Source: Cokeromyces recurvatus
Taxonomy: Eukaryota > Mucoromycota > Mucoromycetes > Mucorales > Mucoraceae
Length of the DNA stretch: 64,000 nt
Direction: 5' to 3'
Assembly: GCF_025118155.1 (NCBI RefSeq)
Contig: NW_026251425.1
Location: 144,077 to 208,076, forward strand
Part shown: positions 1 to 64,000 of the stretch, piece after piece
How positions within the stretch are numbered: the first letter of the stretch is position 1
Layout of the letters: each line of letters starts with the position of its first letter
Notes under the pieces: model-generated
What the model saw: only the letters and a program-made list of their open reading frames with translations
The model's database searches: none
What the model was told of the DNA's origin: nothing
Translations under genes and position numbers: made by a program

Positions 1-624
1 ACTGCCTATTTCACCCAAAAAAAAAAATTATTATTATTATTTTATTTTATAGATTTTTTTTTTCCTTCTTACCACTGAAGCTAATCCTTCATCGAGAATA
101 GTAGCTGCTAATCCACCATGAATAATACCATCATGTCCACATACATTTTTACCTAAATGAAGTACAGTCGTACATTCGGTATATGTCTTGTTATAAAAGA
201 CAACAGGTGTAGTAATGATCATACCAGGTCCCCTTAATGCCTATATTATTATCGATATAAGTTACACATACAAATTCCTCTTTTCTTTTTTCTTTCTTTC
301 TTTCTTTTTTTTATTATTATTATCATTATACTACTCTACAGTAAATGTCATAGAATGTTCTTTTTCGCTTTGTGATGAATGACTATATGCTTCGTATTCA
401 ATCATGTTTGGGTTTGCTCGAAGTTTCTTCACAATCTCAAGATTGTCCCTTTCTTGTTGAGCTAATGTCATTTGTTCTTCAACTGACATTGTGTATTGTT
501 CTTGTTCAACTGTAGGACTCATAATGGTAGAAATACGTTGAATTTGGAAGAAAATGGATTTCTGCTCTATAAAAGAAGAAGAAGAAGAAGAAAGAAGAAG
601 ACGACGAAAAGAAGATAATAACAT
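1..624 (-). CDS. Hotdog-fold (PaaI/THEM4-type) acyl-CoA thioesterase, 3' end outside window
   Basis: Probable acyl-CoA thioesterase that would hydrolyse fatty acyl-CoA esters. Three exons can be joined on the minus strand: 624-340, 240-73 and the start of a third at 5. The introns have GTAGAG...TAG and GTAAGA...TAG borders and both are phase 0. Exon 2 carries the hotdog signature HGGLAATILDEGLA, in which the HGG glycines and the following acidic helix form the thioesterase active site in this family. The N-terminus (MLLSSFRRLLLSSSSSS) is rich in Ser and Arg and lacks acidic residues, which suggests a mitochondrial presequence; an internal Met at MSPTVEQ is an alternative start. The rest of the hotdog domain lies beyond the window. 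Family seen from motif; substrate is inferred. Confidence 0.75.
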
Positions 625-783
625 TTATATATAAATTGATATGGAATATCTTTATTTTATAATCATTACTTCTTTTTTTTTTTTTTTTTTTTAAATTCCG
701 TTAGTTTGTAATTTTATATGACTAAACAACAGATTGACATTATTGCGGATTAACTTTTAATCCGGATAATAAAGTTATTATTA

Positions 784-1650
784 TCATTCTACTTTAGGTA
801 ATGATGATGATGATGATGGTAATTTTCTTTTTTTCCAATATATAAAAAGTTGCAAAACAAGAATACCATTTAGAAAACTAGCAATCAAATTACCACCCAA
901 CATGATGGGATCATCTAATTCTGTCCAAGTTGTAAAAGTACGTGCTGTTGTACCCAAGAAATAATTGAGGACGGCAAAGACAGAAAGTTGGCCTGTAGAT
1001 TGATTTATATAATTAGCTCGTATTTGAGGTATTTTACTAGCGAGTCCTATTGGTATTTGTGCAGCATAAAGTAAAGCCATAAACCAACTAGGGACAGTTA
1101 AGAGCATTAGCACGGTCACTACAAGAGTTGACAGAAGAAGCAAGATGGTCATCTTCATCATCGTCCTGGCTTGCTTATTATTATAATAAACGATCAACAT
1201 AGTTATTACTATATTTTGAAGCGTCATGAATAAGACTTCCCCATAAGTACTAAAAGGATGATATAGACGTGTATTATACATAAGGACGATAAGATAGGCA
1301 CACGTCTCTAGTAAAAAGGAAGCTAAGGAAAGACCTTGTGCTGATTTGTGACGCAAAATGGTAATAATCTGAGGTATTTTAACAATAGCGCCACCTATAA
1401 CGATCCCTAATCCTAGAGCCTTTGAAATGGCAAGTTTGATACATTGTATGTCGGAAAAGAAGTGAAATTCTTCAAATAAACTAATGTAACAAGCTTCACC
1501 TAAAAGTTGATTCATAGGAGAGCTGATGATGGATGGCCAACGGTATTGTTGACTAATGTCTGAATTACTAATGATGGGTAATGCATTATAGAATTGTATA
1601 AGAAATGTCAAAATAACACTAATATTAGTTTTGGCATTTGTGTATCTCAT
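784..1650 (-). CDS. MPDU1-like PQ-loop protein (mannose-P-dolichol utilization)
   Basis: Homologue of MPDU1/Lec35, the ER membrane protein needed for use of dolichol-phosphate mannose and glucose as sugar donors in N-glycan, GPI-anchor and O-mannose synthesis. It is a single exon of 288 aa. Two PQ-loop repeats are seen, each with a KIPQI core (residues about 91-95 and 206-210), separated by hydrophobic spans, giving the multi-TM plan of the family. The middle motif SAQGLSLASFLLET and the second-repeat region QSTGQLSVFAVLNYFLG are typical. It is somewhat longer than usual (about 250 aa), with extra N-terminal residues before the first repeat and a Ser-rich, Lys-containing C-terminus. The start is the first ATG of the frame. 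A generic PQ-loop transporter is the main alternative. Confidence 0.85.
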   Translation of the reverse strand: MRYTNAKTNISVILTFLIQFYNALPIISNSDISQQYRWPSIISSPMNQLLGEACYISLFEEFHFFSDIQCIKLAISKALGLGIVIGGAIVKIPQIITILRHKSAQGLSLASFLLETCAYLIVLMYNTRLYHPFSTYGEVLFMTLQNIVITMLIVYYNNKQARTMMKMTILLLLSTLVVTVLMLLTVPSWFMALLYAAQIPIGLASKIPQIRANYINQSTGQLSVFAVLNYFLGTTARTFTTWTELDDPIMLGGNLIASFLNGILVLQLFIYWKKRKLPSSSSSLPKVE

Positions 1651-4369
1651 TACAAAAAAAAAACAACAATTAGAAAAAATAAAATAAAATAAAATTTATT
1701 GAGCTTCGCTAACAAAAAATAAAATAAAAAAGACTTTTTGCTCTTCTTGAAAGAATGATAACATAACATATCAAGTTATGTCTCTATATAATAACAATGA
1801 TATTGATTTTGACAGTAGCAGGAATATTATTATATCTCTTTTTTTTTTATAGTAGCCCCTCTCCTTTTTTTTTTTCCTAGTTAATATAATACCATTGTAA
1901 CAAATTAATAGCAATATATGTTTGTGTATATAAGAAGAAGAAGAAAGCCTTTCATAAATAAAAACTTGTTCTTTAGTCATTAAACTTAACCGCCTTACAC
2001 ACACACACACACATACCCATTTTCTCTACCTAATTACTTCTTCTTTTTCTTTCGCGTCACTTATCAATTTGAGACTTGTTCATAGCAAGAGATATTCCCA
2101 CTTTCATAAATCATCCTTAGTAGGTTTTTAATGAATAAAATCTCTTGTTTCTATTATATTCATGTTTATCTAGCATAGTGAATAAGAAACAATATATATT
2201 TTAGTGATTAAATGGATGTCATTAACCTAATATAATATATGCATATATATATATATATATATGAATCCAATTGTTATGACTCTTATGTATTATTCTGGAT
2301 CCTACTTTTTGTATACACTACATTATCAGTAACAGATCGTTCTAGAAAACCATTCTATATTGCTCTGGAATGCTATATTACAGGATTATTAGCTAGCAAC
2401 GATCATTGAGAGATATATACATTTATTCTAGATTATAGAGATAGAAAAAAAAACAGGAGGGGGAGGGAGGAAAGTGGAATATAAAGTCTAGAATATAAAA
2501 TGTATTATTAATATAGCAATAATACTGTAAAATAAAGCTGATTCTCCTAAAGTCAACAAATAAATTCACATTCATGCTATATTCTCGAATATTTATATAC
2601 ATATATATATATATATCGTTGCTAATCCCTGATAATTCCTGTATAATGTAACCATAGGTTGAAAAAAAAATGAATAATAGTGTCGCACAATGAGTCCTAA
2701 ATTATCTCAAGTCTCTTTTGCCTCCCATTTTCCTTTCTGTGTGTATAGTGATCTATTTTCCTTTTCTATAGACTATTAGCCATGATACAAGCGATTTAGT
2801 AGTATAACTTGTTCAATTGAAATGAGTTTTTGTTATAAAGATGAAGTATAGTAAACAGGCATAATACAATATTAAAAAAAACGTTACTAACCTCAAAGTA
2901 AAAATAGTTGATGATGATAAATTTCATTTCGAGTAGAAAATGTTACTAAATTAAATACATTTATATGCATGTATATTAAAACCCAAGAAACCAGTCAGCA
3001 TAGTAGAAAGGCTAAAATTGAAACAATTTCAGTTTCTATAAATACATGAAATAAAAAAGGGGAAAGGGGGGAGGTAATTTTATAATGAACACACTGATAT
3101 AAATAACGCATACTGCTTTTCTCTCATGTATGAAAAAAGAGAGACGATGTATAAATAAAGTATCCGAAAAAAGAATAATAGGTATTTACTCTATATACAG
3201 TAGGATCAGAAAGAAGTTCCTTAAAGAAACAAAAACTACCCTTACAACAAAAGATCAGTTAGAATATCCGAAATAAAGTCTTTGAATAATTATGAAAATA
3301 TTGATATTAAAAAGATGCAATGTATTATCTCTGCAGCGCTCTCAATGACCTTTTTCTTTTTTTTTAAAAAAAAAAGTCTTCCTGGCTATTCGTTTTAAAG
3401 AAAGTATACCACTAATTAGTCAATAGATATGAGCAAATACGCTATTCGTCATATTTTATATATATATTCAAGTAAACTAACTTTTTTATATTAATAACAG
3501 AAGAACAATAGGATTAGAGGATACTAACTAGAGCAAACATTGTATTATTAGCATTGGTCTGAAACCCCTCCTCTAATAAAAAAAAATAATAATAATTCCG
3601 GTTTGAGAAATAAAAGGGGCTACTCTTGACAGTTTACTGGATGGTTTGAATAGGAACACTATTTATTAAGAAAACTTCTTCTGATATCCAAAAGAAGCTC
3701 GTCATGGTAACTATGGCTACTACATATATCATTCTACCAACAGCCTATTTGTCTGAAATTAAACCCTATTTAGAATAATTTTGGTACCTTATCAAACAAA
3801 CTAAATCATTAGAAGAAGAGACTTTCTTGAAGCAGTAAATAAAGTCCTAATGGTGAATGACGTGAGAGTTTTTTTTTTCTTTCTTTTTTTTAAAAAAAAA
3901 ACGCATGTGTTAAATAGATTTATTAAGTGTTTGTATAGATTGTCTTAATTTTTCTAAACTTAAAAGTTATATATTGCCAAATAAAGCCAAAAAAAAAAAA
4001 GCTTGCCAAAGTTATTTTTTTTTTCTTTGTTAGAAAGTTTCGCGAAAATTTTCCAACTTTAGTGTGTAGAACAGCAGCAGTCAACTAAGTATGGGAATTA
4101 AATATGAATGTTACTAAACTTTTTATTTATATTTTTTTTTTTCCTTTTTTTTTTCTTTTAAAAGATAACACAATTAAAGCACATTAATCAAGTATATATT
4201 GATAACACTATAGACGCGCTCATTATTGTTATTATTATTATTATTATTTTATTTATTCTATTGTTCATATACAATATATTAGCCCTTTTTTAAGAAAACG
4301 GAATTTACATAAAAGACTATTTGCTTTTTTCTTTTGGAAATAATTTATTAAATTATTAAATCTTATACA
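1651..4369. other. Intergenic region, 2.7 kb, with candidate MITE
   Basis: No gene of recognisable family. It contains an AT-rich stretch with (AT)n tracts, a 240-aa-free low-complexity reading frame at 1771-2010 that I do not believe, and a candidate MITE at 2379-2644 listed separately. A short coding-looking run ends at about 3777 but has an in-frame stop just upstream. Confidence 0.6.
2379..2644. mobile_element. Candidate MITE with imperfect ~60-bp terminal inverted repeats
   Basis: The left end reads TA then CAGGATTATTAGCTAGCAAC. The reverse complement of the right end reads TA then CAGGAATTATCAGGGATTAG followed by CAACGATA. Both ends go on to share TATATAC/GTATATA, ATT and TCTAGA/TCGAGA blocks for about 60 bp. 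The ends are bounded by TA, as for Tc1/mariner-like target duplications. The 265-bp interior has no coding capacity. Imperfect arms and AT-richness leave chance similarity possible, but the shared TTAGCAACGAT-type block near both ends argues for a real element. Confidence 0.5.
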
Positions 4370-5769
4370 ATGCGTCAACAAGAACGAACAGAATATACAC
4401 CAGGAACTATTGTTTTTGCAAAACTAAAAGGATACCCATGGTGGCCAGCAAGGGTAAAGTGGTCTTTTTTTTTTGTTTTGTTTTTTTAAAAAAAAAAAAA
4501 ATTTTTTTGTCAATTAGGGAAAAGTAGTATTCTTATCAAATAACTAAAAATTATTTTTTTTTTCTGTTCATGATAGATCGAAGCAGACCATGCAGTACCC
4601 CCAAAAGTCTTGAAACAAAAATCCAAAGCTAAAGGTGCATTATATACTGTATTTTTTTATGGCTCTAGAGACTAGTAAGTAAAATATAAAAACATAGACA
4701 TATATTCACACACAAAAGAGAGAGAGAGTGTGTGTGTGTGTGAGTGGGTGAGAAAGGGGTAGGGTATTGGAAAAAGAAAGCAAAATATTCATTCAAGTTT
4801 ACAAAAATAAAATAAAAAAAATAAAATAAAAGTGGATTCTTTGGCCCAGATGCCATTCGACCATTTGATAGTGAAATTGTTGAAAATGATTTAAAAGCAA
4901 AAAAATTCAAAACAAAGGATTTGGAAATGGCGGTACGTCAGGCTTTGAATCCTGCATTATTGGAACAAATTGAAAGGGAGGAAGCAGAGGCAGAGGCAGA
5001 GGAAGAAGAACATACAAATAAAAGAAAGAATAATACAAAAAAGACAGCAGCAAATGGTAAGAGAAAATCAACGACACGTAAAATGGCAGTGGAAGATGAA
5101 GATGAATCTATAGAAGATAGAAAGAGAAGAGTAAGTTGTTGTGAATAGGTAGAATAAGAAATTTTAATATGAATTTATAGCGTAAATCAATGTCACTTGA
5201 AAAAGAAGAAGATGTACGTAATTCACCACAAATGGATAAAGAGGAATTAAAAAAGACACCAGAATATAAAAGGGTTTATCATATTAGACATAGATTACAA
5301 AGATTGGTATATAATAAAAAAGAGGTAAAGACTGAATAAGTGTAAGGAAAGAAAGAAAAAAGGCAACAAGAAAGAAAGAGAGAAATTAACGCGTAAAATA
5401 ATAGGGCGAAATTCCAAAAGAAGATTATCCAAAGATTTTACAAGTTATAAAAGAGATTGAAGAAGCACCAATGACATATAACCTTTTAAAAGTAAGACAT
5501 AAAGGGAACAGAAGTAAAAAAAGAAATGTAAGAGAGAAAGAGAGAAAATGAGATTTAAGTGTGTTCTATAGGATACCAAAATTGGCAAAGTCGTTAAAGC
5601 AGCTTGTTCTTATCCATTTGAAAATGAAAGTACAATTAAGGAACGGTGCCAACAAATAATGAGGAGCTGGAAATCACTTTTAATTGATCCTCAAACTGGC
5701 AGTAGTTTAACAAGAAAATCATCAGAAGACAATAATAATAATAATAATAATAGTAGTAGTAATAATTAG
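4370..5769 (+). CDS. PWWP-domain chromatin protein with C-terminal TFIIS-N/IBD-like helical domain
   Basis: Probable reader of methylated nucleosomes. Six exons: 4370-4453, 4577-4674, 4833-5130, 5181-5324, 5405-5491, 5572-5769; all junctions keep frame and give 302 aa. The PWWP domain lies at residues about 8-75: GTIVFAKLKGYPWWPAR is the defining strand, followed by FYGSRDYGFF. It is followed by an acidic, Glu-rich and Lys-rich linker with a basic patch, then a helical segment (YHIRHRLQRLVYNKK, then IGKVVKAACSYPF and ERCQQIMRSWKSLL) that resembles the TFIIS N-terminal/LEDGF integrase-binding fold. The tail is an Asn/Ser repeat. This HDGF/LEDGF-like layout suggests linking chromatin to transcription elongation factors; partners are not visible. 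Confidence 0.75.
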
Positions 5770-6065
5770 TCTTTATAAAAGAAAAAAAAATAATTGTTAT
5801 TTGATAATGGATTTCAATAAAACAAACAAGAAGTGAAAGAGAGAAGAAGTAAGGGAGAAAAATAGAGTGAATGAGAGTGATTCACAGATAGACAGAAGAG
5901 CTAATATGTGTGTGCATAAAGATGGCAGTTACTATTTTCTTTGTTTGTAAAGTAATACAAAAACATACTACTTCTTTTATAATAAGTTATTATTCAATTA
6001 TCAAGGCTTTTATTTATTTATTCCCTTTTTTTTTTGTTTTATTACTATTATTTGTTTATCTTGGA

Positions 6066-7362
6066 ATGTACAATAAATCATTATTATTATTATTTACACA
6101 ACTATTTCTATTATCGAGTGCAATACCTATTAGTGTAGATCGACCTACTTATGAACCTGGTATCTTGTATTTGCCTGATAAAGCAATAGCCATAGGTAAT
6201 TAACAAAAAAATAAAAATACACTCTCTATTCAATATTGATACACCTGAATTTCTTTTTCTTAGATGATGGTTATAATTTAAGTATTCAAGGGGTCCTAGG
6301 TGGTATTGTCTTGATTATTTCAGGTCTATTGTTAATACTACGTCCACTTTGGGATAGAACACCTGGTGGTACACACACTCAAAAACTTGCTGGCTTTATT
6401 ACGATGGGTTTTGTAACTTGGGTTATGTTAGCTAACTTTGAGCCCTTCCCAGAGACATATGGTAGAAATCGACAAACGATTTATTTTATTGTTCCCTTGA
6501 TAGTAGGGTGTGTTTTCATGTTCTGTATGACGGTCACTATTCAACTTTATTTGATGCTATTGGGTGGATTAGGTGGACTAGCTGCTGGATTATGGGTCTT
6601 GGGATGGAAAGAAAGTCTATCGATTCAATCAGAGCATGGACGTGCCATCTTTTTAACGGTCTTAATTGTTTTAATGATGGTCATGTCACTTTATAGATGC
6701 TTTTGGCATAGGTTAGGAACTAGTTTAGCGGGTTCTTATATATTTTTTATGGGATTAGATATTTATTTTCATACTGGATTTTTATATTGTTTTACATCTA
6801 CATTAGATGGACGGCATGGTAAATATATATATGTATATAAAGAGAGACAGAGAGAGAGAAAGAGGACAAATGTGTGTGTGTGTGTGTGTGTGTGTGGATT
6901 GTGTCGACTTGCATTATTATTTGAATACTAATGTCTCTATTCTTTTTAGAACATCATTATGTAGTTTATCGTAGTACATACATTATGCAAGCATGTCTTA
7001 TTGTTGCTTTTATCATTACTTATCTATTTCAAAGCTCTGGTCGATTTAATGATGTAAGGAAAGAATAGGGTTGAAAAAGAAAAAAAAAAGATAGATTATA
7101 GAGAGATTAATTTTTTTTTTCGCTATAGCATCTTTTATTTCAACATTCTGTCGTTATGAAAACAATGTTAGATCCTGCATACAATAAGGCACCCATAATG
7201 AATAATAATAATAATAGTTGGTGGATGCCAACTAGATATATTCCATCTACTTGGTATAGTTGGAGACCTCCTATGTGGCCTGCCTTCGTTAGTAATAATC
7301 GAACTACTGTTCCTCCACTTGCAGCAGTGGCGCCCGCTGCTCCAGTAGTTCCTATACAATAA
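6066..7362 (+). CDS. Multi-TM protein with TMEM198/TM7SF3-like (DUF4203) domain
   Basis: Integral membrane protein of about 340 aa. Exons 6066-6195, 6264-6818, 6950-7053, 7129-7362 join in frame. The chosen start gives a clean signal peptide (MYNKSLLLLFTQLFLLSSAI); an ATG at 5910 in the same frame would add a hydrophobic low-complexity leader and is less likely. After a short lumenal stretch come about seven hydrophobic spans with the Gly-rich LGGLGGLAAG motif and paired Trp/Gly positions typical of the DUF4203 family, which includes TM7SF3 and TMEM198. The C-terminus is a Trp/Pro/Ala-rich tail (PSTWYSWRPPMWPAF). A (GT)n tract lies in intron 2. Family assignment is by pattern; molecular function is unknown. 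Confidence 0.65.
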
Positions 7363-7547
7363 CGAATGAATATATGTATTTTTAGAATAATAAATGTTTA
7401 ATAGTAGTAGTCATTTCTCTAACATGATAGACCTTCACAAAAAAAAGTGTAAAAATGTTGATATTATTTTATTATTAACGGATTCCAACACTGAAATCTA
7501 CATTGTTATGGCCCTTTTTTTTGATACTGAAACTTTCTGCCTTATTT

Positions 7548-7610
<63 letters not shown>

Positions 7611-8847
7611 CATACTAAAGACAATCATTTGTGGTATTTTCTTTGAAATAAATTATTAAAGTATAAGAAAAATTAACTAAGGACATCATTTCTTTCTTTC
7701 CTTGTTTTTATATGAGAGGCCATTCATATTGTTATTTATTCATTTACTTTTTTGAAAACATAAGTTTGGGAATCAAGCATGTCATACTTTATTTTACTAG
7801 CCAAATAACACTCTTCTTTGTACAGATAAATTTTCATATTTCAAGCATAGTCGGATTAAATATGTGTTCCTTGATCTTCACTATTATTATCCAGGTGGTG
7901 AAATCATTCTGAGCTTGAATAAGGTATGCACGATTTTGACCAATAAAAAAAATTTTTTTTAATAAAGACGTCAGATCATATCAGTCTTTAAAAATAGTAT
8001 TAGATCGTGACATGATCAAAAGCTTTAAAGTAAAGGATTCTATATAAAGGGAGAAGAAGAAAAAAAAATACAAATAATCCTAGCATTTAATTACTAGGTT
8101 TCTGTAGTAGTGTCAGATTTAGCCAAAGAAGCAGGCATAATCAAGCTCTCATCTATCATTATTACTATAGATACTTCTGATTACTCTTTGAGGCCTTGGA
8201 ACATGGGATATTTTAGGCTTCTAAAAGTGTGAGGTTTTCAGAGTTTTTTTTTTTTTTTTTTTAGGACATTGAACCCTACTCTTTAGACAATTAAAGAAAG
8301 TATAATAGAGTATATGTACCAAAATAATAAGAAACTGTGATGCTATTAATATATTATTACAAGCTTTTTTCTTTAAGAAAAAAAAAAGATCTGCTATGGG
8401 ATTTGAATCTAGGTTCTGTAAATAAGCTATACAATGTTTGCGTATATATTTATAGATATAAACTTTATACTTATTATAATAATAACGACTCACGTTTGTC
8501 AAACATTGGATATTATGTGTCGTTGATTTGAAGATTAAAAAAAAAAAAAGGTCGAGAATTTTTATCGTGAATGGCGAAGGTCGTAAAGTGAAAAGAAGAT
8601 ATAGCCAGCATGATTTCTAATAGACCCGGAAATTTCCATATATGGATATCGTCTGGAGAAGTATAGCCAATAAATTTCAATTTAGGGAAAAGTACGGAAT
8701 ACTACCGGCTAACCGTTTTTACTGTTTGTTCCAAAAAAAAAATTTTTAAAATATATATAAATATTAAGACAATAAAAAAAAAAAAGAAAAAAAAACTATT
8801 ACTAGAATTAACATTATTTAATATACTTCTTAATACATACATATAAA
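7363..8847. other. Intergenic region, 1.5 kb
   Basis: Holds a 57-nt T run (7549-7605), further A/T runs and no convincing gene. A tRNA box-B-like string on the minus strand near 8400 was examined and rejected. Confidence 0.6.
7549..7605. repeat. Poly(T) tract of 57 nt
   Basis: Uninterrupted T run just downstream of the TMEM198-like gene. It lies on the plus strand, so it is not a poly(A) tail of that transcript; a tail from a minus-strand retrocopy or slippage expansion is possible. Confidence 0.9.
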
Positions 8848-9150
8848 ATGGCTATTTCAATTCATCTTCCTAAATTCATTAAAAAGACATTCAGTACACA
8901 TAAAGAAGAAGAAGACAGTAGTGAGAATTCAAAAAGTACACCTGTAACAAGTAATGCAAGTACGCCTGCTGGATCTGTTTATCAATTACCTATAATGGCA
9001 CCCACATCATTAACAGTTGGCTGTCCTGGTTATATACGTGATCCTATGAGATGTGGCAATCATCCAGATATTGTTGGTTATTATTATGACCCCATGGGCT
9101 GTAAATTTAGTTTAGATCATGGCGTTGATACTACAAATACGGGCGCCTAA
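8848..9150 (+). CDS. Small orphan protein, 100 aa
   Basis: Not recognised. A single-exon frame from an ATG preceded by an A-rich leader, with Ser/Thr/Pro-rich residues about 18-48 and a compact C-terminal half rich in Gly, Pro, Tyr and Met. That half contains three Cys (in VGCPGYIRD, MRCGNHP and MGCKFSL) and a repeated DPM element (YIRDPMRC and YYDPMGC). The repeated DPM-x-C pattern and normal codon usage argue it is real. There is no signal peptide or TM segment. Function unknown. Confidence 0.55.
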   Translation: MAISIHLPKFIKKTFSTHKEEEDSSENSKSTPVTSNASTPAGSVYQLPIMAPTSLTVGCPGYIRDPMRCGNHPDIVGYYYDPMGCKFSLDHGVDTTNTGA

Positions 9151-9233
9151 TTTTTTTTTCTCTCTTTGACTATTGATATTTATATTTTATATCTATACCC
9201 AAATATATCCCTTTTACTATATTACTACTACTA

Positions 9234-9273
<40 letters not shown>

Positions 9274-9566
9274 TATTATTATTACCTACCTTGTGTTATA
9301 AAATAATATAATATAAAATAAACTTTTATCCGATCCATCCATTCTATGCTGTATTACAAAATATGTTAAGCCAGTGGCTGATTATTTATGATTTTCAAAA
9401 AAAAAAGTGTATTTTTATTACTAAATAAGGCAAGCTAAAAAATATTATCTAATAAAAAAAAATAATTATAATAATAAAATAATAATAATACAAATTATAT
9501 GACAATTATATGATACGATATGAAATATGTATGTATGTATGTATGTGTGTATGTATATTTTTATAC
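9151..9566. other. Intergenic region with tetranucleotide microsatellite
   Basis: Contains a (CTAT)n microsatellite at about 9235-9272 followed by ATT repeats, and a (GTAT)n tract near 9528-9556. No gene seen; these are the convergent 3' flanks of the 100-aa orphan and the GPI-protein gene. Confidence 0.7.
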
Positions 9567-10597
9567 TTAAAGAACAAAAAGATAAGCAACAACAAGTAGA
9601 GTTAAAGAAGTGAACAAAGGTTTAATCATATTGGCAGCACTGTCGGCAACATCTTGATTGGAAGCCATGCTTGTAGTTGATGCATTCATATTAACTGTAG
9701 TAGTTTTAGCAGTAGAAGTAGTAGTTGCGGTTGTAATAGCTACTGCTGCAGCGTCCGAACTGCTTACAGGAACAGTAGTGGTATCGACAGTAGGCGTTGT
9801 AATTGTGGTAGTAGAAGTGGAGGTAGCAGTAACAATAGCAGAAGCAGAAACAGAAACAGAAGCATTGAGAGAATGAGTTGCATTTACATTTGTATCAATT
9901 GATACGTTATTCACGAGGGTACCGTTTCCCCAAGGAATAGGATCCCCATTAGGTTCATTTCGATTAGGTTCAGGAGATAAAGTACCACCTGGAGGAATGA
10001 TACCAAAACGAGTTGTCCAAGCCATTTCACCATTTGTACCTATTCGATATTATTATTAAGTACAACACATATACAATAGATTCATTTATCCTTGTACCTG
10101 TGAACATAAAGAAATAAATTGCAGAATGAGGTGATACTTGAGGAACCTTAAAGGGATACTTTAAAAGATTAGCAGGAACACCCTAAATAATACAAGCAAC
10201 AGAGGTTAATAATAAAATCCTTTTTTATATTTATATTTATATTTACAGTGGCAACATTCATCAAGACAGTTTGTTGATCATTGGAGCCTGTCATAAAATC
10301 TAATAATCATTGTGAATATAATGATATTAACAACATAAAATATAAACTTATTACCAATTCTATAAGTAACTTCAGGATCTTTTCCATCAAAATCTATTTT
10401 AAAATAAATGGTTAGAAAACTACTTTTTAATAACCTTCCTTCCTTCTTTCTTTCTTACCCCAAGTCACATCGTATGTTTGTCCTTCAGTTTGAATTGTAC
10501 CAGGCTGTGGATAAGTAGGTGCAATAGCTGCATGAATACATTGTGCACTTAATAAAGTAATTAAAGAACAAGTAAGAACTGCCTTGATAGAAACCAT
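9567..10597 (-). CDS. Kre9/Knh1-like GPI-anchored cell-surface protein
   Basis: Predicted secreted, GPI-anchored wall or membrane protein of 262 aa. Five exons on the minus strand: 10597-10459, 10393-10355, 10299-10247, 10182-10098, 10039-9567. Residues 1-23 form a signal peptide (MVSIKAVLTCSLITLLSAQC). The next ~110 residues fit the Kre9/Knh1 N-terminal Ig-like domain: a Pro-rich start, YDVTWG, then FMTGSNDQQTVLMNVA and FFMFTG strands. A Thr/Ser/Val/Ala-rich, O-glycosylation-prone stalk follows with several N-x-S/T sites. The last ~20 residues are hydrophobic (PLFTSLTLLVVAYLFVL), as for a GPI transfer signal. Related fungal proteins act in beta-glucan assembly or are structural; the role here is inferred. 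Confidence 0.8.
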
Positions 10598-11418
10598 TGA
10601 ATGAGAGAATAAAGTGAATTGAAAAAAAAAAAAAAAAAAAAGGGGGGGAGAGAAGGGAAGCAAAATAAAAGGAGACTGATTTATATAGTAGCGGGTACTT
10701 GGTTGTATTTTTTTTTTCCTTCTATTATTATAAAAAAAGTATCCAAATAAGGTAAAAAAAATACTTTAATTTTTTTTTTTTTTACTTAAAAAGACAGTGA
10801 ACTTGTGAATAAATTTAATAATATTAATGGAAAATTATGAAGACATTTATTTATAACAATGTTTAAAAATAGAGTAAATTTCATGTCAGTCAGTCAGTCA
10901 GCCAGGCAGCAATCATGGTAATAAGATCTGAGTTACTAGTGGTAAATAGCATAATAAATCTTGACTTCTTCATCATTGTATTGAAGAAGAATGTGATCTG
11001 TGCGCGTTTATTCGATATGCATTCTGAAAATCATCTTTTTCTACTTTCAACATCTTGTTTTCTCCTTTTTATATAAATATATATAAACTGCGTAATAAAC
11101 TCATTTAGTTGTTTCTACTCTTTTATTACAGTAATAAATAAACCTTCAAGTTTTGTTTCACTTACTCGGAAAACCTTTTTTTTTCTTTGATCAATTACTA
11201 TTATTAAGATTCTATCTAATTTGATCGATAGAATATATGCTCTTGAAACCCATCTATTCCAATTTATTATTAGGTGAAATGATCTGATATTAAAATAATA
11301 TAACTTTTTTTTTTAAAGCAGTTGTAGTGTAATGAAAAACAAAAAAAAAGTCTTAATTATACATTGGATATCGTTACTTTTATTTTATTTACAAAGTATA
11401 TATAGAGTATTTACACTA
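10598..11418. other. Intergenic region, 0.8 kb
   Basis: The promoter side of the GPI-protein gene, with A and T runs and a short (GTCA)n stretch near 10886. No gene seen. Confidence 0.6.
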
Positions 11419-11778
11419 TTATGGAGAAGGATGAAATATTTCTTGTTGGTCTATGCATAAAGCGAGTGGTGTCTTACGTGCTTTATTAGTTGCCGGTTGT
11501 TGATGATTAGTGTCTGATGATGATAGAATAGATGAAAGGGAGGATGAAAGTAAAGAAGATATCATTTGTTGTTTATGACTAGATGATATCATGATACTTG
11601 ATGACTTTCTTCTTTTTTGAATGACTGGGAAATCTTGTAATTCAGCATAATCATAACCTAGCATTGGATGATGCATTAAAGCGTCTTGACGAAGACAGTC
11701 CTCAGAACAATAGAGAGAATCAGAGTAAGGGCTAATTGCATTATCACAGAAAGTACACCAATTTGTATCACACATCAT
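11419..11778 (-). CDS. Ecl1-family life-span regulatory factor
   Basis: Small fungal protein (119 aa, single exon) of the Ecl1/Ecl2/Ecl3 type, whose fission-yeast members extend chronological lifespan when overexpressed and respond to nutrient limitation. The N-terminal signature is clear: CTFC, then SDSLYCSEDCLRQD, a Cys4 arrangement with the LYCSxxCxxxD core that defines the family and probably binds zinc. The remainder is low-complexity Ser/Leu/Gln with a basic KRRKSSS patch, as in other family members whose C-termini are not conserved. Start is the first of two adjacent Mets. No neighbouring gene shares the pathway. Confidence 0.8.
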   Translation of the reverse strand: MMCDTNWCTFCDNAISPYSDSLYCSEDCLRQDALMHHPMLGYDYAELQDFPVIQKRRKSSSIMISSSHKQQMISSLLSSSLSSILSSSDTNHQQPATNKARKTPLALCIDQQEIFHPSP

Positions 11779-12188
11779 TCTTTTTTTTTTATTTATTTAT
11801 TTGTTTGTTTTATTTTGTCCTCTACTAAAGCATATATGTTATATTGTATGGTTTTAATAATAATATATTATTTTATTTTTTATCCTTTATATTTATAGTC
11901 CCCAGTTTTTTTTTTCTTTTTAGTCTTTTTTTTTGAGATTAAATCCAGACTATTAATATCGTATCACTTTTATACTATTGGATAGCAGCAGTAATTATTG
12001 CGTCATGTGAGTAGAATTATTCTATTACTGCTACCACTACCACTGCTACCACTACTACCACTATTACTACAATGTAGTGTTTGTGTCGTTGTAATATATG
12101 GGAAAATGATAAAATAAGATGACTCGTAGTTATTACGATATTAATGAAAACCTATAACAAGTGACACAATATGGGGGGAGGCTGAAAA

Positions 12189-12222
<34 letters not shown>

Positions 12223-14740
12223 AGCGAAAAAAAAACTTTTATAGTCTATTTTTTTTAATACATATACACATTTATACATTCGCGTTTTCTCCATAAATAA
12301 TAGGTTTCAGGATCTTAGTTTGCTGTCATGTATAGTAAGGGTGTATTTATAGAATGACAAGTAGTAATAACAGGAGCAGTGATCATCCAATAATATTAGT
12401 ATAAATATACAGAATACCATTCATATAAAATGCTACAAATTATCAATAATAAGCTATTTATGTACATGAATATTATATTATGAAACAAAAAAAAAAAAAG
12501 TCATTTATATATAAATCAAAACTTTATTAAATTTAATAAATATAAATATTTCTATTTATTACTTAAGGAACAAGCATCAAGTCTATATAGAAAGTATACG
12601 GGAATGAAATTTTCATATAAACCTGTATACTTTTAATAAAGTATCATAACTCCTTTTCAACGAATAAAAAAATAAGAGTATTATACATGTATTATACAAT
12701 ACCCCACCTCTTCTCTCGGTTAAATTATAGTGTCATTAGTAAAGCAGTCATTATAAGTTAATTACATTATTATGCCATATACCATGGCTTGTCACAAAAA
12801 AAAAAGTTGTCTATGAAAATGACTGACTTGTATAATACATATTATTATTATCATAAAGGAGACAAACTAAATAATGTATAAGTTGAGGGAACATGTTTCC
12901 ATTATATATATAGAGAGAGATAGAGAGAGAGAGAAGATAGAGATCATTTAGTACATCAAGAACCAGTTTACATCTAGTTGTTTATAAAGCCTTTTTTTTT
13001 CTCTTTTTTTTTTGCGTGTAAAAAATGTTAGTCTAATCTAGATTTATGCTATTGCTGAAAGGATCAGAGAAATTTCTATTTGTTTCAAATGTAATAGAAT
13101 ACACCATTACACAAATAGTAATGCTACTGCTACTCTTGTCATCGTCGATTTCATCCTTTTCCTTTCAATAATATTATTAGAGTGATTACATCATAATTAC
13201 ATATATCTTGAATATATTCCTTGTATTATGATTAAATTAAAAGATGAAGCAAGTAGTATTAAAGATAATCTATAATGTAAACTACTAATACAAAAAAAAA
13301 AAAAAAAAAAAAGTTGGGAATGAAAAATAATGTTAGCAGACCAAGTAATTTAATATTGTCTATATTCTATAACTTGCTTTAATCTAGTACTATGTAATTA
13401 AAGAAAGTTGTGCCTGAAATATACATTATTAAGTACAAAATAAAATTGTAACATTAAAGAGAGAGTCTATTTCTTATCTTGAAAATGATATTAAAATCTA
13501 CATGTAGATTATATATTTGTATATATCACTTATATCATATAGCCAGTAAATTGCTGGGTTAGTAGATACAACATTGTTATTCTCAACAGATATATTTTCA
13601 ACAAAGTGAGTCATTTATTATACATCTTATATGTATGATTCAACTTGGACGTAGTTCTTAAACATGCATATAATAAAAAGAGAACGTTACCCAACTCATC
13701 TTATTATAATTAATTCTCAATATATTTAATTTTATTTCTCTTTCCCCCGAAACAATTTTCTTTTTCTACTAGTACTGACAGGGGCTAAAATTCATAAACT
13801 AGCAGTGGCTTTTTTTTTTTAACACCTTCCCTCCCCCCCCACAACTTTCCTAATCTTTAATGTAAACTTGAACTACATCATAGTTTACTTGAGATATAGT
13901 TGGATATGATTCATTCACAATCAAAACCAACTGTTATGCTTTAATCCATACAGTATTTCTTGACATAAATTATTCATAATAGTCTCAGTAGTATCATTTA
14001 ATTCAATTCTAACAAATGGAGACAACACTATTTAGGGGAGATGGATTCAATGTTACTAGTAGAGTCTGATATTAATGTTCGCATTGTTGTTGTTGCCAAA
14101 AGCTGAGTAATAACACTTCTTAAAAAGGTAGGGGACAAACATGCCAGGAACACTTTTATAAGCAGAAATAGTATTCTTATAGAATATTTAAAAGCCTATT
14201 CTCATACTATAGCACTCAGTCAAAGAATTTTAATCCTTCAAAAAGATAATTAAGCGACTTGTTGTGAGTTGACACTTGTATTCCAATCTTTTCTTTGTAT
14301 TTATTCATTAGCAGATAGAGTGGAAAATACAATAGGAATCTTGTTTATCTTTCCCAAATAGACTTGATTCATGTGAAGTGATGATTTCCCTTCAATACAG
14401 CTTCGACATGAATTAGTCTGTAACTTTGATATTGGATGATACTTATATAGTTGTTCTGTAGTATAACATAATATTATCTTTATAAACTATACAAACAAAT
14501 ATATGTATATCCTGCTTATTTTCTCTCACTCCCACTCTCACTCCCACTACTACTCTCACTCACTTCATCATCTTTACTACAAGATGTTAGAATATTTAAT
14601 AATGAGTCGTTTAAACTAGTTTACACAATCACGATATTAACTACAACAGAAGCCACTACCTCCGTTATGATACTTGTCCAAAAAAAAAAACACGATTATC
14701 TTCGAAAGGACGATGAAACTCACTCCCGAGTAAACGCCAC

Positions 14741-14776
<36 letters not shown>

Positions 14777-15355
14777 GTGTGTGTGTGTGTATGTGTAATC
14801 ATGATGTGATAAATTTTTCTTTTTGTGAATTCTGTAATACAATGCTTATATTTTTAGCATAAACTTTTTCAAATTTTAAAGACCCGTTGTTTGCCATTTA
14901 AATGCATAACTTCTTCTTGTAAATGACTTAGCCGTCTGTTTGAAGAACAAATACGCGTGTTTTTTTTTCTTAGAAAAAGTATAAATAAATATCTGTTTCT
15001 CGTCCCTTCTTTTAGACTGGCCAAATTCAATAGTTTGGAACTAAATTTTGTTTAAAATAGTGAATATGCTGCAATAAAGATCGGCAAACAGATTAAATAA
15101 GGTAAGGTTTCTTCTTCTATATTATGGAAAAAAAAAACGTCATGAGAAAAAATAAATAAAATAAGGCGCATGAAAGAAAACTATGCCATCAAAAAAAAAA
15201 AAAGGTAGTACACAAATACGGCCAAGCTACTTAATTTAGGCAAGAAAAAATTATGCAAAGATTTATTGAATAATATAAAAGAGATGCCAACATTTTAAAT
15301 TGTAACTTTTTTTTTATATATATTATTTACATACACACATTTATTTTTTTTTTAT
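11779..15355. other. Intergenic region, 3.6 kb, gene-poor
   Basis: The longest gap in the window. It holds A/T homopolymers (A29 at 12192-12220), Ser/Thr-codon-like trinucleotide stretches near 12025, an (AG)n tract near 12912, an imperfect 12-bp hairpin at about 12590-12634, and (AAT)n followed by (GT)n at about 14743-14790. I see no splice-consistent coding sequence. Confidence 0.6.
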
Positions 15356-15757
15356 ATGTTTTCTTCTCACTCTGCTCCTCGTGGTATTCTGTCTGTTACA
15401 GTAGTTGAAGCTCGTAACCTCAAGAAGGAAGACTTTGCTGGTCATAATGATGCTTACATTGAAATTTGGCTTGACAAGGATTATAAGCAACGTTCTGAAA
15501 CGATCAAAAATACGGAAAACCCTGTTTGGAACCAAACATTTACTTTTAACATTGAAGAAGGATCATCTTTGCACAAGATTTACTTCAAGGTCCTTGATCA
15601 AGATATAGCTGATACAGATAAGATTGGTGAGGGTCATTTGGATGTCTCACATGCCTTTAAGGGTCAAGCTATCGATACATGGTCCAAGTTACCTGCCAAG
15701 TTGGGTCTTACTAGTCATGGTGAAGTTCATTTTATAGTTCAATTCTCCCCTCAATAA
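15356..15757 (+). CDS. Single C2-domain protein, 133 aa
   Basis: The whole protein is one C2 domain, the Ca2+-dependent phospholipid-binding beta-sandwich. Strand 1 reads GILSVTVVEARNL. The calcium-binding loops are visible: loop 1 as DFAGHNDAYIEIW (Asp at 32 and 37 region) and loop 3 as VLDQDIADTDKIGEG, with the NPVWNQTFTF strand between. There is no TM segment, signal peptide or second domain. Minimal C2 proteins of this size occur in plants and fungi and are thought to bind membranes in response to calcium. Single exon; codon usage is GC-richer at third positions than that of most neighbours, hinting at good expression. Confidence 0.9.
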   Translation: MFSSHSAPRGILSVTVVEARNLKKEDFAGHNDAYIEIWLDKDYKQRSETIKNTENPVWNQTFTFNIEEGSSLHKIYFKVLDQDIADTDKIGEGHLDVSHAFKGQAIDTWSKLPAKLGLTSHGEVHFIVQFSPQ

Positions 15758-15929
15758 ATTGCACATGAAACTACTATTTTGGATGATATACCATATTTCT
15801 CTTAAATAATAATAATAATAAAACGAGGCTTATTTTTCTTGTTATTTACTGATGAACATTTGTTTATTTTATTTCTCATAATATGAAACTCTATATGATT
15901 AAGACACAACACAGTATAGTATTCCTACT

Positions 15930-17308
15930 TTATATAGGAATAGCAGATCCATTAGAGGTACACATGTATCTTTGTTCGCGCCAAATAATCTCATTTCCTC
16001 CCATTGCAAATAAATAAATAGGTAAAGCCAATACTTCACGCAAAATCCAAGCCCTCATAAATTTCCATAAAGGTAATGATAAAGTAGAAGCGCTCGAAGT
16101 CATGACTAATGTACAATAAAGGAAATAATCGTTTAAAAACCACCAAATCCAATGAAACATAAAAAAATAGCCAGGGGAAATTCCAAAGCATGTTTTCATA
16201 GCAAATGCGCCCATCCAACCACATACCACGCTTTCTGTAATCGGCTCAATCCACGTTGCCACTGTCACTGTATGTTTACGAATACGAACCCATCTCTCTC
16301 TCCGTCTTACATACTCCCTTAAAGACATAGAGCCTAGCAGTTGTGTCGCTGTATCGCATGTCATGGCATGACGCAAATGTTGACTCCATAACTTTTCTCC
16401 AATATGATTATCTTCAGCCATATACTGACCAAAGGGCTCAAGAGAGCCTAATTGAGAACGACGGTAGAGATTTGATTTACCCATCACACATGATGCAAGT
16501 CCAACAGCATTAATCGCTAGATACATTTTAGCGTGGTTTGTATTTAAAAAGATATGTTCAATCTCTGCTGCCAAGCTGGTAGGGTGAAGAGCAATAGGTA
16601 AATGATGAACGAGTCCAATATTCGTTTGCTTTAGTGCATCCACAGATCGACCCAAGGCATCTTTATCGATTTGCACATTTGAATCTAGGACCCAAATAAT
16701 GTCATATTTAGCAAGCTTGTAAGATTTAATAATATTGTTGATCTTTGGATTAATGCCCACCTTAAGATCTCCTAATAGTGTATACAAGTTTAAACATCTT
16801 TTCTCTTTTCCTTCCTCCCCTCCCTCCCCCCCCACTTTTATTATTATTTGTTTCCTATTGCTACCTATAATTAATTTACAATCAACATGAGAATGTATTT
16901 CCATTAACTTTTCTATAATGGGTATAGCAGGATCTTCTGATGATGCAACAGAAAAAATTAATTCAAACTTGGGATAATTCTGTATAAATGATGATTGCAA
17001 GTTTCTTTCCAATTCCAAATCAATTCCCTTTAGAGGTCGAATGATTGAAACTCCTTCTGCTTCCGTTGCTGATAATTTTGAAGACTTGGGCCTTGGTTTA
17101 TGTCTATATCTTTTTTGTCTATTTCAAAAAAAAAAAAAAAAAAGAGTTATATTATGTAATAAAAAATACACTTTTTATAATACATCTATTTGTTTCGTTA
17201 TTACCCAATATATTGACCAAGTAGACTCAAACTAAACATAAAAACATACCAAACAAAGCATATATAGCTAATAAAGGTTAGTAACGATCCATTCGAATCT
17301 AGCCCCAT
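15930..17308 (-). CDS. Ceramide glucosyltransferase (GT21, glucosylceramide synthase)
   Basis: Transfers glucose from UDP-glucose to ceramide at the Golgi/ER membrane to make glucosylceramide. Two exons, 17308-17205 and 17118-15930, give 430 aa. An N-terminal TM anchor lies at residues ~9-30. Then comes GVSIIRPLKGID, the GT21 start motif. The catalytic series is present: DSNVQ (D2), AEDNHIGEKL (D3) and RRRERW, the (Q/R)xxRW motif; KVGINPKINN is highly characteristic. Hydrophobic C-terminal spans follow. Odd: between IIGSNRK and LKVGINPK there is a ~30-residue insert containing a Gly/Glu-rich stretch encoded by a purine-rich tract at about 16800-16860. It is in frame and lacks stops, so it is either real or a retained, divisible-by-three intron. 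Confidence 0.93.
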
Positions 17309-17514
17309 TATAAAACAAAAAGTCAAAAATAATAATAATAATAAAAAAAACAATAACAGCAAGGTACAGTTAGCCCTTAATAAAAAATCGAATGAAGAGC
17401 TGTCCAATAAAAATGAGCAAAAAAAAAAAAAAAAAAAGACTTGAAACAAACAAACAAACAAACAAACAAACAAACAATTATTGTTTCTTCTTTTTCTTTT
17501 TTTTTGACAACGAA

Positions 17515-18215
17515 ATGTCCTTTAGGAATCAAACAACGAATGAAGAATATGAGTTAATAAAAGGAGGAACTATCATTATGGGCCGACATAAGCATGGAAT
17601 TGATTCACGTTTTGTGAGTGAAAATCAACGTAAATAGTAAAAATTAAATCATGAACATCAATTAATTACCTTCTAATTCTGTAGTTGAAATTAATTATTT
17701 AGAAGATGGTCGATGCTTCGTAAAAATGGTAATAAAAAGACATGTACATTTACTTGATTTGAATTAAATTTAAAAATATTAACAAAAAAAAAAAAAAAAG
17801 CTTACAAACAAAATAGTTAAATTAAACAATGCAGCTTTACCTTTTCAAAAAGAAATTCAAATGAGCAATAATGATAAAATTATTTTTTCAATTGATGGAA
17901 TTAAGGTAGAGTCTTATTAGAGAATTAGAGATGCATATGAGATGACTAAAAAAAGTAGAATGTTAGAGAGGAAAAACATTAGAGTTTCATTTTACTTTAC
18001 CAGAAACAGCAGAACCATTTATTCGACCTATTATGATCATAAACGATCAACATTATGAAAATGAAATTCAAGAAAACACAGATAGCTCAGATGCGAGCGA
18101 TGCAAGTGACTATACTAGTAGTCAAGAAGAATTATCAAGTGATGAGAATGAAGATATTCAACCAAGTGACATTTCCAAAGAATCATCCTTAATTGGAGAT
18201 TACGACTATGAATAA
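17515..18215 (+). CDS. Small FHA-domain protein with acidic tail
   Basis: Four exons, 17515-17629, 17685-17728, 17801-17905, 17985-18215, give 164 aa. The FHA start is seen as IIMGRHKHGIDSRFVSEN, the GR and S positions that contact phosphothreonine peptides in this fold, followed by LEINYLEDGRCFVKM and KIVKLNNAALPF, standing where SSNGT and xVN normally sit. The SxxH histidine of the consensus is not present (SENQ), so phosphopeptide binding may be altered. The C-terminal ~70 residues are Asp/Ser/Glu-rich (SSDASDASDYTSSQEE), looking like a CK2-phosphorylatable acidic tail. Start chosen at the Met just after a poly(T) leader; an upstream in-frame Met would add only low-complexity Lys/Asn/Phe. 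Specific role unknown. Confidence 0.65.
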
Positions 18216-18233
18216 TAATTTGTTTTTATTTAT

Positions 18234-18755
18234 TTAAGCAGATATAAATGTATTTACATCGTTTAACCAACTTTCATATTCCTTTTGTTCTTTATAATCT
18301 ACATAATCTGGTAAAAAGGTCGCTAAAGCAGTGTTAATACCACGTTCTTCTAGATATTGACTAAATGTTGTTTGAATATCGTCATTCAATTCATCAAAAT
18401 TAGGTCCCATGTAGGAATCCTTTTCTTCCAATTGATGCTCATTATGAAAGTCTGTTATATTTTTAATCTCATCTTTAAAGAAACGAGTAGAATTAATGTT
18501 TAAATAACCATCTTGTGCAACTGTATGAAGCACTAAAGCCCCCCTGACTCCTTCTTTTTGGATCAAAATAGTGGCTCGAACAGGAAAAGCAGCATCTTCC
18601 AAATCTTGATCTACACTATCATCTTTCTTTTTTATTATTTTTTCACTGCCATCATCATCAACATCATCAGTTGTAATTTCTTTTTCTGTCTCGCTTGGTT
18701 TATTAATATCTGAAATAGAGAAAATAACATTGATTCTATACCATTATTGTTTTTT

Positions 18756-18799
<44 letters not shown>

Positions 18800-19325
18800 A
18801 GGGAAATAGAAAGAACTTACTTTTCATTTCCAAAAGTACGTGATAAAATTACTTTATCATGACCTGGTCTATCATCAATCTACAAAGAAGGATGAAAAAA
18901 GGAAAATAAATTTTAATACCTCACACACATCTGTGACATTCAATTTACATGAAATAAGTTTGTATCTAAAAATTCTTTTATAAAAGCAGGTGGCTCATCT
19001 TTATCATCACTTTTTTCGAATTTCAATTCTTCTTCTAATAAATGAACAAGATCGGGATCCACTTGTAAAAAAAAAAAGTCAACATTTAGGTATTTGAACT
19101 TTAGAGATTAATGTTACCATCGCCATTAGTTAAACGAGGACAACTAATACTAAATGGTCTTTGTTGATAGATAGATGGTATTGACAGTAAAGCAGTCCTT
19201 TTTAACAGAATAGACGTTGATAAAAGACGTTGTTGATGAATAAGAGGATAACAAAGACGAGAATGAGTTGACTTTAATAAAGATGGTAAGAAAGTAGAAG
19301 AGCGTTGAAAAAAGGGTCGAAACAT
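18234..19325 (-). CDS. MAM33: MAM33/p32 (C1QBP family) mitochondrial matrix acidic protein
   Basis: Homologue of yeast Mam33 and human p32/gC1qBP, an acidic trimeric matrix protein linked to mitochondrial translation and ribosome assembly. Four exons, 19325-19118, 19061-18949, 18879-18821 and 18735-18234, give 293 aa. Residues 1-~60 form an Arg/Ser/Leu-rich presequence ending in FSISCPR. Family landmarks are VILSRTFGNEK, then INVIFSISDINKP across the third intron, GYLNINSTRFF, YMGPNFDELNDDIQ and FLPDYVDYKEQKEY. An acidic insert separates the second and third. Correct frame at intron 3 needs the TATAG acceptor at 18736-18737, not the TTTCAG 26 bp downstream, which would shift the frame. Intron 3 contains a 34-nt homopolymer. 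Confidence 0.92.
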
Positions 19326-20698
19326 ACTATGAAGAAAAGACTAGAAGGGAGGGTGGAAAAAAAAAAAGAAAAAATAAATAAAAATAAAAATACAGTGACT
19401 TCATAAAATTGCATAATACGATTTGGACAACAAAAAATATGATTGGAAGAAGAGAAGCAGATACAATAAATAATGTAAATAGGATTATTACTGTTGAGTA
19501 GTAACAGAAGGAAAGTCAGTTATGAAGATGATACGATTAAATAATAGCTAGTTGTTAATAGCACAAACCAGTAAATTAACTGAATAGAACATCCTATATT
19601 TAATAGAAAGAAAGAAAGAAAAAAGGGGGGGTGACTTTCTTATATTGTAGTATTCATATTTACTTGACTAATAATGTATACACGATAATAGTCTTTACAG
19701 TATAGCCACATCAAGTGGAATTGAATTAATTATTATTGATCTGAAACTAAGATTCATTTCTCTGATTTTAGGGTTATCTTTTATTTCATTTAGAGAGTTT
19801 TTAACATGTAAGCCTTTGATACTTATTCCTTAATCAGATTGATATGAAACTATTGATCCTCGGCATAGACCTCCTTTAATTTTAATAAATTCCTTGTTAA
19901 ACAAAAGATGTAGCCTCTTTTTTTTTTTCTTTTTTTCTATTTTTTTTCCTTCTCCCCTCAAGTTATTGTTATCAAAATGGTATCAAGTAAAATATATGGA
20001 CGATGGTATTTTACATTGTCTGTTTTAGTTATTAGACGTAAATAATACATAATGAATCCTTGTTTCTGAGTCTTATACATGTATAAAATAGTTTTTTTTC
20101 TCCGAAACTTTTAATCCTTCTTTTAAATGAGGAAGTTTTCCAGAAGAGATTAGAAAATACTGTCAAATCTATCTATGCTGGTTTATCTTTTTTTTCAACT
20201 TGTATAAGATTCAGTATGCATATATTATAGTATGAAGGGAGAAATAGAATGGAACAGTTGGATATATAAAATTACTGTAATAAAATAAATTTTACTTGCT
20301 TGATGATATTACTTGACAATCTTTTACAATTCCGAATAAATAATAAGGAAAATATTTACCCGATTTTTTTATTTTTTTATTTATTTATTATAATCGATTA
20401 ACATAATAGACTCAAAATAATAAACACGCACTTTATGTATTTTAATTATTATTGATGTTAATAGAAGATTCTTATCAAAGTGAACAATTCTATTTCTTGT
20501 TAAAAATTAAATAAAAGCAGAATCACGCTTACACGTATAAACTCGGAGTCTTCAATTCTAACTAATTAAGTTTTTTTTTTTTCTGAAATTATTTATTGTT
20601 CTGTCTTTTTTTTTTTTTTTTTTTTTTTTAATCTATTTTTCAATTGTTTTTTATTTCTTCTTTTTTTTTTTTCTTCCCTTCTTCCTTTCTTTAATAAG
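19326..20698. other. Intergenic region between divergent MAM33 and OSBP genes
   Basis: A shared 1.4-kb promoter region with long T runs close to the OSBP start (about 20571-20680). No gene seen. Confidence 0.65.
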
Positions 20699-22361
20699 AT
20701 GCCTCATAACACTTCAGATAATGAAAATAATGTAGAAGAGCTTGCTGAAGGCTCTCGTAGTATTATTTTAGCAATTGCTTCTCAACTTACAAAAGGCATG
20801 GATTTGGTAAAAATATAAATATATAATTTTTTTTCTTTATTTATTTATTTCATGAGAAGAATCAGATAAGAATCGAGTTTTAACATACATAACAGCATAG
20901 GGTAACATTACCTACTTTTGTCCTTGAACCTAGAAGTATGTTGGAACGTATTACTGATTTTATGGCACATCCAGAATTCATTTTACCGTAAATAAAGCAC
21001 ACATATATGCACACACACACACACATATGTATACATGTATCTAATTCAAATATACATATAGTGTTCCTCATATTAATGACAATACTGAAAGATTTATTGC
21101 TGTTGTTAAATGGTTTTTATCTGGTTGGCATATTAAACCAAAAGTAAGGCTATTATCATTTTACATATTAATTTTTCAGCATTTTTTGATAACGTCTTTT
21201 TTTTTTTTTTTTTCTTTTTGCACATACTTAATATGCTTTATTTTTAGGGTGTAAAAAAACCTTATAATCCAGTATTAGGTGAATTCTTTCGTTGTAAATA
21301 CAAATATGAAGATGGAACAGATGCTTATTATATTGCTGAGCAAGTGTCTCATCATCCACCTGCTTCAGCTTATTTCTATTCATGCCCTCAACACAAGTTA
21401 ATTATCACGGGTGATTTGAAACCAAAGTCTCGATTTTATGGTAATAGTGTAGCTTCTTTGATGCAGGGTACAATCAATTTTATTTTACCTGCAAGATATA
21501 ATGAACGATATGAAATTACAATGCCTAATATGTATGCTCGTGGTATATTGTAAAGTATATATATTCTTTCCTATTTTATATAATTGTCTAATCGTTTTAT
21601 TATGTAACAAGATTTGGTACAATGACTTTAGAACTGGGTGATACTTCTGTAGTTAGATGCGTTTCAAGCGATCTTATTTGTGAAATGGATTTTCAGACAA
21701 AAGGCTTCTTTTCTGGTCAACCCAACTCTGTCGTAGGTAAAATCAAAAAGGAATCTACACAAGAAGTTTTATATGAAATTACCGGTCAGTGGTCAGGTGA
21801 ATTATTTATTAAAAAGTGCAATTCTACTTCAACAAAGAGTAGTAGTAGTAGTAGTACAATTAGTAATTTATGGGTAAAAAAAAAAGAAAGAAAAAGAAAA
21901 GATGTGTCATGAATAACTTTTTTTTTTTTTTTAATAGTCATTTCGAGGATCTTCAAATGATAAAAAGGAAAAAAAACCAGAGTTATTAGTTGATGTTACA
22001 AAGTATAACAAATATCCACTTCAAGTGCCTGAACAACAAGAAGAAAAGGAATCAAGAAGACTTTGGACCAAATTAACAGAAGGGATTTTAGAAAAGAATA
22101 TGGATAAAGCTACAGATGAAAAGACAAAGATAGAAGATAGAGAACGTGAATTAAGAAAGGAAAGAGAAGAAAAGAACATTATTTGGGAACATCGTTTCTT
22201 TGATCCTGATGGTGATGATTATAAATTTAAATATATGGATAGGTAAAAAGAAAAAAAAAAAAAAGAAATACATTATAAAATTAACATTTCACCATTTATA
22301 TAGATTAAATTATAATCAACCTGAAGAAGTTTGCAAAGTTTTGGATACTCTTTTTCAATAA
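20699..22361 (+). CDS. Oxysterol-binding protein-related protein, short Osh4/Kes1 type
   Basis: Lipid-transfer protein that would exchange sterol and PI4P between membranes. Seven exons, 20699-20806, 20896-20987, 21062-21143, 21248-21549, 21612-21873, 21938-22242, 22304-22361, give 402 aa. The family fingerprint EQVSHHPP is at residues ~125-132; the two His contact PI4P. Further landmarks are [31 protein letters not shown], the TMTLELGD strand and the late [17 protein letters not shown] stretch. There is no PH domain, ankyrin repeat or FFAT motif and the length matches the minimal Osh4-Osh7 type, so action as a soluble carrier is likely. A Ser run (residues ~275-285) interrupts a surface loop. 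It is followed head-to-tail by prefoldin 6. Confidence 0.95.
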
Positions 22362-22504
22362 ATTAGTGTTGTAAAGCTATAAGCATTTCCTCTCAATATA
22401 CAAAATATATACAAATATATTTATATACATTTCATAAATCTACACAAGTTGATACATTTTCTTATTTTTCCTTTTTCATGTATTTATTGATTGTCTTCAC
22501 ATTA

Positions 22505-22549
<45 letters not shown>

Positions 22550-22696
22550 ATCTTTATAGAATTTTACGTCCAGACAAAATAAAAAAATAAACGCGAAACG
22601 TGGCTTGGGACATGCTCATTTTGACATTGTTTCTCCTCCTTTTTTCTTTTTTTCTTTTCTTTTTAGTCTGTACCTTTGTGGATTTAGTTTGTAAAA
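22362..22696. other. Intergenic spacer with poly(A) tract
   Basis: A 335-bp gap holding a 46-nt A run at 22512-22557 and a TTTTCTTTTT-rich leader directly upstream of the prefoldin start. No gene seen. Confidence 0.7.
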
Positions 22697-23338
22697 ATGA
22701 GTAGTTTATCTGTCATTGAAGCTAAACTTGAAGCCGAATCAAAATCTTTCCAACAATTACAGAAAGGTATTGCAAAAGAAAAAAAAAAATCATTTTGGTT
22801 ATTCGTTAGTGTATTAATTATTATATTAGAACTTACTCAAGTAATTGAGAATAGACAACGTTTAGAAGCACAACAACAAGAAAATGAACTTGTCAATACT
22901 GTAAATTAAAAAAAAAAAAAAAAAAAAAACTTCATCTTCATTTTCTTTTTACCAACATTGACTTCTTTTAAGGAATTCGAACATTTAGATGATGATAGCA
23001 ACATCTACAAACTTATTGGGCCTGTTTTAGTGAAACAGGATAAAGCAGAAGCTGCTACCAATGTCAAGAACAGATTAAATTTAATTTCTAGTGAAATGTA
23101 AATTAAAATAGGCAAAACAAAAAATAGTAATTAATTTATCCTTTTTTTTTTTTGTAGTAAACGTGTTGAAACACAATTAAATGAATTGACTAAAAAAACA
23201 GAAACAAAGAAACAAGAAGTAAAGGATACAACTATCGAAATATTTCTATTATTTATAAACTAATACTTTTTTTTTTTTCAATAGATTGCCCAATTACAAA
23301 TGCAATATCAGCAATTAGTAGCAGCAGCAAAGAAATAA
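22697..23338 (+). CDS. YKE2: Prefoldin subunit 6
   Basis: Beta-type subunit of the cytosolic prefoldin hexamer that hands nascent actin and tubulin to the CCT chaperonin. Five exons, 22697-22766, 22842-22900, 22973-23097, 23158-23218, 23285-23338, give 122 aa, the usual length. The N- and C-terminal halves are coiled-coil helices (EAKLEAESKSFQQLQK; KRVETQLNELTKK then IAQLQMQYQQLV). They flank the beta-hairpin core DDDSNIYKLIGPVLVKQD, the motif that identifies subunit 6. The C-terminus ends in AAAKK. It converges with the coilin-like gene; only 1 bp separates the two stop codons, so the 3' UTRs must overlap. Confidence 0.93.
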
Positions 23339-23339
23339 A

Positions 23340-25014
23340 TTATTTTTTTGACATATTTTTTACAGCCAAGATATCAGTAACATTAAATATAACAATAGGA
23401 TCTTCTTCCTCTTCTTCTTCTTCTTCTTCAATATCCTCTTCATCATCATCATTTTTCTTTTGATTTATATCAAATTTACCACCTTTTGTAGAATCTCTTT
23501 TAAATCCTTTTTTATATTCAATTGTTATTGTTGATGGTAAATTGAGTTCTTTCAGTATAACTTGTTTCCAATCAGATATTTCAGGTGTATAATTGGCAGT
23601 CAATTCTAAAGTCTATATTATGTTGATTAGATACTACTATCTTTATTAGAATATCACATAGTTAGTTACCTTGATGGCTAGATGATCACCAATGGAGGGA
23701 ACATTACTTTCAAAGTTAGCATCAGGATATTCATCATAATTAACAATGACAGGCTGTTCGTTCTCTATTACAGCTTCTTCCTCCTTTATAGTGTTTTTCT
23801 GGATTGTATTATCAATTTCATTATCTTGTGTTGGCTCCTCTGCATAAAACAAAGTAGGTACTTTATTGACAGGATATTCATATGCTGAGAAATAACTACC
23901 CTTTGTATTACGATTCGAAGGCTGTGATTCAGCAAAAGTAACAAAAGCACGTCCATATAAATTATTATTATCCACATAACTTTGTTCTTGCAAGTCATTA
24001 TATAATTCGTCATAATAATGTTGACTATTTAGTTCTTCAAAATGGACATGCTTTGCCGAATTTTCTTGCTGTGCAGCCTTGCCCTTCTTTAAATGATTTT
24101 TCTTTTTATTTTTGTTTTTCTTTAAAAGAGAAACAGGTAAAGATGTTGATTGTTGTTCAACAGAAAGTGAAGTCACTTCTTTTGATTCTATATTTTGTGT
24201 TGACTGCTCTGGAACTAATATCTCCTTCTGCTGAGCTGGTTTATTTTGATTTTTTTCACGAAGTGCCTTCTTTAATAATTTGCGACGTAAATTACGTTTT
24301 TTTGTTTTTGTTGTTCCTTCAAATGGTACGCTTGTTATTAGTTGGCTTTTATTTATATTATTTTCCAGTGTAATCTTTTGCTGGTTTATAACTTTTGTCT
24401 GCTTTTTTTCGACTATCTTGTTCTTCTTTTTCTTTTCTTTTCTCTTCTTTTTCTCTTCTTTTTCCTTCTTTTTCCCTTGTTTTTTCTCTTCTTTTTCCTT
24501 TTTTTTTCCTTGCTTTTCCTCTTCCTCTTCCTCTCCCTTTTCTTGCTTTTTCTCTTCTTTTCTCTTTTTCTTTTCTATCCTAGCCTTTTTAATATCTCTT
24601 TCATCATCTTTATCCATTTCTATTATAGTAAAACTTTAGTTTCTTTTACTTCATTTACACAATAAAAAAAAATTACGTGTCTTTCTTTTCCTTTCTTTCG
24701 ATTGTTTTACTGATTCAATTTTTATACTAAAGAGAGAGAGAAAAAAAAAAGAAATCAATTACAAGTTCAACATTGCCATATTATCCTTACCTAATCAAAT
24801 CACCATCGCGAACTAAATCCTTAATTTTAAGTTGAGGTAAGAACGTAAAACCATCCATTGACAGAATTAAACTAGCTGCTTCATGATTCAATTTAAGATT
24901 TTTCACCATCATTTGTCTTAATTGATGGATCGTTTGAGATTCTACTTTTGTAGGAATTGGGTACCAACATGTGTATTTGGGTAAAGGCGGAACGGTATTG
25001 ATTTTAATACGCAT
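23340..25014 (-). CDS. Coilin-like nuclear body protein
   Basis: Candidate homologue of coilin, the scaffold of Cajal bodies involved in snRNP maturation. Four exons, 25014-24791, 24726-24677, 24619-23670, 23612-23340, give 498 aa with all phases consistent. Residues 1-85 fit the ubiquitin-like Coilin_N self-association domain: MRIKINTVPPLP at the start, SLILSMDGFTFLP, then LVRDGDLISIKIE. The middle is a very long Lys/Glu low-complexity, nuclear-localising stretch followed by QPSNRNTKGS. The C-terminus matches the coilin atypical Tudor domain: YPDANFES, then PSIGDHLAIKTLELTANY (compare the GDxIAFKxLEL pattern of coilins), ITIEYKKG and an acidic loop. Without alignment I cannot exclude convergent composition, but both end domains agree in order and spacing. 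Confidence 0.72.
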
Positions 25015-26181
25015 TGTTCAAAAAAAAAAAAAAAATGGAAAAAGAAAAAGGAGTGGGATAAATTTATGAAAATTTGAGATATATCTATTTTTATGGCTTC
25101 TTGTTGTGTGACTGAAAATAAAGCGTTCCTCCGTTTTGAACAGTCGTTTCATAATAGTTGTTAAAAAAAGGGATAATTTTATATTCTCGTAAAAAAAAAA
25201 AAATATTATTATTAAATAATATGGTATTATTAGAGAGCTCCTCTAAACTAGACTATCAACAGTGGCTCTAACCTACTACAGAAAGAGTAAAAGCCAGCCA
25301 ATTCTGGACTACAGGCTAAAGTATGGGTGATGACAAGTCTATTTGAAACTTGTACCTTAACTTTATGTTTTAAAAACTAGTGTTATCCTCAGCTATTGAA
25401 ATTTGTTATGCTTAAAAGCTCCACTTGATCTTATACATGTATATACAAGGGGTCATTACTTTGTATTCATACTTTAATAATTGTGGGCTCAAAAGAACAA
25501 TTAATGGCTAATGAAGAATCACAAAATATGAATTTGTTAATAATGTTAGAAAAAAAAAAAAAGATGAATATACTTGTATGAATTTATACTTTATATCGAA
25601 AAAAAAAAAAGATATTTTATACAAGAACTATATTCAATTCTTCCTTAAGCTGTTGTGCAACTAATCCTGGATCAATGTGCACAAGAGTAGTAATTAAAGG
25701 GATCTCTTTAATTAACATGAATAAATAGTCTTGATAAGCACTTCATCACGATTCCTTTATATATATATATATACATATATCTAACTTTTATTCCAATTTT
25801 AGCTGACTTGGCAATTTTATTATTACAAAGTTAGTTCTTTAGTGTCTAAAATCATGTTTCCTTTAAATGCAAGTTTATAATTCATTGCTTATAAAATAAC
25901 AAAGCATAATAAGCAACTTCATTGTCTCGACTCATTTGGAAACTATAACGATTAAAAGGTCAGATAGACGGAGATTTAAAAATGGCATAATGGTGTCCCT
26001 AGTAGTTATCTTACAACAAAGTGCACTGGCTGGTTGGTAGAATTTATTTTTTTTTTCTCTTTCTTATTTTTTTTTTTTTTTTTATTTTTTCTTTTTTAGT
26101 TTCAGCCTATCAGTAAAGAGATCAAAAAGCAAAAGACAGTTCTTCAGCTTTTCTAAAAACAAAGAAATAAATAAAGGTAAA
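25015..26181. other. Intergenic region between divergent genes, 1.2 kb
   Basis: Promoter side of both the coilin-like and zinc-finger genes. AT-rich with A runs and an (AT)n tract near 25760; no coding signal. Confidence 0.65.
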
Positions 26182-27942
26182 ATGGGAGTAGAAGGTTCTA
26201 ATGTATTGTGTGACATCAAACAAGAACCAATAATTAAAAGAGAAGAGGAAACTGTGAATAAAACAGGGCGCCATGATAATGAAATTAGTATACCTGAAGA
26301 CATGCATATTAAAGTAGAAGAAGAAGAGGTAAATATAAAACTCATTTTAGCCGAATGTGAATTACAGAAAGCGGATAAGAATGAAGGTATGTATGTATCC
26401 TTTTACAGTACACAAATAAATATACTAAAGTAGTAGTACTATTATTTGTTCAAAAAAAAAAAGACAATAGTGATAAATCTGAAAGATACACAAACTATGA
26501 TACCAATTTATCAGAATCATCTTATGAGGAGGATAACGATCCAAAACAAGCTATTGAATCAGAATTAAATGACCCAAATAATGATTGTTATTTATGTAAG
26601 ATGACTTTCATAAGTCTTGGAGAATACAGAAGACATCTTCGAGAAAGACATGAGATGAAGTTGAAGCCTTTGAGAACTATCTTTTATCCGAATCCAGATA
26701 TTGAACCAGATCCTGAGGATCCTCAAAATTATTGTAGATCCTGCAAAGGTACATTTCCTGATCGTTGGAGATATCGAAAACATCTTAATTTAAAGCATAA
26801 AATGAATTTGCCACCTAGTCGTCATCATTCTTCTCAACTTACTGATACTGAAAACAAAGAATCAGAATCAGAATCAGAACCAAAACCAGATCCTAAAGAC
26901 CCTAATAATTATTGTCACTCTTGTAAAGTTAATTTTAGTAATGTTCAAATATACAGACAGCATCTTGTAGAAAGACATGAAATGATGAATCTCGAACCAC
27001 TCCCACCTATTCCTGATCCTTCTATAGAACCAGACCCTAAAGATCCGGATAATTACTGTCGTTCTTGTCATTTTACTTTTATTACACTTGAAAGATATCA
27101 CCAGCATCTCCTCGAAAAACACAATATAAAACCACCACCAATAGACTTTGAATTAGATCCTAATAACTATTGTCGTGCCTGTAATATTTTATTTCCTAGA
27201 TTAGGCAAATACAGGAGGCATATTCAAAGTAAACATCACATCATCCTTCCTTCTCTTCACACTGTTTATAAACCTAAACCGGGTATCGTGCCTAATCCTG
27301 AAGATCCTAATCACTTTTGTAGAGCCTGTGAGGCTAGTTTTGATAGTCGTGCAAGGTATCGACAGCATCTTAAAAGAAAACATAATATGACTTTAGAGCC
27401 TATTCGGACAGCCTATTATCATTGTCCTGTTTGTAAAAGCGCATTTTCGAGTTTTAAAATCCATAGTCGTCATATGCAGACAGAACATGGTGAACAACAA
27501 ATGAAAAAGCCTAAGGCTGTTTATAAACCTAAGCCTGGAGTTGAACCAGATCCAGAGGATCCAAATCACCTCTGTAGAGCCTGTGATGCCAGTTTTAAAA
27601 GCCGTGGAAAATATAGACAGCATTTAAGGGAGAAACATAAAATGAAATTGAAACCTTTAACACCCATTTATAAATCAAAACCTGGAGTTGTACCGGATCC
27701 TGAAGACTCTAATTTATATTGTTGTTCTTGTGAGGCCACATTCTCTAGTCGTGGATCTTATAAGCGACATCTTGGACGTATACATAATATGCAACCATCA
27801 TCAACAGCGACAATAGAAACAACAGCAACAACAACACCAACAATACCAACAAAAGACTCAGCAGAATCATTAGATACTATAAATAAACGTAAAAGAACTA
27901 CTGCTACTTCTACTACTTCTACTACTTCTACTACTTCTACTA

Positions 27943-27974
<32 letters not shown>

Positions 27975-28454
27975 ACGACTACTACCACTACTGTTCTTCT
28001 TCTCGAATCATCCTCCTCCTTCTCCAATGACACATCCTTTGAGAATCACTTTCTTTGCCATAAATGTAACAAGTCCTTTGATAGCCTTGCACGATATAGA
28101 CAACATCTACAAGAGAAACATGAGATAAAACTAGAAAGCTTAGCCCCAGTTTATACACCTAAACCAGATATTCAACCAGATCCTAATGACCCTGATAATT
28201 TTTGTAAAGCGTGTGAGGCGAGTTTTAAAAGTCTAGGAGCTTACAGACAACATCTTCGAGGGAAACATAAAATGAAATTAAAACCTTTAGTACCTGTTTA
28301 TCATATTCGACCTGGTGTTATACCAGATCCTAAGGATCCAAAAGGTTATTGTCTTGCCTGCGATGCTACCTTTTCTAGTCTTGCAAATTATAGACGACAT
28401 CTTAAACGTAGGCATGCATCTGTATTAGAACAACTGTCTATTACTACACATTAA
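26182..28454 (+). CDS. Protein with twelve C2H2 zinc fingers in a modular array
   Basis: Probable nucleic-acid-binding protein of 731 aa from two exons, 26182-26386 and 26464-28454. I count twelve fingers of the form C-x2-C-x12-H-x4-H, for example CRACEASFDSRARYRQHLKR. They are not joined by the TGEKP linkers of tandem DNA-binding fingers but by a recurring ~30-residue linker with a KLKPLxPxY...PGVxPDPxDPxN pattern, so each finger is an isolated module within a ~50-residue repeat. Eight fingers carry the same YRxHLxxxH helix. Between fingers 9 and 10 there is a (ACT/ACG)n-encoded poly-Thr stretch. The N-terminus is acidic with two KxE motifs (DIKQEP; HIKVEEE) that resemble sumoylation sites. 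The array appears to have grown by internal duplication. No ortholog recognised. Confidence 0.85.
27900..27992. repeat. Trinucleotide repeat in coding sequence (poly-Thr)
   Basis: A run of ACT units grading into ACG/ACT alternation encodes about 30 consecutive Thr/Ser residues inside the zinc-finger protein. It is expected to vary in length between strains. Confidence 0.85.
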
Positions 28455-28643
28455 TCTAATCTAAAAAAAAAAAAAAAAAATGGGGGAGGGCTCTATAAAG
28501 TAGTTATTCTATTATGATGATTTACATATAAAAAAAAAAAAAAATGATTGATTGATAATAATAGAGTGTGTGTATAAATATTTTATTTTATTTTATTTTA
28601 TTTTTTCTCCCTTCTAAACCAAACAATTTACAAAAATAAAAAT

Positions 28644-29408
28644 TTAAGCATCCTTGATCTTCTTAGTACCACGAAGGAGACCAGTACGACGAGCAGCAAT
28701 CAAACCGACCTTTTGACCAGCAGGAGAGTCACGAGCCTTAGTAGAAGCTTTACCAATATGTTGATGGTTACCACCACCGTGAGGGTGATCAACAGGGTTC
28801 ATGGCAACACCACGAGTCTTGGGCCAGCTGTTACGCTTCACTCTGTACTTGTGGAAAGCACGACCGGCCTTCAACATGGGTTTATCAATACGACCACCAC
28901 CGGCCACGATACCGATGACGGCACGAGAGGTAGAAGGAATGACCTTCTTGGCACCAGAGGGGAGACGAATACGAGTCTTACCATCATCACCATGACCGAT
29001 GACAGTAGCGTAGTTACCGGAGGTACGAGCAATAGAGCCACGATCACCGACCTTTTCTTCAACGTTACAGATAACGGTACCTTCAGGCATGGAGGACAAG
29101 GGCATGACGTTACCAATGTTCAAGGCAGCCTTCTTACCGGCATAAATGAATTGACCCGTGTACATACCTTCAGTAGCAATGAAGGTTTCAGTACGAAGCT
29201 TATACTTGTAAGGGTCACGGAAAACGACCTTAGCAAGGGGGGCGCCTCTTCCAGGATCATGAACGATATCTTTAACGATACCACGGATATATCCATGACG
29301 TTCAGCAAAGTCGAATACTCTGAGTTTAGCAGCACCCTTACGGCCTACTGTATGAGACTTGAAGATACTTCCAGCACCTTTTCTTTGAGCACGAATAACA
29401 CGACCCAT
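28644..29408 (-). CDS. RPL2: Ribosomal protein uL2 (eukaryotic L8, yeast Rpl2)
   Basis: Core large-subunit protein at the peptidyl-transferase centre and an intersubunit bridge. Single exon of 254 aa, the canonical eukaryotic length. It begins [20 protein letters not shown] and contains the invariant [18 protein letters not shown] loop whose His residue is essential for peptidyl transfer. It ends in the basic [12 protein letters not shown]. Codon choice is strongly biased (few T-ending rare codons) relative to neighbours, as expected for a highly expressed gene. That bias also leaves a long spurious reading frame on the opposite strand. Confidence 0.99.
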
Positions 29409-30858
29409 CTTTGTATTTTATTTAGTCTATAAAAGAGGGTTTTAGTTGTAAATCAAAAAGTCATGAATGGATAAGATTCATCGTATATATGTATTAGAAT
29501 GCCTTATTTTTTTTTTAAAGATGAACTATCGACTGATTGATGGATTGATGTTGAACTGAATAGGTAAAATCAATAGTTTTTGTTTTTTTTTTTCTTAAAT
29601 AAAAATAAAAAAAAAAAAAAAAACTAATGTATCAATGCTTTGTTTTCTTCCATAATTACAAACAAAAAAATACATGCAATTCCATTTCACACTTAATTAG
29701 TATTAACATGTTCAAAGTATAATATTTGTTCATATGTAATAATGCTACAATAATATAGCTACTAGAATTTCTCAAGATAAATTGCACATCATCAATGCTT
29801 TAAAGAAATATAAGACTGTTCAATTCAGATTATAATTTTCATTAAGCTGCTGATGCATAAAATGTTGGTATTATGTGATACTGATAACTATATCCAATCC
29901 ATCCATCCATCTAAAATCTTTCAGGCGAAAAAAAAAAAGGTAGAGGGGAAGAAGAAGTAATCCATTTATATATACAATGATCCATCCGTTATAATATAAG
30001 CAAGTTATAAAGTTTACCTTTAAAAGGTGGAAGGGTATATCCTTACTACTACTGCAGCTTGATTCATACTTTATAGTTACTGTTTTTACTATTTAAAAAT
30101 TCAATTACCGCCAACTTTTGTTGCATGAACAAGTGAAATATTGTCATGTTCACAATAAAGACTGGAAACAAGAAATAAGCAACATAATATAGCAGCCTTA
30201 TGTAATTGCTTATTATTGTCGCTTGATGGATTTGCTAAAGTATTTAAGAATTTTATACTTGAAATGTTCAAGTCAAGAATAACAGATGATATGAGTTTAA
30301 TTGTAGTGATAAAATAAATGTATCAACAAATGCCAAGTAGAATAATTTTACTACTAGGAAGACATTATTAAATCAATATAAAAAACGGACCCATTCGAGG
30401 AAAAAAGAATCTAGATCATATTTGCAGTAAAGTTAAGAAGCCCTCTTTATTTGATGCAATTCTATATCCAAGATAACTTGAATATAGTAGTGGATAATGA
30501 CTATCAAGTCACACTTTGAGTCAGCCCAATAAGAACAATAAATTAAAAATGTGTCGGGAAATAAAACTCTTTAGTACATTATGAAAAAGAAAACTATTGG
30601 TTTATTTAATTTTATGCAGATAAATATATTCAAAGATTTTCAAAAAAAAAAAAAAAAAAAAAATATAAAGCATACGACATTTTTTTTCCCTTCCAAGCAT
30701 AAAGTTTTGAGTTTTTTTTTTTTTTTTTTTTTTTTTTTATTTTTTTTTTATGTAAATTAATTCTTTAAAATAACGTCCAATAAGAGATAAGGTAAATATT
30801 AAGAAAGAGATGATCTCAACATTTAAACATGACATTTTGGCATTTAGTATAATAAAGC
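29409..30858. other. Intergenic region between divergent uL2 and FCP1 genes
   Basis: About 1.45 kb with A/T runs (for example at 29607-29623, 30643-30663 and 30714-30737). No further gene seen. Confidence 0.65.
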
Positions 30859-32917
30859 ATGGGAGAATGCATACATCAAGTACAATACAACGGTTTATGT
30901 GCCATCTGTGGCTCATTACTAGAGTAAGTGCAATAAGTTATTTGAAAAGCTTAAACTAAAAAAAATAGTATAACAGTTTGGATGACCTTACAGGTGTTAC
31001 AGGAAGTCCTATCGTGATAGGATATGATACTGTAGGATTATCAATCAGTCGAGAGGTAATAAGTAAATTTTAAAACGAAAACCTTTTATTCATTTATTTA
31101 TTTATTTATTTATTTAGGAAGCAGAAAGGTTAGAAGCAGAAAATGCACGTCGATTACTTAAATTACAGAAATTATCATTAATTATTGATTTGGATCGAAC
31201 AATAGCTCATGCAACTACATCTCAACACTATAAACCGACTACACCACAAGATGTAGGTAAACAAGATATAAGACAATTTAAGCTATCTACTACTAGTAGC
31301 AGTGACATAATTTATTATGTGAAATTAAGGTATAAAAAAACAATCCTATTTTATACTTGTATAAAGAGGAACATCTTACCATATCCCTTTTTCTATACAT
31401 ATATGTTTCTAGACCAGGGTTAAAGGATTTCTTAAATGAAATCAGTCAATTCTATGAACTTCATATTTATACAATGGGAACAAGAGAGTACGCAGATATG
31501 ATTACAAAAGAAATTGATCCCAAGGGAACTATTTTTAAAGAACGGATCTTGTCAAGAAACGAAAGTGGAAGTATGTACACAAGTAGTATGACTAGAACTA
31601 AAAGTGACTAATTGTGACTTGTTATAATAGGCGTAACACAGAAAAAGTTACAACGATTGTTCCCTTGTGATACATCCATGGTAGTAGTATTAGATGATAG
31701 ATGGGATATTTGGAATTTTTCACCTAATTTAATACGAATTAAACCATGTAATAAATTTCTGGAAATAAAAGCAAGTTAAGAATCCATATACTGAATTACT
31801 TTTTATTTGTAGATGAATTCTTTATTAACATAAATAATGATGATGATGATTCAAACACAACAGGTAAAGATGTTTAGAATAAGCATGTAAATATATGTCT
31901 AACTTTCTGTAAAGATCATATCCAACACAATCTAACAACAACGCAAAATGATAACGATAATGAGTTATATACAATGTTAAAGGTAAATGATAATACATTA
32001 TATTTTATTTTATTTTTTTTCTACATGATTGGATGTAATTCATTTCATTCTCTTAGATCCTTAAACAAGTCCATCAAACCTTTTATTCTAAACCAATTCA
32101 AGATAAATCAACTGATGTAACTCGAATTATACCAATTATGAAGCAACAAGTCCTAAAGGATACCATCATTACCTTTTCTGATCGCATCTTACCTCAACAA
32201 AATGACCCTTCATTATCTTGGATTTGGCAAATGGCATCATCATATGGTGCTCATTGCTCTATTGATTTAACAGGCAAAACAACGCATCTAATTGCTATTC
32301 CAGCTACTAGTCGAAATAAAGTGAAGGCAGCTCGTCGATATGGCCAACCTAATCTGCATGTTGTAACACCAGGTTGGCTGTTTGACAGTACAGCAAGATG
32401 GGCTATTCAATCTGAAGAGAATTATGCATTACCTGAATTGAAATATTCAAATCAAGATGACGAAGAGAAAGAGACACAAGAAGAAGAAGAAGAAGAAGAA
32501 GATTTTGTCAAGAATATTAACTGGGATGAAGCTGATAGAGAAGTTGAAGATTTTATTAATGAAAGTGGAATTGATGATGTTTGGGGTGACACTGATTCAG
32601 AAAATATGATTGAAAACAATAACAGTCCTACTACTTCCCGTAAAAGCACGCCTAGTCGTCGCAATAACACAAACTGGAAAAGGAAACGAGTAGTAGTAGA
32701 AAGTGGCGGAGATAGTGGCGGAGACGAAGAAGGTTCTGAAGATGAAGTCATGAGTTTTTTAGCTAAAAGAAGATTAAAAGCAAAAAAACGTGGTAAATCA
32801 CAATTATCCAAAGTTGTAACTCTTTCTCCTTCAAATAATAGCAGTAGTGGTAGTTCTAGTGATAACGAAGATAGTTTAGATGAATTTGCTGATATTTTAG
32901 ATGAAGTTTTAGAATAA
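30859..32917 (+). CDS. FCP1: FCP1-type RNA polymerase II CTD phosphatase
   Basis: Mg2+-dependent Ser phosphatase that recycles Pol II by dephosphorylating its C-terminal repeats. Eight exons, 30859-30923, 30977-31055, 31118-31329, 31413-31570, 31631-31747, 31813-31863, 31915-31982, 32057-32917, give 536 aa. N-terminal CIHQVQYNGLCAICG is the Cys-rich Fcp1 lead-in. The catalytic DxDxT motif is LIIDLDRTIAHAT; IYTMGTREYAD and VVVLDDRWDIWNF are the other FCPH-domain motifs. A BRCT domain (residues ~280-365: SWIWQMASSYGAHCSIDLTG, then VVTPGWLFDS) and an acidic C-terminus with a basic patch and the terminal DEFADILDEVLE complete the plan. The usual lipoyl-like N-terminal domain is absent: an in-frame stop sits 4 bp before this ATG. 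Confidence 0.92.
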
Positions 32918-33139
32918 AAAAAATAAAAAAAGAGAGAAAGAGAAATGACCTTGGTTTCATTATTACATAAAAAAGGAAAGATCTACAGATTCTATAATAT
33001 TTGCTTACACAAAAGCACCACACACTGACATAAACAAGCCATAAATTAATTATTATTATTCTGACTTTTTTTTTTTTTTTTTTTTTTTTTCTTTTTCTAA
33101 AAAAAAACATTTTTCTTCTTGTTTAAATTATTTTAAAAT

Positions 33140-36100
33140 ATGCCAAGTGAAGAAAGGGAATCACTTCTACCAAGTGGTAGTCGTGACTCTTCCTCTTTTA
33201 ATATATCAGCTCAAGACTTATCTAATCTATTTGACCCTAAAAATGAAGACCTTTTACATAAACTTGGAGGTGTCAAAGAAATTTGTAAAAAAATTCAAGT
33301 AGATGTCTCTGTGGGTCTTTCTGCAGATGAAGGTTCATCTCAATCAAATGAACCACCATTTAGAGAACGTCAAGCCCATTTTGGTAGAAATGTCCTACCA
33401 GAGCCTAAAACAAAAAGTTTTTGGCAACTTTTATGGGCTGCTTATAATGATAAGACGTTGATTATGTTAAGGTATAATTTATGACGTCAATATGATTTAT
33501 AGATATTAACAACAATTTTTTTTTAAAGTATTGCTTCAGTTATTTCATTAGCTGTAGGTATCTGGGAAGATTATTCTCCTCGTCATCCTGAAGATGAACC
33601 TCGAGTTGGATGGTAAATAGCATATCATATTGTATAACAATTATTTAACCTTTTTTTTTTTTGTTTGTTTGTTAAAGGGTTGAAGGAACAGCTATTCTAG
33701 TTGCTGTATTGGCTGTTGTATTAACAAACGCCATCAATGATTATCAAAAGGAAGCTCAATTTAAAAAACTGAATGCAAAAAAAGAAGATCGTACAGTTAA
33801 GGTTTTTCGTAATGGTCGTGAACAACAAATTAGTGTCTATGATATAAATGTCGGTGATATTTTGATGTTAGAACCTGGTGATATCATTCCTGTAGACGGC
33901 CTCTTTTTAGAAGGTCATAATTTAGCTTGTGATGAGTCTTCTGCAACAGGTGAATCAGATACAATGAAAAAGAAGCCTGAAGGTGAAGGCGATTGTTTTA
34001 TTTTGTCAGGCTCAAAAGTATTGGAAGGCATGGGTCGTGCAGTCATTGTGGCTGTAGGTGAAAATTCCTTTTTTGGAAAGACCATGATGTCCATGCGTGG
34101 TGAAAATGCAGAGGGTACTCCCTTACAAGCTAAACTTGATATATTAGCTGAGCAAATTGCAAAGATGGGTTTTACTGCTGCTATTATCATGTTAATTGCC
34201 CTTATTATTAAATACTTTGTGGCTGCTGCATTAGCTCCCGAATTCCCTCCTGCTGGTGATATTGCTGCTGCTATGATCAGTATAGTCATTCAAGCAATTA
34301 CTATTATTGTTGTAGCTGTACCTGAAGGTTTACCAATGGCTGTGACGATGGCTTTAGCCTTTGCTACTACTCAAATGTTGAAAGATAACAACTTGGTTCG
34401 TGTCTTGGCTGCTTGTGAAACAATGGGTAACGCAACTGCCATTTGTTCTGATAAAACAGGTACTTTAACACAGAACAAGATGACTGTTACAGAAGGTACT
34501 TTAGCTCAAGAGACTTTTGATACACCTGAACAGGCTAAGGAATGGGCTAAAAAGGCCAAGAAGATCTTGTCATTATTTTTTGAAACGGTCGCTTTGAATT
34601 CAACTGCATTTGAAGAAAAAGATGAAAACGGTAACATGAATTTTGTAGGCTCCAAGACAGAATGTGCTTTATTGAGTTTGTCAAAGAACTTGGGTAGTGA
34701 TTATGATCAATTACGACATAATGCCAAAGTGGCTAAGGTGTATCCTTTTGCCTCAAAGCGTAAAACAATGACAACCATCATCAAGGTTAAAGATCTAAAT
34801 GCTGCCCCATCTACAACACAATCTGATTATCGTGTTCATGTTAAGGGTGCCTCTGAAATTGTTTTAGATACTTGTACAGCTTATATAGATGCTCAAGGCG
34901 AAAAGCATGAATTGGATGAAGAAGCGCGTAAGAAGTTTAATGGTTTGATTGGTGCTTATGCAGATAAGGCTTTACGTACGATTGCCTTGGCCTATCGTGA
35001 TATCTCTGAAGATGATTATAAACAGATCTCGGATGATGAGCCTCCCCTTAAGGAGTTTATCTTGATTGGTATTGTAGGTATTATGGATCCCTTACGTCCT
35101 GGTGTTGTTGAATCGGTTACAGCATTTAGACAAGCAGGTGTCTTTGTACGTATGATCACAGGTGATAACTTAAACACGGCAAAGGCTATTGCTCGTAATG
35201 CAGGTATTTTGACAAAGGGTGGTGTTGCTATGACAGGTCCTGAATTACGTGCCATGTCTACTGAAGAGCAACGTAAAGTAATTCCTCGTTTACAAGTCTT
35301 GGCTCGTTCTTCTCCTACTGATAAGACGATTGTTGTGACTCGCCTACAAGAACAAGATCAAGTAGTTGGTATGACTGGCGATGGTACAAATGATGGGCCA
35401 GCATTAAAATTGGCTGATGTTGGTTTCTCTATGGGCATTACAGGTACAGAAGTCGCTAAGGAAGCCTCTGACATTATTCTGATGGATGATAACTTTAATT
35501 CAATCCTTAAAGCCCTTCTCTGGGGTCGTGCTGTAAATGACGGTGTACGTAAGTTTATTACTTTCCAATTGACTGTTAATATTGCAGCTGTTATTTTGTC
35601 ATTTATTTCAGCCGTTGGATCTGAGAATGCAGAGTCGATTTTAAGTGCTGTTCAGTTACTTTGGGTTAATTTGATTATGGATACCTTGGCTGCTTTAGCA
35701 TTAGCTACTGAACCACCTACGAATGATCTCTTGCACCGTAAACCAATTAGCAAATATGCCCATTTAATCAATTATCGTATGGCCAAGATGATCCTAGGTC
35801 AAGCCTTCTTCCAGATTATCATCAATCTGATTGCTATCTATTTGGGACCACGTATCTTCCACATTGAAAATGATCCTGCTGTTCTACGTACCATGGTCTT
35901 CAATATCTTTGTCTTTTTACAAGTCTTTAATGAAATTAACTGTCGTCGTATTGATAACACCATCAATGTCTTTAAGGATATCTTTGATAATTGGATCTTT
36001 ATTGCTGTTCAAATAGCCGTGATCCTAGGCCAATTTTTGATTGTCACCTTTGGTGGTATTGCATTCAAGACTGTTCCTTTAACCTGGGATCAATGGCTTA

Positions 36101-36489
36101 TAACTATCCTTATCGGTTCTCTTTCATTACCCATCGGTACAATCATTCGTTTGTTACCCGATTGTTGTGGATGTGAAAAAAGATTTAATGAAGAGGCTAA
36201 GCCCTTGGCCAGTTATTCACGTATGCACTGGGAAAGTGCCATTGGTGATGTCAGAGATGAGTTGCGCATTTATTCACTTTTAAGAAGAAACCGTGCAAGT
36301 AAGCCACGTGAGATTCAATCACAACAACAACAACAACAACAACAATCCAAGACTCTTTCAAGATCTTCATCTATGGCCTATAGTGCACCTTATCACTATG
36401 GTGCAACTGACAATAAAAAGAATAGATTTGCTGATCTAGTAAAGAACGCACAAAAATATAATCAAGAAAATAGTGGACAACATTCTTAA
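33140..36489 (+). CDS. PMC1: PMCA/Pmc1-type P2B calcium-transporting ATPase
   Basis: Pumps Ca2+ out of the cytosol into the vacuole or across the plasma membrane. Three exons, 33140-33471, 33529-33612, 33678-36489, give 1075 aa. P-type landmarks are the actuator SATGESD, the phosphorylation site ICSDKTGTLTQNKMT (Asp ~397), the nucleotide-binding VKGASEIVL, and the hinge MTGDGTNDGPALKLADVG. TM4 carries VPEGLPMAVTMALA and TM6 the LLWVNLIMDTLAALALATEP signature of P2B pumps. The C-terminal tail has a poly-Gln run and no clear calmodulin helix; autoinhibition in fungal members resides in the N-terminus. Codon usage indicates strong expression. The gene converges on the arginyl-tRNA synthetase gene 141 bp away. 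Confidence 0.96.
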
Positions 36490-36630
36490 TTTTATATAAA
36501 ACATTAATAATAAAAAAAAAGGAGGGGAATCTACTATATATATATATATATATACTACTATTTTTTATTATCATTATTATTATCATTATTATTATTATTA
36601 TACACAATTTTTTTTTCTTCTTCTTCTTCT

Positions 36631-38891
36631 TTACATACGCTCTAATGGTCTTAAGCCTAACATACGCATAGCATTTCCAAGCGTAATACGAGCAGACCAA
36701 TACATCAAAAGTCTAGCGTCAGCTACTTCAGGACTTGCACCACGTACCCACAAGTTCTCAAAGCAAGCAGAAATATCATGACTCAATTTAAATGCATAAG
36801 TCACAACATTACAAGGTTCATAGCCATTCAAAAGTGACTTGATTAAATCAGGATATTGAGCCACAGTACGGATGACATCTAAGGCTTGAGGTTCGGTTAA
36901 GAGACTCAAGTCGGCATTAGGATTCACTTTAAGACCTGATTTACGTTCTACAGAAGCCAAACGAGCATGAGCATATTGAATATAAGGTCCAGTATCACCT
37001 TCAAAAGAGCACATACGGGCCATATCAAAGTCATAGTTTTTGATACGACGAGCAGAGTTATCTTGAATCTTGACGGCAGAGATACCAATTTCATCAGCAA
37101 CACGTTCAGGGTCATCGATTTCAGCATATTTAGCTTCATTTTTACGCATCACTTCATGCATTGTTTCCTTGGCTTCTTCTAAAATGTCCTCCAAGAACAC
37201 AACAGTACCCTTACGAGTGGACATACCCAAGACCATACCAAAGTTAACATGTTCAAGACGGTTGGCCCATTCAAAATTCATCAACTCTAAAGTTTTAAAG
37301 AGTTGCTTGAGATGAAGATCTTGTTGTGATGCAACAACATAAATCATTTTATCAAATTTATATTTTTCATAACGTTCCATAGCTGCACCAATATCACGAG
37401 TCAAGTAAAGTGTAGTACCATCCTTCTTTTGAACGACTGTCTTACCCAACTTGTACTTTTCCATATCAATAATGAGGGCGCCTTCAGATTCTTGTAAGAG
37501 GTTACAATCATGCAACATCTTCATTGCTCTTTCCATACCATCAGCAACTTGAGATTCACCTGAATAGACATCAAAGTGAATATTAAGACGAGCATAAATA
37601 TCACGGTATTTGACAATAGAAAGATCACGGAAACGACGCCAGAGAGCCAAAGCGGTTTCATCTCCATCCTCCATCTTTTTGAAATAAGCACGAGCATCAT
37701 CATGAATAGAGGGGGTTTCTTCAGCATCCTTATTAATTTGAACGTAGACGTCGTATAAATGTTTAATAGGATCAGAAGTAAGTTTTTCTTCAGAACCATA
37801 TTTTGCAAAACCAACAGCCAAAAGACCTAAGATAACAATAATAATGTAATTAATAAAACGTATGTATATACATGACACACACACACACATATATATATAT
37901 ACTACTTACCATATTGCTTGCCCCAATCACCTAAATAGTTCATGGAGATGGTCTTCCAACCATTAGCATCATATACATTTCTCAAAAATGCACCAATAAT
38001 AGTTGATCTCAAATGACCAGCATGGAAAGGCTTGGCGATGTTGGGTGAAGAGAATTCAACAATGACTGTCTTATTACTACCAAAACTGTTATGACCATAT
38101 TTTTCAGTACGCTCAGTAACTTGGTGAATGGTTAATTCGATCAAGATTTGTTTGTTAATACGGAAGTTCAAAAATGGACCTGCAGCTGAGACTTCAGTAA
38201 TGTATTGAGAGGTTTTAAAGTCTTTAGCCCATTGAGCGGCGAAAGCAGCGGGGTTACCCTTTACACGTAAACGGGGGACGGCTATAGCCAAGTCACCGTT
38301 TTCAAGGGAACGAGGCAAGTCGATGGAGCTGTAAACAAAACTGGGATCGAGGTTAGCAAAGGCAGCAATTTGAACAGCAATGAGATTACGGAAGGTATCC
38401 ATGGGGTTTGTGGAAGGATCAGAACCTTCAATGTGAGGGATTTCGACAGAAGGTGTTGTTTTAGCAAGTTCAGAAGCCCATTGAAGGGCTTCTTGAACAG
38501 CAGATAATGATTCTACCTTTTTAACGTAAGCTGTGTTAGAAGACTGCAAAACAGACCAAACAAGGATATCAACGACAGAAAATGAGCTGGATAAGAAATC
38601 AGATTGATTGCTGAGAAGTGATTGCAAAGCATCAGTTTGATTACTTAAGGCAAGGTCAAGAATGTGAGCTAACCATTGATGGTCAGCTGCAGATTCATCC
38701 ATGAGTTTATAAGCGCGAATAAGATAACGAGCAATGTTAGCGGTTGTAGTAAATTCAATATTATCGAGCTTAAGGGTAACTGATTCGACGTTATCAACTT
38801 GAACATTTAAGGATTGCTTGATAGTTGAATTAGCTGTAAGAATAGCTAAAATGCCAACAGGAATGTTTTGAAAAGGAACTGTCAAACTCAT
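36631..38891 (-). CDS. Arginyl-tRNA synthetase (class I)
   Basis: Charges tRNA-Arg. Two exons, 38891-37910 and 37826-36631, give 725 aa with a phase-1 junction inside KQYG|LLAVG. The HIGH motif is FHAGHLRSTIIG (His ~290 to His ~293). The upstream core SPNIAKPFHAGH and the downstream CSFEGDTGPYIQYAHARL and SARRIKNYDFD strings are diagnostic of eukaryotic/archaeal-type ArgRS. The class-specific KMSKS is replaced by FGMVLGMSTRKGTVV, as in this family. The anticodon-binding DALR domain closes the protein, ending GLRPLERM. The N-terminal extension (residues 1-~110) has no obvious mitochondrial presequence at MSLTVPFQN; an upstream in-frame Met would add a low-complexity leader, perhaps a longer isoform. 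Confidence 0.97.
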
Positions 38892-40345
38892 GTTGAATAT
38901 TGTAAAGAAGACAAGTTGTAAGAAGTTTTTTTTTTTTTTTTTTTTTGTCCTATTTTTTAAAAAAAAAAAATGAGTCATGTCTAAAAAAGGAAGTTTAGCC
39001 AAGCCACAACAATCCTATTTCAAAGCAATTAAGGTACACAACAGCAGCAGTATTTGTATACACATAAAATGAGTCATATTAACACATACTACAATTACAA
39101 ATATATTATTCATTCATATTGAATAACGTTATAAAGATTCCGTTTAGTATAACTCGAATAAGTTGCGCGCAATTAATGATATTTCTATTTCAAAAAAAAA
39201 AGAAACAGATATGCACTACTTTACGTGTAACTAACATCGGCATAAAGATTTGTATGGATTTAATAATAGTGATTTTGAATCAAGTTTTAAGTTTTCCTTC
39301 TTTTCTTGCTTCAAAAAGATAGTAGCTTTGGTAATTTATTGTTAAAATGAACCTTTTTAAATGCGAGGTTATTTGACAATACAAATATATAAATTCTAGT
39401 AGCACTGTAAAATTAAATAAAATCTGAATAGAATCTGATAAATATTTAGTTTGTATAATAGATAAAGAACTACTACTTTTATTAGTTGTCATAAATGTCT
39501 TAATGAGCCACCGTAGTAGTAATTCAAGAATACAGATTTATATTAAGTTTATTTATTATCAATAATAATAATATGATGGTCTGTTATAGGAAATCTATCT
39601 TTATTGTAGGCCTATAAATTAATTGATATTATTCTTAGATTTACTTGTGATCTATTCTATTTCTTAACTTGATTTTTTTTTTTTTTTGTATATGCAGTAA
39701 TTATAAGCTAAACCATTTTATATTAAATTGAAACTATTTCTAATAAGTCTCTTTTTTTATTTTGACGTTCTTCTTTTGAAGATATCCCTAATAAGTAGCA
39801 CATTATTCTATTTTCAGCAACTGTAAAGATTCAAATATATATGATGCTAATAATAAAAAGTACTAAAGCTTTAGTCTAAATTAGTTGAACAAAAAAATAA
39901 ATAAATACATGTATACATATTTATGGCATATTTGCTGGCTAACATAATAGAATTAAGATGCTGCATTCACAATACAATTTAAATAGAATAGGGTAATGAA
40001 AATAATCTAATGATAAAGAAGAATATGTCTATGGAAACCCTCTCCAAGAAATACAAATAAAAAAATATTAAATACACTACAGATAAAGCAATTATGACGA
40101 TAAAATTATACAACATTTTATCTTTTTTATAACTGGATACACACCACTGATAAAGCAAAGATCAATAAATTTATACTATCAAATAAAAACGAATATAAAA
40201 GCAAATAGTTAATTACGTACTACTGTTCTTGATTACTTTGTTACTTTATATTACATAATACAAATCAATAGTACAGCAATAGATATACTCTCACATAAAT
40301 AAATAGTGTTTGTAGTAATTCACGATCATTTAAACTTTATTAGCC

Positions 40346-40376
<31 letters not shown>

Positions 40377-40579
40377 GGATTGCCCAATGATAAAGATAGA
40401 TATATACATATATAATTTACACCAATGTAATTAACTGCATAAATATAGTGTGTGTATGTTTTTTTGTTTTCACATAATAAACAAATACATATATTTTATT
40501 GCTTTATCCAACGTATGTTTCTTATTTGAATTAAAATGCATATTTTTATGAATGTATGTATATAAGCTATCTTTCTGTT
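38892..40579. other. Intergenic region, 1.7 kb
   Basis: Mostly AT-rich with no recognisable family. At 38977-39033 a short + strand frame (MSKKGSLAKPQQSYFKAIK) ends at a GTACAC donor-like site and could be an isolated first exon, but I found no second exon. A T run lies at about 40348-40376. Confidence 0.55.
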
Positions 40580-40795
40580 TTAAACGCCTCCACAGCTTCT
40601 TCCAACATCATTTACACCAAGACCATCATTCAGTTGCTTCCACTGTTGATGATTCTGTGTATTAACATCATTTGATTTCATAAATTGTGTATGTGCTTTA
40701 GAAGGACTTGCTTTACTACGAACCATAACTGTTCCAATCAACCCAATCGTTGTAGCTGGGAAAAGTACATAGTTAACAAATTTACTAGTCATCAT
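40580..40795 (-). CDS. Small orphan with one N-terminal hydrophobic segment, 71 aa
   Basis: Not recognised. The frame starts at two adjacent Mets; a hydrophobic stretch NYVLFPATTIGLIGTVMV (residues ~8-25) follows a single Lys, giving an uncleaved signal anchor or mitochondrial inner-membrane type start. The remaining ~45 residues are hydrophilic with Asn/Gln and end in GVNDVGRSCGGV. Its size, single TM and basic residue after the TM resemble small organelle-membrane proteins, but no family motif is visible. Single exon, moderate confidence that it is translated. Confidence 0.5.
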   Translation of the reverse strand: MMTSKFVNYVLFPATTIGLIGTVMVRSKASPSKAHTQFMKSNDVNTQNHQQWKQLNDGLGVNDVGRSCGGV

Positions 40796-41601
40796 TTTGT
40801 GATTAGAGAAAAAGAAAACGAAAAGAAAAGAAGCAAAATGAGTTTTTTTTTTTTTGATTTTATCTTCAATAGACTATTATAGACAATACAAATTTATTTG
40901 CCGCAATAAAAAAAGGAGAAATTATGATTTAACAGTGGGCACATAGCACTAACAATTACTAGAATATACTGAATTAAATTAGTTAGATCGGGAGGGGAGG
41001 AGGAATTCACTCGAGGGACAAAAAGAGAATTATACAAATAAATCTATTATTAGCGTAATGAAGAAAATCGTTATTTTACTACTTCTACACTACAGTATTT
41101 TTATTTTAAAAACCAAGACAAAATTGATTTAAAGTATTAGAATATCATTATCTATAAAACAGGATAAAATCCAACTTTACATTATCTTGCAATATAGAGT
41201 GAACAATTTCATGATTGTATACAGTAAAACATACAATAAATGCATTCATATGACCTGGTAGTCTTATTTCTAGTAGACATAGGTAGACAGCTTTCTTTGC
41301 AAAATACTATCATTAGTATATATTTAGATTATATTCTATTATGAATTCATTGTGTAATAAATACTATGAAATGATAATTTTCCCTTTAAAAGTAAAAAAT
41401 GAATATCGTCATATAACAGTATGCGACAAACAAATGCTTCAACTCTATATATAATACTTATACTTTTTCTTTATTCAATGCTAAAATGGTATATTCGATT
41501 TATATATGCAGATGTATTTAAATGCATATTAATTGTTATCATATTTTTAGATTCATTTATTATAACACATAAAGAAAGGAAAAAGGGGGTATTTTGTTTC
41601 T
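40796..41601. other. Intergenic region, 0.8 kb
   Basis: AT-rich, no gene seen; it separates two minus-strand orphans. Confidence 0.6.
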
Positions 41602-42321
41602 TTAAGAATAAAGAAAATTTTGTTCGATACGTTTAAGAAGTAATTTTGATTCTTCGAGTGACATTTTATATCGTAAAACTCGTGTTAGACTCTCTTTTTG
41701 CTGATATTGTTGAAATAATGTATTGAGATATATATTACTATTATTATTAGTAGTAGTTAACGACTGACAATGTTTGCCATTTAAGTTTAAAGATTTCACC
41801 ATAAACTGTGAAAAGTCAATATCAATTGTTGTAGTTAAATGGGGTTCCTTGTTTTTCATCTTTTTCTGTCTTTGAGTAGTCACTTGTGATTCTTCAATAT
41901 GACGACGCTTCTTTGTTAATGTATTATTGTTTGCTTTATCGAGCATTAATAAGCGTTCATCTTCTTCATCGTCGTCAAGATCAAACTCATTCTGAAGATT
42001 ATTCCAAAAATTAGAAAATGGTTTTTTATTGCGAACAATACAAATGATATCTGCTTCTTCTTCATTTTCATCTATTTCCATGGCTACAGTAGCGATTGGT
42101 GTTGATGCAAAGTATCTTGTAATTTTATTATCCTTTGTTCGACTTGGTGATAATTTTTTAGTGTTACATTTTAATGGCTTTATAATTTGTTTTTCAAGAA
42201 TATTATTTTGTTCAATAACTGTTGAAGGAGAAATAAATGCTAATTGTTGCTCTGAATCTGGTTTAGTTGAACGTTTGCTTTTACAACCTCTGGAGAATCC
42301 AAATGCATCCAACGTTGCCAT
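41602..42321 (-). CDS. Orphan nuclear-type protein with degenerate PIP-box-like motif, 239 aa
   Basis: Not recognised. Single exon. The N-terminus is MATLDAFGFSRGCKSKRS. At residues 64-71 the string DNKITRYF resembles a PCNA-interacting peptide (x-x-I-x-x-Y-F) but lacks the leading Gln and is preceded by basic residues. An acidic stretch follows (EIDENEEEAD, then DLDDDEEDERLLML), then basic bipartite-like signals (TKKRRHIEE and RQKKMKNKE) consistent with nuclear import. The C-terminus is helical (MSLEESKLLLKRIEQNF). Composition and the PIP-like motif suggest a role around DNA replication or repair, but this is inference only. Confidence 0.6.
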   Translation of the reverse strand: MATLDAFGFSRGCKSKRSTKPDSEQQLAFISPSTVIEQNNILEKQIIKPLKCNTKKLSPSRTKDNKITRYFASTPIATVAMEIDENEEEADIICIVRNKKPFSNFWNNLQNEFDLDDDEEDERLLMLDKANNNTLTKKRRHIEESQVTTQRQKKMKNKEPHLTTTIDIDFSQFMVKSLNLNGKHCQSLTTTNNNSNIYLNTLFQQYQQKESLTRVLRYKMSLEESKLLLKRIEQNFLYS

Positions 42322-44700
42322 TTTTTTTTATGCAAGTTTATTTATTAAAGAAAGGAAAAGAAATGTAATTTCTAAAAAAAAAAAAAATGAAATTAAAAAA
42401 AAAACAAAGAAAATGACACGTCAAGATTAAATTTGATTGGATATCGCGTGAAAACACGTATCTTTTTTTTTTTTTTTTCTTTGTTAAAGATTATGAAAAA
42501 ATGTAACCTAAATTTTACAACTTGAATCAAATAAGTTATCACTAACTTGTAAGCATTAAGAAAGAAAAAAAAAAAAAAAAAAAAAAAAAAAACTATGCTC
42601 TTCCAGGGATATATATGTATTTGTATTATTCATATTTAACAAACTATGAAAAAAGAAAACTTACATTAATTAAAGGAACTGATTTAACAGAAAGTATTCT
42701 TTGTGTTCTTTATTTTAATAAAAGCAAGTTTGATGTTAAAGACATCAATAAATTAAATTACTTTGTAGTAGTTTCTTTTTTATAATAAAATAAGAATTCA
42801 AAATATGAATGAATAAGATTAACAATCAATAAGGATGCATGGACATGTTTTCATTGATATATAATAGTAAAAGTATTGTATCCAAATCAGAAATAAAGTT
42901 TTTTTTTTTTTTGTTTTGTAGATGCTTTCGGAAGATTTGTTTAAATAGTTACTGCTGAAAGGATATACTTGGATTCCTTCTTGTGCTTTGGATAAGATTT
43001 AAAAGTATAAATATAAAGACGGTTTTCTATATTAACTTGATCTGGATAAAAGGACTGAAAACCATGTATGAGACACTACTCTTAATAATCATTGTACTTT
43101 TTTTTTTCATTGTTTAACTATTGGAAGAATATGGGATTAGAATGCATTATAACGTTCTTTCTGGTACTAGAGTGAAAAAGATTAGAAAATTTTTAAAAAA
43201 AAATACTACTATCTTTCTTCTAATTTAAGCCGAAATAGATCAGAAACAAAACTTATGATAGTGAAATAGTTTTGTGTACATAAGTCTGGTATTATAGTTT
43301 ACATAGCAAAAGCTACATTGCTAATTTTAATATCTTTATCTACTCTACTTTATACTACTGCATATAATTATCGAAATACTTTAAAATGATACTAATCAAT
43401 TTAATAAAACCAGGTTACCTCCTATTCTAAGCTTTTGTAAGAAACGTATTCTATAATTTATTTTATAAAGTAAAATCATACTGAACAGCAGAATTCACAA
43501 GCTTGATTATTATTGTAGATAAGCTTATATTGAGTGAAATTAATCATAATCAATATTTATCTTTTTACATTGACTTGTTAAAAGAACAAAGGGATACATT
43601 TCAAAACATTCAGTCTAGAAATAATAAAAAGATATTTTTTTTTTTTTTTTGTATTTTGCAAACTAACTGTATTGATATAATTAAGAGCTATCTTGTTGAA
43701 AGCTCAAATATTTTGGTTTTGAAGACACACATCATTATTATTTATTCTAATTGAATGATAATCTTGATTTTATTACCATTGATCATGATGGCAGTCTATA
43801 AAAGACCCAAAGATAAAGTAAAAATAAAAATAAAGTAAAAATAAAATAAAAATAAAAATAAATATTATACTGGATTGAAGAGGAGTCTTTAGATAGTAAG
43901 TTTGGAACGAAGAAGAAACATAATAAATTTACTGGCAAATAAATTATCAGAAGGACAAAATAGAATGAATGCATCATTACTTACACTCTTAAATAAACTA
44001 AATACTCTTCTTTAATAACTTCTTCTCTACTCTGTCCTCAAAGTGTATATAATTACTAAGGGATTAGTAATGAGATAGGATAATAAATAGCAACTAGTAA
44101 AAATAAAAATAGTTGCATTATTATACAGAAATATAAACTTTTATTTTCTAGTCTATTGTCTATTTATGTCTTTCTTGAATGTAATAAAAGAAAAGTTCAT
44201 TTTATTAAATGCAATTAAAATGATTGATTCTTTTTGATATTCTTCATTCTTTTTTTTTTTTTTTCTATTTATAAGCATAACTTTATTTCATTTTTATTGG
44301 CTTATTTTGTCTAAAACCCAATATAATTGCTCGTAATGATCAGATAACGAAATACATTATCATGATAGGATCACAGTTAACTATTTTCTAACATATTTTA
44401 AATAATATGTAATATACGTTATTTAAATTTACTTGTAAATAAATTCATAAATGTACAAATTATTATACATATTCAAAAATGCTATTTCTTTTTTTTTTTT
44501 TTTTTTTTTTTTTTCAATTGCTATTTGAAGCTCGATTTCTGACAGGGAGTAAACTCCGCATTAAAAAAAAGAAGCAGTTAAGTATGACACATACTGTGAC
44601 TTGATTTGTAATATACACTTCAGTCGAACATCTCTGTTTTATTTTATTTTATTTTCTTTTTTTTTTTTTGTTTTATTACTAATTTAAAAAGGTATACGCC
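42322..44700. other. Intergenic region, 2.4 kb
   Basis: Promoter region of HIS4 plus gene-free sequence. Holds A/T runs (about 42561-42592, 44490-44513) and AAATA-type simple repeats at about 43818-43865. No coding family, and no TGACTC (Gcn4-type) site noticed immediately upstream of HIS4. Confidence 0.6.
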
Positions 44701-47358
44701 ATGTTCGTACCTTCTATTGATCTTTCTGATCCTTCACAGGCTCCCCTTTATTCTTCATTGGCTTATTTTTCTTCTGTCATTCTTCAAAACGGCCATGTTG
44801 ATCAAATCAAATCGCTCATTAACCAAACTGGTTCTACATTCTATTGGGCACCCGCCAAGTCTCTCGAAGAAGCTATTCAACTTTGGGATATTGGTGTCCT
44901 CAAGGTCATATTTGAATTAGATCTCTATACTCAAATCAAGTCTGAACTTGATGGTCTTGTTACTAGTGATCGTGTAGCAGTTCATGCTCAATCAACTGCC
45001 AATTTGGCCGATGCTCAAGAATCTGTTTCTACTTATATTTTATCTGCTGACGCTGAAACGGATATCGAATCTGTCAAAGCTTGGGCTACTTTTACTAAGG
45101 ATTCCTTACTGAAGCCTCAGGGTGGTTGTGTTACTACAGTATTAGAATTAACAAATCCTACTATTGATAAAATTGCTGAATTGGGTAAGGATCATATTGA
45201 CGTAGTTGTACCCGCTTGTCGTCTTACAACAGCTGATAACAACGATCAATTGAATATTGCCGAGGCATTTTTGGCTACTGCCAAAACGGATCGTCCTGAT
45301 GGTCTCTATACGACTTTGGTCGTTGATGAATTTAACAAGGCCTTGGGAATTGTTTACTCTAGTAAGGCAAGTGTAGCTGAGGCCATTCGATTGGGTCAAG
45401 GTGTTTATCAAAGTCGTGGTCGTGGACTTTGGCATAAGGGTTTGACATCTGGTGCTACACAAACCTTAAAGCATATTGATTATGATTGTGATGGTGATGC
45501 TTTACGTTTTGTTGTTGAGCAACACGGTGCTGGTAAATATATATATATATATATATAAATAGATATAATGTATATAATGCTAAACATCTTTTTTATAGGC
45601 TTTTGTCATTTGAATACACGCACATGTTTTGGTGCTGATTCAGGTATTTCAGCACTTGAAAAGACACTCAAAGCTCGCAAGGTGAATGCCCCCGAGGGTT
45701 CATATACAGCACGTTTGTTCAATGATTCAAAGTTATTATCTGCTAAAATTATGGAAGAAGCGGATGAACTTTGTCAAGCTGTTACTAAAGACGATGTTGC
45801 ATGGGAAGCTGCTGATTTAATCTATTTTGCTCTCACTAAATGCGTCTCTGCTGGCGTTTCACTTGCTGATATTGAAGCTAATTTAAATAAGAAGGCTAGA
45901 AAGGTCACACGTCGTCCTGGTAATGCCAAACCTCAATGGCAAGTACAAAATGCAAATACAACCGCAAGTGCAGTTGCTACAAGTACCACGACGACTTCAT
46001 CTGTAGCTGCTAATAGAGTCGACCCTATTGAATCTACAGATCGTATTGAGATGATGAAGTTTACATTAGATGATATCACTGAAGAAAAGCGTCGTGAACT
46101 CTTATTACGTCCTATTATTGATTCAACTGAAATTATCAACCGTGTCACACCTATCATGCAACAAGTACGTCAAGGTGGTGATTCAGCTGTTCTTAATTTC
46201 ACACGTCAATTTGATCGTGTCGAATTAGATTCTGTTACTATCAAGGCACCTTTTGATCCTGCTGCTATGGAAATTGATCCTATCACAAAACGTGCTATTG
46301 ATCATGCTTACGATAATATTTATAAATTCCATGAAGCTCAATTAGAAAAGGAAACATTGGTTGTCGAAACAATGCCTGGTGTTGTTTGTTCAAGATTTTC
46401 AAGACCTATTGAGCGTGTTGGTTTGTATGTACCGGGTGGTACTGCTGTCTTGCCATCTACTACCCTCATGTTGGGTATTCCAGCCAAGGTGGCAGGATGT
46501 AAAGAGATCGTGGTTGCCACACCACCTAGAGCAGATGGTTCTATTGTTCCTGAAGTTTTATATGTAGCTCATAAAATCGGTGCCTCTCATGTTGTTAAAG
46601 CAGGTGGTGCTCAAGCTGTGGCCGCTATGGCATACGGTACCGAAACAGTGCCTAAGGTCGACAAGATCTTTGGTCCTGGTAACCAATATGTTACTGCTGC
46701 TAAGATGGTTGCACAAAACGATACATCCTGCTTGGTCTCCATCGATATGCCAGCTGGCCCCTCTGAAGTCCTTGTGATTGCCGATATGACCTCTAACCCT
46801 GCTTACGTAGCTGCTGATCTTTTGTCACAAGCTGAACACGGTGCTGATTCTCAAGTTGTCTTGTTGGCTGTTGATCTTACAGATGAGCACATGAAGCAAA
46901 TTGAAGAAGAAGTTCACAATCAAGCCATTGCCTTACCTCGTTGTGACATTATTCGTAAATCCATTCCTCACTCATATAGTTTACGTGTCAAGACACTTGA
47001 AGAAGCTATGAGATTTAGTAATGATTATGCACCTGAGCACTTGATTTTGCATCTTGAAAATGCCTCCAAGGTTTTGGACTTGGTAGATAACGCAGGCTCT
47101 GTCTTCGTAGGTCCTTATTCACCCGAAAGCTTTGGTGATTATGCTTCTGGTACAAACCATACCTTACCCACCTATGGTTACGCACGTATGTATTCTGGTG
47201 TCAACACAAATGGTTTCGTCAAACATATTACATCACAAGAATGTACAGCTCAAGGCATGAATGATTTGGCAGATACAGTGATGCGTTTGGCAGAAATCGA
47301 AGGTTTGGGAGCCCACCGTAATGCTGTTGCTGTGCGTGTCAAAGATATCAGAAAATAA
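44701..47358 (+). CDS. HIS4: Trifunctional histidine biosynthesis protein HIS4
   Basis: Carries steps 2, 3 and 10 of histidine synthesis: phosphoribosyl-ATP pyrophosphohydrolase, phosphoribosyl-AMP cyclohydrolase and histidinol dehydrogenase. Two exons, 44701-45532 and 45599-47358, give 863 aa. The cyclohydrolase part shows [11 protein letters not shown] and, across the intron, [16 protein letters not shown] with metal-binding Cys/His. The HisE part (residues ~300-390) shows [12 protein letters not shown] and [13 protein letters not shown]. HisD occupies residues ~415-860, with [59 protein letters not shown] and the catalytic NHTLPT region. This three-domain fusion in this order is a fungal trait. 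A linker rich in Thr/Ala separates HisE and HisD. Confidence 0.98.
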
Positions 47359-47528
47359 GTGTATCATTCTTAAAAACTGAATAAAAGAGCAAACTTGTAG
47401 TTTTTTTTTTATTAGTAGTCATATATGTATTTTTTTTTTTGTTTATTTATTGTATATAATATGAAATAATGAACATAAAAAAAAAGAGATTTTTTGGGCA
47501 TATTTCTTATATCAAATGAATTTATAAA

Positions 47529-47663
47529 TTAAGCAAAGTCAAGCACTTTTACAATGCCTTTACTATTTCCTGCTACCAACTTTGATCTTGATTTCCTCCA
47601 ACAGATAGCACTCACAAAAATAGGGTTAGTAGAATCTAAAGCCACATCATCACCATGTGAAGA

Positions 47664-47735
<72 letters not shown>

Positions 47736-50371
47736 TACAATTTTAAACTACAGATGCTTATATTTATATTCTTACTAAAGATCTCGGAAATTCATAAGCA
47801 AAAGCAGGTGTAGAAGAATGCTTATGATATGTATAAAGTGTATTATTCTCACTACCGCAACTAATCCAATTATTATGAGTAGATAAACCAACAAAATTTT
47901 TGACATTCATGTGTCCTTTAAACGTGCGAATACATTCCCCTGATTCACGATTCCAAAGTTTTAATGTACTGTCCGTAGAAGCGGTAACGAGTTCTTGGTT
48001 ATTAAGCCATTTCACATAGGAAACGGCCTTTTTGTGCCCTTCATAGACTTTTAAAGGCTCAACTGGATTTCTTAAATCATATAATGACAAAGCATGATCT
48101 ATAAAATAATATAATTTTACAAATAAATATATATACATATGTAGCAAGAAATTATTACCTGCGCTGCCAACAGCTAATAGATGCCCATTATCAGGAGCAA
48201 ATTGTATAGAGCATACATTTCCTTTAGATTCTAATTGGCATACCGATTGTTTTGTATGTTGAGAAAGTGACCAAATCTTGACTGTCATGTCATCACTTCC
48301 ACTCGCTGTTAAAGTAGGATTGACATTTGAAATATCTACACTCCAAACACGCTTTGTATGCTCATCAAAATTATGCGTTCGAACACCTGTCATAATATCT
48401 AAAACAGTGACATGGCCATCATAGTCTGACGAAATTAGCTGTGATTTCAAGTAAGGTGACCAAGTTAAGCAACTGAGCTTAGCTAGACATGGAATAACAC
48501 GTATTGGACAGTGATAGCGCTGCTGCATTTGTTGAGATGATGGTATATTTTTCGATTTATTGATTAAATTATAATCAAATATTTTTATTTCTTTTGAGAC
48601 TCCACCTACAGCAAAGAATTCTTCATCTCGATCAAAATCAATACATGAAACAATAGCCGATGAAGTAGGTTGTTGCGAACGACGTCGAATGAATGGATAG
48701 TCAGCATAATAAAGAGTATCTAGGACCACAAATCTATCATAACGTGTGTATTCATAAAGCAAGTTCGAGAAGGTTTTCAATTTTTCTAAGCGATTTTCTA
48801 GGCCAGAAAATTGATTTTTGTAAATGTTACGAAGATCAAGGAAACGTTGATCAATACGTCTTTTCATTTTCCTTAATTCATAACTAGCTGATCTAAAGAA
48901 AGAAAAAAAAACTAGATTAGTTTTCAAGAGATTTAGAATATAAAATATAATAGTTACGAATGAAGAGGGAGAGTGTTTTCTTCTCTAGTTTCCCTTTGTG
49001 GCTGCTCTTCATTATCACTGCTTAAGGGGGTTTGAAAGTTATATACATCACTCGAAGATGTGTTGTCTTGTTCTTCATTTTCATTTCCATGCTGTTCAGA
49101 TATTTGTTCCTCTTGACGTTTTGCTTGCTGTCCAGTCTCTTCTTCTCTTAATATTTGCTATAAAAAAAAAGAACATTAGCATCTATCTATAGAATTACAG
49201 AAATTGATAAATGCGTACAGAGAGACGTCTTTTCCTTGTTGAAGACTGTTCATTATATATCTGTTGATCCTGATTCAATCTTCCTCCTAAATAACTTAAA
49301 TCATCCTCAATAGCATTCATCTCTTGAACTACTTCACGAATCACCTATTAAAAATATGAATATAATGTTATAGGTTATTTTATAAATTTTACATCTGCAT
49401 TTCTTTGTTTAAGTTTTGTCAGGAACTGAGCTAATAAATATCTTTTAACATCATATCCATCACAATTAGTTTTGTTTTTTTCTTCTATGGCTGTTCTGCA
49501 AATAGCAATCAATTCTACAGACCTAAAAGTTACTTTTTTGTTTTGTCTCTAAAAAATAAAAATAAAAAAAAAACTTTCTTACCATCATAGGATAATATTT
49601 CAGCTAGTGAATAAACTATCTTCTCTGGATTTTGTCGACTTTTTTCGATAAAATTTTCAACAGAGGAGTCCGATAAGCTGAATCTACTACTGGATTTAAT
49701 GCGATATGTGCATAACTTGTTCACTACCAAAGAGAAATATATTTTTAATTTTAATTTTAATTTAATTTTCTATTTTACGTTGAAAGTTTGGGTATATTTC
49801 AGTTTTGAATAATTTTGATCGACACATGGGACAATCTTCTTGATTTCTTAAATGACGTGAAATACAGAAATAACTATGAAAAAAAAAATATTGATAACTT
49901 AATTAAAGAAAGACTTTCCTGTAATATAATTACCAAAATGAATGACCACACTTTGTAGCATAAACTTCTTTCATAATGTCTTGACAAATAGGACTAAAAA
50001 ATAGTTAATAGTAGTATAACATTAATATAAAATGCCTACCAAGCTAACTCTTCATCTAGAGCATCAGTTGCACTTTCTTTTGATTGTTCTGATGGGCTTT
50101 CGTCATTTTGATTATTAGTTCTTGATGATCTAGAAAGTAAATTCATAATGGAGGAGATCGGTGAAACCCAGCTACTAAGTTCAACATTAGATCGATTGTT
50201 GTATTCTTCAGAAGGTTGAATTTGATTATCTTGTTCTGTTACTGATCCATCTGCAGATAATTGTTCGTCTTGTATTTCTTGTTGTTGTTCAGCAAATTCT
50301 AAATCAGACAGACTATAGGATTCACTTTCTTCATCTATTTGTCCATAACTTGCATTAGAAAGTTGAGACAT
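47529..50371 (-). CDS. COP1-like E3 ubiquitin ligase (RING, coiled coil, WD40)
   Basis: Homologue of COP1/RFWD2. Ten exons on the minus strand: 50371-50040, 49993-49934, 49873-49779, 49723-49583, 49514-49393, 49344-49219, 49157-48958, 48892-48159, 48098-47776, 47663-47529; all phases agree and give 755 aa. Order: acidic Ser/Gln-rich N-terminus; C3HC4 RING at ~111-150 (CPICQDIM, KCGHSFCYFC, CPMCRSKLF) followed by IYPNFQLNKL as in COP1; coiled coil at ~200-300; then a seven-bladed WD40 domain with ELVTASTDSTLKLWN, CIRTFKGHMNVKNFVGLS and the hallmark end FVSAICWRKSRSKLVAGNS. In plants and animals COP1 degrades transcription factors, in plants under cryptochrome/phytochrome control. Intron 9 holds a 64-nt A run. 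Confidence 0.92.
47666..47729. repeat. Poly(A) tract of 64 nt inside a COP1-like intron
   Basis: The longest homopolymer in the window. On the coding (minus) strand it is a T64 run ending directly at the TAG acceptor of the last exon, so it forms the whole polypyrimidine tract. Confidence 0.9.
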
Positions 50372-50381
50372 ATTGTATTTG

Positions 50382-50428
<47 letters not shown>

Positions 50429-51426
50429 TAAAAAAGGGGGTGAAAATTAACAAAATTATTTTTATTTGAAATAACCAGACAACGCGTTTCTCATGTGATT
50501 ATGTAAAGAAGGATATCATACAGTGATCCTTAGTCTGAACTTGAGCTTGTATTATTATTATTGTCTTTTTTTTTCAAAGATTTCTCTCCCTCTTTATACA
50601 AGTAGCATAAAGAGAAGGTAATTAAATAATACGCATAACCCTTTAACTCGTTAGAAGCAACTTGTTAAATTACTTTAGAGATGCTTTCCTATTTGTATTT
50701 ATATATGTATACATAGATTAAGAGTAATAGATAATATACCTAGTAAATGTATTTAAATTCTCTTTAGTTAATATATAATTGTGATAATTTACTTACAGAT
50801 TGTTCCAATATCCACTAAAATATAGTAATACCCTAACATATTATAACAATCAAAGATATTTGTCGGTGTATAGTACAAATTGTATCGTTTTGTAAATAAT
50901 GTTAAAGACTGAAGTTTACTCAGATTTATAAGATAGTCTTCAAGTTAAATTTTAGATAGTTAACTCTCTTTCATGATTAATCTTTTACATATTTAATCTA
51001 AACCTTTACAGACTTTTCTTGTATTGAAAAGAAAAACAAAGATACGTATATTCTAGTTTTCATTTAATCAAATAAGTTTTGATCTTAAGAACTGACTAAA
51101 TAGTATTATTTATTATACAATACATTAGATTGCTTGAGTCAACTATTAGGCATCTTTGTTCATGATAGCCTACATTGTAAAATTAAGAAAAAAAAAAGAG
51201 ATATAAATGATACTGATAAAAGGATAGATACAGAAAAGAGCATTATTACCATTTTCAAGATAAACATCAAAATATGTAATAATTTTGTCAATCTAATAAA
51301 TACTTCTTAGAAGAACTAAAGTATTTTCAAGTAAAAATCAACATTTACTCTTGACTAATTTTACTTTATTTTTAACTGGTCTGAATATGAATGAAATTAT
51401 CTGATTTTAACATCACCAGTTTAGTA
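50372..51426. other. Intergenic region, 1.05 kb, left flank of transposon
   Basis: Begins with a 45-nt A run (50382-50426) just upstream of the COP1-like start. The rest is AT-rich without coding signal. Its last two bases (TA, 51425-51426) are the left target duplication of the Fanzor element. Confidence 0.65.
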
Positions 51427-51546
51427 CAGTCGACGAAACTAGGTTGGGCCAATAAAAAAAAAACTTGGTCATTTCCAAATTAAATTAGGACAAGGTTACA
51501 AAATTGGGACACTAATAGGAAAATGGGTCACAGATGTGAAAATAGG
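51427..51546 (+). repeat. Left terminal inverted repeat of Fanzor element
   Basis: Pairs with 54539-54657. Similarity ends abruptly after the GTGAAAATAGG string, where the left continues GCATATTGAG and the right ACACGCATAC. Confidence 0.92.
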
Positions 51547-51671
51547 GCATATTGAGTGTTAGTATATATTAACTTTCTATTAGTCATGTATTTATATACT
51601 CTCTTACCTGTAGTAATCTTTAAGTTTTTTGTCCAAAGACGCAAAACAACCACGTTCTATGTGGCGCGTTG
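51427..51671 (-). ncRNA. Predicted guide (omega/fRNA) locus of the Fanzor element
   Basis: Prediction by position only. In TnpB and Fanzor systems the guide RNA scaffold is usually transcribed from the region at and beyond the nuclease stop codon to the element end, and the guide is read from flanking host DNA. Here that interval is 245 bp on the minus strand from the stop at 51672 to the end at 51427, and includes the left TIR. The guide would then be the reverse complement of the bases just below 51427. No transcript evidence is available. Confidence 0.4.
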
Positions 51672-52889
51672 TCAATTTTGACGTGTAAAAAATGTTGGTC
51701 GGTCCATACCAGCCCAGATTTGACATGCAGTGAACATCATATTTTTGGCAGCGAGGATATCTCTGTTCCAGAATATATTACAATCGTTGCAGATCAATAG
51801 ATTAAAGAAAGATTTGTCTTCAACTCTATGAGTTCTAAGCTTCATTTCTTTGCAATTTGGACAAACCTATTTTATAGAAGCACAATTAGTTGATTTAATA
51901 AGCGTTAACTTGTATTGTAATGACTTACAGAAGATGTCAGGAATTCATTTATATCAAGCAAAAGAACCTCATCAAGGTTTTGTCTTCTTTTCAAATTCTT
52001 ATAAATAATATCCGAAACGCCAACTCTTCGTCCTCTATATTTTACATGGCTTCTCCCTTTTACACTATCACCAAAAACTACTAAAGGCATCTTTGCCGTG
52101 TCCCCTTCATTAAAGTGGCTTTTGTGGTTAGTTCTTCTAAAATATGAATAGTTGTTAGTAAGATGATCATATAAACTTGGAAAATAGCTTATTACCTTAT
52201 TTCTATAGGGAGGTTACGCCTATTAGTACTTCTTCGCCCGGCCATCTTCTTCCTTTTCTTTCTATTGAAACCAGTCTTCTTTCTTTTATTGCGATTATAT
52301 TTTTTTCCTCCATTAATCAAAATATTACAAGCTTCTTCGAGGGCACACTGTCTTCCATAATAATTATTCCATTTATCTGAAACTGTCCTAAAGTTATAGA
52401 AGCCAAAAAAACGACCCAAATGAGTCAATACATATACTATATGGTTGATATAAGAATCAACAGAAGAAGTTTTAGTCGTCGGGATTCCAGTCTCCAGATC
52501 TTTTATGCCTTGTCCGATTTTTAAGGCGTTTTGTTCTCTTGCTTGATTTATAGACCCAGAAAAGTGATAGTATTCATTCACTGTCAGAGACCTGACCTGT
52601 TCATCTCCATAATACGCTATATATGCATTCTTACGGCCAGGATCCAGAAAACAAGGACGGAAAAATTCTTCAACTTCGTCTGTGTTGAAATCAGCCATTT
52701 CAAGAATTACTTTGTCTTCATCAAGGACTTCTGGGACTCTCCTTGGAAAAGAAATTCTACAAGTATATCCATCTGTGTATATACTGTTTAAAAACATGCG
52801 CCCCTTCTGTCTGGGTAACTCTTGTAGTTCGGCCAAACTATTGCAATAAAAATTAATAATAGCCTTAATTGGGAAAGGTTTTTTTTTAG
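51672..52889 (-). pseudogene. Fanzor (eukaryotic TnpB-like) RNA-guided endonuclease, apparently N-terminally truncated
   Basis: Three exons on the minus strand, 52889-52196, 52136-51929 and 51866-51672, encode about 364 aa of the C-terminal Fanzor core. RuvC-I is FFRPCFLDPGRKNAYIAYYG (Asp codon at 52644). RuvC-II is EVLLLDINEFLTSS (Glu at 51946), preceded by MPLVVFGDS. The zinc ribbon has VCPNCKE and LLICNDC. RuvC-III is FWNRDILAAKNM (Asp at 51761), so all three catalytic acids are present. The C-terminus reads IWAGMDRPTFF. A basic RKKRKK stretch is a probable nuclear signal. Upstream of TAKKKPFPIKAI the frame hits a stop and no N-terminal recognition lobe is found; family members usually have far more sequence before RuvC-I. 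I therefore call it a decayed or incompletely resolved copy. Confidence 0.85.
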
Positions 52890-52920
52890 CTGTGAGCTCT
52901 CGAAAAAAAAAAATCAATCC

Positions 52921-52982
52921 ATAAATCCATCACTGGTGATAAGCATTATCACTAGGCATTAGCACTGTTGATAAATCCATCA
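52921..52982. repeat. 12-bp direct repeat enclosing a 38-bp palindromic insert
   Basis: ATAAATCCATCA occurs at 52921-52932 and 52971-52982. The 38 bp between contain partly self-complementary GGTGATAAGC/GCATTATCAC-like blocks. It sits at the junction between the Fanzor core and the retroelement-like fragment, so it may mark the truncation event. Confidence 0.6.
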
Positions 52983-53236
52983 TTGTCTATCACTATTTAT
53001 TGTCATGGTGGACATCGACTCCCTCTCCAGCAAATGCGTGCCAACCTCTGTAAGCTCAACATCAACACTCGCCGCATTTTAGGTATTCATTATGACGTAT
53101 TTGAGATGATTGATGGGCTATATTGAGATGAAATGATTAAATAAATAAAAATTTTAATTATATTTTAACGAGCATGGCTGTCAAAATAATAAAAGAATTG
53201 AAACCAGAAAAGTACGTTGATTGAGTTAGACAAATA

Positions 53237-53283
53237 TATTTTAATTCATGATAAAGCACATAATAGGTGCATGAATTAAAATA
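53237..53283. repeat. Perfect 14-bp hairpin in the solo LTR
   Basis: TATTTTAATTCATG (53237-53250) is exactly complementary to CATGAATTAAAATA (53270-53283), leaving a 19-nt loop. Confidence 0.85.
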
Positions 53284-53328
53284 ATAAAAAAAGAAATAAT
53301 AAAAAGCATTAAGTTTTAGGTTGTTGAT

Positions 53329-53359
53329 CTCAATGTAAGCCTAACTAACTTACATTGAG
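53329..53359. repeat. Perfect 11-bp hairpin in the solo LTR
   Basis: CTCAATGTAAG (53329-53339) pairs with CTTACATTGAG (53349-53359) around a 9-nt loop. Confidence 0.85.
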
Positions 53360-54538
53360 TTAAGAACAGATTAACCTCTACAAAAACAATGTTATTTTTT
53401 ATTTATTACTTTAATACTAAATAATAGTATTGGCTTGTGCACAGACATTTGTAGAATTCACAAGTAGATAATTTCGAAGTTCAACTTATGCAACTAGACT
53501 AAATTACTATTTGAGATAAAAGTAGTTTTAAGACATAAAGGGCTTACCTACCTTTATCGGGAAAACCAATACTGTTCTAACATTAAAACTCATCAATTAG
53601 TACTACCATTGCTCTACAGCCTTGATACCCGGATTTTAAACCATTACGACAAATATCAGTTGACAAAGGATAGAAATATCCGTTAATAAGGATGTTTCTC
53701 GGATTGCGAGTCTAGTATTGGACATCGTGTATATATGATGACCCTCTGGGATATAGCAACTGCTAATTAAGCCGATGCACGGAATTCCAAAGAAGCAATA
53801 GCATTGTCCATGTTTCAATTCGGGATAACGAGCTTAAAACATATAAATAGGACAATACTTCGTAGTAGTAGAAGCCTCTTTCTCTTTTATTCACAAAATA
53901 AAACTGAACCAAAAGTTCTTTCTCATTATTTGATGGATTTTTTACTTTCTTTTTCATTATTAAATTGAGTCAAATATCACACATTATCCTCAGGACAAGG
54001 TGGTTAGCTTCCTCATTCACGACGAATATGAGTCCGAGTTACGCATATAACTGCAGAAATTCTGAATTTCTGCGCTTGACAACTTCAATATCACTGACCC
54101 CGCCAACTGCCGCCACCCTAAGCTCAATAATCTGTCTACTGAAGATAGACTGGTTGCAGTCAGATTTCAAAATTTCTTAGTGTTTTTGCTGCAGTATACA
54201 GACTTTCAAGACTCCTATCTACAATTCTGTAGCCAGACTTCTTTATGAAGTTGGGATACTTTGACCTTGACACTTTGAAGTCATTTGACCGTGCTCCGCC
54301 CCTATAAGTATACTTCTGGGTATATTATGGACCAGCATAATATTAGTCTTCTTTAACTTGTCTACGTTTTTTTTTATCCTTTTCCCTCTAGCCTCTGAAG
54401 AGGGTTTTTCTTAATCTTTTCGACTTGGCTAGGGCAAAACAGTGGCAACATAACCCCTACGTGCCCATTGGCTTTTTTATTCTATTTTAATAAATCTTTA
54501 ATTATATCTGTATTGGCGTCTCATTTTCGTATGCGTGT

Positions 54539-54657
54539 CCTATTTTCACATCTGTGACCCATTTTCCTATTGGTGTCCCAATTTTGTAACCTTGTCCTAA
54601 TTTAATTTGGAAATGACCAAATTTTTTTTTATTGGCTCAACCTAGTTTCGTCGACTG
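54539..54657 (-). repeat. Right terminal inverted repeat of Fanzor element
   Basis: Inverted partner of 51427-51546; the outermost 20 bases are identical. TA follows at 54658-54659. Confidence 0.92.
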
Positions 54658-54673
54658 TAATAAGAAGATCTCA

Positions 54674-55540
54674 CCTCTGCTTGCATGTCGTTTTTATAGT
54701 CAAATGGTTCGTCCTCAATTAGATTATGGTTTTGCAATCAGTCCTCTCTCTGCTAAACTTAGCAAAGAACTGGATACCTTTCAAAATTCATGCATTCGAC
54801 GTATCTTTGGTGGTCACTCGCGGTCCTCGGCGAAAGTCATGCTTCATGTTGTCGACCTACCATCTATGAAGACCCGTATTGCAGTCCTCCAAGCGCAACA
54901 CCTCTTTCGAACTTCCCAATTACCAGCAGATACTCTTCTTGCCCATCTTTTGCCTCATGTTTAGCTCTCAAATAGTCATTCCCACTGGTATAAATTGGCT
55001 CAAACTACATTGTGGAAACACCTATGCTCACCAAACATCTCAACGCTCGACCGAAAACAATTCTACACTCTTCGTGCTAAGTTTCTAGACGATCAATTCC
55101 AAAACCTTCGTCAAGATACTAATTCCCTCCTATTGTCTTCCTCACGCTCCACTCTTGAATTGGATCCCATCCTTTACTTACCAATGACTACCTCAGAACG
55201 TAGCCGAGTGTTTCGATGGAGACTTGGCTGGCTACCGGGTGGTAAACCTAAAGAATGTATCATTCGTCCGTCTCATAATTGGAGCCGGCAACATGCTATT
55301 GAGTGCTTACATGTACATCATCGTCTTCACATGCCTGCTTCAGTCGAAGATCCCATCTCGTTTCTCCTCAACTTGCTTCCACTACATAAACCTCTTCGTC
55401 CTTCTGATTGTACGAGCTGGTATACTTTATGGCCTATTATTTGTACGATTCTACATGAACTTGATTACTACTTCCATGATGAATTTCCTCCTGATCCTGT
55501 CGATCCTGGTCTCAAGCTGTTGAATTGGTTATCCAAGTAA
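54674..55540 (+). pseudogene. LINE reverse-transcriptase C-terminal fragment, one in-frame stop
   Basis: The fragment starts within the post-catalytic part of the polymerase: RFYSQMVRPQLDYGFAISPL matches the thumb-region YxxxxRPxLxYG pattern of LINE reverse transcriptases. A single TAG at 54962-54964 interrupts an otherwise continuous frame, which then runs to the stop at 55538-55540. The C-terminal RVFRWRLGWLPGG, followed by Cys and His residues (ECII...HAIECLHVHH), looks like the terminal zinc-knuckle-like domain of fungal LINEs. The YxDD catalytic core is not present because of 5' truncation. An ATG at 54632 lies in the transposon TIR and is not a true start. Confidence 0.7.
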
Positions 55541-55826
55541 TAGTGTGCGTCTTCCTGGTCACTTTGGTCTTATTTGTTTTTAAATTGTTTCTTCTCACTT
55601 TTTCGCTTTTTCCTCCTTATATTTTCTCTTAATTCCAAAATACTGCTCTTTTCTTTTTCCTTCTCGTTTTCTTTTTTTCCCTTCTTGTCCTTTAGGAAGG
55701 TTTTTATTCTTATTTCCCCTCTATAACTGGCTCGGGCAATATTGCGCATTTATTTCGTCGCTACATGCTCATTGCCAAAAAATTTAAAAAATAATAATAA
55801 TAATAATAAAACTCAGAATTTAATCG
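54674..55826 (+). mobile_element. 5'-truncated LINE (non-LTR retrotransposon) copy with 13-bp target duplication
   Basis: TAAGAAGATCTCA occurs at 54661-54673 and 55827-55839 and brackets the copy. The body encodes the C-terminal part of a LINE reverse-transcriptase polyprotein, then a T-rich 3' UTR with TCTATAACTGGCTCGGGCAA, and an (AAT)n tail at about 55785-55808 followed by 18 extra bases before the duplication. 5' truncation and the tail are the usual marks of target-primed reverse transcription. Confidence 0.75.
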
Positions 55827-55839
55827 TAAGAAGATCTCA

Positions 55840-56217
55840 TTGCAGATCATAGTCTTAGATAAATTGTGCGGAGTATATATAATACTAAATGATTCTTACT
55901 CAACTAAAAGAAAAAAAAAGATAGTAAAGAATAAATTCAAGCTTATGTATTCATATTTTTATTATTATAAAATATTATCATTATTCAAGAAAAAAAAAAA
56001 AAAAACGTATTTATTTATCTTATTTCTAAGAAAATTCGCGGTGTATCGGAGTTTAATTTATTATTGACAGTCGACCCAAAAAACTGAATGAAACTGAAAA
56101 TTGGATTAGACCCAAAAATTTGATGGGTTTTATTATTGTTATTTTTCTTTATTTTATTTTATTTTATTTTTCTTACATTTTTTAATTATTACCCCTCCTT
56201 AATTACATGTATATATC
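55840..56217. other. Intergenic spacer upstream of GDT1
   Basis: About 380 bp of A/T-rich sequence, with a CAGTCGAC string at about 56069 that repeats the first eight bases of the transposon TIR but not beyond. No gene seen. Confidence 0.55.
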
Positions 56218-57336
56218 ATGAAATCATTGAAAAAGTCTTTACTTCTTTTAACTATATTAATAGCACTATCTAAAGCTGATTTAAATGATCCTGTTGAAGA
56301 AGTAAAATAATTATAATACATAAAAGCATTTATAATACAAGTCATTCATCTATCTTTTTATAGATCTTAGATGCCACAAATCTAGATACATCATCTGAAT
56401 TATTTAATACAAAGCAGGCTTCATCAGTTATAGATGTTGGTGTCGAAAAATCTTTTATTATTTCCCTACTCATGATTATCGTTTCTGAAATTGGTGATAA
56501 GACCTTTTTAATAGCAGCTATTATGGCAATGAAACATTCTAGGTTGGTTGTATTTATGGGGGCTTTTTCATCATTAGCCATCATGTCAATTCTATCTGCC
56601 TTTATGGGTCATGTTGTGCCCAATTTAATTCCCAAGAAATATACCGATATGGCAGCTGCTATCTTATTCTTGATTTTTGGCTTACGAATGATGTATGAGG
56701 CTTACGTAATGGATAAAGAGGCTGGACAAGAAGAAATTGCAGAAGTTGAGGAAGAGTTAAAGACTGTAGAGGATCGTGAAAGAGCTCACCAATTGGAATC
56801 AATGGAAGTAGGTGGTAGTCGTTTATTAGATGATGATCAAGAGGAGGAAGAGGGAGATAATAAGGCATTAAAACATAATTCTACACAAGAGAAAGCTAAA
56901 GAAGGATTAGTGAATTTAATGCAATTAGTCTTTTCACCCATCTTTGTGCAGACGTTTGTTTTAACTTTTTTGGGGGAATGGGGTGATCGTTCACAGATCT
57001 CAACAATCGCTTTAGCTGCTGCTAATGTAAGCAATCAATAAATAATGAAATGTGTATATACAATGTGTGTTATTAATAACTATTCTGATAGAACGTTTAT
57101 TATGTTACAATGGGTGTTGTTCTTGGTCATGGTTTCTGTACTGCATTAGCTGTTATTGGTGGTCGTATGTTAGCATCCAAGATATCTGTTAAAACAGGTA
57201 CATATCGCTGCTATTACTATTAGTAAAAAATTATAATTAATAATGTTCTATTTTAGTTACTTTTGCTGGTTCAATTCTTTTTATTATCTTTGGTATATTT
57301 TATGGTATTAATGCATATAGAATTCTCAAAGAATAA
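56218..57336 (+). CDS. GDT1: GDT1/TMEM165 family (UPF0016) Mn2+/Ca2+:H+ transporter
   Basis: Golgi cation antiporter that supplies Mn2+ for glycosylation and buffers Ca2+. Four exons, 56218-56301, 56364-57026, 57092-57197, 57257-57336, give 310 aa. Residues 1-21 form a signal peptide (MKSLKKSLLLLTILIALSKA). The two family-defining E-x-G-D-(K/R)-(T/S) motifs are VSEIGDKTFLIAAIMAM and LGEWGDRSQISTIALA, one in each inverted three-TM half. The central cytosolic loop is long and acidic (EEELKTVEDRERAHQLE...DDDQEEEEGD). The final exon encodes the last TM and ends INAYRILKE. Its functional partner in this window is the PMCA-type pump, which also handles Ca2+. Confidence 0.95.
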
Positions 57337-57496
57337 TAATTTACTTTTATGTTATACGAATAAATTTGTAAAAGTTGGGAAAACGCTGGTATTTTTTATA
57401 GTTTTGTGGTGTATAAAGCAAATTTTACCATTAAATACATATTTAGGTCACAAAATATTTCCTTTTCTTTTCTTTTTTTTTTTTTTTTATCTAATC

Positions 57497-58302
57497 ATGG
57501 AATGGATTGAAACAGAAGTTATCCATTCACAGCAAATAACTTCAAATGACATTGATGGTTGTCATCTTTTTGGTTGCCCATACCATAACATTAGCTTTGC
57601 ACTAACAGAATCTGGACAGGTGTATTCATTTACCTTTGAGGTAAAAAAAAAAACACAAAAAACAAAAAAAATCGATTTATCATTGTACATAGTTTTAAGC
57701 TTATGTTTTAATTAACAAAGTTGTATAATAATAAACTTCCAGAAAACATTGTTGAAGTGATTAACGCTTGTCAACAAAATGATCTTGAACATTGTCAATA
57801 TTATTTAAAATCCTCAAATAATAAAATATATCAATGGCAATTAAAGATTAGGTAATACGCAGATAATATTTTATTTAGCATTTCTGATTTAGTATGTAGT
57901 CAGGATGATGAGCAGCCTAAGATAAAGCGTATTAAGTCATCAAGTGACATGATTACAAGTAGCAATGAGTTTGTTTCACAACGAATGCAAATAACAGAAA
58001 ATAATACATTATTGCTTGAAAATGAATCTATTAATCCATCATCAACTGTTAATGATATTATTTGTCCTATTGAAAAAGTAGATTCCAGTTTTATGGAATT
58101 TTTTCATTTAAATAGTGATAATGGAACAATTCTAGGAAAAAAGGATGGCTCAGTCATTTGGAGAAAAGATAATGAAGAGATAAAAATGCTGATATTGCCT
58201 GATGAACAAATCAAAAAAATTGATTTTATTTGTAAACCAGAGCTATCCGATAAGCTGAACACTTTATTTGTCTTTGGGTAAAATAAAAGAGAGGAAGAGA
58301 GA

Positions 58303-58370
<68 letters not shown>

Positions 58371-60105
58371 CAGAGGTAGAGAATGAAAAAAATAGGCTGA
58401 CAGTTATATACTAGTGATCAAGGAACTATTATGGTCTATACGAAAGCATCCTCTGATAATTTAGTCGAGTTAAAGCAATTTGACTTATTAACCACTTCAG
58501 TTTATCAGATTGAAAAGATAAAAGTAAGAAATACATTTATTTTGTGTCTATTTTTATACTAAAATCTCTAATATCTAGGACTTTGTTTATATGTTATGCT
58601 TGCCATTTAGTAAATTAGTCTTACTTGAATTTGATAAAGATATAAATTTGAAATCAACTCAACTACAAGGCACCTCTGGTGCGCATCAAATTTTTTGCTA
58701 TACTAACAAAGCGTTATTTGAAGCACTGCTAGTAACATCTTCAACTATCACTATGGTCCAGTACAAGTACAATTCATCAGTATCTATCGTAAACAACCCA
58801 GAAGCGATACAACTTGCTATTGAAGACGCTCTAGATGAACTTGCTATAAGTGAATCTGTTATTCAATCCGTCACTCAAAAAGATGAATCACTCAATAAGC
58901 AGCTTATTTCGATCAATAGAACACTCTATGCTTTACGTAGTATCAATAATCAAAGAGAATTGGGTATTGGTAACTCATTAGAAACGACAGGATTTGAATT
59001 GACAGTACGTCCGGTTATGAAAACGAACGCATATGAATCTTGTCAGTTTAATACGACATGTCATTTACGTGTTTGTATTAAAACATCTAATTTTTTGGAG
59101 TTGGAACATTGGGATCTTTATGTTTATTTAATGCATAATGGCATTGGGCAACAGCATCTCATATCATTAGTAGGATTTGAACCACATTATGAAATGGGTA
59201 TTGAACGATATCTTATATGGGAGCGCGATATTCAGATCGATTTATCATCATTAATATTACCGTTAGAGATTAGTACTGAATTAGTCATGTCTCCAGCGTT
59301 TCATTTTCCAGTCTCCAGAATGATATTAGATGATTTTCATTTTGCAATACCAGTTACCCAAGATATTAATTTAAGTATCAAGAAAAGAGGATTAGAAGAA
59401 ATTTCCAATAGATTACTGCAATCTCTTAATAAGCAATCAATGCACGATAGAAGAAGTAAATTGTATACAGTTTTTGCATTAGGGTTTAACAAGCAAGATA
59501 CATCATTATTTAATTTTAAAGATACGAAAATATATGTACGATATTTAATTGAAGAGGATTTAAGTGATGAAAAGTATAGATCTATTATGGCTTCTATTTT
59601 TAACGAAGGAAGAACATTGTAAGCTTATTATTTATTTACATATATGCATTGATTAAATAGATTTTAATTAGTGTTTTATAGAGAGGATCTCCAACATTTA
59701 TTACAGAATGGAGCGGAGGAAGCTATATTCAGTTTAGCAGCCTATCCAGGATGTCCTATTATTCTTCAATTATCTAGACTAAAAACTAATATGATTGAGT
59801 TTTCAATTCAATCCATTTATCCACCAGCTTTATTTAAGACGGAAGCTACACTTCTACAAAGGATTTCACGTTGTTTTATAGAAAAACCTATAGGTAAATA
59901 TATGTTAGAAAATAATATAATGTGCATATGTCTAACACTTTCTGTAGATATTAAACGAAATGAGTTGGAAGAATTATTATTTGAAATTCAAGAAAAATAT
60001 CAGCAAACAACTGATAATTTATGGGATGATTTGAATCAAGTTATCCAACGTTACTATGCTATACATCAAAACGATCCCATAGGAAGTTTATTGATATATG
60101 ATTAA
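57497..60105 (+). CDS. Candidate FAAP100/FANCB-like Fanconi anaemia core protein
   Basis: Six exons, 57497-57640, 57721-57851, 57900-58277, 58415-58523, 58579-59618, 59682-60105, join in frame to 741 aa. The first ~320 residues have the repeating strands of a beta-propeller (FALTESGQVYSFTFE, ILGKKDGSVIW, FGDQGTIMVYTKA). A helical segment follows (AIEDALDELAISES, then LNKQLISINRTLYALRSI), then beta-rich sandwich-like sequence (WDLYVYLMHNG; LPLEISTELV), and a C-terminal helical region ending DLNQVIQRYYAIHQND. This order and several positional similarities match FAAP100, and more weakly FANCB, in the subcomplex that positions the FANCL ubiquitin ligase. No catalytic motif exists to prove it, so this is a hypothesis. 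A (GA)n tract fills intron 3. Confidence 0.5.
58290..58369. repeat. (GA)n microsatellite in an intron
   Basis: A nearly pure AG/GA run preceded by GAGGAAGA units, within intron 3 of the FAAP100-like gene. Confidence 0.9.
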
Positions 60106-60455
60106 ATAATAAATTTTTATAAAAAGGAAGATAATAATAATAACTAATAGCATATAGAGTTATAATACGTTGTGTTGTCCTAGTTCGTAAAAAAAAAAAA
60201 TAAAAAAAAAATAAAGGCTCCTATAGCTTAAACTTGAGCCACTCTTATAAGAAGTATTTGCAACGTAAATAGATTTATATACTTTAGCTGGAGCTAATTA
60301 AGATAGCAAGCAGTAGTATTATTCATTCTTACTATTGGTGTTTTCACCTTTATCATATTTGCGAAATGTTTAATTATCATATAAATCTTTAAATTTCTTC
60401 AAGTGGTATACATATTTAAAAGAAAAAAAAAGGCATTACATAGCTTTTATTTTAG
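60106..60455. other. Intergenic region / unresolved 5' part of next gene
   Basis: AT-rich 350 bp; the first exon of the tail-anchored orphan may lie here but I could not identify it. Confidence 0.5.
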
Positions 60456-61306
60456 GATTATTCAAACAAAGGATTGGATTGGATCTCTTCAAAATTGGAC
60501 AAGTCTCTTCTTTCAATCAGTACGTATTTTTATTAAAAAAAATCAAAAAATACATATAACTAATATTTTAAAAGACTATCAATTTTGTTTTACCGTTTGT
60601 CTTGTATTTTGTCTCTAGAAAATACGCAGATTCTTTCAAGAATGAAAATATAAAATATTCTTTGGTTTGTTCAGAAGAAATAGCACTTTCAGATTTAACC
60701 CTTCATAATAAATCAGCCCCTGTATCTCCAAAAAGTTCTCTTTCACGTTCTACAATGACAAATTCGACAGATAATGATATAGACAGAGTGACAAGCCCTA
60801 TTAATTATGCACATTCAATTGATAGCGTAAACTCAACTTACAATGTTAAAAATAATACATTATGTTATCCTTCAAGTGAAAGTTCACCAGAATTAGTGTC
60901 TCATCATTCGTTTTCCATTCATGACACTTTAAGCAGAGACTCTTTTGAAACAGAGACTTTATGTCCACCTAGTGATCGTTCATCATTGTATAATATTTCA
61001 TCATCTCTTCCAGAACAAGTAGTTATTCCCTCAACAATACATAATCATACCAGAAGGATGCATTCATATAGTAGTTCGCCCTCAATATTAAGGGAGCAAA
61101 TATCTATATCAATTCCAACGAACGAGAAAAACAATATTCCAAATAGACAAGATACCATTAATAACCAATGTCGATTTATAGCATTGAAAGCAAGACCATG
61201 GCTTAGTCCTTTCTATTTAGCCATTGTCTCATGCGCATTACTTTTAATTTCTATTTTGTATATGATTATTTATAATATTTCTATGCTTATAATAAAGAAG
61301 ACATAA
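60456..61306 (+). CDS. Orphan tail-anchored protein, 5' end unresolved
   Basis: The terminal exon 60619-61306 encodes ~229 aa: a long Ser/Thr/Asn-rich, disordered region (SPKSSLSRSTMTNSTDND; SESSPELVSHHSF; HSYSSSPSILREQ) and then one C-terminal membrane segment, FYLAIVSCALLLISILYMII, with a short basic end (IIKKT). This is the topology of a tail-anchored ER, Golgi or mitochondrial protein, with KKT possibly a retrieval-like signal. A preceding exon 60456-60519 in phase gives LFKQRIGLDLFKIGQVSSFN. No start codon was found for that exon, so the N-terminus is missing from this model. Family not recognised. Confidence 0.5.
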
Positions 61307-63785
61307 GATAGATGAGTGGAGGGAATTAATAATCCTTCCATTTTGTATATAAACAATATATTTGATATTCTTTTGCCTAATATACAAACAGCTCAAAAAA
61401 AAAAATGAATCCTCTGTTTACAAATAGGCAAGAATAGCTCCATTTCGAAAGAGTAATTCAATGAAAATGTAATAATATTTACTATTATTTTTTATTCTAT
61501 TTTTTACATATTTGAGCAATTAAATAAGAAATAAAGCATTTTTATTATTCTAAATCATACAAAATAATAAAACTAGTACTACTTTTAGGTTAAATTTTAA
61601 TTTGATATAGATTTGTAATCAAACGTCAATGTTTCATTAAAGTTTGAGTGAGATGTATCATTTTGAATTTTAAATAATGTCAAAGAATAGAGTATAACTG
61701 CTCTTTTATAAAAATTTGTTATTAGTGTTTATAAACAGTTAATAGAAGCAAGTCATAAATCTATGGTGAATTATTCATTAAATATGCTTAATGATTAACT
61801 AATGACTTGAATACACGTTTTTTTTTCCTTTATTGTTATTAAAGTATGAATGCTTATAAAATATAAGCTCATAAGATAAAACATCTTATTTAATTTATGT
61901 AGTTATATCTATAAATACAAGTATAATATTTTTAATATCATTCTATTTAAATCCTATTCAATATAAAGTTTTTTTTTATTATTATTATTTTAATGTGTAT
62001 ATATGATGAATACAATAGACATTATAAATAGTATTATTATGGAAAGATATATGATATCTTCTAAACCAATCTTTTTAATAAAAATAAACTGTCAAAAAAC
62101 TATTTAGCCTATATACAATAACAGTAATCAGGCCTACAAGCATCTACTATGCTTCTGGTATAATAATCATAATGTATATTTGAGAATTACATGCACGCAA
62201 AATAAAATATTTATATGCCAGGCTTCAGTTCTAGTACCTAAGCATGTACAGATAGAGCAGACATGAATTATATTCAAATGCCTAACACATGTATACATCT
62301 ATTTTAATTTTAACAGAAAACTATCAGAGGAGATATTCATATACTCTCGTTACCTCCCATACTAAAAAAAATGCCGCATTTAATATAAAAAGTTCAAACT
62401 TATGTTATATTTAACTTGTTTGAGGTGCATTTTAAATTAATGAGCAAACTATTGGTACAATATATTTGATGAAGGGTGTTGAAAGTTTAATAATAAAAAT
62501 TGTATGATAAATAACGCGACCTTTTTTTTTTCTGGTCTCTTTTCCTAAACGACCAACGTTAAACCCGTTATTACCTAACTAATATAATAGACTGTTTATA
62601 TTTTAGTAGGTAGTTTGTGCATGTGAGATACAGGGTATGTCTTTTTTTTTTTTTTCTTGTACAAGCTTTTGTAGAATTGGAAGAATGTTTGGGATCATTA
62701 TTCCTGATTGTAAAAGGACATTTGTTTTTTTTTTAAGATTACCATTTTTTTTAGAATGTTCATAAAGTCAGTGTTTTATATTTCTTGGTACAATTTGAAA
62801 TTCCTTGCGTTCTTAATCTTGGATCTAGTTTTATGGAACTTTTTTATTATAAAGGATTTAGTGCATTGTTCCAACTATTTACATGAACTCTAATGAGCAA
62901 AGTGAAAGCCAGTGAATAGTAAAAGATAAAATAAATTAATATGCTTATTCACAACAACAAAATGATTTAGAAAAGTCAGAATATATAAGAAAGGATAGAT
63001 TATCAACTAGACTAATAATAAGACTATGACTTGATTAGGATTGTTAATTACTAGAAAGCAGATTTCTAGAAATGCAGCTAATTAATAACATTATGAATAC
63101 AATTTGCGGCACAAGTTATACCAATAGAAATATTAATAACTGTCGTATTTAGAAATAACAGAGAAAAAATAGTATAGAATCATTTTATGTATATTTATTT
63201 GCTTTGCCAAGTATTTAAAGATGGGTGGTTTGGATTATTAGTTACAGTTAAAATATTTATAAAAGTATCTATCAGAAAGAGATCGAGTCTTTTGTGACAA
63301 AATATGTTTTATTAGCAAGATAGTTTAGGTAATCTTATGAAAGAAAAGCTGTGTAAGAGAATTAGCTTTTACGTTAAAAGACTAACTAAGACAAGGACCA
63401 CCACAGACGATTATACATATTGAGAATAATGATATGATTTAAAGCACATGTAGTTTTGACGACGATGGACAAGTAAAAGGAACTTGCCAGCAATGTGATT
63501 GTTTTTTTTTTTTTTGAGAAAGCAAGGAAGTAGTATTAGCAGTAGTAACAGGAATAAAAATTTTGTGTGACAGGTTCTTTTTCTTTTTTTGGTAGAAAAT
63601 AACATCTGATATTAAATTAAAAAATGTAGCAGTTGTGTATAGATTGTACTTGACGCAAAATCTATTACTAGAGCTATTACACAAAGAGATAGATATATGT
63701 GTATAGATAATATAAACACAATAGTTGCACCAAGTAACCTCTCTTCCTACACCATACCACCGTATAACTACTACCGTAAACTATT
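61307..63785. other. Intergenic region, 2.5 kb
   Basis: AT-rich, with T runs near 62522 and 62641 and no coding family or splice-consistent frame. It leads into a minisatellite. Confidence 0.6.
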
Positions 63786-63875
63786 ACCACGAATGCTACT
63801 ACCACGAATGCTACTACCACGAATGCTACTACCACGAATGCTACTACCACGAATGCTACTACCACGAATGCTACT
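63786..63875. repeat. 15-bp minisatellite, six tandem copies
   Basis: Unit ACCACGAATGCTACT repeats exactly six times, then degenerates into ACTACAACTACATTTACC. In one frame it encodes (Thr-Thr-Asn-Ala-Thr)n and runs into ACAAAA|GTAAGA, a good splice donor at about 63920, so it could be part of a Thr-rich exon whose gene continues beyond the window. Confidence 0.9.
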
Positions 63876-64000
63876 ACAACTACATTTACCACGAATACAA
63901 CTACCACCACTGTCACAAAAGTAAGACATATTTAAAAGCTAGCATTTAATTCAGACAGGCAATTCAAAGAGCACTCTAAGGGAGTGCCCTAGGAGGAGTT

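Follow-up and report, generated by a model that had tools for sequence, protein, structure and literature searches.

Fanzor1 genes have been described in TA-flanked mariner-like elements, some with a transposase and some without (Bao and Jurka 2013, PMC3627910). The accessible text of that survey lists 10 Fanzor1 families in Mucor circinelloides, 4 in Rhizopus oryzae and 3 in Phycomyces blakesleeanus. SpuFz1, GtFz1 and PpFz1 are known to be RNA-guided, and in the solved Fanzors, as described in the accessible parts of the same reports, the TAM is recognized and the RNA held by the WED and REC regions (PMC10432273, PMC11423790). SpuFz1 is carried by Spu-1 of Spizellomyces punctatus, and the portion of the report by Saito and colleagues available to us states that no transposase was found between the Spu-1 repeats, that a conserved CA precedes the 5′ repeat, and that the assayed TAM is CATA (PMC10432273). 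In our reading, the final TA of this TAM would correspond to the duplicated target site. In IS607, as far as the accessible literature describes it, a fixed flanking base belongs to the RNA scaffold.

Here, we describe a related element of Cokeromyces recurvatus (Mucorales) located in the window, i.e. the whole 64-kb stretch of DNA that was analysed. We consider it very probable (about 0.85) that it is a 5′-deleted, non-autonomous Fanzor1 transposon of the Tc1/mariner type, probably served by a transposase in trans, with complete relatives that would be SpuFz1-like and have (A)TTA as their predicted TAM. Given the 2013 description and the known RNA-guided activity, the window copy is a further degenerate case of elements already described; the parts worth following are the candidate partner transposase and the directional flank. 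"Fanzor" and "Cokeromyces" were not found together in any of the open-licence papers searched.

The element resembles Spu-1, as far as that report is accessible, in that a Fanzor1 gene lies between inverted repeats with no transposase found between them, and in that conserved bases before the 5′ repeat agree with the TAM (PMC10432273); its product is homologous to SpuFz1 over the RuvC and zinc-ribbon regions (E = 1.9e-18). It differs in the length of the repeats (∼120 bp, compared to 30 nt in the accessible description of Spu-1), in the predicted TAM ((A)TTA here, CATA for SpuFz1; PMC10432273), in the presence of a transposase with matching ends in separate elements, and in the truncation of the window copy. 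The TAM reported for PpFz1 of Parasitella parasitica in the available text, ATN, is also different (PMC11423790). Fanzor-only elements that share TIRs with mariner elements and are flanked by TA are likewise found in the survey of Bao and Jurka; however, the Mucorales Fanzor elements classified in its accessible part are MuDR-like, with 9-bp duplications, or unclassified, and Cokeromyces does not appear in that part (PMC3627910). The TnpB proteins of IS200/IS605 and IS607 are bacterial, are associated with different transposase classes and are distant in sequence, and NCBIfam TnpB models match three of the relatives far below cut-off.

Organization of the element

The sequence-only reading of this locus had proposed inverted ends of about 120 bp bounded outside by TA. 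Both features are borne out, with exact coordinates (Table 1). The two TIRs differ by 4 mismatches and one 1-base gap in their alignment, and their first 20 bp are the same. The flanks have the TA in common and no 9-bp repeat, as determined in a comparison that also covered the flanks of nine elements, and a MuDR-like Fanzor element of the Mucorales type is thereby ruled out at this locus. The TA on both sides is that of a Tc1/mariner target-site duplication; the duplication is deduced from the flanks, the unoccupied site being absent among the matches, and is thus best described as presumed. A search of the plasmid collection gave no match.

Imperfect tandem repeats of ∼19 bp, similar to TGTCCCATTTTCATATTGG, are located inside the 5′ end. 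By eye, their copy number varies between the window element and other copies, and they are candidate transposase-binding sites.

Table 1. Coordinates of the element, its gene and its predicted functional regions (window positions unless a contig is given).
Feature	Position	Strand	Basis or remark
Whole element	51427..54657	- (Fanzor sense)	inverted ends and TA flanks
TIR, Fanzor 3′ side, 123 bp	51427..51549	+	end alignment
TIR, Fanzor 5′ side, 122 bp	54536..54657	-	end alignment
TA, presumed target-site duplication copy, Fanzor 3′ side	51425..51426	.	
TA, presumed target-site duplication copy, Fanzor 5′ side	54658..54659	.	
Imperfect ∼19-bp subterminal tandem repeats, 3.9 copies, unit TATTGGTGTCCCATTTTCA	54511..54584	.	
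5′ end region (last 484 bp), 90% DNA identity to the one-ended copy L032 (C39:169086-169549)	54174..54657	.	
Stretch where relatives encode the N-terminal half	52890..54173	.	divergent non-coding matches only
Fanzor exon: end of WED region and RuvC-I (LDPGRK)	52196..52837	-	probable start, from AG acceptor and start of homology
Intron, GT-AG, 59 bp	52137..52195	-	
Fanzor exon: RuvC-II (DINEF)	51929..52136	-	
Intron, GT-AG, 62 bp	51867..51928	-	
Fanzor exon: zinc ribbon and RuvC-III (FWNRD), with stop codon	51672..51866	-	PF07282 match
Predicted TAM of the window insertion, ATTA, TA = duplicated site	54658..54661	-	sequence and flank statistics
Putative guide: first 20 bases past the 3′-side TA	51405..51424	-	SpuFz1 analogy
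Expected omega RNA region	51427..51671	-	SpuFz1 analogy
Transposase loci adjoining an end	C24, C4:744121, C12:1276176, C1:1654638, C13:33837, C20:112241, C1:704385		

A truncated Fanzor gene

The minus-strand gene contains LDPGRK, DINEF, CPNC...CNDC and FWNRD, all as originally quoted. Two GT-AG introns join three open frames into a single frame of 378 residues when read from 52929; since homology to the relatives begins at an AG acceptor (52839-52838), the true exon start is probably the one given in Table 1. The motifs had been taken as the RuvC I-III and zinc-ribbon marks of TnpB/Fanzor proteins, and profile searches agree: the window protein matches PF07282 above cut-off (E = 1.3e-7), and the match to SpuFz1 cited above was obtained with a profile of relatives. 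A split RuvC triad (D..E..D), a DPG in RuvC-I and a C4 zinc ribbon, the hallmarks of Fanzor1/TnpB-like proteins, are all present.

The homology of the proposed Fanzor nuclease gene is therefore upheld, but only the C-terminal half of the protein is encoded. Full-length relatives have about 350 residues upstream of the start of the window gene (in P0001, MFLNG is at residue 351 of 657), including the N-terminal WED and REC regions that the window copy lacks. As these are absent, "truncated Fanzor gene" is the appropriate name, rather than "Fanzor nuclease", and the window copy should be called a relic and not a working RNA-guided nuclease. A structural comparison also speaks for the family assignment, for a relative and not for the window protein itself: residues 69-704 of the model predicted for a full-length relative match solved Fanzors. 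A prediction for P0001 from 14 sequences (mean pLDDT 39.3) was set aside, and the prediction from 45 sequences was used. A zinc-knuckle-like motif, CKSC...GH.SAR.....C, is found ahead of the WED region in the full-length relatives P0001 and P0024, and partly in P0026.

Seven N-terminal pieces used as tblastn queries did not detect the missing half in the element. It is very improbable that the half is nevertheless present, either too diverged for recognition or outside the element. The 1.3 kb between the gene and the 5′ end region would leave room for it; this stretch is unexplained, and parts of it match, divergently and without coding potential, C64:436774-436923 and the region upstream of another Fanzor locus on C2 (C2:403958-404454). 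However, a profile built from ten N-terminal halves has no match anywhere in the 64-kb window, while it finds the half in 9 of 13 other loci scanned (L031, L033, L034, L038, L041, L043, L045, L054 and L056, but not L030, L048, L052 or L055), and the C-terminal half of the window gene is still 67-85% identical to L031 in amino-acid sequence. Within the element, the region 53434-53982 is related to L044 3700-3930 and, judged by eye, resembles an LTR remnant: it contains a TATA box and polyadenylation-like signals, and C64:436.7k has a divergent copy of it.

The nearest copy, L030, shares 94% DNA identity with the window copy along 1.4 kb. For the half that remains, pairwise dN/dS is 0.35 relative to L031 and 0.61 relative to L030, in tblastn-derived alignments that cross introns in places and, for L031, skip 4 stops. 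The simplest reading of these ratios is that the C-terminal half was under selection earlier and decayed later. The lower ratio, together with a frame that is open over three exons, good splice sites and a retained RuvC triad, could instead point to a C-terminal-only Fanzor (RuvC and zinc ribbon) that is made and has a role of its own, e.g. repression or nicking. A complete element of 1,624 bp (L052 90-1713, C49:4289-5912), whose first 20 bp are perfect at both ends, likewise fits only the C-terminal half, in two open frames with a start that roughly coincides with that of the window copy. We regard such a role as highly improbable, as the ratio to the nearest copy is that of decay, and the WED and REC regions, responsible for TAM reading and RNA binding in solved Fanzors, are lost.

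The family in the genome

The C. recurvatus genome comprises 28.05 Mb in 64 contigs. The end CAGTCGACGAAACTAGGTTG occurs at least 108 times with up to 3 mismatches, and the reversed pattern does not occur, which is far from chance. Many of these ends pair to delimit elements of 0.1 to 4.5 kb, and one candidate pair is 6.7 kb apart. Thus, the expectation that the two ends recur in the genome as a unit, and that copies with an N-terminus exist, is confirmed; the transposase expected alongside them is found in separate elements. Searches with the window protein gave 133 matches genome-wide, and those with a second lineage 112, many of them exons of one gene. A hand-merged list contains 109 positions, two of which come from a local tblastn search, so that the number of Fanzor loci is of the order of 100, as an uncurated count.

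No empty site was found among the loci examined when the joined flanks of nine elements were used as queries. The predicted unoccupied target of the window element has, besides the window's own flank, only one match, with 3 mismatches, against 10 matches for the reversed control. Since the repeat in the right flank begins at 54672 in other genome copies too, the unoccupied site is not visible from that side.

A candidate partner transposase in separate elements

A 1,627-bp element at C24:237612-239238 has the same kind of ends, is flanked by TA on both sides, and encodes a transposase that is itself split over several frames, three of which are open frames matching PF13358 (DDE_3); Fanzor coding was not found in it. 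Its first 36 bases agree with those of the window element at 31-33 positions in three end comparisons, compared to at most 22 in 10,000 shuffles. The nine best transposase loci (at least 42% identity, E ≤ 1.2e-33) have, by eye, no match to either Fanzor query within 15 kb. Seven of the nine lie within 0.7 kb of an end, among the end-pattern matches listed (Table 1), and the one at C12:1276176 has both ends, delimiting 1,643 bp; the two loci on C7 have no adjoining end among 100 of the 110 end-pattern places.

The description as a Tc1/mariner-like element without a transposase of its own therefore holds for the repeats, for the TA flanks and for the transposase, which is not found in the window copy and is present, as a DDE enzyme, in elements with matching ends; it needs amending for the Fanzor gene, of which only the C-terminal half remains. 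With transposase and Fanzor in separate elements with like ends, the Fanzor elements seem to travel with the help of a Tc1/mariner-type transposase supplied elsewhere in the genome.

A one-sided flank

The flanks of 82 ends (up to 4 mismatches allowed) were read. Ends were sorted by their position relative to the closest Fanzor match, up to a distance of 4.7 kb, using a hand-typed list of positions; this gave 30 ends of the Fanzor 5′ side, 39 of the 3′ side and 13 without a Fanzor match within this distance. TA adjoins 29/30, 38/39 and 11/13 of these ends, respectively, and 18/18 ends of further copies. The two assigned ends without TA (a C26 5′ end and the 3′ end at C1:2037520) were left out of the following counts, except that the C26 end entered the paired test as "not T"; the 3′ end of L033 was also omitted, because the 2 kb around it are an inverted duplicate of its 5′ side.

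The base before the TA is T at 28/29 ends on the Fanzor 5′ side and at 19/37 on the 3′ side, and the full ATTA is found at 21/29 and 6/37, respectively (Fisher's exact test, p = 3.3e-5 for T and 4.7e-6 for ATTA). The 5′ flanks all differ from one another. In 20 Fanzor elements with both ends paired, T is present on both sides in 8, on the 5′ side only in 11, and on the 3′ side only in 1 (McNemar, p = 0.006). T precedes TA at a background frequency of 0.319, as determined from the window and 20 loci, and the 3′ ends exceed this value (p = 0.014). At Fanzor-free ends, defined as those of elements with no match to the two Fanzor queries inside or beside them, T is found in 14/25, a proportion lower than that of the 5′ side (p = 5.4e-4) and not distinguishable from that of the 3′ side (p = 0.80). 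This set leaves out L105, whose flank duplicates that of L099, and the single ends L032, L035, L036, L037 and L040, which may be Fanzor remnants or lack TA. The values for Fanzor-free and 3′ ends indicate that some of the T signal comes from the transposase or from the genome itself. The overall pattern is a mild general preference for T plus a near-absolute T on the Fanzor 5′ side.

The extra T was also considered as a part of the element, with the TA duplication further out; TA is at -5/-4 in only 12 of the 29 5′ flanks, and this assignment was rejected. Outside the flank tests, a search with the TTA-plus-end pattern gave 46 places on both strands.

Proposed mechanism

We propose that DDE_3 copies without Fanzor probably provide transposase in trans to Fanzor copies that lack one. 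In the complete relatives, an omega RNA from the 3′ end would take the adjoining genomic sequence as guide, the Fanzor protein would cut the unoccupied site, and repair from the occupied copy would restore or spread the element. For such cutting we predict a TAM of 5′-(A)TTA-3′, in which the last two bases are the duplicated site; the copy of TA at the 3′ end would then form part of the RNA scaffold, like the fixed flanking base of IS607. The window copy has lost the half that reads the TAM and binds the omega RNA, and thus would be unable to home itself. For 24 3′ ends, RNAalifold gave no common or covarying structure except a hairpin of 5 bp within the final 15 nt, which is equally present at 25 5′ ends, and no part of the window matches Rfam at the gathering score.

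The one-sided flank is where this scheme may be weighed against a purely transpositional origin. The two ends have nearly the same sequence, so the transposase alone is not expected to distinguish them, whereas a Fanzor can, as its TAM is on the 5′ side of the target and its guide on the 3′ side. The 5′ TTA could still be independent of Fanzor cutting if the transposase prefers AT-rich sites and distinguishes the ends by small differences between the repeats. Such a preference would be in keeping with the TTA at Fanzor-free ends with like repeats and with the excess of T at 3′ ends, and in several of the elements L054-L061 the two ends do differ in the same few bases. However, the window element (in its first 20 bp) and several others have identical ends, yet the 5′ T is nearly invariant; the pattern is seen across several Fanzor lineages; and SpuFz1, with a tested TAM, has the same arrangement according to the accessible part of its description (PMC10432273). 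We consider a purely transpositional origin of the 5′ TTA rather unlikely. That Fanzor and Tc1/mariner-type transposase are carried by separate elements with common ends, and that Fanzor cutting, rather than the transposase, decides where the Fanzor elements persist, is a reading to which we give somewhat less than even odds.

If Fanzor cutting does decide persistence, the one-sided (A)TTA would be a genomic footprint of RNA-guided homing in a eukaryote, recorded across dozens of insertions. With some 100 Fanzor loci (uncurated), many complete elements, a candidate transposase and a directional footprint, the homing idea would become directly testable in this genome, and the counts provide a concrete TAM prediction for the Fanzors of Mucorales.

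Other repeats at related loci

Opposed related ends, CAGCTGAAGAAAATAGGTTGGGCCA, are found 7.5-8.9 kb apart at C29:161895-169378, C23:637424-645331 and C1:1646464-1655350. The C1 stretch matches the L053 transposase, and the two Fanzor queries match none of the three. At L033 (81-2088 and 4987-7001; C64:713580-720500), a Fanzor element is central to a 2-kb inverted duplication with 99.7% identity that takes in the end repeat and 1.8 kb of flank; this is a genuine palindrome or else an error of the assembly. In the window, a repeat of ∼1.16 kb (54672-55830) lies 12 bp from the Fanzor element and appears LINE-like by eye in translation. It has 43 other matches of at least 180 bp, 15 of which have a common start (query base 12-14), and is perhaps a non-autonomous unit.
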